From the NCBI RefSeq assembly GCF_900143685.1, contig NZ_LT671675.1, forward strand, positions 1,357,985-1,421,984: a stretch of DNA of 64,000 nt, in the 5' to 3' direction. The position numbers and the translations under genes are program-made. Position 1 is the stretch's first letter; the number at the start of each line of letters is the position of its first letter. The notes under the pieces were generated by a model. It made no database searches and was not told the origin of the DNA. It saw only the letters and a program-made list of their open reading frames with translations. This document shows, in pieces, positions 1 to 64,000 of the stretch. The stretch comes from Parolsenella massiliensis (GTDB lineage Bacteria; Actinomycetota; Coriobacteriia; Coriobacteriales; Atopobiaceae).

Positions 1-355
1 GCTTCGGGCGCAGCGCCTCCGCGCCGCCCTCCCGGTAGAGCCTGCACCAGCGGTCGAGGGGAGACTTCGACATGATGCCGAACCTGGCCATCGCCGCCGG
101 CCTTGGCATCCCGCGGTCGACGACGGCCGAGGCGGCGGCGACCCTCTGCTCGTACGTGTACCTGGCCTGCTTCCCGTCCATGCGCAGCAGCACCTCGCTC
201 CCGAACGCGCGGTATATCTCCTGCCATTTTCTCACGGCGGCAATCGGGGCCGGGAGGCTGGCGGCGACCGACCTGCAGCCCAGTCCAGAGGAGAAGAGCT
301 CCGCGGCCCTCCTCCTCACCCCGACGTCGTATCTAAACCTGAGGTCCGCCCGCAT
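1..355 (-). CDS. IS3-family OrfA-like transposase, partial (C-terminus beyond left edge)
   Basis: A reading frame starts with ATG at 355 and runs leftward off the window, so only the first 118 residues are visible. They contain two helix-turn-helix-like blocks: residues about 8-45 (AAELFSSGLGCRSVAASL) and about 65-110 (AASAVVDRGMPRPAAMARFG). This is the arrangement of the DNA-binding OrfA of IS3/IS150-type elements, which binds the terminal inverted repeats and is joined to the OrfB integrase by programmed frameshifting. OrfB would lie outside the window. A candidate IS end (TGGACACGAGAAATGGG on the minus strand) lies just upstream of the start at 362-382. Family assignment is from the double-HTH pattern and the IS-end context only. 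Confidence 0.6.
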   Translation of the reverse strand, partial: MRADLRFRYDVGVRRRAAELFSSGLGCRSVAASLPAPIAAVRKWQEIYRAFGSEVLLRMDGKQARYTYEQRVAAASAVVDRGMPRPAAMARFGIMSKSPLDRWCRLYREGGAEALRPK

Positions 356-361
356 GAGAAA

Positions 362-395
362 GCCTCCCATTTCTCGTGTCCAAGAAATGGGAGGC
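362..395. repeat. IS end / perfect 13-bp inverted repeat
   Basis: GCCTCCCATTTCT (362-374) and AGAAATGGGAGGC (383-395) are perfect inverted copies around the 8-base spacer CGTGTCCA. Read on the minus strand, the half nearest the transposase begins TGGACACGAG. A TG terminus is usual for IS3-family inverted repeats, so 382 is a likely IS boundary. The outer half is then a truncated second IS end abutting the first, or a host terminator used as the insertion target. Confidence 0.5.
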
Positions 396-802
396 AGTTC
401 ACCGGCGGTGGCCCTTTTGTTGTTTTGGGGGCGGTCCTTCGGCGGGTGCAGACATGCCGCGCAAGCAACCGACCGCGCGTTCGGGAGCGGCCACTTGGCA
501 GTTTTAGCCCCCGAGTGTGCGGTCGCGAGACCCGCGCAATGCCAAAAGCCACCCCGCGACGGCCTGCCGCCGCGCTTCCGGCCGGCTTTGCGACGGAAAA
601 CGGACCATGAGGGCCCGGTGGCCTCGCATCCATCGCACACTCGAGGGCCAAAACTGCCACAAACCCGTTCGCAAGCCGTTTGCCGCAAAAAGCAACAGAG
701 GTTTGTGCGCTCGTGGGCCCTCCGGGCGCCCCCACGCGGGCGCAAACCGCCCCACGGCGGCGCCCAAACCGGCCCCAGACGCCCAAACAGCGCCGCGGAG
801 CC
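396..802. other. Gene-poor region with an inverted repeat
   Basis: No convincing gene was found. The reading frames here are arginine/proline-rich by-products of GC-rich sequence. The stretch holds a 26-base inverted repeat (496-521 and 634-659, two mismatches) beginning TGGCAGTTTT. A shorter CACAAAC/GTTTGTG pair lies inside the right half. Confidence 0.4.
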
Positions 803-836
803 AAAAAGTGCGGCGCCGGGAGCCCCGGCGCCGCAC
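803..836 (-). terminator. Intrinsic terminator after degV
   Basis: A perfect 13-bp stem (808-820 with 824-836) with the 3-base loop 821-823. On the minus strand it is followed by five T (803-807). It lies about 70 bases past the degV stop codon, so it most likely ends that transcript. Confidence 0.85.
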
Positions 837-906
837 AAACCTCGCTCATTTTTTGCAGAAATCCGCTCGCGAACTCCGCACGCGCCGCTCGCAAGTGCCC
901 CGGGCC

Positions 907-1761
907 CTACTCCTCGACCGCGAACGCCACGCCAAACGAACCCGGGCCGCAGTGGGACGTGATGACGTTCTGCGTGTCATACCAGCGCAGCTCCTCGAAG
1001 CCCATCTCGCGGGCACGCTGCTCGGCAGCCTGCTGGATGGCAAGCGGCAGCCCGCACGAGCGCACGAAGAACAGCGTCGAGGTGTCCGCCGGCACGCCGG
1101 CGATCATGTGCTCCATGAAGTCGAGCGAGCAGCTCGCTATCTTACCGCGCAGCTTCTTCGTAGCCACGAGGCGCCCGTCGAGAAGCTCGATAATCGGCTT
1201 GATGCGCAGTAGCGTGGCGCCCACGAAGGCAGCGTTGGACAGGCGACCGCCGGCACGCAGATAACCCAGGTCCCCAGGCAGAAAGCCCATGCGCACGCGC
1301 TTGGCATACGCCTGAGACCACTCAAGGAGCTCCTCCACCGTGATGTCGGGGTTCTCGCGCAGGTGCTCGACCGTCTTGCGCACGACGAGGGCCAGGCCCA
1401 TCGTCACGTGACCCGTGTCGAACATCGAGACGTAGCCGCGGCCCTCGGCGGCCGTGCGAGCGCTCTCAAACGAGCATGTCGTTGACGCGGAATAGGCGAT
1501 GTAGAGGATGTGCGCCTCGGGGTTTGTCTCGTGAATGCGGTCGAACACGGCCGAGAAGTCCGCCGGCATGGATCCGCTCGTGCGCGGCAGGACGCCAAGC
1601 TGGCGGCACTCCTCGAGCATCTCGGCCGAGTCGAGCGTGCCATCGTCGATCGTGACGTCGCCGATGGAGACGTGCATCGGGACGAGCTCGATGCCAAGCT
1701 CAGCCGCCTCGGAGGCGGTGATGTCGCTGCCGGTCTCGGTGACAATTACGATGTTGCTCAC
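907..1761 (-). CDS. DegV family fatty-acid-binding protein
   Basis: A 284-residue protein of the DegV family, soluble proteins that bind a single fatty acid; the family includes the FakB subunits that present fatty acids to the kinase FakA. The N-terminus MSNIVIVTETGSDIT matches the family opening. The segments SGSMPADFS (about 62-70) and SASTTCSFESAR (91-102) match the two lid/ligand-binding motifs. The GTG start at 1761 is chosen because AGGGGAA lies 4 bases upstream and the family begins at exactly this point; the frame is open for another 63 codons without homology. It is monocistronic with its own terminator. No fakA is present in the window, so a FakB role is only possible. Confidence 0.85.
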   Translation of the reverse strand: MSNIVIVTETGSDITASEAAELGIELVPMHVSIGDVTIDDGTLDSAEMLEECRQLGVLPRTSGSMPADFSAVFDRIHETNPEAHILYIAYSASTTCSFESARTAAEGRGYVSMFDTGHVTMGLALVVRKTVEHLRENPDITVEELLEWSQAYAKRVRMGFLPGDLGYLRAGGRLSNAAFVGATLLRIKPIIELLDGRLVATKKLRGKIASCSLDFMEHMIAGVPADTSTLFFVRSCGLPLAIQQAAEQRAREMGFEELRWYDTQNVITSHCGPGSFGVAFAVEE

Positions 1762-1973
1762 GAGTTCCCCTATCGACGGGCGCGCGCAGGCGCATGCGGA
1801 TGTCCACCCGTCTGCGACGGATGCGCGTGGCCGCGCCATGGGCTCGAGGTCACGTACGCGCCATTGTTTCACACGCACGAGCGCCTGTCTGCCGATAAGG
1901 AAGTGTAAAGCTGGGAATTCGCCATTTCTCTGGCGCGAGCCCGCAGACACGGACCGCGCCTCCCCCGCATAGC

Positions 1974-2006
1974 AAAAGAGGCCGAAACCACTTGGTCCCG
2001 GCCTCT
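1974..2006 (-). terminator. Intrinsic terminator after tRNA-Val
   Basis: AGAGGCCG (1977-1984) pairs with CGGCCTCT (1999-2006) and is followed on the minus strand by four T. It lies 9 bases past the encoded CCA of tRNA-Val. Confidence 0.8.
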
Positions 2007-2014
2007 CGGCAATT

Positions 2015-2089
2015 TGGTGGGCGTTACAAGATTTGAACTTGTGACCTCTTCCGTGTCAGGGAAGCGCTCTCCCCCTGAGCTAAACGCCC
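2015..2089 (-). tRNA. tRNA-Val (GAC)
   Basis: A 75-base cloverleaf. The acceptor GGGCGTT pairs with AACGCCC; D arm, anticodon stem CTTCC/GGAAG and T arm with GTTCAAATC are all present. The anticodon loop CTGACAC gives anticodon GAC (valine). The 3' CCA is encoded. Confidence 0.97.
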
Positions 2090-2121
2090 GAAGCTCTGGT
2101 GCGCGTTTCAGCGCGAGGAGT

Positions 2122-2150
2122 AATATACCTAAGCCCCGCACCCGATGCAA
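2122..2150 (-). promoter_or_regulatory. Promoter of tRNA-Val
   Basis: On the minus strand: -35 TTGCAT, 17-base spacer, -10 TATATT, ending 33 bases before the tRNA 5' end. The same TTGCNN/TATANT layout precedes the other tRNA genes in this window. Confidence 0.8.
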
Positions 2151-2246
2151 CCCACAATTTCAAAAATTTTTGCCATCTGCCAAAAAGTTTGAGAAACCGC
2201 AGGTCACAGCGCCGCTGCGCCGCCCGCTCGCGCCACACCCCGCACG

Positions 2247-2960
2247 CTAGTCGCGGCCCCCCAAGATCGACAGCACACGCACGAACACGTTGATGATGTC
2301 CAGGAACAGCTCCGAGGCGTTGTACACAGCGTTCACGAGCGTGGGCTCGTCGTACATCGCCTTGTGAAAGTCATAGCCGATGAACCCGCAGAACACCACG
2401 ATCACCACAAAGTCGATCCACGTCTGACTCACGCCCATGAACAGCATCACGACCTGCACCACGATAAGCGCGAGAAGCGCACCCATGAGCACGCCCTGGA
2501 TCTTCTCGAACACCTGCGGCAACGCCACGCCCAGGCACGCGAACACCACGACAATGCCCGCCGTGGCCAGAAACGCTGTGCTGATCGTGGCGGCCGTGTA
2601 GCTAAGCAGAATCGTCGACGTCGTGAAGCCAAACGACAGCACGAACACCGCGTACCCCGCAAGCGACAGCCCCACGGCCTGGCGCTTCTTGCCCGACCCC
2701 ATCATCACGATGCCCGCGATGGAGGCAGCGGTGCTCAGGATGGCCACGGTCAGGTAGTGGTCGAGCACGGCCATGAGGAAGGCCGAGCTCGCAAACAGGC
2801 TCGCGCACGCGCCCATCACCAGAAAGCCCGCGAGCACAAACCCCGTGAGCGCCAGGCTGTATGCGCGCAGCGACAGCCGCTTGCCGCCGCCCACGCCCTT
2901 CTCGGCAGCCAGAGGCTCGAGCGGCTCGATGCCTCGGTTGAGGTTCTCGTTCTCAAACAT
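2247..2960 (-). CDS. Bax inhibitor-1 / YccA family membrane protein
   Basis: A 237-residue membrane protein with about seven hydrophobic segments filling almost the whole chain after a short polar N-terminus (MFENENLNRG...). The pattern, length and C-terminal signature around GFIGYDFHKAM match the BI-1/YccA/UPF0005 family (calcium-leak channels or regulators of membrane proteolysis in other bacteria). The ATG at 2960 is chosen because the preceding residues in the open frame are polar and not family-like; a weak GGA lies 8 bases upstream. It is transcribed in the same direction as the next gene, 120 bases away. The substrate or partner cannot be inferred. Confidence 0.8.
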   Translation of the reverse strand: MFENENLNRGIEPLEPLAAEKGVGGGKRLSLRAYSLALTGFVLAGFLVMGACASLFASSAFLMAVLDHYLTVAILSTAASIAGIVMMGSGKKRQAVGLSLAGYAVFVLSFGFTTSTILLSYTAATISTAFLATAGIVVVFACLGVALPQVFEKIQGVLMGALLALIVVQVVMLFMGVSQTWIDFVVIVVFCGFIGYDFHKAMYDEPTLVNAVYNASELFLDIINVFVRVLSILGGRD

Positions 2961-3080
2961 GTCTTGTCCAATCGTCTGGCGCCCACACGGGCGCTGGCCA
3001 TTCTCTACCCATTGTGGCCCATCGGCCCTCGCAAGCCCACGGGAGCCACGCAACGCTTAAGGCACCCCAAGGGACCGCGG

Positions 3081-4070
3081 CTACTTGTTTGGCTCGAGGT
3101 CCTCGCCCACCACAAGGTTCTGGAAGCGGTTCTCGATGAACTCGTCGTTGAAGTGGGAGTCCACGTAGGCATCCACGGGGTTCGCCGGCGGGATGCCCAG
3201 GTCTCGTTGCGCCTTGCGGTAGAAGCAAAAGACGGTCGCGAGCATGTCCACGATGAGAAACACCGTCATGACCGTCACGATGACGACCTGGGCGCGGTTC
3301 GTGGGCTCGCCGATGCGATAGATCACCTCAGGCATGACCACGCGACACCACACCAGGCCGATGACGCCCCACGCAAAGATGAAGCGCCACGCGATCCACT
3401 GGGTGATTGCGTCGGGCAGCCCCAGATAGGTCCACGACTGCGCATGGAACAGGTTCTCCATGAGCATGCCCGTCGTCTGCTCCAGACCTCCGCCGAGAAG
3501 CGCGGAGAGCACGAACACCTGCCCCTTGGGCGCCGTGCGGAAGTTCCACAGCACCATCGTGAGCAGGCACGCCCCAAAGCCGTACAGGGGCGAGAACGGC
3601 CCCCACACGAGGCCCACGCGCAGCTCTGTGCGCCCGCTGGAGACGAACATCCAGACCATCTCGAGGATGAGCCCGGCGATGCTCGCCACGATGAAGATGA
3701 TGACGTAGTGGTAGAAGCCCGGGCGCATGTGGTCGAGGTAGTCCTCGCGCACCGACGCGCGGGCCTCTCGCAGGGCCTGGACCTGCTCGCTCGATAGGCG
3801 GGGCTTGGGCTGGGTCTTGAGGCTCGCGTAGGCGGGGTCATGGTGCTTGCGCGCACTGCGACGCCGCTGGCGGTCGATGATGATGCGGTCGGCCGTCTCG
3901 GTGAGCTCCTCGGGCACCTTGCCGCCATGGACGAGCCTGCGGAAGCTCCTGCCCCTGGCCGAGCGGTAGCCAAACGTGCGCGCAAGGTGCTGCACGGCCA
4001 CGTAGACGAGCCCGAAAAAGGCGAGGATGAGCAGGACGTTGAGCAAGGAGCGCCCCCAACCAAAAGACAC
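3081..4070 (-). CDS. Putative ABC-transporter type IV / CmpB-like membrane protein (PF06541-type)
   Basis: 329 residues. A hydrophobic N-terminal segment (about 8-27) is followed by a basic cytoplasmic stretch (30-115). The C-terminal domain has five or six membrane segments and the characteristic run GLVWGPFSPLYGFGA (about 150-165), the hallmark of the uncharacterised PF06541 family. Members are called putative ABC transporter permeases, but no ATPase partner lies nearby here. The start is GTG at 4070 with a poor Shine-Dalgarno sequence, so the N-terminus is uncertain. The 50-residue polar insert between the first and second membrane segments is unusual for a short family member. Function unknown. 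Confidence 0.7.
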   Translation of the reverse strand: MSFGWGRSLLNVLLILAFFGLVYVAVQHLARTFGYRSARGRSFRRLVHGGKVPEELTETADRIIIDRQRRRSARKHHDPAYASLKTQPKPRLSSEQVQALREARASVREDYLDHMRPGFYHYVIIFIVASIAGLILEMVWMFVSSGRTELRVGLVWGPFSPLYGFGACLLTMVLWNFRTAPKGQVFVLSALLGGGLEQTTGMLMENLFHAQSWTYLGLPDAITQWIAWRFIFAWGVIGLVWCRVVMPEVIYRIGEPTNRAQVVIVTVMTVFLIVDMLATVFCFYRKAQRDLGIPPANPVDAYVDSHFNDEFIENRFQNLVVGEDLEPNK

Positions 4071-4123
4071 GAGACGTTTGCGAGGGGCACCGGCGAGGCC
4101 GACGCCCTATTGCTATGGTATCC

Positions 4124-4160
4124 AAAAAAGAAAGCGACCCAACCTTGGGGCTGGGCCGCG
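4124..4160 (-). terminator. Intrinsic terminator after tRNA-Cys copy 1
   Basis: On the minus strand GCGGCCCA pairs with TGGGTCGC (one G-T pair), followed by TTTCTTTTTT. It lies 10 bases past the tRNA-Cys CCA. Confidence 0.8.
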
Positions 4161-4169
4161 TGCGATCGT

Positions 4170-4243
4170 TGGAGGCGACGCCCAGATTCGAACTGGGGGT
4201 AGGGGCTTTGCAGGCCCATGCCTTACCACTTGGCCACGTCGCC
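4170..4243 (-). tRNA. tRNA-Cys (GCA), copy 1
   Basis: A 74-base cloverleaf with acceptor GGCGACG/CGTCGCC, anticodon loop reading TTGCAAA (anticodon GCA, cysteine), T arm GTTCGAATC, discriminator T and encoded CCA. It is identical to the copy at 4635-4708. Confidence 0.97.
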
Positions 4244-4248
4244 ATATG

Positions 4249-4276
4249 AAAAGGGCCGGCCGATTGTGGCCGGCCC
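4249..4276 (-). terminator. Terminator-like hairpin between tRNA-Gly and tRNA-Cys, copy 1
   Basis: GGGCCGGCC (4253-4261) pairs perfectly with GGCCGGCCC (4268-4276) around a 6-base loop, followed on the minus strand by TTTT. It sits between the upstream tRNA-Gly and the downstream tRNA-Cys. It could lower tRNA-Cys output or serve in processing. Confidence 0.6.
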
Positions 4277-4286
4277 CTCATTCACA

Positions 4287-4362
<76 letters not shown>

Positions 4363-4374
4363 GTGCGAGGAGAT

Positions 4375-4403
4375 ACTATACACAAACTTTGCCGCCAAGC
4401 CAA
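4375..4403 (-). promoter_or_regulatory. Promoter of tRNA-Gly/Cys cassette 1
   Basis: Minus strand: -35 TTGGCT, 17-base spacer, -10 TATAGT, ending 12 bases upstream of the tRNA-Gly 5' end. Confidence 0.75.
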
Positions 4404-4491
4404 GCAAATTCGAAAAGTTTTTCTCGGCCATGGCAACCTGCGGCAGGCAACGAGCAAACAACTCGCGGCACCGACGGCCCCATCCGATCGC

Positions 4492-4558
4492 CGAGCGCTG
4501 CAAATCGGTCACTATCGCACCTCTCTCGACGCCTATAGTGACCGATTTGCAGCGCTCG
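4492..4558. repeat. 24-bp perfect palindrome element (CTGCAAATCGGTCAC type), copy 1
   Basis: Two perfect inverted 24-base arms, 4492-4515 and 4535-4558, around a 19-base loop; the core is CTGCAAATCGGTCACTAT. A second, degenerate copy lies at 41401-41469. It sits in the spacer between the two tRNA cassettes and has no T-run typical of a terminator. Confidence 0.75.
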
Positions 4559-4593
4559 CGACACGCGAGGGGGCGACCGTCTCCCGTCGCCAA

Positions 4594-4625
4594 CAAAAAA
4601 GCGGCCCGGCGTGAGCCAGACCGCT
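4594..4625 (-). terminator. Intrinsic terminator after tRNA-Cys copy 2
   Basis: On the minus strand AGCGGTCTGGC pairs with GCCGGGCCGCT (two G-T pairs) around TCAC, followed by six T. Confidence 0.85.
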
Positions 4626-4634
4626 TCTCGTCTA

Positions 4635-4708
4635 TGGAGGCGACGCCCAGATTCGAACTGGGGGTAGGGGCTTTGCAGGCCCATGCCTTACCACTTGGCC
4701 ACGTCGCC
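4635..4708 (-). tRNA. tRNA-Cys (GCA), copy 2
   Basis: Identical to 4170-4243, exactly 465 bases further right, with the same GCA anticodon and encoded CCA. Part of a duplicated tRNA-Gly/tRNA-Cys cassette. Confidence 0.97.
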
Positions 4709-4713
4709 ATATG

Positions 4714-4741
4714 AAAAGGGCCGGCCGATTGTGGCCGGCCC
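4714..4741 (-). terminator. Terminator-like hairpin between tRNA-Gly and tRNA-Cys, copy 2
   Basis: Same 9-bp perfect stem (4718-4726 with 4733-4741) followed by TTTT as in copy 1; it lies inside the duplicated segment. Confidence 0.6.
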
Positions 4742-4751
4742 CTCATTCACA

Positions 4752-4827
<76 letters not shown>

Positions 4828-4839
4828 GTGCGAAAAAAT

Positions 4840-4868
4840 ACTATACGCAAACTTCGCCATGTGCGCAA
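4840..4868 (-). promoter_or_regulatory. Promoter of tRNA-Gly/Cys cassette 2
   Basis: Minus strand: -35 TTGCGC, 17-base spacer, -10 TATAGT. The -10 is shared with cassette 1 but the -35 differs, so the duplicated block ends inside the promoter. Confidence 0.75.
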
Positions 4869-4901
4869 CAAAAAAGTTGAGAGAATTTTGGACGCGCCGC
4901 C

Positions 4902-5687
4902 CTAGCAGGCCAAAGAGCCCAGCTCGCCGCCCTTTTGCCGAGACATCGGCGTGATGAGCTTCACGAGCCTCACGACCGTGCCCTCCCCGCTCGTCTTGGG
5001 CCCGATCTCCACGGAGTCCGCGAGCATGCGCATGAGCTTGATCCCACGGCCGCGCTCGAGCGTTGTGCCCGCGTCCGCGGCCTCGCTCGCATAGACCTCG
5101 CCGGCCGGCTCGAACCCCTCGCCGCAGTCCGTGACCTCAACGACCACGCGGTCGGGGTACACCCACACGCTCAGAAGCACGCCCTCGGCGCACGTGTGGT
5201 CGATGGCGTTGCCAAGCGCCTCTCCCCCGGCAAGCGTGAGGTCGAATACCTCGTCGGCCGTGAGGTCCGTGCGCCCGAGAAGCTCCTCCATGCGGCGGCG
5301 CGCCTCGGAGAGCTTGGTTGGGTCCACGTGCATAGTCCCGTGCCACAGCGGGCGCACGGAGGGGTCGAGCGCCGGAATCGGCGGCTTGGGGCCACCGCCC
5401 GTCACGGGGATGAAGTCCACGAGGCGGCAAATCACGAGCGAGCGGTACACGTTGTCGCAAACGTTCACGAGCGACAGCAGCCCGCCCCTCTCGCGCAGCT
5501 GGCGCGACTCGGCAAAGATGAGGCTCATGCCCAGGCTGTCCACGTAGGACGCCTGCGCCATGTTGAGGATGACACGGCGGCAGCCGCCTGCCACACGCTC
5601 GTCGATGAGGGCGCGAAGGCGCCCCACGCACGAGACGTCCAGGTCGCCCTCGACGGGAATGACGAGTATGTCCTCCGAGTGATTCAT
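4902..5687 (-). CDS. STAS / anti-sigma-factor-kinase fusion (RsbV-RsbW-like)
   Basis: 261 residues with two domains normally found as separate partners. Residues 1-95 form a STAS anti-sigma-factor antagonist domain with the phosphorylatable serine in YVDSLGMS (Ser51). Residues about 120-250 form a GHKL/HATPase domain of the RsbW/SpoIIAB type: N-box GGEALGNAIDH (Asn160), TDCGEGF (Asp187) and RGRGIKLMRM. It lies 66 bases downstream of the SpoIIE-type phosphatase gene on the same strand, so the pair forms a partner-switching module. Known systems: the kinase phosphorylates the antagonist and the phosphatase reverses it. The start is at 5687; an earlier ATG at 5735 adds 16 non-conserved residues. 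No sigma factor gene lies in the window. Confidence 0.8.
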   Translation of the reverse strand: MNHSEDILVIPVEGDLDVSCVGRLRALIDERVAGGCRRVILNMAQASYVDSLGMSLIFAESRQLRERGGLLSLVNVCDNVYRSLVICRLVDFIPVTGGGPKPPIPALDPSVRPLWHGTMHVDPTKLSEARRRMEELLGRTDLTADEVFDLTLAGGEALGNAIDHTCAEGVLLSVWVYPDRVVVEVTDCGEGFEPAGEVYASEAADAGTTLERGRGIKLMRMLADSVEIGPKTSGEGTVVRLVKLITPMSRQKGGELGSLAC

Positions 5688-5753
5688 ACGGCCATTCTGC
5701 CCAGTCGGCGCCACTTCATGCGCTCGCATCCGCATGCAGCCCGCAAATGGGCG

Positions 5754-7976
5754 CTACTCGCCACCCAGCTCGTCGAAGCGAAGCGTCACCATGGCGGCGT
5801 CGTCGTCGAGGCTGCGCTCGGTGAACGCGTCGAGCCGTGCGAGAAGTCTGTCGAGCATGTGCTCGTAGTCGCCGGCGGCCTCCTCCATCACCGCGTCCCT
5901 CAGGCCCTGCTCGCCAAAGAAGGCGCCCGAGGGGTTTCTCGCCTCAGTTACGCCGTCCGTGTAGAGCAGCAGCCGGTCGCCCTCGCGCAGGCGCACGCGG
6001 CCGTCGTGGTACGACATTCCCCGGAACGCCCCCACGACGCCCGACTGCTCGTCGAGCGTGAACATCTCGTGCGGGTCGCGACGCAGAAAGATCGCAGGCG
6101 GGTGACCCGCCGAGCAGTACGTGAGCGTGGCGTGGGCCAGGTCGATGACGCCCACAAACAGCGTCGCGAACGTCTCGAGCCTAGAGAAGCCAAGCAGAAA
6201 GTCGTTGAGCAGCCGCACCATGCGCGCGGGCGGCTGACCCTCCCACGCATAGGCGCCCAGGGCCGTCCTCACGGCCGCAGACACGCTCGCCGCCTCGACG
6301 CCCTTGCCGCTCACGTCGCCGAGAATGACGCACGCGCGGCGGTTGGGCAGGCGGATGAGGTCGTAGAAGTCGCCGCCCACGAGGGCTGCCTCCGTGGCCG
6401 AGGAGTACAGGCCATGGGCCGTGATGCCCTCGACGTGCTGCAGCTCGTTCTTCATGCCGCTCTGGAGCGCCTGGGCTATGCGCGTGTCGTGCACGCGGCG
6501 CTCGCCCTCCTCGACCGCCTGGCGCACGTCCACGCAGACGCGTCGGAGAAAGTCGAGCCCCTCGACGTCCACCGGTTCCTCGCCCGCCGCGCGCAGCACG
6601 AGAAACGCGCGGCGACGGCCACCAATCTCGCCCAGGTCGACGATGGCGCCCGTGGAGGGCCGACCCGCACGCGTGAGCCACGTGTCGAGCGCCGAGCCCT
6701 TGCGTATGGGGGCCACCGCGACGCCGGCGTCCGCGTAGCCGCGTGTGAGCTCCTCGAGGGCGCAGGGAAGCTCCACGTTGCCCACGCTGGGCAGGCAGGC
6801 AACGCAGGACCCGTCCAGAGCGTCCGCGCTCACCGGAGCCAACTCGACGCCCAGCTCGGCGGAGAGCGTCTCCTTGACCTGCTCGAGGTCATGCTCGTCC
6901 ACGTTCGGCCCGTCCTCGAGAAGGTCGTGCAGGCGCATCGCCACGCGGTCGAGGCGCTGGGCGCGCTCCGTGCGCATCGTGGAGATGGCCGCTGCGAACT
7001 CGATTGAGAGGTACTGGGACACCGAGTCGAGCAGGCGGGCGTCGTCACGGCGCGTGGGGCGCGCCTCGGCCCAGCCCACCTCGATGATGGCGATGACGTG
7101 CCCGCCAAACCAGACGGGCACGCAGATGAGGCTCGTGAACGGGGGCACCTGGCGGGCAGGCACGCCATGGCGCTCGCCGGACTCCTCGTCGAGCAGCTCG
7201 CGTGTGGCGAGGGCCCCGGCGCGCAGGCTCTGCTCGGAGGGCGGCAGCAGGCGCAGGCGAAGCGCGTGGCCCGCGCGCGTCACGATCGTCTCGAGGCCCT
7301 CCCCGTAGGCCATGTACTGCGGCAGGCGTCGCCCGTCGAGCGAGGCGGTGGAGGCGCCGAGGCGGTACCCGTTCGACTCGGCGACGAACAGGATCGCCCC
7401 GTAGGCGTCGAGCGTGTCGGTCATCTGCTCCAGGACGCCGCCGAACAGCGACTCCACGTCCTCGGCGTCGATGGTGTCGAGCACGATGCGCAGCGTCCCC
7501 GACAGGCGCCGGTTGGCCAGCGACAGCTCGTCGATGAGGCGGTCGTGCTCGCGTTCCGCGGCCAGCAGCGTGTCTGTGGGGCGCATCACGAGCAGGTAGG
7601 TCTCACCCGGCGCGCTCACGCGGTCACAGCGCGCGGCCACGGTCGCGGCGCCGCCCGTGGCGAGGCGGCACGAGAGCTCGGTGAGCGAGCCGTCCGTGGG
7701 CAGCAGCGGGACGTGGGTCTCGGCGTCTGCCGGGTGGTTGGGGTTGAAGAGGATGTCCCTCACGTTCGTGCCAGCGAGCTCGTCGAGGGAGAGCCCGGTG
7801 AGGGCCTCGGCCTGGGCATTGGCGGTGAGGATCCGCGCGTCTCCGTCGAGCGTGAGCACGGCGTCCGACGTGAGTGCCATGAGCGCGGCGAGCACGCCGG
7901 GAAGCGCCCCCCTGCCCGCGCGATCGACGCGGGCAAGCTGGGATGAGGCCTGCTGGCCCTGGGAGGTGGAATCCAT
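5754..7976 (-). CDS. PAS-GAF-SpoIIE serine phosphatase (RsbU/RsbP-like)
   Basis: 740 residues. A PAS-like domain (about 30-135; TSDAVLTLDGDARILTANAQ) is followed by a GAF-like region (about 180-340) and a linker. A C-terminal PP2C/SpoIIE phosphatase domain follows (about 510-740) with the metal-binding motifs GGDFYD (534-539), LGDVSGKGVEAA and LLLYTDGVTEAR. Such proteins sense a signal with the N-terminal domains and dephosphorylate a STAS antagonist; the downstream STAS-HATPase gene is the obvious substrate. The ATG at 7976 is selected because AGGAG lies 7 bases upstream. There are no membrane segments, so it is cytoplasmic. The signal is unknown. Confidence 0.85.
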   Translation of the reverse strand: MDSTSQGQQASSQLARVDRAGRGALPGVLAALMALTSDAVLTLDGDARILTANAQAEALTGLSLDELAGTNVRDILFNPNHPADAETHVPLLPTDGSLTELSCRLATGGAATVAARCDRVSAPGETYLLVMRPTDTLLAAEREHDRLIDELSLANRRLSGTLRIVLDTIDAEDVESLFGGVLEQMTDTLDAYGAILFVAESNGYRLGASTASLDGRRLPQYMAYGEGLETIVTRAGHALRLRLLPPSEQSLRAGALATRELLDEESGERHGVPARQVPPFTSLICVPVWFGGHVIAIIEVGWAEARPTRRDDARLLDSVSQYLSIEFAAAISTMRTERAQRLDRVAMRLHDLLEDGPNVDEHDLEQVKETLSAELGVELAPVSADALDGSCVACLPSVGNVELPCALEELTRGYADAGVAVAPIRKGSALDTWLTRAGRPSTGAIVDLGEIGGRRRAFLVLRAAGEEPVDVEGLDFLRRVCVDVRQAVEEGERRVHDTRIAQALQSGMKNELQHVEGITAHGLYSSATEAALVGGDFYDLIRLPNRRACVILGDVSGKGVEAASVSAAVRTALGAYAWEGQPPARMVRLLNDFLLGFSRLETFATLFVGVIDLAHATLTYCSAGHPPAIFLRRDPHEMFTLDEQSGVVGAFRGMSYHDGRVRLREGDRLLLYTDGVTEARNPSGAFFGEQGLRDAVMEEAAGDYEHMLDRLLARLDAFTERSLDDDAAMVTLRFDELGGE

Positions 7977-8046
7977 GCTCGGCTCCTTCTCGCACGGCAC
8001 CGCGGGCTCGCGGGTGCGCCCTGGCACGTCATGGTGCATAGCTAAC

Positions 8047-8069
8047 AAAAAACGGACCCGAAGGTCCGT
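8047..8069 (-). terminator. Intrinsic terminator after tRNA-Leu
   Basis: ACGGACC and GGTCCGT flank a stable TTCG tetraloop on the minus strand and are followed by a T-run. It lies 9 bases past the tRNA-Leu CCA. Confidence 0.9.
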
Positions 8070-8077
8070 GTTTTTGC

Positions 8078-8168
8078 TGGTGTCGGAGGCGGGACTTGAA
8101 CCCGCACGACCTTTTAGTCAGTCACTAGCACCTCAAGCTAGCGCGTCTGCCAATTCCGCCACTCCGAC
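8078..8168 (-). tRNA. tRNA-Leu (GAG)
   Basis: A 91-base class II tRNA with a long variable arm. Acceptor GTCGGAG/CTCCGAC, anticodon loop TTGAGGT (anticodon GAG, leucine), T arm GTTCAAGTC, encoded CCA. Confidence 0.96.
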
Positions 8169-8196
8169 TTGTCAGTTGCGCTTTCGCGCGAGAAAG

Positions 8197-8226
8197 AATA
8201 TACACCGCTGCCCTAGGACCGTGCAA
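8197..8226 (-). promoter_or_regulatory. Promoter of tRNA-Leu
   Basis: Minus strand: -35 TTGCAC, 18-base spacer ending in TG, -10 TATATT, ending 28 bases before the tRNA 5' end. Confidence 0.75.
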
Positions 8227-8355
8227 GAACTTTTTTGAAATTATTTGGGCCAATGTGGGAGTTTGCGCGATATTAGGCCATCTAGCTGCGGTGTTAGGTT
8301 TGCGTTTGAACGCTGCAAGGTTGCGCGAGACACCCGCGCAAGGCAGAATCGGCCC

Positions 8356-9077
8356 ATGGAGGCCTGCGTATCCCATGACGCCGCGCTCCGGTGGCTGCTC
8401 GGCAACCCCAATCCCCTTGCCACCGGCCAAGGGCACCCCTGTGCCGATGCGCTCCCCTCGCGCGCGCCAACGGACGAGGAGGCCGACGCACTCGCCCATG
8501 CCGCTGGCGCGCAGACCGTGGACGTCCTCGTGCGAGAAGGGCGCTTCGCTACGTTGTGGACAACTCCTTCTCGCCCATGGAGTCTGGCATCGCCATGTGC
8601 CTGTCGCTGCCGCTCAGCCTTGGCGGCCATGCGTTGGGAGACGTGGTCCTCAACCCCAAGCTCAAGGTTCGCGTGGGCACGGACGCCCACGGGCGACGCG
8701 TCTACGAGACGAGAAGGCCGGACCTTCTCGTGACGCGTGCCTTGCCCACAGGAGAGCGCAGGCAGGCGGCGGTCGACTTCGACTCGGTAGCCTTGCACTC
8801 AAGCCGGCGCGACCACGCCCGCGACGCCGCCCGCAGAAACGAGCTCCAGAGCTCGCTTGGGATGCCGCACTTCACTCTCACAGGGTCACAGGCAACCGAC
8901 TACGTGGCGTTTTCTCGCTTCATCGACCTCGTGCGCATCTCGCTTGGGCAGCGACGCAAGGACTTCTCGCGCGGCGGGGGCGAGAGGGACCGAAAGCGGC
9001 TTGAGAACGTACGCCACCGGCAGTTCGAGCTGTGGTTGCGCTTCGTCTCGGGCGCGGCCCGAGCCATCGGCCGCTAG
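8356..9077 (+). pseudogene. Frameshifted hypothetical gene, possible endonuclease-like C-terminus
   Basis: Two frames together look like one protein. The first begins MEACVSHDAALRWLLGNP at 8356 and makes sense to about 8555. The continuation YVVDNSFSPMESGIA is in the -1 frame and runs to a stop at 9077. A one-base deletion around 8545-8560 would explain this. The C-terminal part contains AAVDFDSVALHSSRRDHARD, reminiscent of the D...H spacing in DUF559/very-short-patch-repair-like endonuclease folds of coriobacterial hypothetical proteins. That resemblance is from memory and weak. Neither half has a convincing independent start. A sequencing error would restore a full gene of about 240 residues. 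Confidence 0.5.
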
Positions 9078-9183
9078 CTGCTGCACGTTTTTCTCGCGCA
9101 TCGGAATCGACGACGCCCGTAGAGCTGCCGGTTGCACGTTATTGGGCCTTATCGGAGCCGAGAAACGCTTAGGGCTCCGATTA

Positions 9184-9288
9184 GGCGAGATTCCGTGCAG
9201 GTCTCGGCCCGGCAGTTCGGATTGGGCGAGATTCCGTGCAGCACACGGCCCAGCGGCGCAGACGAGGCCAAATTCCGTGCAGCACGCC
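9184..9288. repeat. Three 41-bp-period repeats (ATTCCGTGCAG core)
   Basis: ATTCCGTGCAG recurs at 9190, 9231 and 9272, exactly 41 bases apart. The first two copies share GGCGAGATTCCGTGCAG and a downstream CGGCCC. A degenerate inverted relative (CTGCACGTTTTTCTCGC) lies near 9080. It sits between the broken gene and the opp terminator; no coding potential was seen. Confidence 0.65.
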
Positions 9289-9307
9289 CTCCCCCCGTAC
9301 GCGCCCG

Positions 9308-9341
9308 AAAAAGCCCCGCCCGGCACGAAGCCAGACGGGGC
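9308..9341 (-). terminator. Intrinsic terminator of the opp operon
   Basis: On the minus strand GCCCCGTCTGGC pairs with GCCGGGCGGGGC (two G-T pairs) around TTCGT, followed by five T, 23 bases past the oppF stop. Confidence 0.9.
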
Positions 9342-9363
9342 AAACAAACTCACAATGCCAGCG

Positions 9364-10374
9364 CTACAGCTCGATCGAGGAACCCTTGATGGGGTGATCG
9401 GCCGCGAAGTGGCACGCGCAGAGGTGACCGGGCGCAACCTCGCGGAGCTCCGGACGCTCCTGCGAGCAGATCGCCTGGGCGATGGGGCAGCGCGTGTGGA
9501 AGCGGCAGCCACTCGGCGGGTTGATCGGTGAGGGCGGATCGCCCTTGAGGATGATGCGCTTGCGCGAGTGCTGCACGTCCGGGTCCGGGATGGGCACGGC
9601 CGAGAGCAGCGACTGGGTGTAGGGGTGGTGCGGCTCGGCGTAGAGGGTCTTCCAGTCGGAGACCTCCATCATGTTGCCAAGGTACATCACGGCCACGCGG
9701 TCGGAGATGTGCTGCACCACGGACAGGTCGTGCGCGATGAACAGGTACGCGGTTCCGTACTGCTTCTGGAGGTCCTTCAGCAGGTTGAGCACCTGGGCCT
9801 GAATGGACACGTCAAGCGCCGAGACCGGCTCGTCGCAGATGATCAGCTTGGGCTTGAGCGCGAAGGCGCGGGCGATGCCCACGCGCTGGCGCTGGCCGCC
9901 GGAGAACTCGTGCGGATAGCGGTTGATGTGCTCGGGGTTGAGGCCCACGATGTCGAGGAGCTCACGCACGTAGTTCATGCGCTGCTCCTTGTTGGGCATC
10001 TCGCCATGGATCACGAGCGGCTCGGAGACGATCTCGCCGATGGTCATGCGGGGGTTCAGGCTCGCGTAGGGGTCCTGGAAGATGAACTGCATGTCATGGC
10101 GAACGGCCTTGAGCTGCTTCTTGTTCATCCCGGACATGTCCTGGCCGTCAAAGACGACCTTGCCGGACGTGGGGTGGGTGAGGCGCATGATGCAGCGGCC
10201 CGTCGTGGACTTGCCGCAGCCAGACTCGCCCACGAGGCCAAACGTCTCGCCGGGATAGATGTCGAAGCTGATGTCGTCGACGGCCTTGACGCTCTTCTTC
10301 TCCTTGGAGAAGACGCTCGAGTCGACGGGGAACTCCTTGCACAGGTGCTCCACGTGAAGCAGGGGCTCGGTCAT
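9364..10374 (-). CDS. oppF: Oligopeptide ABC transporter ATP-binding protein OppF
   Basis: 336 residues. Walker A VGESGCGKST (about 51-60), signature SGGQRQRVGIARA, Walker B LIICDEPVSALD and the H-loop IAHDLSVV are all intact. The C-terminal OppD/F extension follows, with the cysteine-rich GCRFHTRCPIAQAICSQ that in related peptide transporters can hold an iron-sulfur cluster. It powers uptake of short peptides with OppD through OppB/OppC. Its ATG follows the oppD stop codon directly (TAA then ATG), indicating translational coupling. Last gene of oppABCDF, followed by a strong terminator. Confidence 0.95.
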   Translation of the reverse strand: MTEPLLHVEHLCKEFPVDSSVFSKEKKSVKAVDDISFDIYPGETFGLVGESGCGKSTTGRCIMRLTHPTSGKVVFDGQDMSGMNKKQLKAVRHDMQFIFQDPYASLNPRMTIGEIVSEPLVIHGEMPNKEQRMNYVRELLDIVGLNPEHINRYPHEFSGGQRQRVGIARAFALKPKLIICDEPVSALDVSIQAQVLNLLKDLQKQYGTAYLFIAHDLSVVQHISDRVAVMYLGNMMEVSDWKTLYAEPHHPYTQSLLSAVPIPDPDVQHSRKRIILKGDPPSPINPPSGCRFHTRCPIAQAICSQERPELREVAPGHLCACHFAADHPIKGSSIEL

Positions 10375-11490
10375 TTACGCCTCCCCTCCCTTCGTGGCAT
10401 CGGACGCGGCGCGCGAGCGCGAGGTCTCGGGCGCGTTCTTGCGAACGAACTCGGGGTCCATGGAGTAGTGGCAGCGCGCGTAGTGCCCGGTCTCGGTCGT
10501 GTAGGTTTCGGGACGCTCGTTTCTGCACTTGTCCGTGGCATACGGGCAGCGCGGGGCGAACGAGCAGCCCTTCGGCAGGTTCACGAGTGAGGGCGGGTTG
10601 CCCTTGATGGGCGTGAGCGGCTTCTTCTCGTCGATGACCTGCTCGGGAATCGAGCGCACGAGGCCCCAGGTGTAGGGATGAATGGGGTTGTAGAAGATCT
10701 CGTCGGCGGTGCCGAACTCGACGGGGCGGCCGGCGTACATGACCATGATCTTGTCAGCCACGTCGGCCACGACGCCCAGGTCGTGCGTGATCATGACGAT
10801 CGCGTTGCCGTTCTTCTCCTGCATCTCCTTCATGAGCTCGATGATCTGCGCCTGAATGGTCACGTCGAGGGCCGTGGTGGGCTCGTCGGCGATGAGGATG
10901 TCGGGGTCGCAGGCAAGGGCCATGGCGATCATGACGCGCTGACGCATGCCGCCGGAGAACTGGTGCGGGTAGTCCTTGACGCGCTGCTCGGGGTTGGGGA
11001 TGCCCACCATGTCGAGCAGCTCGATGGCGCGCTGGGTGGCCTGCTCCTTGGTGTAGCCGCGGTGCAGACGCAGGCCCTCGCCGAGCTGGCGGCCGATGGT
11101 GTAGACCGGGTTCAGCGACGTCATGGGGTCCTGGAAGACCATGGCGATGTCGTTGCCGCGGATCTGCTGCATCTCGCGCTCGCTCATCTTGAGCAGCGAC
11201 TTGCCGCGGTAGCGGACGTCGCCGCCCTCGATCTTGCCCGGGGGCATCTCGATGAGGCCCATGATCGTCATGGCCGTCACGGACTTGCCGGAGCCCGACT
11301 CGCCAACGACGCCGAGCGTCTCGCCGCGATCGAGCGTGTAGGTCACGCCGTCGACGGCCTTAACCACGCCGTCGCCCGTGTGGAAGTACATCTTGAGGTC
11401 GTCGACCTCGAGCAGGTGGCTGCCCTCGGGAACCGGCTGGTTCTTGAGGTCGAGCTCGGGCTCGGCAGCCTTCTTCTTACCGAATGCCAT
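10375..11490 (-). CDS. oppD: Oligopeptide ABC transporter ATP-binding protein OppD
   Basis: 371 residues. Walker A VGESGSGKSVT, Q-loop in MVFQDPMTSLNP, signature SGGMRQRVMIAMAL, Walker B ILIADEPTTALD and the OppD/F C-terminal region GCSFAPRCPYATDKC. It pairs with OppF as the heterodimeric ATPase of a peptide importer. About 25 residues of charged N-terminal extension precede the usual family start. It lies 6 bases downstream of oppC. Confidence 0.95.
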   Translation of the reverse strand: MAFGKKKAAEPELDLKNQPVPEGSHLLEVDDLKMYFHTGDGVVKAVDGVTYTLDRGETLGVVGESGSGKSVTAMTIMGLIEMPPGKIEGGDVRYRGKSLLKMSEREMQQIRGNDIAMVFQDPMTSLNPVYTIGRQLGEGLRLHRGYTKEQATQRAIELLDMVGIPNPEQRVKDYPHQFSGGMRQRVMIAMALACDPDILIADEPTTALDVTIQAQIIELMKEMQEKNGNAIVMITHDLGVVADVADKIMVMYAGRPVEFGTADEIFYNPIHPYTWGLVRSIPEQVIDEKKPLTPIKGNPPSLVNLPKGCSFAPRCPYATDKCRNERPETYTTETGHYARCHYSMDPEFVRKNAPETSRSRAASDATKGGEA

Positions 11491-11496
11491 CTAGCA

Positions 11497-12480
11497 TCAC
11501 GCGTCCTTCATCTTGACGTCGAGCGCGTCGCGCAGGCCGTCACCAAGCAGGGTGAAGGCGAGCACCGTCGTGAGGATTGCAAGGCCGGGCATGATCATGA
11601 GCCACGGCTGCGTCTGCAGGAAGGTCTGGCCGTCCTGAATCATGATGCCCCAGGAGGGGGTGGGCGGCGTGACGCCCATGCCCAGGTAGGACAGCGCACT
11701 CTCGGTGAGGATGGCGCCACCGATGTTCATCGTGGCGTAGACCACGATGGAGGCAACGGAGTTGGGGAAGATGTGGCGGGCGATGATGCGCAGGTCAGAG
11801 GCGCCCATGGCGCGGGCCGCGTCCACGTAGTCGTTCTCCTTGACCGACAGGATCGCCGAGCGGAACACGCGGGCGATGGAGGGCCAGCCAAGCACGCCGA
11901 TGGCGATGAACACGTTCTGGATGCCCTGGCCAATGACGGCGAGCATCGTGATGACGAACAGCGTGTAGGGAATCGCCAGGAACATGTCGGCCAGACGCAT
12001 GATGATCGTGTCGAACCACCCGCCGTAGAACGCGGCGAGCGCTCCCATCACCAGGCCGATGGCCGTGGAGATGATCGTGGCGATGACGCCGACCGCAAGC
12101 GACACGCGCGCGCCGTAGATGACGCGGACGAGCTGGTCTCGTCCCGTGGCGTCGGTGCCGAACGGGTGCTCGAGCGAGGGCGGGAGCTTGGAGCTCTGCG
12201 CCACGGTCGTGGTGTCGATGTCGGTGGGCGAGCCCAGAAGCTGCGGGGCCCACAGGTCTGCCGTGAGGGCAACGACCACCACGAAGATGATCCAGATGGC
12301 GCCGATGACGGCGAGCTTGTTCTTCTTGAGGCGCTTCCAGGCGTCGCTCCAAAGCGTGCGCGTGGGAGCGGCGCTCTGCTCGGCCTCGGCCTTCTCGCGG
12401 GATGCCTTGAGGGCGTCGGAGAAGGCGCCGGACTGCTCCTGCTCGTTGGCAAGGGTCTCGGGCTTGTTGTTCTCAGTCAT
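11497..12480 (-). CDS. oppC: Oligopeptide ABC transporter permease OppC
   Basis: 327 residues: a cytoplasmic N-terminal tail of about 55 residues rich in Ala/Glu, one membrane segment (OppC_N), then a five-segment permease domain. The coupling motif is ARAMGASDLRIIARHIFPN, the EAA loop that contacts the ATPases. It forms the membrane channel with OppB. The 12-base gap to oppB and consistent orientation place it in the operon. Confidence 0.93.
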   Translation of the reverse strand: MTENNKPETLANEQEQSGAFSDALKASREKAEAEQSAAPTRTLWSDAWKRLKKNKLAVIGAIWIIFVVVVALTADLWAPQLLGSPTDIDTTTVAQSSKLPPSLEHPFGTDATGRDQLVRVIYGARVSLAVGVIATIISTAIGLVMGALAAFYGGWFDTIIMRLADMFLAIPYTLFVITMLAVIGQGIQNVFIAIGVLGWPSIARVFRSAILSVKENDYVDAARAMGASDLRIIARHIFPNSVASIVVYATMNIGGAILTESALSYLGMGVTPPTPSWGIMIQDGQTFLQTQPWLMIMPGLAILTTVLAFTLLGDGLRDALDVKMKDA

Positions 12481-12492
12481 GTCTCTCCTCCC

Positions 12493-13530
12493 CTAGCCCT
12501 CGTCCTTGGGCGCACCGAAGCGGATGCGTGGGTCAAGGAAGGCGTAGCTGATGTCGACGAGCAGGTTGATCACCATGACGACGACGACGATCACCGTGAC
12601 GCCGCCCAGGACGATGGGCCAGTCACGCTGGGTCACGGCGCGGTAGATCTCATAGCCGACGCCCGGCCAGTTGAAGACCGTCTCGGTGAGGATGGCACCG
12701 GCGAGCATGCCGCCGAAGTCGATGCCAATGTAGGTGACGACGGGGATGAGGGCGTTCTTGAGCGCGTGGTGCCAGATGATGGCGCTACGGGAAAGGCCCT
12801 TGGCCTTGGCCGTGCGGATGTAGTCTTGGTTGAGCACCTCGAGCAGCTGCGAGCGCATGATGCGCGCCGTGTAGGCCGTGGAGACGGCGGCCAGGGTGAC
12901 GGCGGGCAGGATGTAGTGGACCCAGCTCTCGAACTCGGAGTTGGAGCCGCCCGCGCCCGAGATGGGCAGGTAGAACGCGCCGTCAGTGGCGTTCTTGAGG
13001 AAGACGCCAAAGAACAGCTGCAGCAGCATGCCGAGCCAGAAGGCGGGCATGGCCACGAGGATGGACGTGACGAGCGTCACGAGCACGTCCCAGAACGAGT
13101 AGCGCTTGATGGCCGATACCATGCCTGCGCCTATGCCGACGATCGCCTCGATGATGATGGCGACGATGGCCAGCTTCACCGTGTTGGGGTACTTGTCGGC
13201 GAGAATGTCCGCAACCTTCATGTTGCGCGTGTACGAGGTGCCGAGATCTCCGTGGAGCAGGTCGTTCATGTAAGTGAGGTACTGCTTCCACAGGGGCGTC
13301 GGGATGGTGTCGCCGTTCTCGTCATAGATCGGCTTGTTGTTCTCATCCGTCTCGATGAGCCCGTTGGAGATGCGAATCTGCAACTCGGTCTCAGGCGTTA
13401 CCTGCTTGCCGCCGGTGATGATCTTCACCGGGTCGCCAGGCACGATGGCCTTCATGGCGAACAGAATCATCGTCACGCCGATAAAGACGGGGATGAACTG
13501 CAGGACGCGCTTGAGTATGTACTTTCCCAT
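12493..13530 (-). CDS. oppB: Oligopeptide ABC transporter permease OppB
   Basis: 345 residues. The N-terminus MGKYILKRVLQFIPVFIGVT is the classical OppB/DppB opening, followed by a roughly 70-residue extracytoplasmic loop and five more membrane segments. The coupling loop is RTAKAKGLSRSAIIWHHALKN. It pairs with OppC. About 150 bases separate it from oppA, and this gap holds a strong stem-loop. Confidence 0.94.
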   Translation of the reverse strand: MGKYILKRVLQFIPVFIGVTMILFAMKAIVPGDPVKIITGGKQVTPETELQIRISNGLIETDENNKPIYDENGDTIPTPLWKQYLTYMNDLLHGDLGTSYTRNMKVADILADKYPNTVKLAIVAIIIEAIVGIGAGMVSAIKRYSFWDVLVTLVTSILVAMPAFWLGMLLQLFFGVFLKNATDGAFYLPISGAGGSNSEFESWVHYILPAVTLAAVSTAYTARIMRSQLLEVLNQDYIRTAKAKGLSRSAIIWHHALKNALIPVVTYIGIDFGGMLAGAILTETVFNWPGVGYEIYRAVTQRDWPIVLGGVTVIVVVVMVINLLVDISYAFLDPRIRFGAPKDEG

Positions 13531-13590
13531 GCGTACAACTCCTGTCGTGGGTCCGGGTACGCGCCCCTCACGCGGGGCGGACCCCCTACT

Positions 13591-13624
13591 GGCAACGGGG
13601 CACCACGTGGGATGCCCCGTTGCC
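13591..13624 (-). promoter_or_regulatory. Stem-loop between oppA and oppB
   Basis: A perfect 12-bp stem GGCAACGGGGCA / TGCCCCGTTGCC with a 10-base loop that is itself the palindrome CCACGTGG. There is no T-run, so it is probably an mRNA-stabilising or partial-attenuation structure keeping oppA more abundant than the permease genes, as is common for binding-protein operons. Confidence 0.6.
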
Positions 13625-13679
13625 GTGTGCGGGCGACTGCCCGCGGGTGTCTAGCGAAACGCCAGCTCAGAGGCCAAAA

Positions 13680-15353
13680 CTAGGCGCTGAGCTCAACGGC
13701 GCTCATGTCGCAGAGCTTCTGCGGGTCCATGTAGAGGGACTTAACGCGCTGCGAGCAGACCATCTGGTGCTTGTAGTAGAACAGCGGGATGACCGGCATG
13801 TCGGCAGCGATGAGCTTGTCGACCTCCTGGTACTTGGCGACGCGCTCGTCATCGGAGGCGGTGGAGCGGGCGTCGAGCAGGCCCTTGTCCACGGCGTCGT
13901 TGCTGTACTTGCCGTAGTTGTTGTCGCCTTCGGTCACGAACAGCGGGTACAGGAAGTTGTCCATGATCGGGTAGTCGGCGATCCAGCCAAGGCGGCCGGC
14001 CTGGAAGTCGGCGTTGGGGTAGGTGTTGGAGAGAATCGAGGCCCACTCGGCGGTCTGCGAGGAGGTGTCGATGCCCAGGGCGTTCCAGTCGGCCATGACC
14101 ATCTCCATGACGGACTTGTGGTCGCCGTCGAGGTTGTAGGTCAGCGAGATGGAGATGTTGCGCTTGCCGTTGGCGTCGGCCGGGTACTTCTCGTCCAGGA
14201 TCTTCTTGGCGGCGTCGACGTCATAGTGGGAGTCCTCCCACTCGTTCTCGACGTAGCCGTCGATTCCCGGCGGGACGATGCCACCGGCGGGCTCACGGGT
14301 GCCCTCGAAGACGGTGTCGCAGATGGCCTGGCGGTTGATGGCCAGGGACAGGGCGTGGCGCAGGTCCTTGTCCTGGAGCACCGGGTCGGTGACGTTGAGC
14401 ATGATGTAGTAGGTGGAGAGCTCGGCGCCCGTCAGGACCTCCTTGCCCGTGGTGGCCGTGTAGCCGTCCTCGGACTCGCCGTACTGGGAGATGGCGTCCT
14501 TGAGCTGGGTGGTGGGCACCTGGGCGACGTCGAGGTTGCCGGCCTGGAACTCGGTGTAGGCCGTCTGGACGTCCTTCTGGATGTTGAAGTGGATGCCGTC
14601 GAGCTTGGCCTTGTCGCCGTAGGAGTAGTCGTCGAAGCGGACCAGGTTGATCTGCTGGCCGTCCTCCCACTTGCCGTCCATCTTGAACGGGCCGTTGCCC
14701 ACGGGGGCGAAGAAGTAGGTGTCGAAGTCCTCGAGCGCGCAGTCAGGCACGGGCGAGAGGGCCGGGTGCATGCAGACGTAGGGGAAGTCGGCGTAGGCCT
14801 GGGTGAGCTTCACGACGAGGGTGTTGTCGTCGGGGCAGGTGACACCCTTGAGCTCGGTGGCGTCGCCAGCGGAGAGCTCGGAGTAGCCGTCGACCATGGC
14901 GAGGTGGTAGCCAATCGCGGAGGCGTGCTCGGTGGAGGTGGCGGGGTTGACGATGCGCTCCCAGCCCTGCTTGAAGGACTTGGAGGTGACGGTGGTGCCG
15001 TCGTGGAACTTGGCGCCCTTCACGAGGTGGAAGGTGAACTCGTCGGCGGCGTCGTTGACGTCCCAGGACTCGGCGGCGAGACCCTTGAGCTCGTTGGTCT
15101 TGAAGTCGTAGGTGGTGAGGGCATCGAAGAGCTGGTAGCCCACCATCATGCCCTGGTCCTCCTCGAGGTCATAGGGGTCGATGGCGGAGGGGTTGTTGAT
15201 GTAGTAGCTCAGGGTGCCACCCTCGGCGGCGGAGCCGGAAGCGGCGGTGGTGGTGTCCCCACCCTTCTTGCCACAGGCGGCGAGCGCGGCCATGGCGCCG
15301 GCAGCCAGGCCACCCTTCACGAACGTGCGACGGTTCATCGTGGGCTGGGTCAT
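13680..15353 (-). CDS. oppA: Oligopeptide-binding lipoprotein OppA
   Basis: 557 residues, the SBP family 5 extracellular peptide-binding component. The N-terminus MTQPTMNRRTFVKGGLAAG has a twin-arginine motif (NRRTFVK) and a lipobox ending LAAC with the lipidated Cys at 27, so it is probably a membrane-anchored lipoprotein, possibly Tat-exported. The family-wide signature region (about 85-110, ESWDVNDAADEFTFHLVKG) is intact. GGGAGG lies 5 bases upstream of the ATG. First gene of oppABCDF; the operon carries a single binding protein. Confidence 0.94.
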   Translation of the reverse strand: MTQPTMNRRTFVKGGLAAGAMAALAACGKKGGDTTTAASGSAAEGGTLSYYINNPSAIDPYDLEEDQGMMVGYQLFDALTTYDFKTNELKGLAAESWDVNDAADEFTFHLVKGAKFHDGTTVTSKSFKQGWERIVNPATSTEHASAIGYHLAMVDGYSELSAGDATELKGVTCPDDNTLVVKLTQAYADFPYVCMHPALSPVPDCALEDFDTYFFAPVGNGPFKMDGKWEDGQQINLVRFDDYSYGDKAKLDGIHFNIQKDVQTAYTEFQAGNLDVAQVPTTQLKDAISQYGESEDGYTATTGKEVLTGAELSTYYIMLNVTDPVLQDKDLRHALSLAINRQAICDTVFEGTREPAGGIVPPGIDGYVENEWEDSHYDVDAAKKILDEKYPADANGKRNISISLTYNLDGDHKSVMEMVMADWNALGIDTSSQTAEWASILSNTYPNADFQAGRLGWIADYPIMDNFLYPLFVTEGDNNYGKYSNDAVDKGLLDARSTASDDERVAKYQEVDKLIAADMPVIPLFYYKHQMVCSQRVKSLYMDPQKLCDMSAVELSA

Positions 15354-15525
15354 AATGCCTCCCTTATCTAGCGATGCTCCGCCGGGTTACCCGTGTACCC
15401 GATCCTTCGGAGCATCTCAGCATGTGAGTGGGAACGCCTGCGCGTGGTGCGCGTATTCAGTGGGCACGAGTCCCACGCGCTAAACCAGGCTTGGCAAGAG
15501 TCCCCGCTTGCAAACTTGACATTGA

Positions 15526-15554
15526 ATTATCCGTTATTGGCTTGGCAGCGGCAA
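15526..15554 (-). promoter_or_regulatory. Candidate promoter of the opp operon
   Basis: Minus strand: -35 TTGCCG, 17-base spacer, -10 GATAAT, about 170 bases upstream of oppA. This leaves a long 5' leader with no recognised riboswitch. Confidence 0.55.
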
Positions 15555-15602
15555 CCTTAACGAACGCTTTAGCGCGGTAAAGGAGAGAAATAGAAACAAG
15601 AC

Positions 15603-15636
15603 AGAAACAAAGAACGCGCCCCGCATGGAGACGCGT
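15603..15636 (-). terminator. Probable terminator of secG
   Basis: On the minus strand ACGCGTCTC pairs with GGGGCGCGT (two G-T pairs) around CATGC, followed by the T-rich TCTTTGTTTCTG, 27 bases past the secG stop. Confidence 0.6.
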
Positions 15637-15662
15637 CCGGACGAACACTCTATGGTTGGAGC

Positions 15663-15923
15663 CTAGCCGAGCGAGGCAACCGTGCCCAGCGGGTAGGTCA
15701 GCATGAAGATCACGATCGTGGCCATGAAGACGACAGCCGCGATGACGGTGAGGCGGTCGAGGTTCTTCTCCCACACGCCGCTGCCGGCGTTGGCGTTGTA
15801 CATGGAGGATGCGATCATGTCGGAGACGCCGGTGCCCTTGCCGGAGTGCATGAGCACAAGGACGACGAGAGCAACGGCGGAGATGGCCCAAGCCACCAGC
15901 AGAATCGTATTCATGGGACCCAC
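15663..15923 (-). CDS. secG: Protein translocase subunit SecG
   Basis: 86 residues with two membrane segments (about 5-25 and 60-80) separated by the conserved loop LMHSGKGTGVSDMI, matching the SecG family VLLQxGKGxGL motif; it assists SecYE translocation. GTG at 15923 is preferred over the ATG at 15914: AGGAG lies 7 bases before the GTG but 16 bases before the ATG. In related genomes secG follows the triose-phosphate cluster; here the RAYT gene separates it from gpmI. Confidence 0.88.
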   Translation of the reverse strand: MGPMNTILLVAWAISAVALVVLVLMHSGKGTGVSDMIASSMYNANAGSGVWEKNLDRLTVIAAVVFMATIVIFMLTYPLGTVASLG

Positions 15924-15982
15924 GAGTTGACTCCTTAAGAAGATGCAAACATACAGCAGAACAGGATAGCACAACGCCCGTC

Positions 15983-16134
15983 GCCTGCCATTGGGGACGG
16001 GTTCGTTTGGCAGGGGCCTGCCATGCGCCCAGAGCGCTCGGCTCGTTCATCCAGTCTTGCCTGCCATTGGGGACGGGTTCGTTTGGCAGGGGCCTGCCAT
16101 GCGCCCAGAGCGCTCGGCTCGTTCATCCAGTCTC
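15983..16134. repeat. 76-bp tandem duplication carrying two REP-like palindromes
   Basis: Unit 15983-16058 is repeated at 16059-16134. Each unit holds one 27-base palindrome (15986-16012 and 16062-16088) of the type TGCCA...GGGGACGGGTTC...TGGCA, plus a spacer reaching the last codons of the RAYT gene. The right unit overlaps the end of that gene (stop at 16123). Confidence 0.8.
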
Positions 16135-16893
16135 GACGAGGCGGTGGGCGTTCGCGATTCTCGAAATCGTGTATCTGCCCACGCCAGTCAGACGCTCGAT
16201 CTGTCGAACGGACAGGCCAAGGTCATGCAGGCGTACGAGCATCTGGTTTCTCTCGATGGGATGAAGCGCCTTGATTTCACTTGGAGCCAGCCCCCGCTCC
16301 GAAAGCACGCGGCGAATCGCCCTCATGGCCTCGGTCTCGGGCAGCCTTCCAGGCTCGTAGGGGGTATAGGAATCTTCTCGACCACATGAACTGAATGAGG
16401 CAAATGAGGATTTGCCACCTATGAGCGCGAGAACAGGCTCGGTTTCAACGATTCGAGGCTCGTTAGCATACTCCCGGTAGCTGCTCCAACGGTATGCTTC
16501 ACGCGTAAAGCCCAGTTCAAGAGGGTTGTCGTGTATATAACGAACGGCCTGGAGAAGGTACTCGTCCGTATCGATGGGCTTGCTCTTGAATCGTCCCTGG
16601 AACACGGGTCCAACATGACCAGACTTCGCGTTGTAATACAGAGCATAGCGCGTTGACACTGCGTGCATGAACGAAGCGAGCTGATTCTTGGGATCGCACA
16701 CCAGTAGATGAGCGTGGTTGTCCATAAGGCACCACGCTATGAGTTCGATGCAAAAGACCGGCATGGCATCGGCCAAGTGGCCGAGAAACTCGTGCCTGTC
16801 CCTGTCCTCCTCAAACAAGATTTGCCTGCCCGCGCCACGAAGCATGACATGGTAATACCCTTGCTCCGATTGCTTCCTTGGTCCCCTTGGCAT
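16123..16893 (-). CDS. REP-associated tyrosine transposase (RAYT, TnpA_REP / Y1_Tnp)
   Basis: 256 residues. The N-terminal 140 residues are an HUH/Y1 transposase domain: histidines in DNHAHLL (His60, His62) and the catalytic-type tyrosine in VRYIHDNP (Tyr119), with the RAYT signature GPVFQGRFKSKP between them. A C-terminal helix-turn-helix (about 215-250, LSVRQIERLTGVGRYTISRI) would bind DNA. RAYTs are domesticated single-copy relatives of IS200 transposases that act on short REP palindromes. Here the gene is bracketed by such palindromes, two at its 3' end and one at 17045-17071. GGAGGGG precedes the ATG. No tnpB is present. It interrupts the gpmI-secG order. Confidence 0.9.
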   Translation of the reverse strand: MPRGPRKQSEQGYYHVMLRGAGRQILFEEDRDRHEFLGHLADAMPVFCIELIAWCLMDNHAHLLVCDPKNQLASFMHAVSTRYALYYNAKSGHVGPVFQGRFKSKPIDTDEYLLQAVRYIHDNPLELGFTREAYRWSSYREYANEPRIVETEPVLALIGGKSSFASFSSCGREDSYTPYEPGRLPETEAMRAIRRVLSERGLAPSEIKALHPIERNQMLVRLHDLGLSVRQIERLTGVGRYTISRIANAHRLVETG

Positions 16894-17044
16894 GCGCCCC
16901 TCCTCCCCTACGAACTTGTGAGTGGCGTATACCCAGCGAGGCGGGAATGCAGACCGTCATTGCGGTGAACATCCCAAACGATGGCTCAGGTGCAATAACA
17001 GCAGCTAGATTGTTAGATTTCCGTTGGATTCGCGTCAGGTTTCA

Positions 17045-17071
17045 TGCCAAAGGAACCCGTCCCCAATGGCA
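17045..17071. repeat. REP-like palindrome on the 5' side of the RAYT gene
   Basis: A 27-base copy, opening TGCCAAAGGAACCC and closing CCAATGGCA, in inverse orientation relative to the 3' copies. It is followed by a partial repeat (GGTTCGTCCCCAAG). Confidence 0.8.
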
Positions 17072-17091
17072 GGTTCGTCCCCAAGTGTCAC

Positions 17092-17128
17092 AAAAAGGGG
17101 CCGGCTCCCGGGTGTGGGAGTCGGCCCC
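17092..17128 (-). terminator. Intrinsic terminator of the glycolytic cluster
   Basis: A 13-bp stem with one mismatch (17097-17109 with 17116-17128), followed on the minus strand by five T; 38 bases past the gpmI stop. Confidence 0.9.
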
Positions 17129-17166
17129 TGGCGAAGCTTTGGCGCAAAGATGCGCGGAGGCGCTCG

Positions 17167-18720
17167 CTACTTGACGAGCACGCGGCCCGTCATCTCGGCG
17201 GGACGATCGACGCCCATCATCGCGAGGATGGTGGGGGCGATGTCGGACAGACGGCCGTCCTCGATGCCGGCAAGCTCGACGGGCTTGTCGTCAACGACAA
17301 TGAGCGGCACGCGGTTGGTCGTGTGGGCGGTGAAGGGCTTCTCCTTGCCGTCCACGACGTCGTACATGTGGTCCGCGTTGCCGTGGTCGGCGGTGATGAG
17401 GGCAAAGCCGCCCTTGGCAAGAATCGCCGGGATGACCTTGGACAGGCCATCGTCGACGGCCTCGCACGCCTTGACCGCAGCCTCGACGACGCCGGTGTGG
17501 CCCACCATGTCGCAGTTGGCGTAGTTGACCACGTAGAAGTCGGCGGCATCGGAGTTGATGGCCTCGACGAGCTTCTCGGTGACCTCGGGCTCGCTCATCT
17601 CGGGCTTGAGGTCGTACGTGGCGACCTTGGGCGACGGGATGAGGACGCGGGTCTCGCCCTCCTTGGGCTCCTCGACGCCGCCGTTGAGGAAGAACGTGAC
17701 GTGCGCGTACTTCTCGGTCTCGGCGGTGTGGAGCTGCTTGAGGCCGTTGTCGGCCAGGACGTCGGCCAGCACGTGGGCGGGCACGGTCTTGGGGAAGGCA
17801 ACGTGGACGTCGAACGAGTCGTCGTACTCGGTCATGGTGACGAAGTCGGCAAGCTCGGGCGTCTTGGAGCGCTCGAAGCCGTCGAAGCCGTCCTGCGTCA
17901 TGGCGCGCGTCATCTCGCGGGCGCGGTCGGGACGGAAGTTGAAGAAGATGACCGCGTCGCCGTCGTTGACGCCCGTGGGATCGAGCACGAAGGGCTTGAC
18001 GAACTCGTCGCCGCGCGGGTCCTCGGCGTAGTAGTCGCGAAGGCCCTGCTCGGCAGACGTGGCAGTGACGCCCTTGCCGGAGACGATGGCGTCATAGGCG
18101 AGCTGCTCGCGGTCCCAGCGGTTGTCGCGGTCCATGCCGTAGTAGCGGCCGGCGACCGTCGCGATGGCGGTGTCGTTGCCGTACTTCTCGGAGACCTTCT
18201 CGCAGAAGGCCTGGAGGTCATGCATGAAGCCCGCGCCAGACTGCGTGGGGACGTCGCGGCCGTCGGTGAAGGCGTCGACGCGCACGCGGGACAGGCCGCG
18301 CTCGCCGGCCATCTCGAGCAGCGCCTCGGCGTGGCCCATCTCGGAGTGGACGCCTCCGTTGGAGATGAGACCCATGACGTGCAGCGTGGAGCCGTTGGCC
18401 TTGACCTTGTCCATGGCGGCCACGATGGCGTCGTTGCTCTTGAACGAGCCGTCCTTGATGGCGTTGTTCACCAGCGACAGCGACTGGAACACGATGCGGC
18501 CGGCGCCGATGTTGAGGTGACCCACCTCGGAGTTGCCCATCTGGCCGTCAGGCAGGCCCACGTCCTCGCCCGAGGCACCCAGCGTGGTGTGCGGGTACTT
18601 CGCGTTGAGCGAGTCGATGAACGGGCGCTTGGCCAAGGAGACCGCGTTCTCGGGACCGGCCGGGGCCAGGCCACAGCCGTCCATGATGACGAGGAGCGCG
18701 GGGGTACGAACAGAAGACAT
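17167..18720 (-). CDS. gpmI: 2,3-bisphosphoglycerate-independent phosphoglycerate mutase
   Basis: 517 residues. It interconverts 3- and 2-phosphoglycerate with two Mn ions and a phosphoserine intermediate. MDGCGLAPAG is the metal-site opening (DGWG in most homologues, Cys replacing Trp). The serine nucleophile lies in GNSEVGHLNIGAGR (about 60-73). TADHGNADHM near the C-terminus supplies further metal ligands. ATG at 18720 is preferred because GGGGAG is 8 bases upstream; an ATG at 18726 overlaps the tpiA stop (TAATG) but has its Shine-Dalgarno too close. Last gene of gap-pgk-tpiA-gpmI. Confidence 0.92.
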   Translation of the reverse strand: MSSVRTPALLVIMDGCGLAPAGPENAVSLAKRPFIDSLNAKYPHTTLGASGEDVGLPDGQMGNSEVGHLNIGAGRIVFQSLSLVNNAIKDGSFKSNDAIVAAMDKVKANGSTLHVMGLISNGGVHSEMGHAEALLEMAGERGLSRVRVDAFTDGRDVPTQSGAGFMHDLQAFCEKVSEKYGNDTAIATVAGRYYGMDRDNRWDREQLAYDAIVSGKGVTATSAEQGLRDYYAEDPRGDEFVKPFVLDPTGVNDGDAVIFFNFRPDRAREMTRAMTQDGFDGFERSKTPELADFVTMTEYDDSFDVHVAFPKTVPAHVLADVLADNGLKQLHTAETEKYAHVTFFLNGGVEEPKEGETRVLIPSPKVATYDLKPEMSEPEVTEKLVEAINSDAADFYVVNYANCDMVGHTGVVEAAVKACEAVDDGLSKVIPAILAKGGFALITADHGNADHMYDVVDGKEKPFTAHTTNRVPLIVVDDKPVELAGIEDGRLSDIAPTILAMMGVDRPAEMTGRVLVK

Positions 18721-18725
18721 CGGCA

Positions 18726-19493
18726 TTACTCCCCTGCCTTGACGACCATGGCGGAGAAGTCCTCGGCCTTGAGCGAGGCGCCGCCCACGAGGGCGCCGTC
18801 CACGTCGGGCTTGGCCACGAGCTCGGCAATGTTGCCGGGCTTGGCGGAGCCGCCGTACAGCACGCGGATGCCGTCGGCCAGCTCGGCGCCGAAGAGCTCC
18901 TTGAGCGTCTCACGAATGGCGCCGCAGACCTCCTGGGCGTCGTCGGCCGTGGCGGTCTTGCCGGTGCCGATGGCCCAGATGGGCTCGTAGGCAACGACGA
19001 GCTGCTTGGCGTCCTCGATCTTAAGACCGGCAAGGCCAGCCTTAACCTGGTCGGTCACGTGCTTGACGTAGGTGCCCGCCTCGCGGACCTCCTCGGGCTC
19101 GCCGCAGCAAAAGACCGGGACGATGCCGGCGGCCACGAGGGCCTTGGCCTTCTTGTTCTCGTCCTCGTCGGTCTCGTGGAAGTAGTCACGACGCTCGGAG
19201 TGGCCGATGATGCAGTAGGTGCAGCCGGCGCTCTTGAGCATGTCGCAGGAGGACTCGCCGGTGTAGGCGCCCTTGGCCTCCCAGTAGACGTTCTGCGCGC
19301 CCAGCGCGATGGGGGCGGCGGAGATGCGGTCGTGGACCGTGGTGATGTCGATGGTGGGCGGGCAGACGAGGACCTCGACGCCAGCGGGGACCTCGGGCAG
19401 GGCCTGGGCCAGCTCGTCGGCCAGCTTGGCCGCCGCGTGGACGTCGTTGTTCATCTTCCAGTTACCAGCGATGAGAAGGGTGCGATTAGGCAT
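18726..19493 (-). CDS. tpiA: Triosephosphate isomerase
   Basis: 255 residues, full length. Catalytic residues are all present: Lys in GNWKMN (about 9-14), His in IGHSERR and Glu in [15 protein letters not shown]; the phosphate loop YGGSAKPGN is near the C-terminus. It interconverts dihydroxyacetone phosphate and glyceraldehyde 3-phosphate. The start ATG overlaps the pgk stop by 8 bases (ATGCCTAA), indicating translational coupling; upstream in-frame codons lack homology. Confidence 0.95.
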
Positions 19494-20676
19494 CGAGAAG
19501 CGCCTCCACTCCGGGAAGGGCCTTGCCCTCGACGAGCTCCATGGAAGCGCCACCACCGGTGGAGATCCAGCTCATCTTGTCGGCCAGGCCGAACTTGTTG
19601 ACGGCCGCGACGGAGTCGCCGCCACCGATGATCGACGTGCAGTCAGAGTCCGCGACGGCGCGGCAGACGGCCTCGGTGCCGTGCGCGAAGTTGTCGAACT
19701 CGAAGACGCCCATGGGGCCGTTCCAGAAGACGGTCTTGGCGCCCTTGATGGCCTCGGCGTAGAGCTCCTCGGTCTTGGGGCCGATATCCATGCCCTCACG
19801 GTCGTCGGGGATGGCGTCGGAGGCAACGACCTCGGGCACGGCGTCCTCGCCGAAGTGGTCGGCAACGCGGTTGTCGACGGGCAGCAGGATCTTGACGCCC
19901 TTGTCCTCGGCCTTCTTGAGCATCTCGCCGGCGCGCTCGACCCAGTCCTCCTCCTTGAGGGACTGGCCAACGCTCATGCCCTTGGCGAGGAAGAAGGTGT
20001 AGGCCATGCCGCCGCCGATGATCAGCGTGTCGGCGGAGTCGATGAGGTGATCGAGCACGCCGATCTTGGACGAGACCTTAGAGCCGCCGACGATGGCAAC
20101 GAACGGACGCTCGGGCTCAGCGAAGATGCTGGTGAGGGTGTCGACCTCCTTCTCGAGCAGGAAGCCGGCGTAGGCGGGCAGGTAGGCGGCCGGACCCACG
20201 ACGGAGCCCTGGGCGCGGTGCGCGGTGCCGAAGGCGTCGAGCACGAAGATGTCGCCGTAGGAGGCGAGCTTCTTGGCGATCTCGGGGTCGTTCTTCTTCT
20301 CGCGCTTGTCGAAGCGGACGTTCTCGAGAACGAGGATGTCGCCCGGCTCGAGGGCGGCGACGGCCTCGGTGGCCTTCTCGCCATAGGTGTCCTCGACGAA
20401 CTTCACGTCAAAGCCGGTGAGCTCGGCGAGCTTCTCGGCGGCGGGGCGCAAGGAGAGCTCGGGCTGGAAGCCGGTGCCGTCCGGACGGCCGAGGTGGCTC
20501 ATCAGGATGATCTTGGCGTTGTGCTCCTTGAGGTACTCGATGGTGGGGATGGCGGCGCGGACGCGGGTGTCGTCCGTGACGACGCCGTCCTTCAGGGGCA
20601 CGTTGAAGTCAACGCGCATGAGGACGCGCTTGCCGTCGACGTCGGCATCGCGCACGGTCTTCTTGGTAAAAGCCAT
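19486..20676 (-). CDS. pgk: Phosphoglycerate kinase
   Basis: 396 residues. The N-terminal substrate site [11 protein letters not shown] (about 22-32), SHLGRPDG and the C-terminal nucleotide loop [17 protein letters not shown] are intact. It makes ATP and 3-phosphoglycerate from 1,3-bisphosphoglycerate. AAGGAG lies 7 bases before the ATG. It is separated from gap by a terminator-like hairpin, so it probably has reduced read-through or an own promoter. Confidence 0.95.
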
Positions 20677-20705
20677 GTTCGCTCCTTTGGAGTTGCGACG
20701 GAAAC

Positions 20706-20746
20706 AAAAAGGGCGCGGCCGCGGCCCGAAAGCTGCAACCGCGCCC
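20706..20746 (-). terminator. Terminator-like hairpin between gap and pgk
   Basis: On the minus strand GGGCGCGGTTGC pairs with GCGGCCGCGCCC (two G-T pairs), followed by TTTTTG. It probably attenuates, since the downstream genes of the cluster follow in the same direction. Confidence 0.7.
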
Positions 20747-20770
20747 CAAAGCTACCTAGGGAAGCGTCAC

Positions 20771-21796
20771 TTAGGCGACGAACTTCTCGAAGTACTTGAT
20801 GGTGCGGACCATCTGGGAGGTGTAGGAGTTCTCGTTGTCGTACCAAGAGGTGACCTGCACGAGCGTCTGGCCGTTGCCGAGGTCAGAGCACATGGTCTGC
20901 GTGGCGTCGAAGATGGAGCCGTGGGTCTCGCCGACGATGTCGCGGGAGACGATCTGGTCCTCGTTGTAGGCGAAGGTCTCGGGGATGGTCTCGGCGTAGG
21001 CCTTCATGGCAGCGTTGACCTCGTCGACGGTGACCTTCTTGTCAACGACGGCGTAGAGGTTGGTAAGGGAGCCGGTGGGCGTCGGGACGCGCTGGGCGGC
21101 ACCGATCAGCTTGCCATTGAGCTCGGGGAGAACGAGGCCGATGGCCTTGGCAGCGCCCGTGGAGTTCGGGACGATGTTCTCGGAGCAGGCGCGGGAGCGA
21201 CGGAAGTTGCCCTTGCGCTGCGGGCCGTCGAGCGGCATCTGGTCGCCGGTGAAGGCGTGGATGGTGGTCATGATGCCGGAGACGATGGGGGCGAAGTCGT
21301 TCAGGCCCTTGGCCATCGGGGCGAGGCAGTTCGTGGTGCAGGAGGCAGCGGAGATGATGTTGTCATCAGCGGTGAGCTGCTCGTGGTTCACGTTGTAGAC
21401 GATGGTGGGAAGGTCATTGCCGGCCGGAGCGGAGATGACGACCTTCTTGGCGCCAGCGTTGATGTGGGCCTGAGCCTTGGCCTTGGAGGTGTAGAAGCCG
21501 GTGCACTCGAGCACGACGTCGACGTCGAGGTCGCCCCACGGCAGGTTGTTGGCGTCGGCCTCCTTGTAGATCTTGATCTCCTTGCCATCGACGATGATGG
21601 AATCCTCGGTGGACTCGACCTTGTGGTCGCGGGCGTAGTTGCCCTGCGTGGAGTCGTACTTCAGAAGGTAGGCGAGCATCTCAGGGGAGGTGAGGTCGTT
21701 GATGGCAACGATCTCGGAGCCCTCGTGGCCGAACATCTGACGGAAAGCCAGACGACCAATGCGGCCAAAGCCGTTGATAGCAACCTTAACTGCCAT
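20771..21796 (-). CDS. gap: Glyceraldehyde-3-phosphate dehydrogenase, type I
   Basis: 341 residues. NAD-binding opening [13 protein letters not shown], the catalytic cysteine in [13 protein letters not shown] (about 150-162) and the C-terminal [13 protein letters not shown] are canonical. It oxidises glyceraldehyde 3-phosphate to 1,3-bisphosphoglycerate. AAGGAG lies 5 bases upstream of the ATG. First gene of the gap-pgk-tpiA-gpmI set, 359 bases downstream of whiA. Confidence 0.96.
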
Positions 21797-22155
21797 GCTT
21801 TCTCCTTTCGAAGGCCCTTCGGGCGCCCCTTGCGCCGAGCGGACCTAAGTTGGAAACACCATCGGGTATCGTACCGCTTTTCGCGGTCGGATATACGTAC
21901 GAGCGCGCATTGGTTTTGGGAAAAGCGCCATCTACCTGCTAGTTGCCCACTGAACCATGGTCAGGTTCGGCATGTGTGGAAGCGCACGGCCACACCGTTC
22001 GCTGCTCAGACGCCTGTGTCGGGGCGACGCGTAATGTGTGGAGGCTGTGTGCGCGGTCCACGGCCCAAAGGGGACGTAGCCCTTTGGGACGGCATGGAGC
22101 GGACGCGGCCCAAAGGGACACGTCCCTCTTGGGACACGTCCCTCTTGCGGCGGCG
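21797..22155. other. Intergenic region whiA-gap with CCCAAAGGG palindromes
   Basis: No gene was found. Near whiA are two to three copies of a palindrome built on CCCAAAGGGGACG...CCCTTTGGG (22064-22088, 22109-22133, and a fragment to 22146). The gap-proximal part should hold the gap promoter, but no unambiguous -35/-10 pair was identified. Confidence 0.5.
22064..22146. repeat. Palindromic repeats, CCCAAAGGG family
   Basis: 22064-22088 is a 25-base palindrome CCCAAAGG...CCTTTGGG. 22109-22133 is a variant, and 22134-22146 a third partial unit. They share the GGGACG core with the RAYT-linked palindromes but have different arms. They lie just after the whiA stop and may act as its 3' end. Confidence 0.65.
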
Positions 22156-23085
22156 CTACTTCTTCTGCTTGATGAGCTGCTCGAGGCGAAGCACGCGGTG
22201 GTAGAGGGCAGACTTCGACATGGGCGGGCGCATCGAGGCGCCCAGGTCACGAAGCGACAGGTCGGGGTGGGCCCGGCGGGCCTCGCAGAAGGCGGCGAGC
22301 GCCGGCGGCAGGCTCTCGAGGCCCACCTCTCGCTCCACGGCGTCGATGAGGGCGAGCTGGTCTGCCGCGGCGCCCGTGGAGCGCGCCTGGTTGGCGAGCT
22401 CGGCGTTCACGCGGCGGTTGACGTCGTTCTTGACCGACTTCATGACGCGGACGTTCTCGACGGCATGCGCCGTCCTCCTCGCGCCGATGACGGTGAGGAA
22501 GCGCGCGATGTCGTCGAAGCTCTTGAGGTAGATGGCGTAGGAGCCACGGCGGCGGTTCACGCGGGCCGTGATGTTCTCGTCGTCGAGAAGCTCGACGAGG
22601 TCGTCGGCGAACTCGTCACCGGTGACGGCGATCTCCAGGTGGAAGTCGCCGCGGGGATCGGCGATGAAGCCGCCGGCCATGAAGGCCCCGCGCAGGTAGG
22701 CGGCGCGGCAGCACGGGCGCGCCACGACGCGCGCCGCGATGCCCGTGGAGTACCCCCGGCCCAGCACGAGCACGCCCATCTTGATGAGCGCCTGCTCGAG
22801 GCCCTTTTGCTCGGGAATCTCGATGAGGTAGTTGCGCGTCTTGTGAAGGTTGGAGCGGCGCACCGTGAGCGAGGTGTCCAGGTCGAACACCTTGTGGGCA
22901 AGGCGGATGACCGTGCGGGCCACGGCTCCCGTCTCGGTGGAGACGCGGATGGAGTAGGCCCCCGATCCGTGGAACGACAGGGCGCCGCACACGCGCACGA
23001 GTGCGGCGAGCTCGGCGACGTCGCATGCGTCGCAGCGGCCCTCGACGCGCGAGAGCTCGTCCTTTACCTCTGCGGTGAACGACAT
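22156..23085 (-). CDS. whiA: DNA-binding regulator WhiA
   Basis: 309 residues. An N-terminal LAGLIDADG-homing-endonuclease-like region (about 5-200; SFTAEVKDELSR, RGAFMAGGFIADPRGDFHLE) is followed by a C-terminal helix-turn-helix (about 265-300, LSLRDLGASMRPPMSKSALYHRV). WhiA links growth and division and is nearly universal in Gram-positive bacteria. The ATG comes one base after the rapZ stop (TAG C ATG). The gene yvcK that normally separates rapZ and whiA is absent. Confidence 0.93.
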   Translation of the reverse strand: MSFTAEVKDELSRVEGRCDACDVAELAALVRVCGALSFHGSGAYSIRVSTETGAVARTVIRLAHKVFDLDTSLTVRRSNLHKTRNYLIEIPEQKGLEQALIKMGVLVLGRGYSTGIAARVVARPCCRAAYLRGAFMAGGFIADPRGDFHLEIAVTGDEFADDLVELLDDENITARVNRRRGSYAIYLKSFDDIARFLTVIGARRTAHAVENVRVMKSVKNDVNRRVNAELANQARSTGAAADQLALIDAVEREVGLESLPPALAAFCEARRAHPDLSLRDLGASMRPPMSKSALYHRVLRLEQLIKQKK

Positions 23086-23086
23086 G

Positions 23087-24109
23087 CTAGCTCGTCCTCA
23101 CGTTGGCGAGCGCAAGGTCTCGGTGCGAGAGGCTCACGTGGTAGCCGCTCTTCTCGAGATAGGCCGCCGTGGCGTTGGCGATGGCGACGCTTCTGTGCTG
23201 GCCGCCCGTGCAGCCCACGGCGATGGACAGGTGGCTCTTGCCCTCGGCCACGTATCCCGGCATGGCAACGTCAAGCAGGCTCCACCAGGCGTCGAGGAAC
23301 TTCTCGGTGGTGGGGTTTTGCAGCACGAAGTCGCTCACGAGCTTGTCGTTGCCGGTGAGCGTGCGCATCTTGGGGTCGTAGAAGGGGTTGGGCAGGAAGC
23401 GGACGTCAATCATGAGGTCGGCCTCGACGGGCATGCCGTGCTTGAAGCCGAACGAGAAGATGGAGACCTCCATGAGCTGCTGGTCCGTGAGCTCGGAGAA
23501 CGCGCGGCGCAGGCGGCGGCGCAGCTCGCGCACCTTGAGGTGGCTCGTGTCGATGACGAGGTCAGACGCGTCTCGCACGGCGGCAAGCTGGGCGCGCTCG
23601 CGGGCGATGGTCGAGGCGAGCGACTCGCCGGGCTGGGCCAGCGGGTGACGGCGGCGGTTCTCGTCGTAGCGGCGCATGAGAATCTCGTCGGAGGTGTCGA
23701 GGAAGAGCACCTTGCAGGACAGCTCGTGCTCGCGCAGGGCCTTGAGGGAGTCGGCGATCTCGTCGAACAGGCCCTGGGAGCGCAGGTCACAAGTGACGGC
23801 AAGGTGGCGGCCCACGCCGGTGTTGATGCCCACGAGCTGGGCGAGCTGCAGGATGAGACGGGGCGGCAGGTTGTCGATGCAGAAGTAGCCCATGTCCTCG
23901 AACACGTGGAGGGCTTGGGTGCGGCCCGATCCCGACATGCCGGTTATGACCACGACGTCGGGCACGCGGGCGGCCTGCTCGGCCGTGCGCATGCGCGAAC
24001 CCGCGAGGTCTGCCACGCGCTCGGCGCTCTCGCTCACCTCGGCGGCATGGGCCACGCGCGCGCGGGTCTCGGCCGTGCGGGCCTCGGCAGTGCTGATGTC
24101 CTCGTCCAT
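23087..24109 (-). CDS. rapZ: RapZ/YvcJ family nucleotide-binding protein
   Basis: 340 residues. About 50 variable, Ala/Glu-rich residues precede the P-loop domain VVVITGMSGSGRTQ, where the usual Walker lysine is Arg63. YFCIDNLPP and the C-terminal GCTGGQHRSVAIA (the RapZ metabolite/RNA-binding domain signature) are intact. In E. coli RapZ adapts RNase E to degrade GlmZ; the role in actinobacteria is not settled. ATG at 24109 is chosen for GGGGAG 7 bases upstream; the open frame continues upstream into REP sequence. Translationally adjacent to whiA. Confidence 0.9.
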   Translation of the reverse strand: MDEDISTAEARTAETRARVAHAAEVSESAERVADLAGSRMRTAEQAARVPDVVVITGMSGSGRTQALHVFEDMGYFCIDNLPPRLILQLAQLVGINTGVGRHLAVTCDLRSQGLFDEIADSLKALREHELSCKVLFLDTSDEILMRRYDENRRRHPLAQPGESLASTIARERAQLAAVRDASDLVIDTSHLKVRELRRRLRRAFSELTDQQLMEVSIFSFGFKHGMPVEADLMIDVRFLPNPFYDPKMRTLTGNDKLVSDFVLQNPTTEKFLDAWWSLLDVAMPGYVAEGKSHLSIAVGCTGGQHRSVAIANATAAYLEKSGYHVSLSHRDLALANVRTS

Positions 24110-25438
24110 GTGTGCGCTCCCCCTCCGCCGTGGCTTTCTGCATTCGAGTATACAGGGGTCAGGCGAGCCAAAGGGAACGGGTTCCTCTGGCAACGCGGGA
24201 CGGGCATGCCAGAGGAACCCGTCCCCTTTGGCATGTTGCCGTTGGCGACGTAGGTCACGATGTACTTGGTGCGCTCGACGGGCAGGACCTCGCCGTCGGC
24301 ACCGTTCTCCTTGGCGAAGTTCTCGGCAGCCTCGACGGAGTCGAAGTAGACCTTCTTGCCATTGACCTCGACGGCGGCCACGGAGCCATCCACGACGCCA
24401 TCAGCAGAGCCAACGACGAACATGTCCAGAGAGCTGGTGGTGGCGGAGTCGGCGTCGACGTACTTGGTGACGTTGACGTCGGTGTAGGCGCCGCCGGAGA
24501 CGGAGACGTCGATGCCATTGGTCTCAATGCCATCGAGCTTGCCCTGGAACGTACCGCCAGAAATCGTGACGGTGCCACCAGTGACGCTGCCCTTGCCCGA
24601 GGTGAAAAGGTCACCGGCGCCATCGTTCGCAGCGATGAAGTTGCCGTCGTTGATGACGAGCTCGCCCTTGTCCATCGTGTCGTCGCCGTAGCCGTTCGAG
24701 AAGATGCGGGCGCCGTCCTGGGTGATGGAGAAGGTGCCGCCGTTGACCTCGGCCACGTTCCAGTTCATCAGCGTGGAGCCGGTGTTGTTGCTGAACTCGC
24801 CGTCGTTGATGGTGAGCTCGCCCCAGTCATCGTTCTTGATGGTGTTGATGCCACCGCTGAAGCTGCCGCCATTGATGGTGAGCTTACTGGGGGCCTTGGT
24901 GGTGTTCTGGTTGCCGTTGTACCAGCCGTTCTCAACGAGGCTCGAGAAGTGGCCGTCCTGCTTCACGACCGCGCCGGAATCGATGGTCATGGTGCCCTGG
25001 TTCACAACGTTGTAGTAGCTGTTGCCGTTGGGCTCGTCGGGGGGACGTGCCGGCCTCCTTGCTGCGCGTATAGTTCGCAGCGCCGAGGGTCGCCGTAGCG
25101 CCAGCCTGGTTATAGACGGCCGCGTGGGCGTGGCTCACGTTGTCGACCGTGCCGGCACCGGTGATGGTCAGGGCACCGTTGTTGGTGATGGTGTGCTGGC
25201 CATCAACGTTGGTCAGCGTGAAGCCGTTGAGGTCCAGCATGACCGTAACGCCCTCGGGGACGGTAACGCTCGCGGTGATGTCGTTCTCGAGAGTGGCAGT
25301 GCCACCGGCGTTGATCTCGTTCTGCAACGACGCGGCGTCCGTAGCGGCGTACGCCGAGACCGGCGCGGCGCCCAGGGCGCCGACGAGCGCGGCGGCCGCC
25401 ACGGCGGCGATGCCTGCCCAAGCCCTTCTCATCTTCAT
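24034..25438 (-). pseudogene. Broken gene for a secreted repeat-rich surface protein
   Basis: The start MKMRRAWAGIAAVAAAALVG is a signal peptide with an AYA-AT cleavage-like site. Glycine/asparagine-rich beta-helix-like repeats follow (ALTITGAGTVDN, LTINGGSFSGG, LVINDGNF, VTISGGTFQG), typical of surface adhesin or pectate-lyase-like folds. Two lesions are visible. First, the frame shifts after about residue 131 at a run of six G (25039-25044); removing one base joins the two halves. Second, homology stops near 24234, where a REP pair begins, and the frame then reads through the repeat into the 5' end of rapZ to a stop at 24034. No C-terminal LPXTG anchor remains. Confidence 0.75.
24166..24233. 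repeat. Inverted pair of REP-like palindromes
   Basis: Two RAYT-linked repeat units face each other: 24166-24192 and 24207-24233, near-perfect inverted copies around a 14-base spacer. They form a long hairpin between the broken surface gene and rapZ. Confidence 0.8.
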
Positions 25439-25583
25439 AGGCCCTCCTCTTCCCCATGCCATAGGCATGCTGAATAAACCTTCAGGTAGATGCATTGTTT
25501 ATCCGAGGCCAAATTAAGGTAAGGGGGTTGCAGAATATGGGCATGTCGTATCCGCGGGCGGTTGCCCTCCACGGGAAGCACAA

Positions 25584-25618
25584 GGGCGGCCGGTCACCCA
25601 AGGGACGGCCGGCCGCCC
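25584..25618 (-). terminator. Hairpin after the fruA remnant
   Basis: GGGCGGCCGG (25584-25593) pairs perfectly with CCGGCCGCCC (25609-25618). The minus-strand tail TTGTGCTT is only moderately T-rich. A likely transcription end for fruR-fruK. Confidence 0.65.
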
Positions 25619-25642
25619 AAGCGAGCGCCTATGCGTGCTCCC

Positions 25643-26029
25643 CTACTTCTCGAGCCCAGACTCGCTCGCAGGAAGCGGCTTCTTCCACAGGGACAGGATC
25701 AGGCAGCCCACGACCGAGCCCACGAGGCAGGCCACGATCCACATCGCCGGGTTGCCGATGACGGCCGTGACCCAGGCGCCGCCGTGGGGCGCGGGGCTCG
25801 TGCAGCCGAACGCCGCGGAAAGGCCGCCGGCGATGGCCGAGCCGATGATGCAGCTGGGCAGCACGTGGCCGGGGTCGGCGGCGGCAAACGCAATGGCGCC
25901 CTCGGAGATGAACGATAGGCCCATGATGTAGTTCACGAGGCCCGCGTTGCGGTCGGCCTTGCTCCAGCGGTTCTTGAACAGCGTGGTGGACAGGGCGATG
26001 ACCAGCGGCGGGACCATGCCGCCCACCAT
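25643..26029 (-). pseudogene. fruA: 5'-truncated PTS fructose transporter (EIIC C-terminus)
   Basis: 128 residues beginning MVGGMVPPLVIALSTTLF, which is the conserved interior of fructose-specific EIIC. They continue through NYIMGLSFISEGAIAFAAADP and HGGAWVT to a normal C-terminus. A complete FruA has about 600-650 residues with IIA, IIB and the first EIIC helices; these are missing. The ATG lies only two bases after the fruK stop, so a deletion has removed the front of the gene and left the fruK end intact. The remaining part has about four membrane helices and cannot phosphorylate sugar on its own. Confidence 0.8.
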
Positions 26030-26031
26030 GT

Positions 26032-26931
26032 CTAGCGGGCCATGAGTTCCTCGACCTCGGGGCGGGTGGCCAGGTGGTCGGAGAAGGCGCTGGCAGAGCC
26101 GGCCGCGAGCGCCATGCGGAAGGCCGCCTCGTAGGAGCTCGTCTCGGCAAGGCCGGCGAGGAAGCCCGCCACCGAGGAGTCACCGGCGCCCACGGAGTTC
26201 ACGACCTCGCCCTTGGCGGCGGGGCTGTCGAAGACCTCGCCGCTCTCGGCCACGAGCACGCCACCCTCGCCCGCCATCGAGACGAGCACGTTGCGCGCGC
26301 CCGCCTGCTGCATGCGCTTGGCGTAGGGGATGACGTCGGCGCGGGTCTCGAGCTTGACGCCGTAGATGTCGCCCAGCTCGATGTTGTTGGGCTTCACGAG
26401 AAAGGGGCGGTAGGGCAGCACGCGCGTGAGCAGCTCGCGCTCGGCGTCCACCACGATGCGGACGCCGCGGCCGTCGAGGCGCTCCATGATGCGCTCGTAC
26501 ATGTCGCCGGGAAGCGTCGAGGGCACCGAGCCCGAGATGACGAGCGTGTCGTCCTGGGACAGGACGTCGAGCCTGGCGTAGAGCTGCTCGATGTCGGCCT
26601 CGGTGATGAGGGGACCCTGGCCGTTGAGCTCGGTCTCCTCGTTGCTCTTGATCTTGGCATTGATGCGGCTCATGCCCTCCGCGACCTCGATGAAGTCCGC
26701 GTTCACGCCCGCCTCGCGCACGCGGCGCGCGATCTCTGCGCCCGTGAAGCCGGCGAGAAAGCCCAGCGCTCGGCTCTCGTGGCCGAGGTTGCCCAGCACG
26801 ATGGAGACGTTGATGCCCTTGCCGCCAGGCAGCACCTGCTCGTAGGTGGTGCGATTGATGACGCCCAGGCGCATGTCGTCCACGCGGACGATGTAGTCGA
26901 GCGAGGGGTTGAACGTGACGGTGCAGATCAT
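26032..26931 (-). CDS. fruK: 1-phosphofructokinase
   Basis: 299 residues of the PfkB family. Sugar-binding motif PGGKGINVSIVLGNLG (about 36-51) and the C-terminal ATP/anion-hole motif SVGAGDSSVAGFL with the catalytic Asp are intact. It phosphorylates fructose 1-phosphate to the 1,6-bisphosphate. The start overlaps the fruR stop by four bases (ATGA). Downstream fruA is reduced to a stump, so fructose 1-phosphate must come from another transporter; tagatose 6-phosphate kinase is an alternative activity. Confidence 0.88.
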   Translation of the reverse strand: MICTVTFNPSLDYIVRVDDMRLGVINRTTYEQVLPGGKGINVSIVLGNLGHESRALGFLAGFTGAEIARRVREAGVNADFIEVAEGMSRINAKIKSNEETELNGQGPLITEADIEQLYARLDVLSQDDTLVISGSVPSTLPGDMYERIMERLDGRGVRIVVDAERELLTRVLPYRPFLVKPNNIELGDIYGVKLETRADVIPYAKRMQQAGARNVLVSMAGEGGVLVAESGEVFDSPAAKGEVVNSVGAGDSSVAGFLAGLAETSSYEAAFRMALAAGSASAFSDHLATRPEVEELMAR

Positions 26932-27698
26932 GCGGTTACCTCCACGACGTTGGAAAGCGTGCTGTAGCTGGCGTCGACGCTGCCGCAGGTGATGAGCGTG
27001 GCAGCGTCGAAGGACGAGAACGTCACGGGCGTCACGACGCCGAGCTTGCTGGCGTCTGCCAGGACGTAGCGGCAGGCGCTGTGCTGCGCCGCGAGCATCT
27101 TGACCATGGCCTCGCTCGTGTCTGGCGTGGTGAAGCCCTGCTCGCGGGTGGCGCCGTTCGTGCCCAGGAATCCCTTGGAGAAGTTGTAGCGGGACAGCGC
27201 GTCGATGGCGCCGGGGCCCACGATCGCCTCGGTGCCGGCCTTGAGGTCGCCGCCGACGACGATGGCGTGGACGCCGCGCGCGGCCAGCGCCAGGGCGTTC
27301 GAGACCGAGTTCGTGACGAAGGTGGCGTGGAGGGCCGGCTCGGGGAGCAGCTCGACCATGATCTGCGTGGTGGAGCCGGCATCGAGGTAGACGAAGTCAT
27401 CGGGCTCGATGAGGCCGGCGGCGTAGGCGGCGATGGCGCGCTTCTCGGCGGCGTTGAGGCTGCGCTTCTCGGCCATCGTGGGCTCGCTTGCCACGAACGG
27501 CGAGGGCTTGAGCGCCGCATCGACGCTCGACGCGCCACCGTGGACCTTCACGAGCAGGCCGGCCGCCTCAAGGCGGTCGAGGTCGCGGCGGATCGTGGAC
27601 TCCGACGTGTCGAAGCGCTCCGCGAGCTCGGAGACGGACACGGTGTCGTTGCGCCCCACGAGCTCGAGCATGATCTGGCGGCGTTGTTCTGCGAGCAT
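26928..27698 (-). CDS. fruR: DeoR-family transcriptional regulator (FruR-like)
   Basis: 256 residues. N-terminal winged helix (VSVSELAERFDTSESTIRRD, about 21-40) and a C-terminal DeoRC sugar-phosphate sensor domain with the family motif DAGSTTQIMVELL. It precedes and overlaps fruK, so it most likely represses this operon and responds to a phosphosugar such as fructose 1-phosphate. Start at 27698; the frame extends 34 codons further, but DeoR proteins begin MLAEQRRQ-like. Regularly spaced TTGC sites upstream (27723-27780) are the likely operator. Confidence 0.88.
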   Translation of the reverse strand: MLAEQRRQIMLELVGRNDTVSVSELAERFDTSESTIRRDLDRLEAAGLLVKVHGGASSVDAALKPSPFVASEPTMAEKRSLNAAEKRAIAAYAAGLIEPDDFVYLDAGSTTQIMVELLPEPALHATFVTNSVSNALALAARGVHAIVVGGDLKAGTEAIVGPGAIDALSRYNFSKGFLGTNGATREQGFTTPDTSEAMVKMLAAQHSACRYVLADASKLGVVTPVTFSSFDAATLITCGSVDASYSTLSNVVEVTA

Positions 27699-27722
27699 GG
27701 CTGCCCCGTAGCGACGGTATCC

Positions 27723-27780
27723 TTGCGTTATATTGCGTACTATTGCACGTTTTTGCACAGGTGCGCGCAAAAACGTGCAA
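27723..27780. promoter_or_regulatory. Probable FruR operator: TTGC half-sites at 10-bp spacing
   Basis: TTGC occurs at 27723, 27733, 27743 and 27753, exactly one helical turn apart. GCAA follows at 27767 and 27777. The inner part forms a perfect 14-base inverted repeat TTGCACGTTTTTGC (27743-27756 with 27767-27780). DeoR-family proteins often bind directly repeated half-sites, which fits autoregulation. A -10-like TATAAC on the minus strand overlaps the outer sites. Confidence 0.65.
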
Positions 27781-27879
27781 GGGTGCGCATGTTCACGCAT
27801 GAACGGTCGATTTGGCGGGGCGAGCGGTCGTGGGGCGCATGCGCTGCACGCAATCTAGCGAAACTTTTACGCAAAAAGA

Positions 27880-28029
27880 CGTCCGAAACTCGAGAAGTGT
27901 ACGACCTCTGGCGGGCAAGATTCACTCGTCGCCTATGGCGATTTGCGAATGTGCAGCTAGGCGGAGCGAGTTGCCTCGCACAAGTCCGTTAAATTCGCGT
28001 CAGCTCGTACACTTCTTGAGTTTCGAACG
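27880..28029. repeat. 150-bp element with 25-bp terminal inverted repeats
   Basis: Arms 27880-27904 and 28005-28029 are inverted copies with two mismatches (core CTCGAGAAGTGTACGA versus TCGTACACTTCTTGAG), enclosing 100 bases without coding potential. It starts 34 bases after the uvrC stop. The size and structure resemble a MITE. Confidence 0.55.
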
Positions 28030-28062
28030 AAAAACGGAGACTCTTGCCCGGTAGATGGCTCG

Positions 28063-30096
28063 CTACTCGGCCACGTCCTCGCCCAGGGCACGGTCGCGAC
28101 CCTCGTCGAGTTCCTCATCCCAGGCGCGCAGGGTCTCGTAGACCTCGTGCGCAACCTCGGCGGGGACGCCGGGGACGGCGGCGATCTGGGCCTCGGTGGC
28201 TTCGCGCAGCCGCTTCATGCTGCCAAACGCACGGCGCAGGGCGCGCTTGCGCTTCTCCCCCACCCCGGGAATCTCGTCCAGGATCGAGACGGTCATGGCC
28301 TTGCCGCGCAGCTCACGGTGGAACGTGATGGCGAAGCGGTGCGCCTCGTCTCGGACGCGCTTCACGAGGTAGAGCGAGGCAGAGCCACTCGGCAGCACCA
28401 CGGGCATGTCGTCCCAGGGCACGAACAGCTCCTCGTCGGACTTGGCAAGACCCGCCATGGGAATGTCGAGCCCCAGCTCGCCAAGCTGCTCCATGGCAGC
28501 CGTGAGCTGCGGCTTTCCGCCGTCGAGGATGAGCAGGTCGGGACGTGCGCCAAAGCGCTCGTCGGCCATGCGCTCGGGCGCGTAGCGGCGCGCGAGCACC
28601 TCGCTCATGGACACGAAGTCGTTTGCCTCGTCAAGCTCGGTCTTTATCTTGAAGCGGCGGTACTGGCCCTTGTCGGGCTTGCCGCCGGTGAACACGACCA
28701 TGGACGCCACGGTGTGCTTGCCGTGGATCGTCGAGATGTCGAAGCACTCGATGCGCATGGGCGGCTCGTCGAGGGCCAGGGCGCTCTCGAGCTGCAGCAG
28801 CGCCTCGTTGGTGCGCTTGTCCTCGTAGCCCGTGCGCAGCTCGTATCGCGCGAGGTAGTGGCGGGCGTTGTTGACGCTCATCTCGGCAAGGTGGGCCTTC
28901 TGGCCGCGCTGGGGCACATGCACGCTCACGTTGCGGCCACGGCGGGCGGAGAGCCAGCCGGCGATGGTCTCGGCATCAGCGAGCTCGAGGGGCACGTCAA
29001 CCTCGAGCGGCAGGTCGCTCGTGTCGTCGTAGTAGCGCTTCACGAAGCCGCTCACGAGCTCCTCCTCGCCCACGTCGAGGCCCTTGTCGAGCACGAACTC
29101 GCAGGTACGGCTCACGCGGCCCTCGCGCACGACGAACACGCAGGCGCCGGCGATGGTCTCCTCGCGCCAGAAGCCGAACACGTCGACGTCCTGCGAGCCG
29201 GAGAGCACGACGCGCTGCTTGTCGTCGAGCCCGTCGATGACCTGCAGGCGGCGCTTGATGCGGCCAGCGCGCTCGAAGTCCAGCTCGGCGGCGGCCTCGG
29301 CCATCTCGGCCTTGAGCTCGGAGACGAACTGGCCGCGATGCCCCGCCAGGAAGTGCTCCACGGCGCGGACGTTGTCGGCGTACTCCTCGGGGCTGATGCA
29401 GCCGGCGCACACGCCGGGGCCGCGACCCACGTGGTAGTCGAAGCACGGGCGGCCGTTCTCGGCCTGGGCGAGCGCCACGACGTCTGCCTGCTCGGGATGG
29501 GCCTCTATCTGGCGGCGGACGCGCTTCCACTCGGCGCAGGTGGCCAGGCACATGGGCATGACCTTGCGCACCACGTCGATCGTGGCGCGAGCGGCGCGGG
29601 CGTCGGTGTAGGGGCCAAAGTAGCGCGTGCCGGCCTTGTGGCGCTCGCGCGTGTACTTGATGGCGGGGTAGACGTCGTCTTTGGTGATGGCGATGTAGGG
29701 GTAGCTCTTGTCGTCCTTGAGGTCGACGTTGAACGGCGGCTTGTACTGGTGGATGAGATTGATCTCGAGCACGAGCGCCTCGTGCTCCGAGCCCACGACC
29801 ACGTAGTCGAAGCCGGCCGTGGCGGCCATGAGACGCGGCACCATGGGGCGCTCGTCCGTGAGCTGCACGTACTGGCGAAGCCGCGCCCGCAGGTTCTTGG
29901 CCTTGCCCACATACAGGACGTTTCCGGCGGCGTCCTTCCACAGGTAGCAGCCCGGGTCCGTGGGGGCGGCGGCCACCTGCTCGGCGATGGTGGGGGCATG
30001 CGCCGCGCGGTTGCGGGCCTCGGCGGCGGCGCGTGTGTCGAGGTGCGCCAGGGCGCTTGTGAGCTTCTCGGCATCTCCCCTCTCCCGCTCAGCCAT
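28063..30096 (-). CDS. uvrC: Excinuclease ABC subunit C
   Basis: 677 residues. After a 45-residue N-terminal extension comes the GIY-YIG nuclease domain (about 47-125; GCYLWKDAAGNVLYVGKAKN). A cysteine-containing segment, the UVR helix pair (about 235-270), the RNase-H-like second nuclease (ECFDISTIHGKHTVASMVVF) and C-terminal helix-hairpin-helix repeats (ILDEIPGVGEKRKRALRRAF) follow. It makes the dual incisions of nucleotide excision repair with UvrA (encoded at 52719-55724) and UvrB (not in the window). AGAGGGG lies 8 bases before the ATG at 30096. Confidence 0.95.
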   Translation of the reverse strand: MAERERGDAEKLTSALAHLDTRAAAEARNRAAHAPTIAEQVAAAPTDPGCYLWKDAAGNVLYVGKAKNLRARLRQYVQLTDERPMVPRLMAATAGFDYVVVGSEHEALVLEINLIHQYKPPFNVDLKDDKSYPYIAITKDDVYPAIKYTRERHKAGTRYFGPYTDARAARATIDVVRKVMPMCLATCAEWKRVRRQIEAHPEQADVVALAQAENGRPCFDYHVGRGPGVCAGCISPEEYADNVRAVEHFLAGHRGQFVSELKAEMAEAAAELDFERAGRIKRRLQVIDGLDDKQRVVLSGSQDVDVFGFWREETIAGACVFVVREGRVSRTCEFVLDKGLDVGEEELVSGFVKRYYDDTSDLPLEVDVPLELADAETIAGWLSARRGRNVSVHVPQRGQKAHLAEMSVNNARHYLARYELRTGYEDKRTNEALLQLESALALDEPPMRIECFDISTIHGKHTVASMVVFTGGKPDKGQYRRFKIKTELDEANDFVSMSEVLARRYAPERMADERFGARPDLLILDGGKPQLTAAMEQLGELGLDIPMAGLAKSDEELFVPWDDMPVVLPSGSASLYLVKRVRDEAHRFAITFHRELRGKAMTVSILDEIPGVGEKRKRALRRAFGSMKRLREATEAQIAAVPGVPAEVAHEVYETLRAWDEELDEGRDRALGEDVAE

Positions 30097-30249
30097 GTGC
30101 CATGCCCCTCTCGAATCCGTGTTGGTTCCACGATTCTAGCGCGCGGGTGCGAGCCGGACGACACGGGGCCGTAGAATGCTGTGTGGCACAAAATTCGATG
30201 CGGCGCGCAGCCGTCCAGGCCAGCCGCCCACGCAAACGCAGGAGCCCCC

Positions 30250-32502
30250 GTGATCGAAGCCAAGGAAATCACCATCAGCGAGCTCGAGGCCAAGGCCGCG
30301 GAGCTTGGAATGAACCTGCCCATCGAGCAGACGGCCACCTGGGCGAGCTACCAGGCGACCATCGACGGCCGCACGCCCTGGGGCTGCGTGGCGCTCGAGC
30401 AGGACGGCAAGACGCTCGCGCTCGCGAGCTTATTTGACTACGAGACGCACGGCTACCACTACCTGCGCTCCAACCACGCCCCCGTATGGGCCGAGAAGCC
30501 CACAGCCGACGTCGAGGCTGCCGGCATCGACGCGCTCGCCGCCTACGTCCGCAGCCGCGACAAGCGCCAGAAGTTCATGCGTGTCTCCATCAACGCAGAG
30601 CTTTCGAGCACCACGCCCGTGCTCTCGGGCATCCCGTACGACCACACCGTCGTCATCGACGTCACGGGCGGCGACGACGAGATCCTCTCCCGCATGAAGC
30701 CGCGCGGGCGCCGAGACGTGCGCAAGGCGCTGCGCGAGAGCCCCGTCACCTGCGCGGACGAGACGGAGCTCGCCGCGAAGAGCTTCGAGGAGTACTACAA
30801 GGTCATGCAGGAGACGGGCAACCGCGACGGCTTCAACCCCGCACCGTGCTCGGACTACGAGGACATGATTCGCCTGCTCGGCCCCGACCACTGCCGCGTG
30901 TACGCCGGGCGTCTCGACGGCCGCGTTGTGACGTGGTCCATCGTGACAATCAACGGCACGCGCGCCGTACGCTACTACGGCGCGAGCCTGAACGAGACGA
31001 TGCGCCAGCACGTCACGGACAAGCTCGTCTACTTCGAGTGCTGCGACCTCGGGGCGAACAGGGGCTGCTTCGACTACGACATGATGGCCATCGGCAGCGA
31101 GTTCTCGCCCAAACTCATGGGCCTCAACGAGTTCAAGACGAAGTTCACCAAGCAGGTCACCGAGGTGGCCCCCGACCGCGACGTGCCGCTGCACGGCTTG
31201 TTCTACAAGGCGCTCACCCGCGCAAAGGGACTACGCGACCGTGGAGCCAACGACAAGGGCGAGAGGGCCAAGGCCGCGCCGCGCGAGGACCTCGTACCCA
31301 TCGTGCTTGGCGGCGACATCGGCGCCTACGCGCTTGCGCGCGAGTTCAACGAGGCATACCACGTCAAGACGCAGCTGCTCGCCTCGGCGCCCATCGCCGC
31401 CGTGGCGCACTCGCAGATCATCGACGTCCACCACGTCGAGCGCCTCGTTGCCAGCGAGGTGTCGCGCGTCGTCGCACAGATCGCCGCCGAGAACCCTGAG
31501 GCCACGTGCGTCGTCGTCGCAAACACCGACGCGCTCATCGCGGTCCTCTCCGAGTGCCAGGAGACGTTCCCCGCCAACTGCAGGTGCATGATTCCGCCCG
31601 CCGACGTCATCGACCGCGTCTCGGACAAGGTGACGTTTGCCGAGCTCTGCCGCGAGCATGGGCTCGACACGCCCGTGACGGAGGTCGTCCACCTCGCGGG
31701 CGCGGACCCGATCGCGCCCACGATGATTGCGTTTCCGCTCGTTGCCAAGCCCGCGAAGTCGTCCGCATACGCCGCCTACCTCAACCAGGGCTTCAAGAAG
31801 GTGTACTACCTTCACGAGCAGGCCGAGCTCGACGAGCTGTGGGGAAACCTGCGCGCCGCTGGGTTCGGGGGCGACTTCCTCGTCCAGGAGCTCATCGAGG
31901 GCGACGACACCTACATGGACAGCCTCACGATCTACATGGGCTCCAACGGAAAGCCGCAGCTCTTTGGTTCGGCGCAGGTGTTGCTCGAGGACCACGCCCC
32001 CACGATGCTGGGCAACCCCGTCGTCATGATCACGAGGCCCATGCCCGAGCTGTGGGAGAAGGCCGCAAGCATGCTGGAGTCCGTGGGCTACCGGGGCTTT
32101 GCCAACTTTGACATCAAGCGCGACAAGAACAGCGATCGCACCCTATTCATCGAGGTGAACCCCCGCATCGGACGCAACTCCTACTACGTGTGCGCCGCAG
32201 GCGTGAACCCCATGCGCGCGCTCGTCACCGACATCGTTGACGGAAAGGGCAAGCGCTGCTTCAAGGCGGACGAGAAGGTCCTCTACTCACTCGTGCCCCT
32301 CTCGCTCGCACAACGCTACGTGCGCGACCCCGAGCTTCTCGCCGAGGTGCGCGAGCTCATTGCCGAGAAGCGCGTCGTTGACCCACAGCGCTACGACGAG
32401 GACATGCCGGCGCGACGCCGCCTGGACGTGGAGCTCACGGAGCGCAACCAGGTCCGCAAGTTTGCGCAGTACTATCCCAAGGCAACCGACACGTCGTTCT
32501 AA
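30250..32502 (+). CDS. FemX-like peptidyltransferase fused to a D-aspartate-ligase-like ATP-grasp domain
   Basis: 750 residues. Residues 1-325 are a FemABX fold (two GNAT-like halves): SRMKPRGRRDVRKAL (147-161) is the family basic motif and RYYGASLNETMRQH (241-254) its second-half signature. These enzymes add amino acids from tRNA to the peptidoglycan stem. Residues 347-750 begin LVPIVLGGDIGAYALAREFN and resemble Enterococcus faecium D-aspartate ligase (Asl): ATP-grasp with metal motif EVNPRIGRN near 635. Asl couples D-Asp to the stem lysine without tRNA. The GTG at 30250 has AGGAG 5 bases upstream. Monocistronic, divergent from uvrC, own terminator. Which amino acid each half adds is unknown. 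Confidence 0.75.
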   Translation: MIEAKEITISELEAKAAELGMNLPIEQTATWASYQATIDGRTPWGCVALEQDGKTLALASLFDYETHGYHYLRSNHAPVWAEKPTADVEAAGIDALAAYVRSRDKRQKFMRVSINAELSSTTPVLSGIPYDHTVVIDVTGGDDEILSRMKPRGRRDVRKALRESPVTCADETELAAKSFEEYYKVMQETGNRDGFNPAPCSDYEDMIRLLGPDHCRVYAGRLDGRVVTWSIVTINGTRAVRYYGASLNETMRQHVTDKLVYFECCDLGANRGCFDYDMMAIGSEFSPKLMGLNEFKTKFTKQVTEVAPDRDVPLHGLFYKALTRAKGLRDRGANDKGERAKAAPREDLVPIVLGGDIGAYALAREFNEAYHVKTQLLASAPIAAVAHSQIIDVHHVERLVASEVSRVVAQIAAENPEATCVVVANTDALIAVLSECQETFPANCRCMIPPADVIDRVSDKVTFAELCREHGLDTPVTEVVHLAGADPIAPTMIAFPLVAKPAKSSAYAAYLNQGFKKVYYLHEQAELDELWGNLRAAGFGGDFLVQELIEGDDTYMDSLTIYMGSNGKPQLFGSAQVLLEDHAPTMLGNPVVMITRPMPELWEKAASMLESVGYRGFANFDIKRDKNSDRTLFIEVNPRIGRNSYYVCAAGVNPMRALVTDIVDGKGKRCFKADEKVLYSLVPLSLAQRYVRDPELLAEVRELIAEKRVVDPQRYDEDMPARRRLDVELTERNQVRKFAQYYPKATDTSF

Positions 32503-32508
32503 CAGGTC

Positions 32509-32544
32509 GGGGCGACCAGCCAAGCTGGCCGCCCCACTTTTTTT
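32509..32544 (+). terminator. Intrinsic terminator after the FemX-Asl gene
   Basis: GGGGCG-A-CCAGC pairs with GCTGG-C-CGCCCC (one mismatch, loop CAA), followed by AC and seven T; 7 bases past the stop. Confidence 0.9.
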
Positions 32545-32578
32545 GTCCGTATCAGGCTGAATCAAGGATGATCTCCGC

Positions 32579-33487
32579 ATGCCCACCGCAATCGTCGACT
32601 GCCACACGCACACGTCGTTCTCGGACGGCACGTCAACGTTCGAGGAAAACGTGCGGGCCGCGGCCGCCGCGGGCGTGCGCGTACTCGCGTGCACGGACCA
32701 CCTCACGCTGCCGGCGAGCATCGAGGCCGAGGCGGACGCGCAGGTGCCGCATGCGCGCCTCGCCGAGCACCGCGCGGCGTATCTGCGGGCGCGCGAGCTT
32801 GCCGCCGAGGTGGCGCCGGAGCTCGAGCTTGTCTACGGCTTTGAGTGCGACTGGTACCCGGGGTGCGAGGACAACGTGCGCGCGTGGAGCGCGGGCGCGG
32901 CGTTCACGCTCGGCAGCGTCCACTGGATCGGGGATGCGGGAGACGTTGCCGCGGGTGCCACGGGACAGGCGGGGACCGAACACGTGACGAGGGCGGGCCT
33001 GCCCGGCAGCGGCGCCGGCTGGATCGACTTCTCGGACGACATGCACGTGTGGGAGGAGCTGGGCGCAGACGAGCTTTGGCGTCGCTACGTGGACGCCTGG
33101 TGCGCGGCGTGCGAGAGCCCGCTTGCCTTCTCGTCCATGGCGCACCCCGACCTGCCGGCGCGCTTCGCCAACGACGGGTGGGCGCCTGCCATCGACCTGG
33201 CACCGTTGTGGGACCGCATGGCCGAGTGCGCCCGCGAGACGGGCCGCCATGTCGAGGTGTCCACGGCGGGCCTTCGCAAGTCCACGGGCGCGTTCTATCC
33301 CAGCGCGGGACTGCTGAGGCGCTTTGCCCGGGCTGGCGTGGCAATCACCGTGGGCAGCGACGCGCATCGCGCGGCCGACGTGGCCCACGCCATCCGAGAC
33401 GCCTACCGCTACGCGGCAGCCGCCGGTTACGCGAGCGTCGACGCCCCGCGCTCCGACGGCGACTGGCAGACGCTCCCGCTCGCGTGA
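32579..33487 (+). CDS. PHP-family phosphatase, probable histidinol-phosphatase (HisK type)
   Basis: 302 residues of the polymerase/histidinol phosphatase metal-dependent family. The metal-binding motifs are visible: DCHTHTSFSDGT (about 7-18), CTDH, the FECDWYPG/GSVHWIG segments and the C-terminal GSDAHRAADV. It would remove phosphate from histidinol phosphate, the one histidine step otherwise missing from the adjacent his operon: hisB here encodes only the dehydratase. It is convergent with hisE and separated by a pair of REP palindromes that overlap its stop codon. AAGGA lies 10 bases upstream. Confidence 0.85.
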   Translation: MPTAIVDCHTHTSFSDGTSTFEENVRAAAAAGVRVLACTDHLTLPASIEAEADAQVPHARLAEHRAAYLRARELAAEVAPELELVYGFECDWYPGCEDNVRAWSAGAAFTLGSVHWIGDAGDVAAGATGQAGTEHVTRAGLPGSGAGWIDFSDDMHVWEELGADELWRRYVDAWCAACESPLAFSSMAHPDLPARFANDGWAPAIDLAPLWDRMAECARETGRHVEVSTAGLRKSTGAFYPSAGLLRRFARAGVAITVGSDAHRAADVAHAIRDAYRYAAAAGYASVDAPRSDGDWQTLPLA

Positions 33488-33540
33488 CAAAGGGGACGGG
33501 TTCCTTTGTCACGTGCCAGAGGAACCCGTCCCCAATGGCA
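33484..33540. repeat. Pair of REP-like palindromes between convergent genes
   Basis: 33484-33512 (GTGACAAAGGGGACGGG...TTGTCAC) and 33514-33540 (TGCCAGAGGAACCC...ATGGCA). They fill the 61-base gap between the PHP phosphatase stop and the hisE stop and could serve as a bidirectional 3' end. Confidence 0.8.
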
Positions 33541-33548
33541 TGCGGGTG

Positions 33549-33866
33549 TCACTTCATGCGAGCGTTGAGCTCGCCGGCGAGCTCGTCGAGGCCCACGCCG
33601 TAGCGCTCGAGCGTCACGAGCAGGTGGTAGAGGAGGTCTCCCGCCTCGTAGCGGATGTGGTCGTGGTCATTGTCCTTAGCAGCCATGATGACCTCGCTGC
33701 TCTCCTCGGCGAGCTTCTTGAGCAGCTCGTCCTCCACGTCGGTGAGCAGGCGGGCCGTGTAGCTCTCCTCGGGCGAGGCGTCGCGACGGCCGTGAATCGT
33801 GGCGGCCAGGCTCTCGAGCGTCTCGCCGATGTTTCCGGGCTTCACGTTGGCGGTGCGCACTCCCAT
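33549..33866 (-). CDS. hisE: Phosphoribosyl-ATP pyrophosphatase
   Basis: 105 residues, the all-alpha HisE/MazG-like fold: EESYTARLLTDVEDELLKKL and EESSEVIMAAKD...EAGDLLYHLLVTLERYG. It removes pyrophosphate from phosphoribosyl-ATP (step 2 of histidine synthesis). ATG at 33866 is chosen since GGAGGA lies 6-7 bases upstream and it follows the hisI stop by two bases. Separate HisI and HisE, rather than the fused HisIE. Last gene of the his operon. Confidence 0.92.
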   Translation of the reverse strand: MGVRTANVKPGNIGETLESLAATIHGRRDASPEESYTARLLTDVEDELLKKLAEESSEVIMAAKDNDHDHIRYEAGDLLYHLLVTLERYGVGLDELAGELNARMK

Positions 33867-33868
33867 GT

Positions 33869-34204
33869 CTAGTCCTCCTCGGCGCCTTGCGGCGCATCGT
33901 AGATGCGGTTGAAGAAGCAGCTGCGGGCGCCCGTGTGGCACGCCGGGCCCGGCGAGTCCACGCGCACGAGCAGCGTGTCGGCATCGCAGTCGGCGTCAAT
34001 CGAGATGACGCGCTGCATGTTTCCGCTGGTGGCGCCCTTGTTCCAGAGCTCTTGCCTGCTGCGGCTCCAGAACCACGTCGTGCCGGTCTCGCACGTGAGG
34101 CGATAGGACTCGGCGCTCATCCACGCCACCATGAGCACCTCGCCGGTGTCGTACTGCTGCACGACGGCGGGGATGAGCCCGCGGTCGTCGAACTTGAGGT
34201 CCAT
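33869..34204 (-). CDS. hisI: Phosphoribosyl-AMP cyclohydrolase
   Basis: 111 residues. [20 protein letters not shown], the catalytic [16 protein letters not shown] and the zinc/magnesium residues of [10 protein letters not shown] and [10 protein letters not shown] are all present. It opens the adenine ring of phosphoribosyl-AMP (step 3). It lies 21 bases after hisF and 2 before hisE. Confidence 0.95.
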
Positions 34205-34225
34205 GCATGCCTCCCTGGGCCGAAC

Positions 34226-35007
<782 letters not shown>

Positions 35008-35008
<1 letters not shown>

Positions 35009-35751
35009 CAGGCCTCCCCCCTCGCGACCGCAAGGGCGTCGGCGAGCGAGAAGCTCCCCTCGTAGAGGGCACGGCCCGTGATGGCCCCTTCGATGACGTC
35101 GTCGCCGGCCTGGGCAAGCGCCCGGATGTCGTCGAGGCTCGTGATGCCGCCGCTTGCCACCACGGGAAAGCCGGCGACCTGGGCCACGTGGCGATAGGCG
35201 TCCGTGTCGATGCCCGTCTGCATGCCGTCACGCGCGATGTCGGTGTAGACGAGGTGGCGAAAGCCCAGCCCGCGCAGGTGGCCCACGACGTCATCCAGGC
35301 TGCGGGAGACGTCGTCTCGCCAGCCGTTCACCTTGACCTGGCCGTTCTCAGCGGCAACGTCTGCCACGAGGCAGGAGCCGAACCCCTTGGCGACGACCTC
35401 GGCAAACGCAGGCTCGCGCACGAGCACGGTGCCCAGGGCGATGCGCTTGGCCCCCATGGCGCGCAGCTCGTCGATGCGTGCGAGCGAGCGGACGCCGCCG
35501 CCCACGTCAACGGAGAGCCCCTCCACCTCGCAGATGGCGCGAATGGCCTCGTCATTGGCGGCGCGGGCCGCCTCGTCCTCCTCGAAGGCGCTCGAGAGGT
35601 CCACGACGTGCACCCACGTAGCGCTCTGCTCGGCGAAGTAGCGCGCCACCGCGGCGGGATTGTCCGAGTAGACCTTGCAGCGGCTGCGGTCGCCACGCTC
35701 GAGGCGGACGACCTTGCCGGCGATGAGGTCGATGGCAGGGAACAGAATCAT
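35008..35751 (-). CDS. hisA: ProFAR isomerase HisA
   Basis: 247 residues, a beta/alpha barrel related to His[21 protein letters not shown] carries the catalytic Asp; [10 protein letters not shown] carries the second, and [10 protein letters not shown] the phosphate site. It isomerises ProFAR to PRFAR. The start at 35751 overlaps the hisH stop (ATGA); the longer open frame upstream lies inside hisH and has no homology. Confidence 0.95.
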
Positions 35752-36503
35752 GCGAAGACGTCCTTTCCGCGCGCGCTCGTAGCACGCACGACGTTCACGT
35801 AGTTGCGCAGGATGGCAAGACCGGTGCCCGAGCTCTTCTCGGGGTGGAACTGGCAGCCGAACACGTTGCCCTCCCACATGACGCCGGCAAAGCTGCGGAC
35901 GTAGTGCGTGCGCGCCGCCACCTGGCCGGGGTCGACGTCGTCGGCGGCGGCGTAGGAGTGCGTGTAGTAGACGTTGGCCCCCTCGGGCACGCCGGAGAGC
36001 AGCGGGCAGGAGCGGCCCTCGCCACTCACGTGGATCTGGTCCCAGCCCACGTGCGGCACCTTGAGGCGATTCGACGAGAGCCTCGTGCAGCTGCCCGCAA
36101 GAAGGCCGAGGCCCGCCACCCAGGGGGCGCCAGGCTCGTCTTGCGGCACGCCCTCGTCGCCACGGGCAAGCAGCAGCTGAAGGCCCAGGCAGATGCCCAG
36201 GATCGGCGTGCCAGCCCGGACCGCGTCCACGATGGCCTGCGCCTGGCCGCTGCCCCGTATGAACGTGATGGCGTCATAGAACGCGCCCACGCCGGGCAGC
36301 ACGAGGCCGGCCGCAGCGCGGATGGCCGCCGGGTCATCGGAGACCACGACGTTGTCCCAGCCGGCGCGCATGAGACCGCGACGCACGCTCGAGAGGTTGC
36401 CCTTGTGGTAGTCGATGACAACGATGGGCGCGGCGTCCGAGCGCGACGACGCCTCCCCCACGTTCGCAGCGTCCACGCGCGCCTCGGCGCCGCAGCCGCC
36501 CAT
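35748..36503 (-). CDS. hisH: Imidazole glycerol phosphate synthase, glutaminase subunit
   Basis: 251 residues, a class I glutamine amidotransferase. The nucleophile Cys lies in GICLGLQLL and the His/Glu pair in FGCQFHPEKS. It feeds ammonia to HisF. An extra N-terminal stretch of about 25 residues precedes the family start IVVIDYHKGNLSSV; the ATG at 36503 overlaps the hisB stop (TGATG) and a GTG one codon earlier is also possible. Confidence 0.93.
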   Translation of the reverse strand: MGGCGAEARVDAANVGEASSRSDAAPIVVIDYHKGNLSSVRRGLMRAGWDNVVVSDDPAAIRAAAGLVLPGVGAFYDAITFIRGSGQAQAIVDAVRAGTPILGICLGLQLLLARGDEGVPQDEPGAPWVAGLGLLAGSCTRLSSNRLKVPHVGWDQIHVSGEGRSCPLLSGVPEGANVYYTHSYAAADDVDPGQVAARTHYVRSFAGVMWEGNVFGCQFHPEKSSGTGLAILRNYVNVVRATSARGKDVFA

Positions 36504-37090
36504 CACAGGCTTCCCTTCGTGGAGGGCACGCCCGTGACGCGCGGGTCCAGCTCGGCCGCAAAGCGTAAGGCACGCCCCAGCGCCTTGAACGCCGCCTCGA
36601 TGAGGTGGTGGGAGTTTGCGCCCGCAAGCTCGCGCACATGCAGCGTGAGGGCCGCGTCGCGCGCGAACGCGATGAAGAACTCCTCGGCAAGCTCGGTGTC
36701 GAACGTGCCCACCTTCTGCGTGGGCAGCGGCAGCTCCACGTAGGCCTGGCCACGGCCCGAGACGTCAATCGCGGCCTGCACAAGCGCCTCGTCCATGGCG
36801 ATGCAGACGTCGGCAAAGCGCGAGATGCCGCGCTTGTCGCCCAGGGCCTCGCGCACGGCCTGGCCCAACACGATGCCCACGTCCTCCACGGTGTGGTGGT
36901 CGTCCACGTAGGTGTCGCCCGTGGCGCGCACCGTGAGGTCGAACAGACCATGGCGGCCAAGGGCCGAGAGCATGTGGTCGAGAAAGCCCACGCCGGTCTC
37001 GACGTCCACGCGGCCGTCTCCGTCGAGGTCGATCGTGAGGGTGATGTCCGTCTCGCCCGTCTTGCGGGAGACGGTGGCACGTCTAGTCAT
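36503..37090 (-). CDS. hisB: Imidazoleglycerol-phosphate dehydratase
   Basis: 195 residues, dehydratase only, without the phosphatase domain of enterobacterial HisB. Duplicated manganese-binding motifs DDHHTVEDVGIVLGQA (about 64-80) and NSHHLIEAAFKALGRAL (about 160-176). It converts imidazole glycerol phosphate to the acetol phosphate. It overlaps hisC by 8 bases (ATGACTAG). Confidence 0.96.
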   Translation of the reverse strand: MTRRATVSRKTGETDITLTIDLDGDGRVDVETGVGFLDHMLSALGRHGLFDLTVRATGDTYVDDHHTVEDVGIVLGQAVREALGDKRGISRFADVCIAMDEALVQAAIDVSGRGQAYVELPLPTQKVGTFDTELAEEFFIAFARDAALTLHVRELAGANSHHLIEAAFKALGRALRFAAELDPRVTGVPSTKGSL

Positions 37091-38201
37091 GAGCAGCTCC
37101 TTCGTCTGCGGAAAGCTCGTCTGCCACGAGCGCCGCGAGCGCGTCTATCACGGCGCCGTTCTCCTCGGGCGTGCCCACGGTGATGCGCAGGCACCCCGCA
37201 AGCCCCGGCGCGCAGCTGAAGTCTCGCACAAGGATGGAGTACTCGTCGCGCAGGCGCTCGCGAACGCGGCTCGCGGCCGGCACGCGGACGAGCACGAAGT
37301 TGCCCTCGCTGGGCCAGACGCGCACGCCCTCGATGCGGGCCAGCGCCTCGAACAGGCGCGTGCGCTCGGAGCGGATCTGCTCCACCACCGGCGAGAACTC
37401 CTCGCGGCGCTCCACGGCCACGAGGGCCGAGGCCTGCGTGAGGACGTTCACCGAGTAGATCTGCCGCACGGCGGCAAGCGCGTCGATGACGTCGGGCGCA
37501 GCGATGACGTAGCCGCAGCGGGTACCCGCAAGCGCGAACGCCTTGGAGAGCGTGTGCAGCACGAGCAGGTTGTCATGCTCGGCGAGCAGGGGCTCGGCGC
37601 TCGTGCCGGCCTCCGCGAACTCGCCGTACGCCTCGTCCACGAGCACGAGTCCCGGGCACGCCTCGCACACGCGGCGCACGAGCTCTGCCGGCGCCACGTC
37701 TCCCGTGGGGTTGTTGGGGCTCGTAAGCACCACGAGGCTTGCCTCACGCGCGGCGGAAACGAGGGCGTCGGCGTTAGGCAGCAGCGTGTCCGGGTCTCGC
37801 CAGACATCGACGACGCGCGTCTGGGCGAGACTCGCGAAGAACGCGTACTCCGAGAAGCACGGCGGCACGTTCACGAGCGTGCGGCCGAGGCCGCCAAAGG
37901 CCAGCACGAGGTTGTAGAGCAGCTCGTCGCCGCCGTTGCCCACGATGACGTTCTCGCGGGCGACGCCGTGCCAGACGGCCAGGGCGTCTCGCAGGTCGTT
38001 GCTCATGGGGTCGGGGTAGCGATTCGTGGGCGTGGCGGCGAGCGCCTCGTCCATGGCGGCGCGCACGCCGGCCGGCACGCCGTAGGTGTTCTCGTTGGCC
38101 GAGAGGTTCACGCGCGTGGGCGTGAAGTTGGGGTCATAGGGCTCGAGGCTGCGCAGGTGGGGCTGCACGAGCTCGCGCATGCGGTCTGAAAGCTGCGCCA
38201 C
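37083..38201 (-). CDS. hisC: Histidinol-phosphate aminotransferase
   Basis: 372 residues, a fold-type I PLP enzyme. NLSANENTYG is the substrate loop, PNNPTGDVAP and DEAYGEF contact the cofactor, and HTLSKAFALAGTRCGY holds the PLP lysine. The GTG at 38201 is selected because GGAGG lies 8 bases upstream and it follows the hisD stop by two bases; the longer frame upstream is inside hisD. Confidence 0.94.
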   Translation of the reverse strand: MAQLSDRMRELVQPHLRSLEPYDPNFTPTRVNLSANENTYGVPAGVRAAMDEALAATPTNRYPDPMSNDLRDALAVWHGVARENVIVGNGGDELLYNLVLAFGGLGRTLVNVPPCFSEYAFFASLAQTRVVDVWRDPDTLLPNADALVSAAREASLVVLTSPNNPTGDVAPAELVRRVCEACPGLVLVDEAYGEFAEAGTSAEPLLAEHDNLLVLHTLSKAFALAGTRCGYVIAAPDVIDALAAVRQIYSVNVLTQASALVAVERREEFSPVVEQIRSERTRLFEALARIEGVRVWPSEGNFVLVRVPAASRVRERLRDEYSILVRDFSCAPGLAGCLRITVGTPEENGAVIDALAALVADELSADEGAAHD

Positions 38202-38203
38202 GG

Positions 38204-39607
38204 CTAGGCCCTCCCCTCGTATCCGGGCAGGTAGGGCACGCCGGGGACGTCGAGCGTGCGGGGCCATGCCGTGGCACCGGCGCCCTCGCAGGCCGCCGCG
38301 GCATCGGCGAAGCGATCCGCGCCCTCCTCGACGAGCTTCCTGCGCAGGCCCACGGAAAGCGCGTGCGCCCACAGGCCCTCAGACTGCGCGAGCGCCTGGA
38401 CGGCCGGGCCGTCTGCCGCAAGACCCTCGGGCGTGTAGCAGATGACGCTCGAGCGCTTCACGAAGTCGTAGACGCCCAGGGGGTTCGAGAACTTCGCCGT
38501 GCCGCCCGTGGGCAGCGTGTGGTTGGGTCCGGCCACGTAGTCGCCGAGCGGCTCGGAGCTCCACGGGCCCACGAAGATGGCGCCGGCGTTCTCGATGGAC
38601 CCGAGAAGGGCCATGGCGTTGTCGCAGTGAAGCTCGAGGTGCTCAGGCGCCACGACGTTCACGGCGGCCACGGCGGCGGCCAGCGTATCGCAGCTCACGA
38701 TGACGCCGTGCTCGAGGCTCGCCCGCGTGACGTCCTCGCGCGGGCTCTGGGCCACGAGGCGCTCGGCGGCGACCTCGACGGCGGCCCCGAGCTCGGGCGC
38801 GTCCGTGACGAGGTAGCACGTGGCCAAGGGGTCGTGCTCGGCCTGGGCCATGAGGTCGGCGGCCACCACGACCGGGTCTGCCGTGGCATCGGCCAGCACG
38901 CAGACCTCAGAGGGGCCGGCCACCATGTCGATGCCCACATCGCCCATGACGTAGCGCTTGGCGGCGGCTACGTAGGCGTTGCCCGGACCCGTGATCTTGG
39001 CCACGCGCGGGATGGACTCGGTGCCGAAGGCGAGCGCGCCGATGGCCTGGGCGCCGCCCACGGCGTAGACCTCGTCCACGCCGGCGACCTTTGCCGCGGC
39101 GAGCGTGTAGGCCGAAAGCGACCCATCTCGCTGCGGCGGCGTCACCATGACGATGCGCCGCACGCCGGCGACCTTGGCGGGCACGGCGTTCATGAGCACG
39201 GTGGAGGGGTACTGGGCGCGCCCTCCCGGCACGTAGATGCCAACGCTGGGCAGCGGCGTCACCTTGACGCCGAGCAGCGTGCCGTCAGCGCGGGTGGCGA
39301 ACATGGACTGGGAGACCTCGCGCTCGTGGAAGGCGCGGATCTGGGCGTGGGCGCGTTCGAGCGAGGCGAGGAACTCCTCGTCCACCATGGAGGGCGCGGC
39401 GTCGAGCAGCTCGTCGGGCACGCGGAAAGCCGTGGGGCAACTGCCGTCGAACTTCTCGCAGTAGGCGCGCGCGGCGGCGTCTCCGTTGGCACGGACGTCG
39501 TCGACGATTGCCTCGGCCGCGTCCATCACGCTGCGAGGCAGGGCGCCGGAGCGCTTGATGTCGGCGTCGGTGAGCTCTCGGCCACCGGTGAGGTCCACTT
39601 TGATCAT
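38204..39607 (-). CDS. hisD: Histidinol dehydrogenase
   Basis: 467 residues, a zinc enzyme that oxidises histidinol twice to histidine. GIYVPGGRAQYPSTVLMNAV, GPGNAYVAAAKRYV and GPSEVCVLAD are family blocks; the base/ligand region APEHLELH and the C-terminal PTGGTAKFSNPLGVYDF are present. A tail of about 35 residues after the usual end is slightly long. GGGGGAG precedes the ATG by 6 bases; the hisZG stop is three bases upstream. Confidence 0.95.
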   Translation of the reverse strand: MIKVDLTGGRELTDADIKRSGALPRSVMDAAEAIVDDVRANGDAAARAYCEKFDGSCPTAFRVPDELLDAAPSMVDEEFLASLERAHAQIRAFHEREVSQSMFATRADGTLLGVKVTPLPSVGIYVPGGRAQYPSTVLMNAVPAKVAGVRRIVMVTPPQRDGSLSAYTLAAAKVAGVDEVYAVGGAQAIGALAFGTESIPRVAKITGPGNAYVAAAKRYVMGDVGIDMVAGPSEVCVLADATADPVVVAADLMAQAEHDPLATCYLVTDAPELGAAVEVAAERLVAQSPREDVTRASLEHGVIVSCDTLAAAVAAVNVVAPEHLELHCDNAMALLGSIENAGAIFVGPWSSEPLGDYVAGPNHTLPTGGTAKFSNPLGVYDFVKRSSVICYTPEGLAADGPAVQALAQSEGLWAHALSVGLRRKLVEEGADRFADAAAACEGAGATAWPRTLDVPGVPYLPGYEGRA

Positions 39608-39610
39608 GGG

Positions 39611-41266
39611 TTACTCCCCCTTCTTGGACGTCGCCGCTACGAGGCGGCTGGCGAGGTCTCGGATGCGTGCGTCGCAGCGGTAGGCGGCGGGGCCGGCGAA
39701 GAAGCGCGCCGTGCACTCCATGACGTCGTCCACGATGACGAGGTTGTTCTCGCGCAGCGTGGTGCCCGTGGCCGTGATGTCCACAATGCGGTCGGTCATG
39801 CCCACGATGGGTCCCAGCTCGATGTTGCCGTGAAGCGCCAGGATGTCCACCTGCTGGCCGATGCGGTCGTAGTAGGCCTGCGTGATGCGCGGGTACTTGG
39901 TGGCCACGCGCATGGTGCCGCGCCAGGCGTAGGCGCGCTCGGCCTGGCCGGCACGGCCCGCCGGCTCGGCCACGATGAAGCGACAAGCCCCGTAGCCCAG
40001 GTCTGTCACCTGGAGCAGGTCGAGGTCGGCCTCGATGAGCGAGTCGGAGCCGCAGATGCCGCAGTCGGCCCCGCCGTGGGCCACGAAGGCCGGAGCGTCG
40101 GTGGCACGCACGATGACGTACTCCACGTCCCCGGCAGAGATGACGAGCTTGCGCCCGTAGTCGCGCAGGTCGTCGACGGGAAGGCCCGCGGCCTCGAGCG
40201 CCTCGAGTGTGGGCGCGAACAGCGACCCCTTGGGCACGGCGATGCGTAAGGGGCGGTTGCCCACGCAGACGTTGGGGGCACCCTCGGCAGACGCGCCGAG
40301 CACCTCCTGGAGCCGCTCGAGCGACAGGGCAAAGCCGCAGGCGGCGGTGGTGGGCATGCCGAGGTTGGCGAGCACGGCGTCGTAGCGGCCGCCCGAGGCG
40401 AGGCTCGCCGACAGGCCGTCCACGTAGGCCTTGAAGATGATGCCCGTGTAGTAGTCGAAGCTGTTGATGATACTGAAGTCGAAGGAGAGCGCAGGCGCGG
40501 CGTCCGTGGCGGCCAGGGCGTCCACGAGGGCACGCAGCTCGGCCGTGCCGCGACGTTCGGCGGGCACGCAGGCGCCCTCGAGCAGCTCGTCGACCCGGTC
40601 GATGGCCGATGCGTCACCATGCAGGCGCGGCAGCTCATGCAGGGCCCGGGCAACGGGACGGGGCAGCGACGCCGCGTCCACGGCCTCGTCGAGCGCCACG
40701 AGGTTCGAGGCGTGCACCTGCGCGAGGACCTCCTCGCGCAGTGACTCGTCGGCCACGTCGGTCTCGAGCAGGGCCAGAAGCGGCCTCACCGAGCCGGCGA
40801 CGATGCGCGCGCCCGGCACCCCGAGGGCCTCGAGCGTCTCGGCCAGAAGCGAGACGACCTCCACCTCGGCGTCCACCTCGGCGCCGCCGATGAGCTCCAC
40901 GCCCAGCTGCGTGAACTGGCGGGGCTCGCCGCGAAGCGCGCCCTGCTCGCGCACGACGGGCGCCTCGTAGCGCAGGCGCAGCGGCAGGTCTGCCGAGCCC
41001 AGGCGCTGGGCCGTGAGACGCGCGATGGGCAGCGTGAGGTCGGGGCGCAGCATGAGCAGGCGGTTGTCGGAGTCGAACAGCTGGAACGGCGAGCCCTTGA
41101 TGCGGCCCGCGCGCTCGAGCACGGAGCGATCCTCGAGCAGCGGCGTCTCGACCGGGACGTAGCCATGGGCGTCGAAGCAGGCGCGGACGCGGTCGCGGAT
41201 GGACTCGCGGGCGCGCGCCTCCCTTGGCAGGATGTCTCGAAATCCCCTGGGCGTGCCTATGACCAC
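39611..41266 (-). CDS. hisG: HisZ-HisG fusion: ATP phosphoribosyltransferase with regulatory domain
   Basis: 551 residues joining two proteins that are normally separate. Residues 1-330 are HisZ, a histidyl-tRNA-synthetase-like regulatory domain (MVIGTPRGFRDILPREAR, MLRPDLTLPIAR, ACGFALSLERL). Residues 340-551 are short-form HisG (LRIAVPKGSLFAPTLEALE, GGADCGICGSDSL and the PRPP loop VDITATGTTLRENN). Short HisG needs HisZ for activity and histidine feedback, so the fusion supplies both in one chain. The GTG at 41266 has GGAGG 5 bases upstream; the open frame extends 14 codons further. First gene of hisZGDCBHAFIE. Confidence 0.9.
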   Translation of the reverse strand: MVIGTPRGFRDILPREARARESIRDRVRACFDAHGYVPVETPLLEDRSVLERAGRIKGSPFQLFDSDNRLLMLRPDLTLPIARLTAQRLGSADLPLRLRYEAPVVREQGALRGEPRQFTQLGVELIGGAEVDAEVEVVSLLAETLEALGVPGARIVAGSVRPLLALLETDVADESLREEVLAQVHASNLVALDEAVDAASLPRPVARALHELPRLHGDASAIDRVDELLEGACVPAERRGTAELRALVDALAATDAAPALSFDFSIINSFDYYTGIIFKAYVDGLSASLASGGRYDAVLANLGMPTTAACGFALSLERLQEVLGASAEGAPNVCVGNRPLRIAVPKGSLFAPTLEALEAAGLPVDDLRDYGRKLVISAGDVEYVIVRATDAPAFVAHGGADCGICGSDSLIEADLDLLQVTDLGYGACRFIVAEPAGRAGQAERAYAWRGTMRVATKYPRITQAYYDRIGQQVDILALHGNIELGPIVGMTDRIVDITATGTTLRENNLVIVDDVMECTARFFAGPAAYRCDARIRDLASRLVAATSKKGE

Positions 41267-41308
41267 GGCGTCCTCCTCGCCTCGTGCCTTGCTGGCTTTG
41301 CTCCGCAC

Positions 41309-41359
41309 ACTTTAGCACACTAAAGTAGCGGCGGGCCGTTCACTTTATCAGGCTAAAGT
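41309..41359 (-). promoter_or_regulatory. Twin palindromic operators upstream of the his operon
   Basis: ACTTTAG CACA CTAAAGT (41309-41326) is a perfect 7+4+7 palindrome, and ACTTTAT CAGG CTAAAGT (41342-41359) a near-copy. Their centres are 33 bases apart, close to three helical turns. They sit 43-93 bases upstream of the hisZG start, where a repressor should act. TrpR-family HisR proteins control his genes in Firmicutes; a similar regulator is conceivable, but none is in the window. Confidence 0.65.
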
Positions 41360-41400
41360 AAACTTCGTATTTCGCCGCGCGCTCGGGTGGCCGCGGATCC

Positions 41401-41469
41401 GCGAGTGCTGCAAATCAGTCACTAACGGGGCTCCGAAGGCGCCGAAAGCGACCGATTTGCAGCGTTCGC
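41401..41469. repeat. Palindrome element (CTGCAAATCGGTCAC type), copy 2
   Basis: Imperfect arms 41401-41420 and 41450-41469 (17 of 20 matching) with GCTGCAAATC at the core, related to the perfect copy at 4492-4558. It lies between the 574-residue membrane protein gene and the his promoter. Confidence 0.65.
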
Positions 41470-41516
41470 GGTTAGGCGAGAGAGGGGCGAGGCGGTCGCG
41501 TGAAAGGCGAGCACCG

Positions 41517-43241
41517 CTACGCGCGGGAGTAGCGCCAGACGCAGACCTGCTGTGAGGGGTCGACCGCACCTCCGCCGAGCACGCGCTCGGCCGTCTTCTC
41601 GACGCGGCCGCCCAGGCGCTCCTCGACAAACGCGCGGACGGTCTCAGCGGTGTCCTCGCTCGTCACGAGCGTCATGTCATCCCTCTGTGCGAGCTGCTCC
41701 AGCGTGTCGGCGTTCGTGAGGCCCTTCGAGGCGAGGTAGTCCGTCCAGGGGGCTGTGTAGATGACCCAGCCGCCGGGGATGAGGGCGTCCGTGGGATAGT
41801 CCCCCTGCTCGAAGGCCAGGGCGTCGTGCGCGATGAACGCCGTCTGGGTCATGCCCTGGATGACGATGTCGTCCGTCTCGCGCAGGTAGGCATCGTATGC
41901 CTGGGAGGTCTCGCCGGCGCCGGCCACGCTGATGGGACGCACCACCTTGAGCCAGAAGCCCGCCGTGGCAACGACGCACAGCAGGCAAACGGCCACGGGG
42001 GCGAGACGCGCCACCGCAGAGGTTGCGGGAGCGACCCCCTCCCTCTCGTGGGCCCCGCGCTGCTTCTCGGGAACGTGGCAGCAGGCGATAAGGGCCATGA
42101 GCGTCGAGGCCATCATCGGCAGCACGACATGCAGGCGCACCCTGGCCCTGAGCGCAATGAAGACGCAGCCCACGAGGGCCATGAGGCATATGCCAAGCGC
42201 AAGGGGCAGAGCGCCACGCCCCGCCCGGGCGCTTGCCAGCAGGGCGCGCGCCATGACGGCAAGCAGCGCGATCGAGGCGATGAGCAGCCACGTCGTCTTG
42301 GCCTTGAGCGCCGAGACGAGATAGGCGGCCGTCATGTGGGGACGGCTCTGCCCCAGGTCCTCAAAGAACTCGACGTCGAAGGGGTCGCTCTGGATGAAGA
42401 TCCACTTGTTGAGGATCGAGGAGCTCGCGTCGGTGATGTCCTCGTTTATCTCGCGCATCTCGTCTGCCGTGAGCTCGGGATAGTCGAGAGACGCTCGGCC
42501 CGCCTCCAGGTAGGCGCTGTAGCGCTCCCAGCCCGGCGTCGTGTCATAGGCGACGCGCCCCGCCACGACGATTGCCGCGACGGCCGCGACCGCCACGACG
42601 CCCCTCATGATGCAAGCCACGTGGCGGTTGCACGCGAGCACCCACACGGCAAAGGGAGCAAAGATGGCAAACGCGCCCATGCCAGACTCGGGACGCAGGG
42701 CAAAGCCGAGGCAGACCAGGGCAGAGCCGAGAACATCGGAGCCCCTAAGGCCCGTTCGGGGTCCCATGGCCCGGATGACGAGCAGGACGAGGCCAGCCGC
42801 GGTGGCCACGAACGCCACGACCGTATAGGTGAAGTACAGCACCGAGAGCGCCTCGAGCGTCGCGAGCAGGGCCAGCACGCAGACGACGGCACGGGTGCCC
42901 AGCCGAGACCGGAGCGCGGACACGGCGCACACCCAGAAGGAGACGACGATGAGGGCGAGCAGCATGATGACGTACCAGGGAATCGCGGGTGCCACCTGGT
43001 AGAGCACGGACAGCGGCCAGCTCACGAGCGACAGCGTGTAGGGCATGAGGCGGCACGTGCCGCACCCCAGGATGCGGCCGCTCGCGTACAGCTGCTGCAC
43101 GTAGTCGTCCACGAGGGGGTAGCGGGGGCGCACGAGGGCGAACAGGCCCAGGGCGAGCACCAGCGCGGCGAGCAGGGCTAGACCAGACGCGAGCGCGGAG
43201 GCGCGGCGACCGTGCGGGGTCGAGGGGGTTCTGGTATGCAT
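41517..43241 (-). CDS. Multi-TM membrane protein, GT-C-like, paralogue A
   Basis: 574 residues with about 11-12 hydrophobic segments and a C-terminal soluble domain of about 110 residues. After the first segment comes VDDYVQQLYASGR, an acidic pair in the first outer loop as in GT-C glycosyltransferases that use lipid-linked sugars. Further motifs FALRPESGMGA, PGWERY and YTAPWTDYLASKGL recur in the protein at 48568-50325, showing common ancestry. The family is not recognised; a cell-surface glycan role is an inference from topology. GGAG lies 6 bases before the ATG at 43241. It reads away from the liv operon terminator on the same strand. Confidence 0.6.
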   Translation of the reverse strand: MHTRTPSTPHGRRASALASGLALLAALVLALGLFALVRPRYPLVDDYVQQLYASGRILGCGTCRLMPYTLSLVSWPLSVLYQVAPAIPWYVIMLLALIVVSFWVCAVSALRSRLGTRAVVCVLALLATLEALSVLYFTYTVVAFVATAAGLVLLVIRAMGPRTGLRGSDVLGSALVCLGFALRPESGMGAFAIFAPFAVWVLACNRHVACIMRGVVAVAAVAAIVVAGRVAYDTTPGWERYSAYLEAGRASLDYPELTADEMREINEDITDASSSILNKWIFIQSDPFDVEFFEDLGQSRPHMTAAYLVSALKAKTTWLLIASIALLAVMARALLASARAGRGALPLALGICLMALVGCVFIALRARVRLHVVLPMMASTLMALIACCHVPEKQRGAHEREGVAPATSAVARLAPVAVCLLCVVATAGFWLKVVRPISVAGAGETSQAYDAYLRETDDIVIQGMTQTAFIAHDALAFEQGDYPTDALIPGGWVIYTAPWTDYLASKGLTNADTLEQLAQRDDMTLVTSEDTAETVRAFVEERLGGRVEKTAERVLGGGAVDPSQQVCVWRYSRA

Positions 43242-43291
43242 CTCATGCTCCGCTCGTCGGGGCCGGCCGGAAAGTCGAGCGTGAGCCCCAC

Positions 43292-43327
43292 AAAAGAGGG
43301 ACCCGGCGCCACATGGCACCAGGTCCC
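43292..43327 (-). terminator. Intrinsic terminator of the liv operon
   Basis: On the minus strand GGGACCTGGTGCC pairs with GGCGCCGGGTCCC (G-T pairs tolerated) around ATGT, followed by TCTTTTG; 27 bases past the livF stop. Confidence 0.88.
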
Positions 43328-43353
43328 ATAATAAATCTAACCTGTCGCTTGCG

Positions 43354-44064
43354 TCAGCCGCCGAGGTAGGCCTGCTTGACGCGCTCGTCGTTCGCGAGGT
43401 CGGCGGCGTCGCCGCTCATGGACACGTGGCCCGTCTCGAGCACGTAGGCGCGGTCGGCGATGGAGAGCGCCATGCGGGCGTTCTGCTCCACGAGCAGCAC
43501 CGTGGTGCCCGTGTCGTGCAGGCTCTTGATGATGTTGAAGATCTCCTGCACCAGGATGGGCGCCAGACCCATGGAGGGCTCGTCGAGCATAAGCAGGCGC
43601 GGCTTGCTCATGAGCGCGCGGCCCATGGCCAGCATCTGCTGCTCGCCGCCCGACAGGGTGCCGGCGCTCTGGCCCTCGCGCTCCTTGAGGCGCGGGAAGC
43701 GGTCGAACACCATCTCGAGCGAGTCGGCGACCTCGGCCGAGTCCGTGCGCGTGAAGGCGCCCATCTCGAGGTTGTCGCGGACGCTCATCTGCAGGAACAC
43801 GCGCCTGCCCTCGGGGCACAGCGCCATGCCGCGGCTCACGATCTTGTGCGGCGGGATGCCCAGCAGGCTCTCGCCCTCGAACTCGATCTTGCCCTCGCGG
43901 GGCTTCAGCAGGCCCGCGACCGTATTGAGCGTCGTGGACTTGCCGGCGCCGTTCGCGCCGATGAGGGTGACGGTCTCGCCCTCCTCGACGTCGAAGGAGA
44001 TGCCCTTCACCGCGTGGATGGAGCCGTAGTAGACGTTGAGGTCCTCAACGTGAAGGATGCTCAT
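43354..44064 (-). CDS. livF: Branched-chain amino acid ABC transporter ATP-binding protein LivF
   Basis: 236 residues. Walker A IGANGAGKST (about 36-45), signature LSGGEQQMLAMGRAL and Walker B LLMLDEPSMGLAP (LivF-type). It pairs with LivG to power uptake of leucine/isoleucine/valine. Directly behind livG (3 bases) at the operon end. Confidence 0.95.
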   Translation of the reverse strand: MSILHVEDLNVYYGSIHAVKGISFDVEEGETVTLIGANGAGKSTTLNTVAGLLKPREGKIEFEGESLLGIPPHKIVSRGMALCPEGRRVFLQMSVRDNLEMGAFTRTDSAEVADSLEMVFDRFPRLKEREGQSAGTLSGGEQQMLAMGRALMSKPRLLMLDEPSMGLAPILVQEIFNIIKSLHDTGTTVLLVEQNARMALSIADRAYVLETGHVSMSGDAADLANDERVKQAYLGG

Positions 44065-44067
44065 GGG

Positions 44068-44949
44068 TTAGGCCTCCTCATCCTGCTTGCCGAGGTATGC
44101 CTCGATGACCTGCGGGTTGCTCTGGATCTGCTCGGGCGTGCCCTTGGCGATGATCTTGCCGAAGTTGAGCACCGCGATGCCCTCGCAAATGCCCATGACG
44201 AGGTCCATGTCGTGCTCGATGAGCATGACGGCAATGTGGAACTCGTCGCGGATCCTGCGGATGTTGTCCATGAGCTCGGCCGTCTCGGACGGGTTCATGC
44301 CGGCGGCCGGCTCGTCGAGCAGAAGCAGCTTGGGGTTCGTGGCCAGGGCGCGGACGATCTCGAGCCTGCGCTGGGCGCCGTAGGGAAGCGAGCCCGCCGT
44401 GTGGTTGGCGTACACGCTCATGTCGAAGAAGTCGAGCAGCTCGAGGGCGCGCTCATGCATCTGCTTCTCGGCCTTCCAGTACGAGGGCAGGCGCAGGATC
44501 GCGGGCGCCGTGTGCTCCTTGATCTGGTTGTGAAGGCCGATCTTGACGTTGTCCTCGACGGACAGCGACGAGAACAGGCGGATGTTCTGGAAGGTTCGGG
44601 CTACGCCGGCACGGCTCGCGGCGGCGATGTCCATGCCTGCCGTGTCCTGGCCGTCGAGCATGACCATGCCGTGCGTGGGGTTGTAGACCTTAGTGAGCAG
44701 GTTGAACACCGTGGTCTTGCCCGCGCCGTTGGGGCCGATGAGGCCGGCAATCTCGGTCTTGCCCACCGTGAAGTTGAAGTCGTCGACGGCCTTGAGTCCG
44801 CCGAACTCGATGCCCAGGTGGCGGCACTCGAGAACGGGGCGCTCGTTGACGTCGCGCTCGGGGACGATGGAGTCAGAGGGCAGGGGCACCATCTTGGTGT
44901 GCTCGCGACGCTCGGCCGCGTGGCGCTCGGTGACGGTCATGTTACTCAT
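44068..44949 (-). CDS. livG: Branched-chain amino acid ABC transporter ATP-binding protein LivG
   Basis: 293 residues. Walker A IGPNGAGKTTVFN, the LivG-type segment NPTHGMVMLDG...ARTFQNIRLF, signature LPYGAQRRLEIVRAL (lower-case LSGG equivalent) and Walker B LLLLDEPAAGMNP. An N-terminal extension of about 40 residues precedes the ATPase core. Overlaps livM by 8 bases. Confidence 0.94.
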   Translation of the reverse strand: MSNMTVTERHAAERREHTKMVPLPSDSIVPERDVNERPVLECRHLGIEFGGLKAVDDFNFTVGKTEIAGLIGPNGAGKTTVFNLLTKVYNPTHGMVMLDGQDTAGMDIAAASRAGVARTFQNIRLFSSLSVEDNVKIGLHNQIKEHTAPAILRLPSYWKAEKQMHERALELLDFFDMSVYANHTAGSLPYGAQRRLEIVRALATNPKLLLLDEPAAGMNPSETAELMDNIRRIRDEFHIAVMLIEHDMDLVMGICEGIAVLNFGKIIAKGTPEQIQSNPQVIEAYLGKQDEEA

Positions 44950-46057
44950 CGGCCTCGCCGCCCTTCTCGGATGCGGGCTCCTCGATCTTCACCGGACGCT
45001 TGAACTTGCCCTTGAGCGTCTCGACGAACTGACGGAGCGTGGGGTTGTTGGAGACGATCATCACGAGGATGAGGACCACGGCGTAGATGAGCATGCGCCA
45101 GTCGGCGATGGCACGAAGCATCTCGGGCAGGACCGTAAGGATGGCCGCGGAGATGACGGAGCCGCGGACGTTGCCCATGCCGCCCAGCACGACGAAGACC
45201 AGCACGAGGATTGACGTGTTGAAGTCGAACTTCTTGGGGACGATCGAGCTGTAGCCCATGGCGTAGAAGCAGCCGGCGGCGCCAGCCAGGGCGGCGGCGA
45301 CCACGAAGGCGATCATGCGGTACTTGGTGACGTTGATGCCCACGGACTCGGCCGCGATGCGGTTGTCGCGCACGGACATGATGGCACGGCCCGTGCGGCT
45401 GTTCACGAGGTTGAGCACGACCGTCACCGTGATGAGCACGAGCACGATGCCGATGGCGAACGTCGACATCTTCGTGATGCCGGCGGCACCCTGCGGGCCG
45501 TTGATGAGCAGCGACCCTCCCTGCATGCCAAGCGACTTGGCGTCGGTCAGCGAGAAGTGCAGGCCGTTGGCGTCCAGGCCCACGTAGAGGTTGTTGAGGA
45601 TGTTCTTAATGATCTCGCCAAAGGCCAGCGTCACGATGGCGAGGTAGTCGCCGCGCAGGCGCATGACCGGGATGCCGATGAGGAATCCCACGACGGCGGC
45701 CAGCACCGCAGCGATGAGCATCGCAATGACGTAGGCGAGAAGCCCGTTGCCCACGACGCCGCCCACGACGGAGAACGCGACGACGCCCGAGAAGGCGCCC
45801 ACGCTCATGAAGCCGGCGTGACCCAGCGACAGCTCGCCGGAGATGCCCACGACGAGGTTGAGCGAGACGGCCATGCACACGTAGGCGCAGATGGGCACGA
45901 GCTGGCCGGAGAGCGAGTTCGTGAGGATGCCCGTGGCATCGAGCACGGTCATAATCGCAAAGAAACCAACGATGATGCCATAGGTGACGAGGTTCGACAC
46001 CAGGCGCTTGCTCATGCGGCGAGGGGCCGCGGGAGTAGAGGTGGTCTTGTCTGCCAT
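44942..46057 (-). CDS. livM: Branched-chain amino acid ABC transporter permease LivM
   Basis: 371 residues with about ten membrane segments. GISGELSLGHAGFMSVGAF and RLRGDYLAIVTLAFGEI are LivM family signatures; the cytoplasmic coupling motif is SVRDNRIAAESVGINVTKYR. A polar tail of about 25 residues (KIEEPASEKGGEADE) ends the protein. It forms the channel with LivH, whose stop lies 4 bases upstream. Confidence 0.94.
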   Translation of the reverse strand: MADKTTSTPAAPRRMSKRLVSNLVTYGIIVGFFAIMTVLDATGILTNSLSGQLVPICAYVCMAVSLNLVVGISGELSLGHAGFMSVGAFSGVVAFSVVGGVVGNGLLAYVIAMLIAAVLAAVVGFLIGIPVMRLRGDYLAIVTLAFGEIIKNILNNLYVGLDANGLHFSLTDAKSLGMQGGSLLINGPQGAAGITKMSTFAIGIVLVLITVTVVLNLVNSRTGRAIMSVRDNRIAAESVGINVTKYRMIAFVVAAALAGAAGCFYAMGYSSIVPKKFDFNTSILVLVFVVLGGMGNVRGSVISAAILTVLPEMLRAIADWRMLIYAVVLILVMIVSNNPTLRQFVETLKGKFKRPVKIEEPASEKGGEADE

Positions 46058-46061
46058 GTCA

Positions 46062-46943
46062 CTACACCTTCTCCCTGACGGTCTTGCCGAGAAGGCCGGA
46101 CGGCTTCACGAGCAGCACGACGATGAGCACCGCGAACACGATGGCGTCGGCGAGCTGGGTGCCCACGTAGGCCTTGGCGAAGATCTCGATGACGCCGAGC
46201 ACGAGGCCGCCCACAAAGGCGCCGGGGATGGAGCCGATGCCACCGATGACGGCGGCCGTGAAGGCCTTGATGCCCGGCAGCGAGCCGGTCGTGGGGATGA
46301 GCGTGGGGTACGCGGAGCACATGAGCACGCCGGCGACGGCGGCCAGGCCGGAACCGATGGCGAACGTGAGCGAGATCGTCGAGTTGACGTTGATGCCCAT
46401 GAGCGTGGCGGCGCCGCGGTCCTCGGAGCAGGCGCGCATGGCCTTGCCCATGCGGGTCTTGCTCGTGAACATCGTGAGGCACACCATGACCACGATGCCC
46501 GTGACCACCGTGACGATCGTGATGGCGCTCACCACGAGCTGGCCGCCGAACAGCGAGACGGACGGCAGGTTCACCACGGACGGGAACGACTTGGTGTCGG
46601 AGCCCCAGATGAGAAGCGCGGCGTTCTGCAGGAAGTAGCTCACGCCAATGGCGGTGATCAGGACGTCGAGCGAGGGAGCGTTGCGCAGCGGCTTGTAGGC
46701 CAGGCGCTCGATGACGATGCCCAGGACGGTGCAGGCAACGATGGACAGCACCACGCCGATGCCCGTGGGCAGCCCCAGGTAGTTCACGGCACAGAAGCAC
46801 ACGTAGCCACCGACCATGATGATGTCGCCGTGGGCGAAGTTCAGCATCTTGGCGATGCCGTACACCATGGTGTAGCCCAGGGCGATGATCGCGTACACGC
46901 TGCCGAGCGAGAGACCGTTGATGAGGTTCGTCAGAAAGCCCAT
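46062..46943 (-). CDS. livH: Branched-chain amino acid ABC transporter permease LivH
   Basis: 293 residues, about eight membrane segments. LINGLSLGSVYAIIALGYTM and MLNFAHGDIIMVGGY are canonical LivH blocks; the coupling loop is RACSEDRGAATLMGINVN. AAGGAGG lies 9 bases before the ATG. It follows livK after a 191-base gap holding a stable stem-loop. Confidence 0.95.
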   Translation of the reverse strand: MGFLTNLINGLSLGSVYAIIALGYTMVYGIAKMLNFAHGDIIMVGGYVCFCAVNYLGLPTGIGVVLSIVACTVLGIVIERLAYKPLRNAPSLDVLITAIGVSYFLQNAALLIWGSDTKSFPSVVNLPSVSLFGGQLVVSAITIVTVVTGIVVMVCLTMFTSKTRMGKAMRACSEDRGAATLMGINVNSTISLTFAIGSGLAAVAGVLMCSAYPTLIPTTGSLPGIKAFTAAVIGGIGSIPGAFVGGLVLGVIEIFAKAYVGTQLADAIVFAVLIVVLLVKPSGLLGKTVREKV

Positions 46944-47031
46944 GTCTTGCCGCCTCCTTTCCTTTCATGTTGCGAGAAACGCTCCGATAACCGCTTGGAA
47001 GTGCCCTCGCAACCTTTCTCTCCTACCGACA

Positions 47032-47062
47032 AGCGGGGACCATCAAGCCGATGGCCCCCGCT
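47032..47062 (-). promoter_or_regulatory. Stem-loop between livK and livH
   Basis: A 13-bp stem (47032-47044 with 47050-47062, one G-T pair) with a 5-base loop. The following bases are not T-rich, so it is more likely to be an mRNA 3'-end-protecting or attenuating structure that favours livK expression, as seen between oppA and oppB. Confidence 0.6.
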
Positions 47063-47134
47063 CGCGTATTGATGTCTTATGGACGACGCATCGTGGCTAC
47101 GTGCTGCGAAGGCACGGCGCCACGCACCTGCTGG

Positions 47135-48373
47135 CTAGTCCAGCGGCTGGTACACGCCGTCCTTGATGACCATGCCCTTGGGCTCCTTGGAGACCTCGCC
47201 GGTGTCCTTCCAGCTCATGTTCTCGCCGGTGAGGCCGGAGTAGGCGTAGCCATCGACGATGGCGGCCTTGAGCTTGTCGCAGATGTCGGAGGCGCTCATG
47301 TCGGGGGTGCAGCCCGTCTTCTCGAGCAGCTCCTTGATGACGTAGACGCAGTCGTAGGCGTCAGCGGCAAACTGAATGGGCTCGTCACCGTAGGCGTCCT
47401 TGTAGGCCTTGGTGAAGGCGGACGTCTTCTCGTCAGTGGCGGTGGCCACGAACGGGGTGAGGAGCATGAGGCCTTCGGCGAGCTTCGTGTCGAAGCCCTC
47501 CACCGTCAGGATGCCGTCCATGCCGTCGCAGCCGAAGAACTTGGGAGCGTAGCCCATGCCGTTGGCCTGCGTGAGGATGAGCGCGGCGGGCGTGTAGTAA
47601 ATCGGCAGGAAGACGAGGTCGGCGCCGTTGTTCTTGGCGTCGTTGAGCTGCACGGAGAAGTCCGTGGCGTTGTCATCCGTGAACGTGGAGGTCGAGACGA
47701 TCGAGAGACCCTGGTTGGCGGCCTCGACCTCGAACTTCTTGTAGATGCCCGTGGAGTAGGCGTCGGAGTTGTTGTAGATGACAGCGATCTTGGTGCCGAG
47801 CTGCTTCTTGGCAAGGTACTGAGCGGAGGCCGTGCCCTGGTTGGGGTCGGTGAAGCACATCTGGAAGACGTTGTCCTTGCGGGCGGTCGTCACGTTGCCG
47901 TCAGCGTCCTCCTGGCCGCCGATGACGTCGTTGGACGAGGCGGACGGCGTGAGCTCGAAGACGTTGTCGGAGTTAGTCTCGGCGGAGACGGCCACGCAGG
48001 GGTTGGTCGTGGTCGGGCCGACGAGGACCTGCAGGCCCCAGTCCTTGAGGTTGTTGTAGGCGTTGACGGACTTCTCGGGATCGTGCTCGTCGTCCTGGCA
48101 GTTGTGCTCGAACTGGATCGAGCCGCCGGCGGCGTTGATCTCGTTGACGGCGAGCTCGGCGCCGTTCTTGGTGGCGTTGCCGTAGATGGCGGCGGCACCG
48201 GTCAGCGGGCCGATGTTGCCGAGCTTAAAGGTGGAAGCGTCGCTGCTGGAGCTACCAGCGCTCGAGGAGCCGGAGTTGCCGCAGGCAGCGAGGCCAGCGA
48301 CGCTTAGAATGCCCGTGGCACCAGACAGCTTCACGAAGTTCCTACGGGACATGCCAAAACGCTTGGACTCCAT
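47135..48373 (-). CDS. livK: Branched-chain amino acid-binding lipoprotein LivK
   Basis: 412 residues, a periplasmic-binding-protein-like fold (PBP type 1, Peripla_BP_6). The N-terminus has a twin-arginine motif SRRNFVK (9-15) and a lipobox ending GLAAC (Cys31), followed by a Gly/Ser linker. LGNIGPLTGAAAIYGNATKNG is the family opening; EINAAGG and VLVGPTTTNPCVAVS follow. It captures amino acids for LivHMGF. GGAGG lies 8 bases before the ATG. Confidence 0.94.
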   Translation of the reverse strand: MESKRFGMSRRNFVKLSGATGILSVAGLAACGNSGSSSAGSSSSDASTFKLGNIGPLTGAAAIYGNATKNGAELAVNEINAAGGSIQFEHNCQDDEHDPEKSVNAYNNLKDWGLQVLVGPTTTNPCVAVSAETNSDNVFELTPSASSNDVIGGQEDADGNVTTARKDNVFQMCFTDPNQGTASAQYLAKKQLGTKIAVIYNNSDAYSTGIYKKFEVEAANQGLSIVSTSTFTDDNATDFSVQLNDAKNNGADLVFLPIYYTPAALILTQANGMGYAPKFFGCDGMDGILTVEGFDTKLAEGLMLLTPFVATATDEKTSAFTKAYKDAYGDEPIQFAADAYDCVYVIKELLEKTGCTPDMSASDICDKLKAAIVDGYAYSGLTGENMSWKDTGEVSKEPKGMVIKDGVYQPLD

Positions 48374-48567
48374 CTTTCATCCTCCTCGTGCGGGCCTTTA
48401 GCTATTGACAGTCACGCGTGGGGAAGGCCTACCCCGCTCGTGGTGGTTGACTACAATAACGGGTCATTTAGGCCATATGTCTGACTTTTTACACTCGGAA
48501 TCACGTTTTAACGGCGCCGAAATAAACGTACTTGGCGGCGGATGGCTTGCGGAAAGCGGCACCGTGG

Positions 48568-50325
48568 CTAGGCAGCCGAGAAGCTCCAGACGCCGTACTC
48601 GATGGAGCCCGAGCCCATGCCAAGCGACTCATCCATGTGAGCCTGGACCTGGGAGCCGGAGTGCTCCGTGAGGTAGGTGGCAAGCATCTGCGCCTGCTCG
48701 GCGTTGGCCACAGCAACCATGCGGCTCCCGTCCAGGAGGTTCATGAACAGGCCGTCGAGCTTGAGGTTGTTGGCGGCAAGGAAGGTCTGCCAGGGTGCGG
48801 TGTACTGCTCGTAGCCTCCCACGAACATGACGTTGGAGGGCATCCTCCAGCTCTCGAACGAGAGGCAGTCCGTGTTGGTGATGAGGCCCTGCGTTTGGGC
48901 GAACATCACGATCTTGTCGGGATTCTCGTCTACGTAGGCCTGGGTGGCGGAACTGGCCTCGACGCACATGGACGCCTGGTTGGGGCGGGCGTACTTGAGC
49001 TCGACGAAGGCCGCAACAGCAAGGACGCACAGCGCGAGGACGGTCGGCGCGACAAGGCCGCACTTGCCCGCGCGGGTTGCCTCCGCCTCGCCTTCATCGT
49101 CGCTACCGCGCGGCGCAAGGCAGGCGACGACGAGCACAAAGATGGCCACGGCGAAGGCCGGGAGGATGACGTGCACCTTGGGGCGGGCGCGCAGGAAGAC
49201 GATGAGGTACTCGAGCGCGAGCATGACGGGGGCGGACCACATGAGGGCACGGGCGCCGCCACGAAGCCGCAGGACACGGGCGAGATAGGCAGCGAGCGCG
49301 GCGACGATGACGACGAGGCCAGCCACGAACGCAGTGAACGACTTGCGGGAGAGGACGGCGTTCATGAGCGTGGAGATGCCATAGCTGTGCACTTGCGCGT
49401 CGAGGGCGGTGAAGGTGTCGAGGTCGTAAGTCGAGGTGTCGGCAAGGAGGAACTCGTAGATCATCGAGAGGTCGTTGTCTGACATCGCCGGGACCACCTC
49501 GCGGGCCTCGTCGCCCGTGAGGTGCGGATAGTCGGCGACTTTCTGAGCGGCCTTGAACGTGGTCTCATAGGTCTCCCAGCCCGGTGTGACGCTGTAGGCA
49601 ATGTGTCCCGTGAGGTAGGAGACGCCCATGAGGGCCACGACGGAGAGGGCGAGCAGCGCGGTGCGCACGTTGCGGTTGCGCAGCAGCGCCCAGACGAGGA
49701 ACGGCGCGAACATGAGGGCGGCGCCAACGCCGGACTCGGGACGCAGCGAGAACCCCTCGAGCACGAGGAGGAGGGCGAGCGCGGTTGAGGGGCGGAAAGC
49801 CTCCGGGCGCCTGAAGCAGCCCTGCTCGAGCACGAGGGCGATGCCGGCCGCGCAGGTAACGAACGCGACGATGGTGTAGCTGAAGTAGACGCAGGTCATG
49901 AACTCAGAGGAGGCCAGGGCAACGAGAAGCAGGGCTCGGGCCGGCTTGGGCACGCGCAGCCTGCAGACGATTGTCGCCAGCGCGGCAAAGGAGGCCGCGA
50001 GCATGAGGAACATGACGACGGGAAACCACGGGATGGCCGGGATGAGGCGATAGAGCAGCGAGACGGGCGCGGTGAACAGGAACATCGAGTAGAGGTTGAG
50101 CAGGCTTGGCGTGTCATAGAAGGCGCCGCGCACGTAGAGGTCCTGGATATAGTCATCTGGCGTGGCGTACTTGGGGCACTGGAGCAGACAGACTGCGATG
50201 GCGATGAGCGCGGCAAAGAGCGCGCAGACGAGCGCTGCGTGAGCGGGGAGGGTGCTGGTCCCGGCGTCATCGGAGGACTGCGCTGTGGATGCGCCCGTTT
50301 CTGCCGCGAGGCGTTTCGCTGCCAT
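48568..50325 (-). CDS. Multi-TM membrane protein, GT-C-like, paralogue B
   Basis: 585 residues with the same layout as the protein at 41517-43241: a short cytoplasmic tail, about 11-12 membrane segments and a C-terminal soluble domain. Shared motifs are DDYIQDLYVRGAF after the first segment, FSLRPESGVGA, PGWETYETTF, LTGDEAREV and YEQYTAPWQTFLAANNL. Probably a lipid-linked-substrate glycosyltransferase or polymer-processing protein, unproven. The ATG at 50325 is chosen for GGAG 6 bases upstream; the frame continues 35 codons further. It lies just downstream of murJ on the same strand. Confidence 0.6.
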   Translation of the reverse strand: MAAKRLAAETGASTAQSSDDAGTSTLPAHAALVCALFAALIAIAVCLLQCPKYATPDDYIQDLYVRGAFYDTPSLLNLYSMFLFTAPVSLLYRLIPAIPWFPVVMFLMLAASFAALATIVCRLRVPKPARALLLVALASSEFMTCVYFSYTIVAFVTCAAGIALVLEQGCFRRPEAFRPSTALALLLVLEGFSLRPESGVGAALMFAPFLVWALLRNRNVRTALLALSVVALMGVSYLTGHIAYSVTPGWETYETTFKAAQKVADYPHLTGDEAREVVPAMSDNDLSMIYEFLLADTSTYDLDTFTALDAQVHSYGISTLMNAVLSRKSFTAFVAGLVVIVAALAAYLARVLRLRGGARALMWSAPVMLALEYLIVFLRARPKVHVILPAFAVAIFVLVVACLAPRGSDDEGEAEATRAGKCGLVAPTVLALCVLAVAAFVELKYARPNQASMCVEASSATQAYVDENPDKIVMFAQTQGLITNTDCLSFESWRMPSNVMFVGGYEQYTAPWQTFLAANNLKLDGLFMNLLDGSRMVAVANAEQAQMLATYLTEHSGSQVQAHMDESLGMGSGSIEYGVWSFSAA

Positions 50326-50448
50326 GCGTGTCTCCAGCTCTGTCCGTAGCCGTCTTTTAAGCCTCATGCGGGGCAACTCGGGCAAGCCCGGCGAAAGCCT
50401 CCCTATGTGCCACCAGTTTAGCGTAAGCAACCTGTTGACACATAGTAG

Positions 50449-52122
50449 CTAGTTCGCTCGCTTCCCAAACCTCGCTACAAGGCGGTTGACGATTCCGGAC
50501 ACGAAGGACGCTTCTGGCATATTGAGCTTTACTGCCAGCCCAAACGTAACGAGAACGGCAGGAAGGCCACCGCACACAAGGACGACCAAGGCGCGCCCGA
50601 CCGTAAGGGAGGACTGCAACCCTCCCAGGGCACATGCGATCGCGCCACCAACAGCAGCACCAAGGACGCCAAGTCCCAGCGCGCGGGCCGAGGAGACCAG
50701 CAGGGAGCGCACCTCAATACCATCGACGGCGCGCGAGACCTGTACGAGCGAGATGACGTCAAGCAGGACCATGTACAGCACGCTGCCAAGCGACACCGCA
50801 TGTATGCCAAGCATGGGTGTAAGCGTCACCGTGAAAACGACCTGAGCAACGGACGCCACGATGTTGGAAAGCGCAAAGAGCACCATGCGCCTCGTGGACG
50901 AGAAGACTTTCTGGAAGAAGGTCGACAGGCCATAGAACGGAAGCGCCAGGGAGAGCGTCGAGAGGTAGGCCGCCGTAAGCGAGGCGCTCTCGGCCCCGAA
51001 CTGTCCTATCCGCAGCAGCGACATGAGGGGACGCGAGAACACGATGAGGAAGAGCGCAAACGGGATGAGCACGAACATGACCTGCCCCATGCCCGAGCTC
51101 ACCTGCTTTGCGAAGCGCCCGAGCCTGCCCTTGGCGAACGACTCAGACATCTCCGTGAACAGGGCGACCGTGATGGGGACGGCGAACACGGCGTAGGGAA
51201 GCGTGTACCACAGGCGCGCGTAGTACTGGATGGAGCTTCCCTGCTCGGGAACGGCAACAAGCGACATCGAGGTCATGACCGACGTGGTCACAAACGAACA
51301 GACGGTGACGATGAGCGTCGGCGCACCGATGGAGAGCGTCTCGAGGAGTGCCGGGTCATGCAGGTTGATGCCAAACTTCAGACGCACGCCATGGCGCCTG
51401 AGGCACGGCAGTTGCATGATCACCTGGACGGCGACGCCAAGCGGGTTGCCAAGCGCGAGCGCGAGGAACGCCACGCCGGGATTGCTGGTCCTGAGCAGGG
51501 CATAGAGCAAAAACGAGGAGATGGTGATGACGTTGTTGAAGATGGGGGCGGCGTTGCTCCAGAAGTAGTCCCTCTCGGCGTTGAGCACGCCCGAGGCGAC
51601 GCTCGAGAGGCAGTAGAGGACCACCTCGATCGAGAAGAACCTGAACAGCGTCACGCCGTCTGTCATCTGGGATTGGTCGGTCCCGGCAGATTGCACCCAG
51701 ATGAGAGGGGCCGCAAACACCAGGCACAGGACAAAGCAGATGCCAAGGATCACTAAAAGGATGGACAGCAGGTTCGAGATGTAGTCATTGGCGCCCTTGC
51801 GTCCCTTGCGCTCGCGGACGTCAAGGTAGACGGGCAGGAACGCCGTGATGAGCATGCCGCCGACGACCAGCTCGTAAAGCTGGTTGGGAAGGTTGTTGGC
51901 AACCGTATAGCAGCTGGAGAGCAGCGTGGTTCCCAGCGCGAACGCCTGGCCCCAGGTGCGGACAAACCCCGTGAGCCTGCTGATGATGACGAGCACGCTC
52001 ATCATCGCGGTGTTGCGGCCGACGGCCTCGTCGGAGGCGCCTGGCTGGGCGGCCTCCTCGGCCACGGCGTTTAGTCCGTCCGGTTCTTTAGAGCCGTCTG
52101 TGGAGTTGGGTTTAGTCGTCAT
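50449..52122 (-). CDS. murJ: Lipid II flippase MurJ
   Basis: 557 residues of the MOP-superfamily MurJ/MviN type with 14 predicted membrane helices. NTAMMSVLVIISRLTGFVRT is the typical first helix; NNLPNQLYELVVGGMLITAFLPVYL matches the MurJ motif containing the functionally essential arginine/glutamate region, and ALPFYGLSTFFQKVFSSTRR is the conserved helix-10 region. It moves lipid-linked peptidoglycan precursor to the outside. A polar N-terminal tail of about 35 residues precedes the first helix. Adjacent to paralogue B. Confidence 0.9.
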   Translation of the reverse strand: MTTKPNSTDGSKEPDGLNAVAEEAAQPGASDEAVGRNTAMMSVLVIISRLTGFVRTWGQAFALGTTLLSSCYTVANNLPNQLYELVVGGMLITAFLPVYLDVRERKGRKGANDYISNLLSILLVILGICFVLCLVFAAPLIWVQSAGTDQSQMTDGVTLFRFFSIEVVLYCLSSVASGVLNAERDYFWSNAAPIFNNVITISSFLLYALLRTSNPGVAFLALALGNPLGVAVQVIMQLPCLRRHGVRLKFGINLHDPALLETLSIGAPTLIVTVCSFVTTSVMTSMSLVAVPEQGSSIQYYARLWYTLPYAVFAVPITVALFTEMSESFAKGRLGRFAKQVSSGMGQVMFVLIPFALFLIVFSRPLMSLLRIGQFGAESASLTAAYLSTLSLALPFYGLSTFFQKVFSSTRRMVLFALSNIVASVAQVVFTVTLTPMLGIHAVSLGSVLYMVLLDVISLVQVSRAVDGIEVRSLLVSSARALGLGVLGAAVGGAIACALGGLQSSLTVGRALVVLVCGGLPAVLVTFGLAVKLNMPEASFVSGIVNRLVARFGKRAN

Positions 52123-52155
52123 ATGGTCCTTCTTGAACTGGGTGAGACTCGAGAT

Positions 52156-52656
52156 CTACGACCGGCAGATATCGGCGAGCGTGGCACCGAGGAAGGCCGA
52201 GAGCTCGTCGGGCGCAAGCTTGAGCGTGAGGCCAAGCCTGCCGCCCGAGATGTAGATATGGTCGAACAGCTGGGCTGTCTCGTCGATGAGCGTGGGAAAC
52301 TGCTTCCTCATGCCCACGGGCGAGCAGCCGCCGCGCACGTAGCCCGTCGTGGGCTCGAGGTCGCGCACGTGCATGAGCGACAGGGACTTCTCCCCCGCCG
52401 CCGCGGCCGCCTTCTTGAGGTCGAGCTCGTCTCCGGAGGGCACGCAGCACACCACGTGGCCGCCGGCGGGCGTCACGCACACGAGCGTCTTGAAGCCCTG
52501 GGCCGGGTCATAGCCAAGCATGTTCGCGATGCGCACGCCCAGGTCGCTCACGCCCGTGGGGTCGGGCTCGTCGAACTCGATGGCCTCGAAGGACACGCCG
52601 CCACGCTCGAGCTCGCGCATGGCGTTCGTCTTCTGCACGCGCTGTTTCTTGGCCAT
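52156..52656 (-). CDS. ybaK: YbaK/EbsC-type Cys-tRNA(Pro) deacylase
   Basis: 166 residues. The YbaK editing domain is recognisable by FKTLVCVTPAGGHVVCCVPSG, the lysine-containing KKAAAAAGEKSLSLM, and GYVRGGCSPVGMRKQFPTLID. It hydrolyses Cys mischarged on tRNA-Pro. The start at 52656 is chosen because GGAGG lies 9 bases upstream and the family begins MAKK-like; the open frame is 60 codons longer. Between murJ and uvrA, no obvious functional link. Confidence 0.92.
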   Translation of the reverse strand: MAKKQRVQKTNAMRELERGGVSFEAIEFDEPDPTGVSDLGVRIANMLGYDPAQGFKTLVCVTPAGGHVVCCVPSGDELDLKKAAAAAGEKSLSLMHVRDLEPTTGYVRGGCSPVGMRKQFPTLIDETAQLFDHIYISGGRLGLTLKLAPDELSAFLGATLADICRS

Positions 52657-52718
52657 CCTGGCATGCCTCCATACAAAGCGGGCCATGGCCGGACGGTCCG
52701 ACGCATGACCCAAGAAGT

Positions 52719-55724
<3,006 letters not shown>

Positions 55725-55808
55725 GGACTGCTCCCCTGTCGTGTGCTGTTCTCGGCCTCCCAGTTTAGAACATTCGTTCGAATGTTGCTAGGGCGCCGGC
55801 CAGAACCG

Positions 55809-55861
55809 TGCCAGCGGAACCCGTCCCCAATGGCATGCCAGCGGAGCCCGTCCCCAATGGC
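55809..55861. repeat. Two tandem REP-like palindromes
   Basis: 55809-55835 and 55836-55861, head-to-tail copies (TGCCAGCGGAACCC... and TGCCAGCGGAGCCC...) in the gap after the acetolactate-synthase-like gene and before uvrA. They start 5 bases before the stop codon region of 55866. Confidence 0.8.
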
Positions 55862-55865
55862 GCGG

Positions 55866-57536
55866 CTAGGCGCCGTACTCCTCGCGCAGGCGCCTCGTGA
55901 GGGCCATGTTCTCGGAGTAGTCGACGCGCACGACCACCACGCTGGGCGCGTCGTCGTGGGAGAAGGCGTCCTCGAGCGTGGGCACGAGCTCGTCGGCCGC
56001 GCTCACCTCGTAGCCGTGGCAGTGCATGGCCTCGGCATAGGCCTTGAAGTCGGGGTTGGAGAAGCTCACGCCGAACGTGTCGCCGAACTGCTCCTCCTCC
56101 TTCCAGCGGATGAGCCCGTAGTGCTCGTCCTCCCAGATGAGGACCACGATGGGCACGCCCTCGCGCACGGCCGTCTCGAGCTCCTGCGAGTTCATCATGA
56201 AGCCGCCGTCGCCCGTGACGGCCAGCACGCGGCGCTCGGGATGGACGAGCTTGGCGGCGATGGCGCCGGGCACCGAGAAGCCCATGGAGGCAAAGCCGTT
56301 CGAGATGAGGCAGGTGCGTGGCTCGTAGCAGGGGTAGTCTCGGCCGATCCAGATCTTGTGGGCGCCCACGTCGGAGACGAGGATGTCCGAGCGGCCGAGC
56401 ACCGAGCGGACGTCTGCCAGGATGCGCGCGGGCTTCATGGGGTAGGCGTCGGAGGACGAGAGCTGCTCGAAGTCCCCGCGCAGGCGTTGGCCCACGGCGA
56501 GAAGGCCGTCGGGCTCGGGCTTGTCGTCGCGGCGGGCGGTGCGAAGGATCTGGTAGATGCTGTCGGAGATATCGCCCGTGACCTCGACGTCGGGCTCGTA
56601 GAGCTGGTTGACGTCGGCCGGCAGCCCCGAGATGTTCACGATCTTCATCTTGTGGGTGTGCCACTTCTTGGGCGCGCACTCGATGAGGTCGTAGCCCACG
56701 CCGATGACGAGGTCTGCCTGGTCGAACGCGTCGATGATGTAGTCGTGCTGGGGGATGCCCACCACGCCCAGGCGCCACGGGCAGTCCCACGGCACGATGC
56801 CCTTGCCCATCATCGTCTGCACCAAGGGGATGTGGAGGCGCTCGGCCATGGAGCGCACGGCCTCGGCGGCACCCGCGCGCACGGCACCGGCGCCGGCGAG
56901 GATGAGCGGGTTTTTGGCCTGCGAGATGAGGTGGGCCGCCTCGATGACGCTCGCCGGGTCGGCGTAGAGCGCGGGCGGCTGCTGGCGGCGCAGCGGGCGG
57001 GCGGGGCTGGGCATGTGGGCCACGTTCTTGGGCAGGTCGATGTGCGTGGCGCCGGGCTTGGGCGCCTCGGCGTACTTGAAGGCCAGGCGCGTGATCTCTG
57101 CCACGGTGTCGGGGCGCATGACGACCTTGCTGCGCTTCGTGATGGGCGAGAACATCGCCGAGAGGTCAAGGTACTGGTGACTCGTGAGCTGCATGAGCTC
57201 GCTGGAGACCTGGCCGGTGATGGCCACGAGCGGAGCTCCGTCAAGGAAGGCGTCGGCCACGCCCGTGACGAGGTTCGTGGCGCCCGGGCCAAGCGTGGCC
57301 AGGCACACGCCGGCGTGGTCCGTGAGGCGGCCGTAGACGTCTGCCATGAAGGCGGCGCCCTGCTCGTGGCGCGTGGGGATGAAGCGCACGCCCGCCTTCT
57401 TGAGCGCGAACATCAGGTCGAGGTTCTCCTCGCCCGGAATGCCGAACACGATGCGCACGCCCTCGGCCTTGAGGCAGTCGACGAGCACCTCCGCCGTGGT
57501 CTTCTCGGTCGTTGCGTTCTCGGGCTTCTCGGCCAT
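55866..57536 (-). CDS. Thiamine-diphosphate enzyme, acetolactate-synthase-like
   Basis: 556 residues with the three-domain layout of ThDP enzymes: N-terminal Pyr domain (VRIVFGIPGEENLDLMFAL with the catalytic Glu in TRHEQGAAFMADVYGR), central domain (about 190-330) and C-terminal PP domain with the ThDP/Mg motif GDGGFMMNSQELETAV. It would condense two pyruvates to acetolactate. No small regulatory subunit gene follows, suggesting a catabolic (AlsS-like) rather than valine-biosynthetic role, but related carboligases remain possible. Monocistronic, with REP palindromes on both sides. Confidence 0.78.
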   Translation of the reverse strand: MAEKPENATTEKTTAEVLVDCLKAEGVRIVFGIPGEENLDLMFALKKAGVRFIPTRHEQGAAFMADVYGRLTDHAGVCLATLGPGATNLVTGVADAFLDGAPLVAITGQVSSELMQLTSHQYLDLSAMFSPITKRSKVVMRPDTVAEITRLAFKYAEAPKPGATHIDLPKNVAHMPSPARPLRRQQPPALYADPASVIEAAHLISQAKNPLILAGAGAVRAGAAEAVRSMAERLHIPLVQTMMGKGIVPWDCPWRLGVVGIPQHDYIIDAFDQADLVIGVGYDLIECAPKKWHTHKMKIVNISGLPADVNQLYEPDVEVTGDISDSIYQILRTARRDDKPEPDGLLAVGQRLRGDFEQLSSSDAYPMKPARILADVRSVLGRSDILVSDVGAHKIWIGRDYPCYEPRTCLISNGFASMGFSVPGAIAAKLVHPERRVLAVTGDGGFMMNSQELETAVREGVPIVVLIWEDEHYGLIRWKEEEQFGDTFGVSFSNPDFKAYAEAMHCHGYEVSAADELVPTLEDAFSHDDAPSVVVVRVDYSENMALTRRLREEYGA

Positions 57537-57642
57537 GTGAGCTCTCCCCCACGTTCGCTGTCCGCTTTGTTCCGCCCGACAGTATGGGACGAGGCGAGTG
57601 TGGCGGGCCGAGCCGTTACCTATTCGTCACGCGCGCGAAACG

Positions 57643-57739
57643 TGCCATTGGGGACGGGTTCGTTTGGCATGCCATTGGGGACGGGTTCGTTTGGCACGGC
57701 GACGCCGGGGCCTGCCATTGGGACCCGTCCCCTTTGGCA
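57643..57739. repeat. Cluster of three REP-like palindromes
   Basis: 57643-57669 and 57670-57696 are directly abutting identical copies; 57713-57739 is an altered third copy whose right half is in inverse style (GGGACCCGTCCCC). They lie between the radical SAM gene end (57745) and the acetolactate-synthase-like start. Confidence 0.8.
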
Positions 57740-57744
57740 CGAAG

Positions 57745-59547
57745 CTAGTGGAGCAGCGGGTTGTCGAGGTGAAGCTCCGGGCGCGGGGCGCGGGTGGGCG
57801 CGCAGGCGTCGGGTGCGCTGGCGACCGGCTCGCGGGAGACGGGACGCAGCTCCCATGCGCTTGCGACCTCGGCCGTTGCGTGGCCGGCGCGGGCGCGGGC
57901 AAGGGCAGCCGAGAACACCGGGCCCACGATGTCGCAGCGCCATGCGCGCACCACGACGTGCTCCCAGCCACCGTCGCGGGCGAGCCACAGCTCAATGGGC
58001 TCGTCGAACCACAGCGCGTGCGCAAGGCCGGCGCCCAGGTCGCTTCGGTCCTCGGCAACCGAGACCACGAGCGTCTGGGCGGGCGCGGAAGGCGCCGCCA
58101 CGCCAAGGTCGCCCGCCGTGGCCACGACGGCGCCGATGGCGTGCGAGCAAAGCGGCACGCGCACACGGGCAGTGCACGCCTCCCGTGGCATGGCGCCCGC
58201 CTCGTCCACGGCAGGCGTAATCTCCTCGCGCGCGAGGCCCTGCCACACGGCCAGGTCACAGCGCTCGAGGTCGGAGTCGGGGTGGTTGCCGCACGCCTTG
58301 TAGTCGTCCTCGAACGCCACGAGCCCGTGGCGGGCGCGCACGGCGTGGAACTCGCGGGCAAGGCGCACGTAGTAGTCGATTGGGGGCATGGGGCGCCACC
58401 CAAGCACGGAGCGGCGGTGCGGCCGCCAGATGACGGACAGGCACGTGACGCCGCGCTCGGCAAACCACTCGCAGGCCTCCACGTCGCGGGCCAGCGCGTC
58501 GTCCACGCTTGCCACGGCATCCTCGCCCGCGAGCTCGGCGCCACCCACGAGCTGCGTGTACACGTTGCCGCGCCCGAGCACGCCCACGGCCGCGGCCGTG
58601 CGGCGCAGCCACTCGTCGTAGCCAACGTGTGCCTGCTTGCCGGGGCAGAGACGGGCGAACTGCGCGGCGCCCCACACCTCGAGGTTGGGGCTGTACGACG
58701 TCACGCCCGTCTCGGCCACGATGCGCGCCAGGGCATCCTCGTCGTAGGCGGGCGCCATGAGCTGGCAGGCAAAGCGGCCCGAGAAGCTCTCCCCCATGGC
58801 CCTGAGCGCGGCCACGTAGCGCACCTGCTCGTGCGAGAAGGCCGGGGTGCCGTCCATGTCGGAGCCGCCGGAGATGTAGAGCTGCGAGTAGCGGCCGGGC
58901 TCGGCGAGCGCGGTGCGCACGACCTGGGAGATCTCGTCGCACGGCACCACGGGGTCGACGCCGCGACGCGTGAACAGCGCACAGAAGCGGCACTGGTTGC
59001 CCTCGCGCCAGAACTCGCAGCGCCGGTAGGCCGTGAGGATCAGCTTCTGGGCGCGGGCGTCTGCCAGGGCGTCGGCCGGGGTGCCGGCGCTCGTCGTGAA
59101 GTCGTAGAGCGCGGGGCGCGGCGTGAAGCCGATGACGTCCACGAGCCCCTCGCGGGCGACGCCGGGCGCGTCGTCGCCGTCCGCCGCGATCGGGCCCGCG
59201 GCCGGCTCGCGAAGCGTGAACTCATCGAGCGCCTCGTCGTAGTCGATGACGTAGGGGTCCTCGTAGGTCTCGCCCCAGTTGATGTAGACGTAGGTGGCGT
59301 CACGCAAAAGCACGCCGCCGGGCATGACAAGCCGGCGCTCGCGGCCCTGCGCGGTGCGGCCCGTGAACGCTATCTCGAACGGCTCGTCACTCGCGAAGCG
59401 GTAGTCGGGCTCCTGCAGGCGCTCGAGGGCACGGCCCGACAGCCTCGCGCCGTGCCACACCATCGAAATCTTCAGCAGCACGAACGGCGACATGTCCGGG
59501 TACTCGGCGCACAGCCGGCGCCATTCCTGCGTCTTTGTCTCGGCCAT
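57745..59547 (-). CDS. Radical SAM-like protein with CX8CX2C cluster motif
   Basis: 600 residues. Cysteines 177, 186 and 189 lie in CEFWREGNQCRFC, giving CX8CX2C instead of the canonical CX3CX2C. A TIM-barrel-like pattern follows (QLYISGGSDMDG, TSYSPNLEVWGA, VYTQLVGGAELAGED, GVTCLSVIWRP), consistent with SAM binding (the GGS motif) and a B12-independent enzyme. The C-terminal 170 residues are less conserved-looking. The start at 59547 has AAGGG 6 bases upstream. The substrate is unknown; it lies alone between REP clusters and next to the thiamine-precursor importer. Confidence 0.7.
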   Translation of the reverse strand: MAETKTQEWRRLCAEYPDMSPFVLLKISMVWHGARLSGRALERLQEPDYRFASDEPFEIAFTGRTAQGRERRLVMPGGVLLRDATYVYINWGETYEDPYVIDYDEALDEFTLREPAAGPIAADGDDAPGVAREGLVDVIGFTPRPALYDFTTSAGTPADALADARAQKLILTAYRRCEFWREGNQCRFCALFTRRGVDPVVPCDEISQVVRTALAEPGRYSQLYISGGSDMDGTPAFSHEQVRYVAALRAMGESFSGRFACQLMAPAYDEDALARIVAETGVTSYSPNLEVWGAAQFARLCPGKQAHVGYDEWLRRTAAAVGVLGRGNVYTQLVGGAELAGEDAVASVDDALARDVEACEWFAERGVTCLSVIWRPHRRSVLGWRPMPPIDYYVRLAREFHAVRARHGLVAFEDDYKACGNHPDSDLERCDLAVWQGLAREEITPAVDEAGAMPREACTARVRVPLCSHAIGAVVATAGDLGVAAPSAPAQTLVVSVAEDRSDLGAGLAHALWFDEPIELWLARDGGWEHVVVRAWRCDIVGPVFSAALARARAGHATAEVASAWELRPVSREPVASAPDACAPTRAPRPELHLDNPLLH

Positions 59548-59561
59548 TTCCATCCCTTCCC

Positions 59562-59625
59562 GGGACGCTGGGGACGGGTCACCTTGTCCCACGCGTGGGA
59601 CAAACGAACCCGTCTCCGCTGTCCC
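59562..59625. repeat. 64-bp imperfect palindrome, REP-like variant
   Basis: Arms 59562-59593 and 59594-59625 meet at CACGCGTG and are inverted copies with about 25 of 32 bases matching. Both arms contain the GACGGGT/ACCCGTC core of the RAYT-linked repeats. It fills the gap from the radical SAM start region to the ykoC stop codon (59626). Confidence 0.7.
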
Positions 59626-60348
59626 CTAGTGGACGACGATGAGCGCCGCGACGATCGCGACGTTGAGACCCACGGCAAACGCTAGGTCGCGGGCGCGCAG
59701 GGGCACCTCGAACGCGCAGCGTCGCTCGCGGCCGTCCTCGAACCCGCGCGACTCCATGGCCATGGCCAGGCTCTCCGAGCGCTCGAGGGCGTGCGCCAGC
59801 ATCGGCACCACGCGCCGGGGCGACAGCGGCCCCACGCGCACGCCGCGGGCGCGAAGGGCCAGGCCCACCTCGCCGTACTCGTCGCGCACCACGGGGAAGA
59901 AGTGGTAGGCGGCCAGCACGCCGTAGGCGAACTTGGGCGGCAGCCGGAACTGCTGCATGAGGCTCATGACGAGCTCGAACGCGTCGCTCGTGAACGCGAA
60001 GGCCATGCCCAGGCCGCCGTAGGCGAGCACGCGGCTCGCAAGCTGGGCGGCCGTGGTCCAGTCGCTCGCGAACAGCGTGCGCTGGCCAAACATGTCGGCC
60101 TCCACCGCGGCCGAGGCGTTGCCGCCCGAGCCGTACATGAGGCCGGTGACGAACAGCGCGAGCGCCGTGAGCGCGAACGGCAGCATCGCCAGCGCCAGGC
60201 CCTTTCGGTTCGTGCCGGGCGAGGCGAGCGTGGCCGCGAGCATGACCACGAACACGGCCAGGTTGACGGGCGTGTTGAACGTCACGGACAGAACGAGCGA
60301 CGCCACGATGAGCGCGGCGAGCTTGCAACCGGGGTTGAGGCTCCTCAT
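59626..60348 (-). CDS. ykoC: ECF transporter transmembrane component (YkoC/EcfT)
   Basis: 240 residues, about five membrane helices. The EcfT coupling motif is ALRARGVRVGPL; a second arginine/glycine motif AMESRGFEDGRERR is near the C-terminus. These two ARG-like motifs dock onto the ATPase pair. The ATG overlaps the ykoD stop (ATGA), so translation is coupled; last gene of ykoFEDC. Confidence 0.9.
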   Translation of the reverse strand: MRSLNPGCKLAALIVASLVLSVTFNTPVNLAVFVVMLAATLASPGTNRKGLALAMLPFALTALALFVTGLMYGSGGNASAAVEADMFGQRTLFASDWTTAAQLASRVLAYGGLGMAFAFTSDAFELVMSLMQQFRLPPKFAYGVLAAYHFFPVVRDEYGEVGLALRARGVRVGPLSPRRVVPMLAHALERSESLAMAMESRGFEDGRERRCAFEVPLRARDLAFAVGLNVAIVAALIVVH

Positions 60349-61859
60349 GCGCGGCTCCCCTCCCACGCGGGCTCCAGGCGGCCCCGCGCGTACGTCTCGA
60401 ACTCCTCGGCAGACAGCGGGCGAACGCCGCCGCCCTCCACAAGCAGCACCTGGTTGGCGATGGCGCGGGCAAGCACGAGGTCGTGCGTCGCCACGACGAC
60501 GGTGAGGCCCGCCGCCACGCGCGCCATGAGCATGTCGAGCATGCGGCGCGTCGAGCGCTCGTCCTGCGCGTAGGTGGGCTCGTCGAGCAGAAGCACGCTC
60601 GCGTTGCCCGCAAGCATCGCAAGCATGGCGAGGCGCCGCTGCTGGCCCTGGCTTATCTCGTAGGGCGAGCGCTCGGAGAGGCCCGCAAGGCCGAACTCCT
60701 CGAGAAGCGCCGGCACGCGGGCCGCAAGGTCCTCCTCGGCCGCGCCCGGGTTTGCCGCGCGCAGCGTCACGAGCACCTCCTCGCCCACCGTGAGGGCAAG
60801 AAACTGCAGACGGGGGTTCTGGAACACGAGGCCCACGCTGCCCTCCACGGCAAGCTCGCCCGCCGTTTCGCACGCACCGGCGATGGCGTGCAGAAGCGTC
60901 GACTTGCCGGCGCCGCACTCGCCCACCAGGGCGCACACGCTGCCACGGGGGATGTCGAGGTCAACGCCCGCGAGCACGCGGGTGGCGCGGCGGCTGCGCC
61001 CGTAGCCCACGGACAGCCCGCGGGCGCGCACGGCAGACGGCGCGTCCGCGGCCACGGGAGCGGGCGCATAGCCCGCCGCCCACTCCTCGTCCACGAACAG
61101 GCCCGCGGCGCGCATCTGCCCCTCGTGGGCCGCAAGGTCGGCAGGGGCGAACGACGCGGCGTCCAGGCTGCCCGAGGAGCGCATGAGCACGACGCGGCTC
61201 GCGAACGGCAGCCACCAGCCGGCACGGTGGTCCACGACGACGAGCGTCACGCCCAGCTCGGCGTTGAGGCGGCGCAGCTCGGCGGCAACCGAGGCGCACG
61301 ACGCCGGGTCGAGGTTGGCGAACGGCTCGTCGAGCACGAGCGTGCGGGCGCCACAGGCAAGTGCCGTGCACAGGGCGAGCTTCTGCTTCGTGCCGCCGGA
61401 GAGCCTGCCGATGCGCTCGCCCGCGCGCCCCTCGAGTCCCACGAGGGAAAGGAGCTCGCGGCACCGGGCGCGCATGTCGCCCTCCCAGCCCACGTTCTCC
61501 AGCGCAAAGAGCACCTCGCGCTCGACCGTGTCCATGCAGAACTGGTTGTCTGGGTTCTGGAACAGGATCGAGACCTCGCGGCTGCGCTCGCGCGGGCCCA
61601 TCTCGTCCACGGCGCGGCCGCCCGCGAGCACCTCACCGGAGGACTCGCCGGCGTATGCCGGGTACAGGCCCGCAAGGCACAGCGCCAGCGTGGACTTGCC
61701 GCTTCCCGAGGCCCCCATGATAAGGACGACCTCCCCCCGGCCAACGGTCAGGGAGAGGTCGGAGAGCACCGGGTCCGCGTTCTCGCCATAGGAGAACGTG
61801 AGGGCGTGGGCCTCGAGGGCGGGCACGGACGTGGCGCGCGCGGCGCCGTTCTCGGCCAT
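60345..61859 (-). CDS. ykoD: ECF transporter double ATPase (YkoD type)
   Basis: 504 residues with two ABC ATPase domains in one chain. Domain 1 (about 15-240): Walker A MGASGSGKST, signature LSGGTKQKLALCTALA, Walker B TLVLDEPFANLD. Domain 2 (about 290-490): Walker A VGECGAGKST, QGQQRRLAMLAMLA in place of LSGG, Walker B VLLLDEPTYAQD. B. subtilis YkoD has the same fusion. It energises YkoE/YkoC. The start at 61859 has AAGGG 4 bases upstream; an ATG at 61931 overlapping ykoE is possible. Confidence 0.9.
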   Translation of the reverse strand: MAENGAARATSVPALEAHALTFSYGENADPVLSDLSLTVGRGEVVLIMGASGSGKSTLALCLAGLYPAYAGESSGEVLAGGRAVDEMGPRERSREVSILFQNPDNQFCMDTVEREVLFALENVGWEGDMRARCRELLSLVGLEGRAGERIGRLSGGTKQKLALCTALACGARTLVLDEPFANLDPASCASVAAELRRLNAELGVTLVVVDHRAGWWLPFASRVVLMRSSGSLDAASFAPADLAAHEGQMRAAGLFVDEEWAAGYAPAPVAADAPSAVRARGLSVGYGRSRRATRVLAGVDLDIPRGSVCALVGECGAGKSTLLHAIAGACETAGELAVEGSVGLVFQNPRLQFLALTVGEEVLVTLRAANPGAAEEDLAARVPALLEEFGLAGLSERSPYEISQGQQRRLAMLAMLAGNASVLLLDEPTYAQDERSTRRMLDMLMARVAAGLTVVVATHDLVLARAIANQVLLVEGGGVRPLSAEEFETYARGRLEPAWEGSRA

Positions 61860-61905
61860 GCCGCCCTTCTCGGGCGCGGCGGCAGACAGGCGCTGTTCCT
61901 GCGCG

Positions 61906-62508
61906 CTAGGCACGGGCGCGGCCAAGCGCATAGCCCTTGAGCAGGCCGGTCTTGGCAAGGCCGTCGCCGATGGCCTTGGAGCCAAAGCCGCAGAACACCA
62001 CGGAGCTCACGAGGCGCACGACGAAGAACAGCACGAGCACGGGCACCGAGATCAGGCCGTAGCCCGAGCGGATGAAGCTCCACACGAAGCTGATGATGGT
62101 GCAGAACAGCGAGGCGAGCAGCATGTCCTTCGTCTCGAAGCTCTTGTAGCGGCCCAGGGCGAAGGCGAGCTCTGCGCCGGCGCCCTGCACGAGGCCGGTC
62201 ACGATGACCATCGGGCCGTACATGTTGCCGAGCAGCACCTCGATGAGCGCGGCGATGACCTCGGACACGAGGGCCACGCCCGGGCGACGGATGATGTAGG
62301 CGGCAAGCGTGGAGACCATGAACCAGATGCCGAACACGATCTCGTTGCCCATGGGGCCGATGCCCATGGGCGTGAACGCGGCGACCATGGCCGCCGCGGC
62401 GTACACCGCGACGAGGTACACCACGCCGAACACGATGCACAGCATCGCGACGAAGATGATCTCCTGGAACTTCCAGCCGCCCTTGGCGGAACCGTTCTCG
62501 TTGGCCAT
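61906..62508 (-). CDS. ykoE: ECF substrate-binding S component YkoE (thiamine/HMP)
   Basis: 200 residues, about six membrane helices. The first helix WKFQEIIFVAMLCIVFGVVY, the loop PMGIGPMGNEIVFGIWFM and GLVQGAGAELAFALGRYKSF are of the YkoE type. In B. subtilis YkoE is the S component for hydroxymethylpyrimidine. It lies between ykoF and ykoD under a TPP riboswitch, which supports the thiamine-precursor role. Confidence 0.88.
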   Translation of the reverse strand: MANENGSAKGGWKFQEIIFVAMLCIVFGVVYLVAVYAAAAMVAAFTPMGIGPMGNEIVFGIWFMVSTLAAYIIRRPGVALVSEVIAALIEVLLGNMYGPMVIVTGLVQGAGAELAFALGRYKSFETKDMLLASLFCTIISFVWSFIRSGYGLISVPVLVLFFVVRLVSSVVFCGFGSKAIGDGLAKTGLLKGYALGRARA

Positions 62509-62565
62509 TCCTGTTTCTCCTCTCGAGGCGAAGGGCAGTTGCCCTCGCCATTGGCTATGGGTCCC

Positions 62566-63204
62566 CTACTCGACCGTGGGGCTGTTGACGTTGATCGTGA
62601 AGTGCAGCACGTAGTGGTGGACGCTCTCGGTGTCCTCCATGAGCTGGCAGACGTCGGTGAGGTAGGTGAAGACGTCCTTGATGGAGCCCTCGATGCGCGT
62701 GGCGTAGTGGATCGTGGTGGGGTTGAGACCGCGCTCCTCGGCCATGCGCCAGACCTTGGCGATGTCGTCGATGTAGTCGCCCACGCCCATGGGGTACAGC
62801 GCCAGCTTGCACAGGCACGGCTGCGTGGCGGCCTCGACGATGGCGTGGTTGGGCGCCTCGCCCTCATAGGCGAGCATGGAGTCGCCAGAGACGTCGCCCG
62901 GGCAGCCCTTGGAGACCTGGCCCTCGATGGCCATGTGGACGCCCTCGGTCCAGGCGCTCGCGAACAGCGCGGCCACGGCGTCCATCACGTAGGGCAGCTT
63001 GCCTCGGTAGACCGTCGACAGCGCGTCCGTCTCGCTCCAGACGGCAGACGTGTCAACGCGCCCAAGGCCGCCGAGAATGACGTCGATGAAGTTGTCGCAC
63101 ATGGGATAGAGCGTGAAGCGGCAGCCGGAAATCGGCAGGTCGGTGCCGCGGCCGGCCCAGGGAAGGTCGGGCCTGTTGCAGCCCTCGCAGCAAGTGTCGG
63201 ACAT
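62566..63204 (-). CDS. ykoF: YkoF-type thiamine/HMP-binding protein
   Basis: 212 residues made of two similar ferredoxin-like halves: SGCRFTLYPMCDNFIDVILGG (about 26-46) and KLALYPMGVGDYIDDI (about 135-150), each followed by a similar helix-strand run. B. subtilis YkoF binds thiamine and HMP weakly in each half. First gene of ykoFEDC, directly behind the TPP riboswitch; GAGAGG lies 5 bases before the ATG. The cysteine-rich N-terminus (DTCCEGCNRP) is unusual for the family. Confidence 0.9.
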   Translation of the reverse strand: MSDTCCEGCNRPDLPWAGRGTDLPISGCRFTLYPMCDNFIDVILGGLGRVDTSAVWSETDALSTVYRGKLPYVMDAVAALFASAWTEGVHMAIEGQVSKGCPGDVSGDSMLAYEGEAPNHAIVEAATQPCLCKLALYPMGVGDYIDDIAKVWRMAEERGLNPTTIHYATRIEGSIKDVFTYLTDVCQLMEDTESVHHYVLHFTINVNSPTVE

Positions 63205-63293
63205 GGTTTCCTCTCGTTCGTGCGCCCGGAGGAGCCGAGAGGAGACGAGCCTGACGAGAAGGGAGGAGGGCGACGAGCGGCACAGCTCTGCCC

Positions 63294-63315
63294 AAAACAG
63301 CCGCAGAAGAGCGGC
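63294..63315 (-). terminator. Expression-platform terminator of the TPP riboswitch
   Basis: GCCGC/GCGGC stem (63300-63304 with 63311-63315), 6-base loop, then a minus-strand TGTTTT. It lies directly downstream of the riboswitch aptamer, suggesting transcriptional control of ykoFEDC. Confidence 0.7.
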
Positions 63316-63396
63316 AAGCTTCCCTACGCTGGTCCTAACCAGGTCAGGTTCAAGGGGTTGGAAATCCTCTCAGCTCTTTCGAGCACCCCCAGCTAA
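63314..63396 (-). ncRNA. TPP (thiamine pyrophosphate) riboswitch
   Basis: The minus strand contains the THI-box landmarks in order: GGGGGTGCT, GCTGAGAGGA, ACCCCTTGAACCTGACCTGG and TTAGGACCAGCGTAGGGAAG. These form the aptamer that binds TPP. It precedes ykoFEDC, so high TPP would switch off thiamine-precursor import. Confidence 0.95.
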
Positions 63397-63593
63397 CGGT
63401 TTGGCATTATAGGCAGCCGGACGCGCGCGTCAAGCTCTTCTCGGCACAAGGCCGTGTCCAGCGCGGCGGCAGTTGTCCCGGCACCGTTGTCACCGCGCGT
63501 GCGCAAACGTTTACGTTTTGCCGGGCCGCGCTTGTGCAACACTAGGGGCATCGCAGGCGCACGGGGGCGTGCGCCCCAACAGGAGGGACAGAC

Positions 63594-64000
63594 ATGTTCA
63601 GATTCGGCCTGCTCACGAGCGGCGGCGACTGCCAGGCGCTCAACGCAACCATGCGCGGCATCGCCAAGACCATCTACCGCAATGCGCAAGACAAGGTCGA
63701 GGCATATGGCTTCGAGGACGGCTACCAGGGCCTCATCTACGGCCGCTACCGCAAGATGGAGTGGGGCAACTTCTCGGGCCTGCTCACGCTGGGCGGCACG
63801 ATCCTGGGCACGAGCCGCACGCCGTTCAAGCTGCTCGACACGCCCGAGGCAGACGGCGTGGACAAGGTCCCCGCCATGGTCAAGACCTACCGCAAGCTTA
63901 AGCTCGACTGCCTGTTCGTGCTGGGCGGCAACGGCTCCACCAAGACGGCGAACCGCCTGCGCGAGGAGGGCCTCAACGTCATCGCACTGCCCAAGACAAT
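63594..64000 (+). CDS. 6-phosphofructokinase, partial (3' end beyond right edge)
   Basis: 135 codons visible. LLTSGGDCQALNATMRGIAK is the nucleotide-binding opening of the PfkA family. FSGLLTLGGTILGTSRTPFK and CLFVLGGNGSTKTANRLREEG follow; the GGNGS replaces the GGDGS of E. coli ATP-dependent PfkA and is seen in a separate PFK clade, so the phosphoryl donor (ATP or pyrophosphate) cannot be fixed from this part. AGGAGG lies 7 bases before the ATG. Complements the lower glycolytic cluster at 17167-21796. Confidence 0.9.
   Translation, partial: MFRFGLLTSGGDCQALNATMRGIAKTIYRNAQDKVEAYGFEDGYQGLIYGRYRKMEWGNFSGLLTLGGTILGTSRTPFKLLDTPEADGVDKVPAMVKTYRKLKLDCLFVLGGNGSTKTANRLREEGLNVIALPKT

Follow-up and report, generated by a model that had tools for sequence, protein, structure and literature searches.

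A TIRtron-like transposase–hairpin system in Coriobacteriia whose hairpins differ in foot between sister species

The RAYT/REP and REPIN systems of gammaproteobacteria were reportedly described by Bertels and Rainey in 2011. Classical RAYT/REP pairs belong to subclasses 2.2, 2.4, 2.5, 2.7 and 2.8 and have a 5' GT[AG]G tetranucleotide at the foot of the hairpin. For the TnpAREP proteins tested, the accessible part of PMC8266576 reports that the tetranucleotide, stem, loop or bulge matter to differing degrees. Another described kind is the TIRYT/TIRtron (Di Nocera 2013, PMC3733652), a Y1 transposase flanked by terminal inverted repeats (TIRs) and not by GTAG REPs; according to the accessible text, some TIRs carry GGGGWSAS, and some TIR families are moderately abundant, as dimers or clusters. 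Quentin 2018 (PMC6006769) places TIRYTs largely (20/26) in TnpAY1 subclass 2.1, equivalent to RAYT group 1, which comprises long proteins whose additional C-terminal region the authors compare with HTH domains (Bac_DnaA_C, HTH_23 or HTH_28); the automatic and manual searches reported there found no REP-like sequences with subclass 2.1 genes. In the so-called REP orthoswitch (Nunvar 2013, PMC3686654), syntenic RAYT genes of related strains are flanked by different REP classes; the accessible account leaves the mechanism open and supposes that old REPs stay and decay and that new ones spread.

Here we analyse a transposase locus in a stretch of 64,000 nucleotides (the window) from Parolsenella massiliensis, together with the whole genome that carries it (G000; 2,009,306 bases) and with related genomes. 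The host belongs to a mostly gut-dwelling group of bacteria. Based on its anatomy, copy number, fixed polarity and cognate association, the locus is nearly certainly part of a transposase–hairpin system of the RAYT/TIRYT sort. A first reading made from the sequence alone had proposed a RAYT with its own REP-like palindromes in a coriobacterium. The pairing of a transposase with dispersed palindromes holds, but the assignment to the classical type does not: among published kinds TIRYT/TIRtron is the nearest and fits better than the proteobacterial RAYT/REP type, because a GTAG-type foot is absent and the match to the REP_Tyr_transpos profile lies under its cut-off. Both TIRYT/TIRtron (PMC3733652, in its accessible part) and the RAYT/REP family are already known as kinds. 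In the open literature we found no paper on such systems in Coriobacteria; the main text of PMC3733652, as accessible, makes no mention of Actinobact, Eggerthella, Olsenella or Slackia, and the accessible text of RepRanger (PMC12306157) does not mention RAYT.

The transposase and its hairpins

The transposase is encoded by an open reading frame of 256 codons on the minus strand (16123-16893). The Pfam profile Y1_Tnp matches it with E 3e-10 and 40.7-42.8 bits (cut-off 23), and all 36 rows of an alignment of its relatives have the residues H60, H62 and Y119, which bears out the HUH/Tyr assignment (HxH plus Tyr119) of the sequence-only reading. The absence of tnpB, also claimed there, is borne out as well, the neighbours being gpmI and secG. 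The NCBIfam profile REP_Tyr_transpos scores 58.2 bits, below its cut-off of 80. An AlphaFold2 model of the protein (mean pLDDT 89.1, pTM 0.71) predicts five C-terminal helices, at residues 186-255, beyond the transposase core. Compared with solved structures, it matches 4er8 best (E 4.6e-7; TM 0.72, on the target), a complex of the E. coli RAYT with a REP hairpin; the ISDra2 and IS608 transposases come next. A search of the PDB by sequence with the same protein gave no match. In the C-terminal part, matches to HTH profiles are weak and all under cut-off (MarR_2 E 0.012, HTH_7 0.016, HTH_23 0.077), and one DNA-binding family of PHROGs is matched weakly. The second transposase of G000, described below, had no HTH match in the same profile search. 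The C-terminal HTH that had been claimed for the window protein is likely, not proven: the five predicted helices speak for it, but none of the HTH matches passes its cut-off.

The palindrome unit, termed REP1, is 27 bases long and has a 12-base loop, GGGGACGGGTTC. The gene and the palindromes of the window are as follows.

15986..16012, plus strand: REP1/TIR unit TGCCATTGGGGACGGGTTCGTTTGGCA, on the 3' side of the transposase gene
16062..16088, plus strand: second REP1/TIR unit, within a tandem duplication of 76 bp
16123..16893, minus strand: HUH/Tyr (Y1) transposase gene of TIRYT/RAYT type, with H60/H62, Tyr119 and a predicted C-terminal helical (HTH-like) bundle
17045..17071, minus strand: REP1/TIR unit on the 5' side of the gene, in the opposite orientation to the 3' copies
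22065..22087, plus strand: palindrome of another family, loop GGGGACGTAGCC, where the sister species G001 has a REP1 pair
24166..24192, plus strand: REP1 unit with loop variant GGGAACGGGTTC
24207..24233, minus strand: REP1 unit, inverted partner of the 24166 unit, with an orthologous REP1 in G001
33485..33511, plus strand: REP1 unit with TGACA/TGTCA arms
33514..33540, minus strand: REP1 unit, inverted partner of the 33485 unit
55809..55835, minus strand: REP1 unit
55836..55862, minus strand: REP1 unit with one loop change
57643..57669, plus strand: REP1 unit
57670..57696, plus strand: REP1 unit in tandem with the 57643 unit
57713..57739, minus strand: REP1 unit with loop GGGGACGGGTCC, inverted
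59563..59589, plus strand: degenerate REP1 with two loop mismatches
59598..59624, minus strand: degenerate REP1 with one loop mismatch; the orthologous place in G001 holds a REP1

Thus, the palindromes of about 27 bases said to bracket the transposase gene are in place (15986-16012, 16062-16088 and 17045-17071), and those listed at 24166-24233, 33484-33540, 55809-55861, 57643-57739 and, in altered form, 59562-59625 are all present. Within the window alone the enrichment is mild, with 19 sites matching the 12-mer at up to two mismatches against 9.9 expected, a number reached by 2 of 100 shuffles. Across G000 the excess is clear: the exact 12-base loop occurs 76 times (33 forward, 43 reverse), and its reversed control not at all. 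A stem is present in 75 of these copies, which have TGCCA..TGGCA-like arms in common; the exception, at G000:1616841, lies inside an ORF. The looser pattern CCA-N2-GGGGAC-N9-TGG is found 80 times in G000, 80 times in G001 and never in the reversed controls.

Placed on an ORF model from a gene finder that starts from amino-acid make-up, 72 of the 76 loop copies are intergenic (26 in convergent, 41 in tandem and 5 in divergent gaps). The earlier claim that the palindromes always lie between genes is therefore nearly right; of the other four copies, two fall towards the end of a single predicted ORF and one touches the edge of a second. When units within 150 bp are joined, G000 has 52 clusters: 30 singles and 22 of two or more units, namely 14 '+-', 4 '--', 3 '++' and 1 '+--'. 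The polarity is fixed in a REPIN-like manner, with 14 '+-' against no '-+' clusters in G000 and 10 against none in G001. The 5' side of the hairpin faces the 3' end of a gene in 50/72 cases, where about 46.5 are expected from the make-up of the gaps, so that hairpin orientation relative to genes has no clear preference.

The stems carry a partial signature of pairing. In G000, unit pair 0 is Watson-Crick in 41/75 units against 27.2 in shuffles (reached by 1 of 2000), and unit pair 3 in 52/75 against 40.3 (0/2000); pairs 2, 4 and 5 are nearly invariant, and pairs 6 and 7 are mostly unpaired (Watson-Crick in 19/75 and 18/75). In G001 no stem pair stands clearly above its shuffles. Folded as single-stranded DNA, the TGCCATT form found beside the gene is weak (-4.7 kcal/mol, z -2.3, with 7/200 shuffles as good), and the TGCCAAA form reaches -8.6 kcal/mol (z -4.3, 0/200 shuffles). 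A T-run adjoins only 2/76 copies, on which ground we rejected a terminator role for REP1. Upstream of the hairpins, TAGC, CTAG and GTAG words are in excess at scattered distances. We rejected these as a classical GTAG tetranucleotide foot, because the TAG words are largely stop codons, TAG being the commonest stop (116/165 predicted stops in the stretches analysed, and 15 of the 23 within 10 nt of a hairpin), and because their distance to the hairpin varies.

G000 holds one other Y1 gene, at 37.3 kb, whose product is 49% identical to the window transposase. On both sides of this gene lies a palindrome unlike REP1, TGACAAAGGGACNGTCCCTTTGTCA, with 8 sites in G000 at up to three mismatches. The downstream copy of TGACAAAGGGACNGTCCCTTTGTCA supplies the stop codon of the gene.

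Cognate palindromes in related genomes

Relatives of the transposase are widespread in the group. A match at E <=0.001 was found in 83 of 140 genomes of the host's family, spread over 19/35 genera, and 207/216 candidate stretches in a GTDB-based collection encode a relative. Among the 80 relatives kept, the record titles are nearly all of Coriobacteriia or actinobacteria, with one of Clostridiales, and they include Collinsella, Olsenella, Gordonibacter, Paraeggerthella and Enorma. The sequence-only suggestion of a novel host case needs amending in that, with this distribution, the host is not a lone one.

From 171 transposase loci examined, 133 were kept after removal of 21 duplicates, 10 with stops and 7 at contig edges. 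An exact flanking inverted repeat of at least 14 bases is present at 106 of the 133, compared with 71 of 2640 mismatched-locus comparisons; GGGAC or GTCCC occurs in 86 of these 106 repeats, and GGGGAC or GTCCCC in 53. Transposase identity correlates with TIR similarity over 104 of the 106 loci (Mantel r 0.49, 0/2000 permutations), and still does so among pairs below 60% identity (r 0.27, 0/1000 permutations).

We then counted exact occurrences of three palindromes in the 140 genomes and compared genomes with and without a fetched transposase that has the same palindrome within 300 bp, the fetched transposases being a subset of all those in the 140 genomes. The REP1 loop occurs 76 and 67 times in the two genomes with a flanked transposase, and at most 24 times (median 0) in the other 138. 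The second palindrome, AAAAGGGGTCTGTCCCC, has 66, 63, 54, 37, 13 and 3 copies in genomes with a flanked transposase and at most 18 in the 134 without; the third, GACAAAGGGACTGTCCC, has 96, 65, 60, 59, 49, 43, 41, 24 and 4 copies against at most 39 in the 131 without. Mann-Whitney P values for REP1, the second and the third palindrome are 0.004, 1e-9 and 7e-12, uncorrected for relatedness. Where no transposase match exists (57 genomes), copies of the three palindromes are present in 17, 1 and 4 genomes, with maxima of 4, 1 and 10, rather than numbers equal to those beside a transposase. The three palindromes are therefore most abundant where a transposase is flanked by the same palindrome, and genomes that bear REP1 in number are those with the matching transposase, with exceptions: in G111 the second palindrome accompanies a transposase but has only 3 copies; G105 and G097 have 24 and 17 REP1 loops, and G116 and G119 39 and 23 third palindromes, without a fetched transposase flanked by them; G120 has 10 third palindromes and no transposase match; and in G058 the third palindrome is on one side of the transposase only. 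Coriobacterial relatives with different transposase–palindrome pairs in comparable genomes thus form a natural specificity series of loop, foot and protein.

Hairpin sites and transposase slots in relatives

Besides G000, the set includes one genome of the genus, that of the sister species G001. Its transposase occupies the matching position, flanked by gpmI (97% aa identity) and secG (96-97%), but the two transposases are only 66% identical. G001 has 67 loop copies, or 66 without an ORF-internal one. Its commonest hairpin, GGACCAAA-loop-GTTTGGTCC, has 17 copies; the 5' arm is GACCA in 34/67 and the 3' arm TGGTC in 48/67, and the hairpins beside the G001 transposase are close to this commonest type.

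Of 103 loop sites in G000 (up to one mismatch), 50 could be paired with a G001 copy on the same strand close to the projected place; at 12 the homologous G001 stretch has no copy, and 41 lie outside the G001 stretches compared, the shared fraction being inflated by the choice of G001 stretches beyond the syntenic 72 kb for their REP1 content. The 72 kb itself was fetched regardless of hairpins; there, each of the 7 window loci coincides with a G001 locus, 6 of the 9 G001 loci being involved (P 7e-4 for an overlap of 6 between 7 and 9 loci over 31 gaps, counting the two loci that adjoin the transposase). One G001 REP1 pair corresponds to the different palindrome family at window 22065, and a G001 hairpin right after a stop codon (438404) has an apparently empty counterpart at about 62.57 kb of the window.

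Strict one-to-one orthology holds for 38 hairpin pairs, all on the same strand, and most of these differ between the two species in the foot, that is, the outermost stem bases, at unchanged places. The 3' foot is CA in G000 and TC in G001 in 27/38 pairs; the 5' foot is TG in 27/38 G000 units and in 2/38 G001 units, where it is GA in 16 and otherwise mixed. Both foot pairs are Watson-Crick in 28/38 G000 units but in only 15/38 G001 units, so that the change is consistent at the 3' foot and the 5' foot matches it only in part. Two neighbouring orthologous pairs keep the G000-type foot in both species. With these two left out, the feet have no orthologue-specific likeness (24 against 23.5). The inner hairpin positions have a modest one, 87 against 73.6 (19/5000), or 77 against 68.6 (177/5000) without the two unswitched pairs, which indicates that the units were not wholly overwritten. 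The differences between the sister species suggest, indirectly, that the system is possibly active.

The divergence of the transposase stands out from its surroundings. Between G000 and G001 its dS is 1.54, near saturation, against 0.09-0.48 (median 0.24) in 33 syntenic genes, retained from 49 predicted ones after 11 had no match and 5 failed the identity or coverage filter. Its dN/dS is 0.18, and its third-position G+C is 0.63, compared with 0.83-0.97 in the genes compared.

Among the 133 loci, 400 locus pairs have both flanks in common, which places 81 loci in 12 chromosomal slots and leaves 52 alone. The gpmI-secG slot is filled in five further loci from records titled Collinsella, Enorma or uncultured Coriobacteriaceae (L145, L147, L149, L151 and L157). 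On a transposase tree of 130 tips, 79 of them slotted, the slot label changes 12 times, with a minimum of 11 and at least 46 changes in 1000 shuffles; G000 and G001 have mutually nearest transposases. Eight slots have three or more tips. Five of these contain no other slot; the remaining three, the window's slot among them, do not form single clades in the tree as drawn. The 12 changes, against a minimum of 11, led us to reject an exchange of transposases from slot to slot, the three slots that are not single clades notwithstanding. The largely slot-faithful tree likewise speaks against free transposition.

Within slots, 92 pairs have both flanks at least 88% identical, and in 38 of them the transposases are at most 60% identical in amino acids. 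In the pair L067/L084 the flanks are 98.3% and 94.7% identical in nucleotides and the transposases 48% in amino acids; in L167/L172 the values are 97.8% and 98.0% against 57%. With flanks nearly identical and transposases only about half identical, point mutation is hard to accept as the cause. From 15 of the 38 pairs we obtained 30 junctions (the other 23 pairs gave none, and 8 junctions had no core); of the 22 measurable ones, 15 lie within 10 bp of a GGGGAC/GTCCCC core against 3.2 expected (0/5000 simulations), counts that are not independent, as slot pairs share loci. An exchange of slot alleles between lineages fits both the diverged alleles in like flanks and the slot-faithful tree.

Proposed mechanism and relation to known systems

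We consider it probable that the locus is a TIRtron-like unit whose hairpins are recognised by loop and foot, whose slot alleles are replaced and whose hairpins are overwritten in place. The unit would consist of one HUH/Tyr gene and its cognate single-strand hairpin, present as flanking inverted repeats and also as dispersed singles, tandems and inverted pairs. The HUH core would read a single strand of the folded hairpin, guided by both the constant 12-base loop and the foot, and the C-terminal helices may add another DNA contact. The transposase would cut at the foot and move or exchange the hairpin while the DNA is single-stranded, for instance in the wake of the replication fork. In the long term it would stay in fixed chromosomal slots, where a deeply diverged allele belonging to that slot could take the place of the resident one (transposase plus TIRs); existing hairpins would then be largely overwritten in place with the foot of the new transposase. 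Recognition by loop and foot is suggested by the constant loop, by the foot that differs with the transposase and by analogy with the TnpAREP proteins as described in the accessible text of PMC8266576. Hairpin binding, cleavage, overwriting and allele exchange are steps that we infer. More tentatively, the slots may be hypervariable loci at which diverged alleles are exchanged among strains and species at TIR-core junctions, each rewriting the feet of the old hairpins. The change may come about by strand exchange at the foot or by selection on each site.

Much of this would be unnecessary if the slot transposase were inherited vertically and evolved very fast, with the hairpins following by mutation under selection as a domesticated pair, free of exchange or overwriting. 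The close agreement of slots and transposase tree (12 changes, minimum 11), the dN/dS of 0.18, the mutual nearest relationship of the G000 and G001 transposases and the residual orthologue-specific likeness of inner hairpin positions are all as expected from such a history. We nevertheless regard it as unlikely: flanks of 94.7-98.3% around transposases of 48% and 57% (L067/L084, L167/L172) are hard to reach by point mutation, the transposase dS of 1.54 stands against <=0.48 around it, and parallel 3'-foot changes would be needed at 27/38 sites. Those sites would say nothing about overwriting if the REP positions common to both species were independent insertions at the same hot spots. Hairpins do cluster at gene ends, and at window 22065 another palindrome family sits at the spot of a G001 REP1 pair, but the common strand at the 38 one-to-one sites, the overlap of 7 window loci with 6/9 G001 loci in the syntenic part (P 7e-4, with the two transposase-adjoining loci included) and the residual inner likeness of orthologous hairpins make hot spots a distinctly improbable account.

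That the hairpins are host elements, such as terminators, mRNA stabilisers or nucleoid-protein sites, which the transposase merely adjoins in some places, appears very improbable. Their position mostly at gene ends (26 convergent, 41 tandem and 5 divergent gaps) would suit such a role, but T-runs are present at only 2/76 hairpins, three different palindromes track the transposases flanked by them across 140 genomes, 106/133 transposases have inverted repeats of their own, and the 57 genomes without a transposase match hold no more than 4, 1 and 10 copies. Scarcely credible, lastly, is the view that the unit is a common insertion sequence of the IS200/IS605 type, accompanied by MITE-like remnants. 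Such an element would have the Y1 HUH core in common with the window gene; against it, G000 has two diverged single Y1 genes, 49% identical, tnpB is absent beside the gene, the transposases occupy shared slots, and Y1_Tnp scores 42.8 bits compared with 136.6 for two IS200-like genes in G001.

Returning to the TIRtron-like unit with exchanged slot alleles, its likeness to the TIRYT/TIRtron of the accessible text of PMC3733652 lies in the Y1 HUH core, the non-GTAG flanking inverted repeats and a dispersed, clustered TIR family; REP1 reads GGGGACGG, one base off the published GGGGWSAS (the seventh base is G, not A). The orthologous foot change, the slots with diverged alleles and the junctions at TIR cores found here differ from that account as far as it is accessible. 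With its C-terminal region and TIRs, the window transposase would fit subclass 2.1. For that subclass the searches of PMC6006769 found no REP-like sequences, but the window protein has about 75 cognate copies. In the open literature we found none of the following: such cognate populations of a subclass-2.1-like protein in Coriobacteriia, the occurrence of the system across that class, a change of foot in place, and slot alleles as a possible mechanism of the orthoswitch.

The system resembles the gammaproteobacterial RAYT/REP pairs, as described in the accessible texts of Nunvar 2010 (PMC2817692) and Corneloup 2021 (PMC8266576), in that its Y1 gene is flanked by cognate hairpins, which are also scattered over intergenic places, often in inverted pairs, and the RAYT fold (4er8) is the top structural match of its transposase. 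It differs from them in having no GTAG/GTRG foot, in its extra C-terminal helices and in the loop being the constant part. Hairpins at the same sites with a changed stem base, and a diverged transposase in the same slot, offer a testable route for specificity change. If the allele-exchange reading is true, it would supply the missing mechanism of the REP orthoswitch and would amount to a single-strand transposase converting sequences in place throughout the genome. Compared with the orthoswitch as the accessible text of PMC3686654 presents it, the new foot here stands at old positions, and the near-identity of the flanks around differing slot alleles points to a replacement of the transposase–TIR unit itself.

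Gene content and REP1 hairpins in the two species

In the P. massiliensis genome (G000), a gene for a thiamine-pyrophosphate enzyme lies between two clusters of REP1, the 27-base palindrome with a constant 12-base loop.

window 55809-55862, REP1 cluster
window 55866-57536, thiamine-pyrophosphate-enzyme gene, adjoining uvrA
window 57643-57739, REP1 cluster

A search of the syntenic stretch of the sister species (G001) returned no match to this gene, and the corresponding place carries one REP1 only, at 443403. The difference between the two genomes is a gene gained or lost between hairpins. At two adjacent orthologous hairpins, both species retain TGCCATT-type units, the form found beside the window transposase (G001:303553/303580, equivalent to G000:1611814/1611841).

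Distribution of REP1 and a third palindrome family

REP1 is carried on a tandem duplication immediately 3' of the transposase gene.

window 15985-16136, 76-bp tandem duplication

Across the genome, the exact REP1 loop has 0 copies in the 377 kb of G000:C1:775282-1152883, a region that contains palindromes of other families.

A third palindrome family in G000, with loop GGGGACGTAGCC, has at least 13 members among the matches listed, some arranged as inverted pairs. Inspection of the sequence flanking both G000 Y1 transposase genes revealed none there.

window 22065-22087, GGGGACGTAGCC-loop palindrome
G000 475862, 1082180 and 1172619/1172664, further examples

IS200-like genes and stop codon usage

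G001 has two IS200-like tnpA genes of equal score; the same search gave no match of this kind in G000.

G001:C1:123848-124204, IS200-like tnpA, 136.6 bits
G001:C1:1230614-1230970, IS200-like tnpA, 136.6 bits

Under a crude ORF model, TAG is the most frequent stop codon both in the window (30/48) and over all G000 stretches examined (116 of 165). The G+C content of this DNA is 66.7%, at which a predominance of TAG is unusual.
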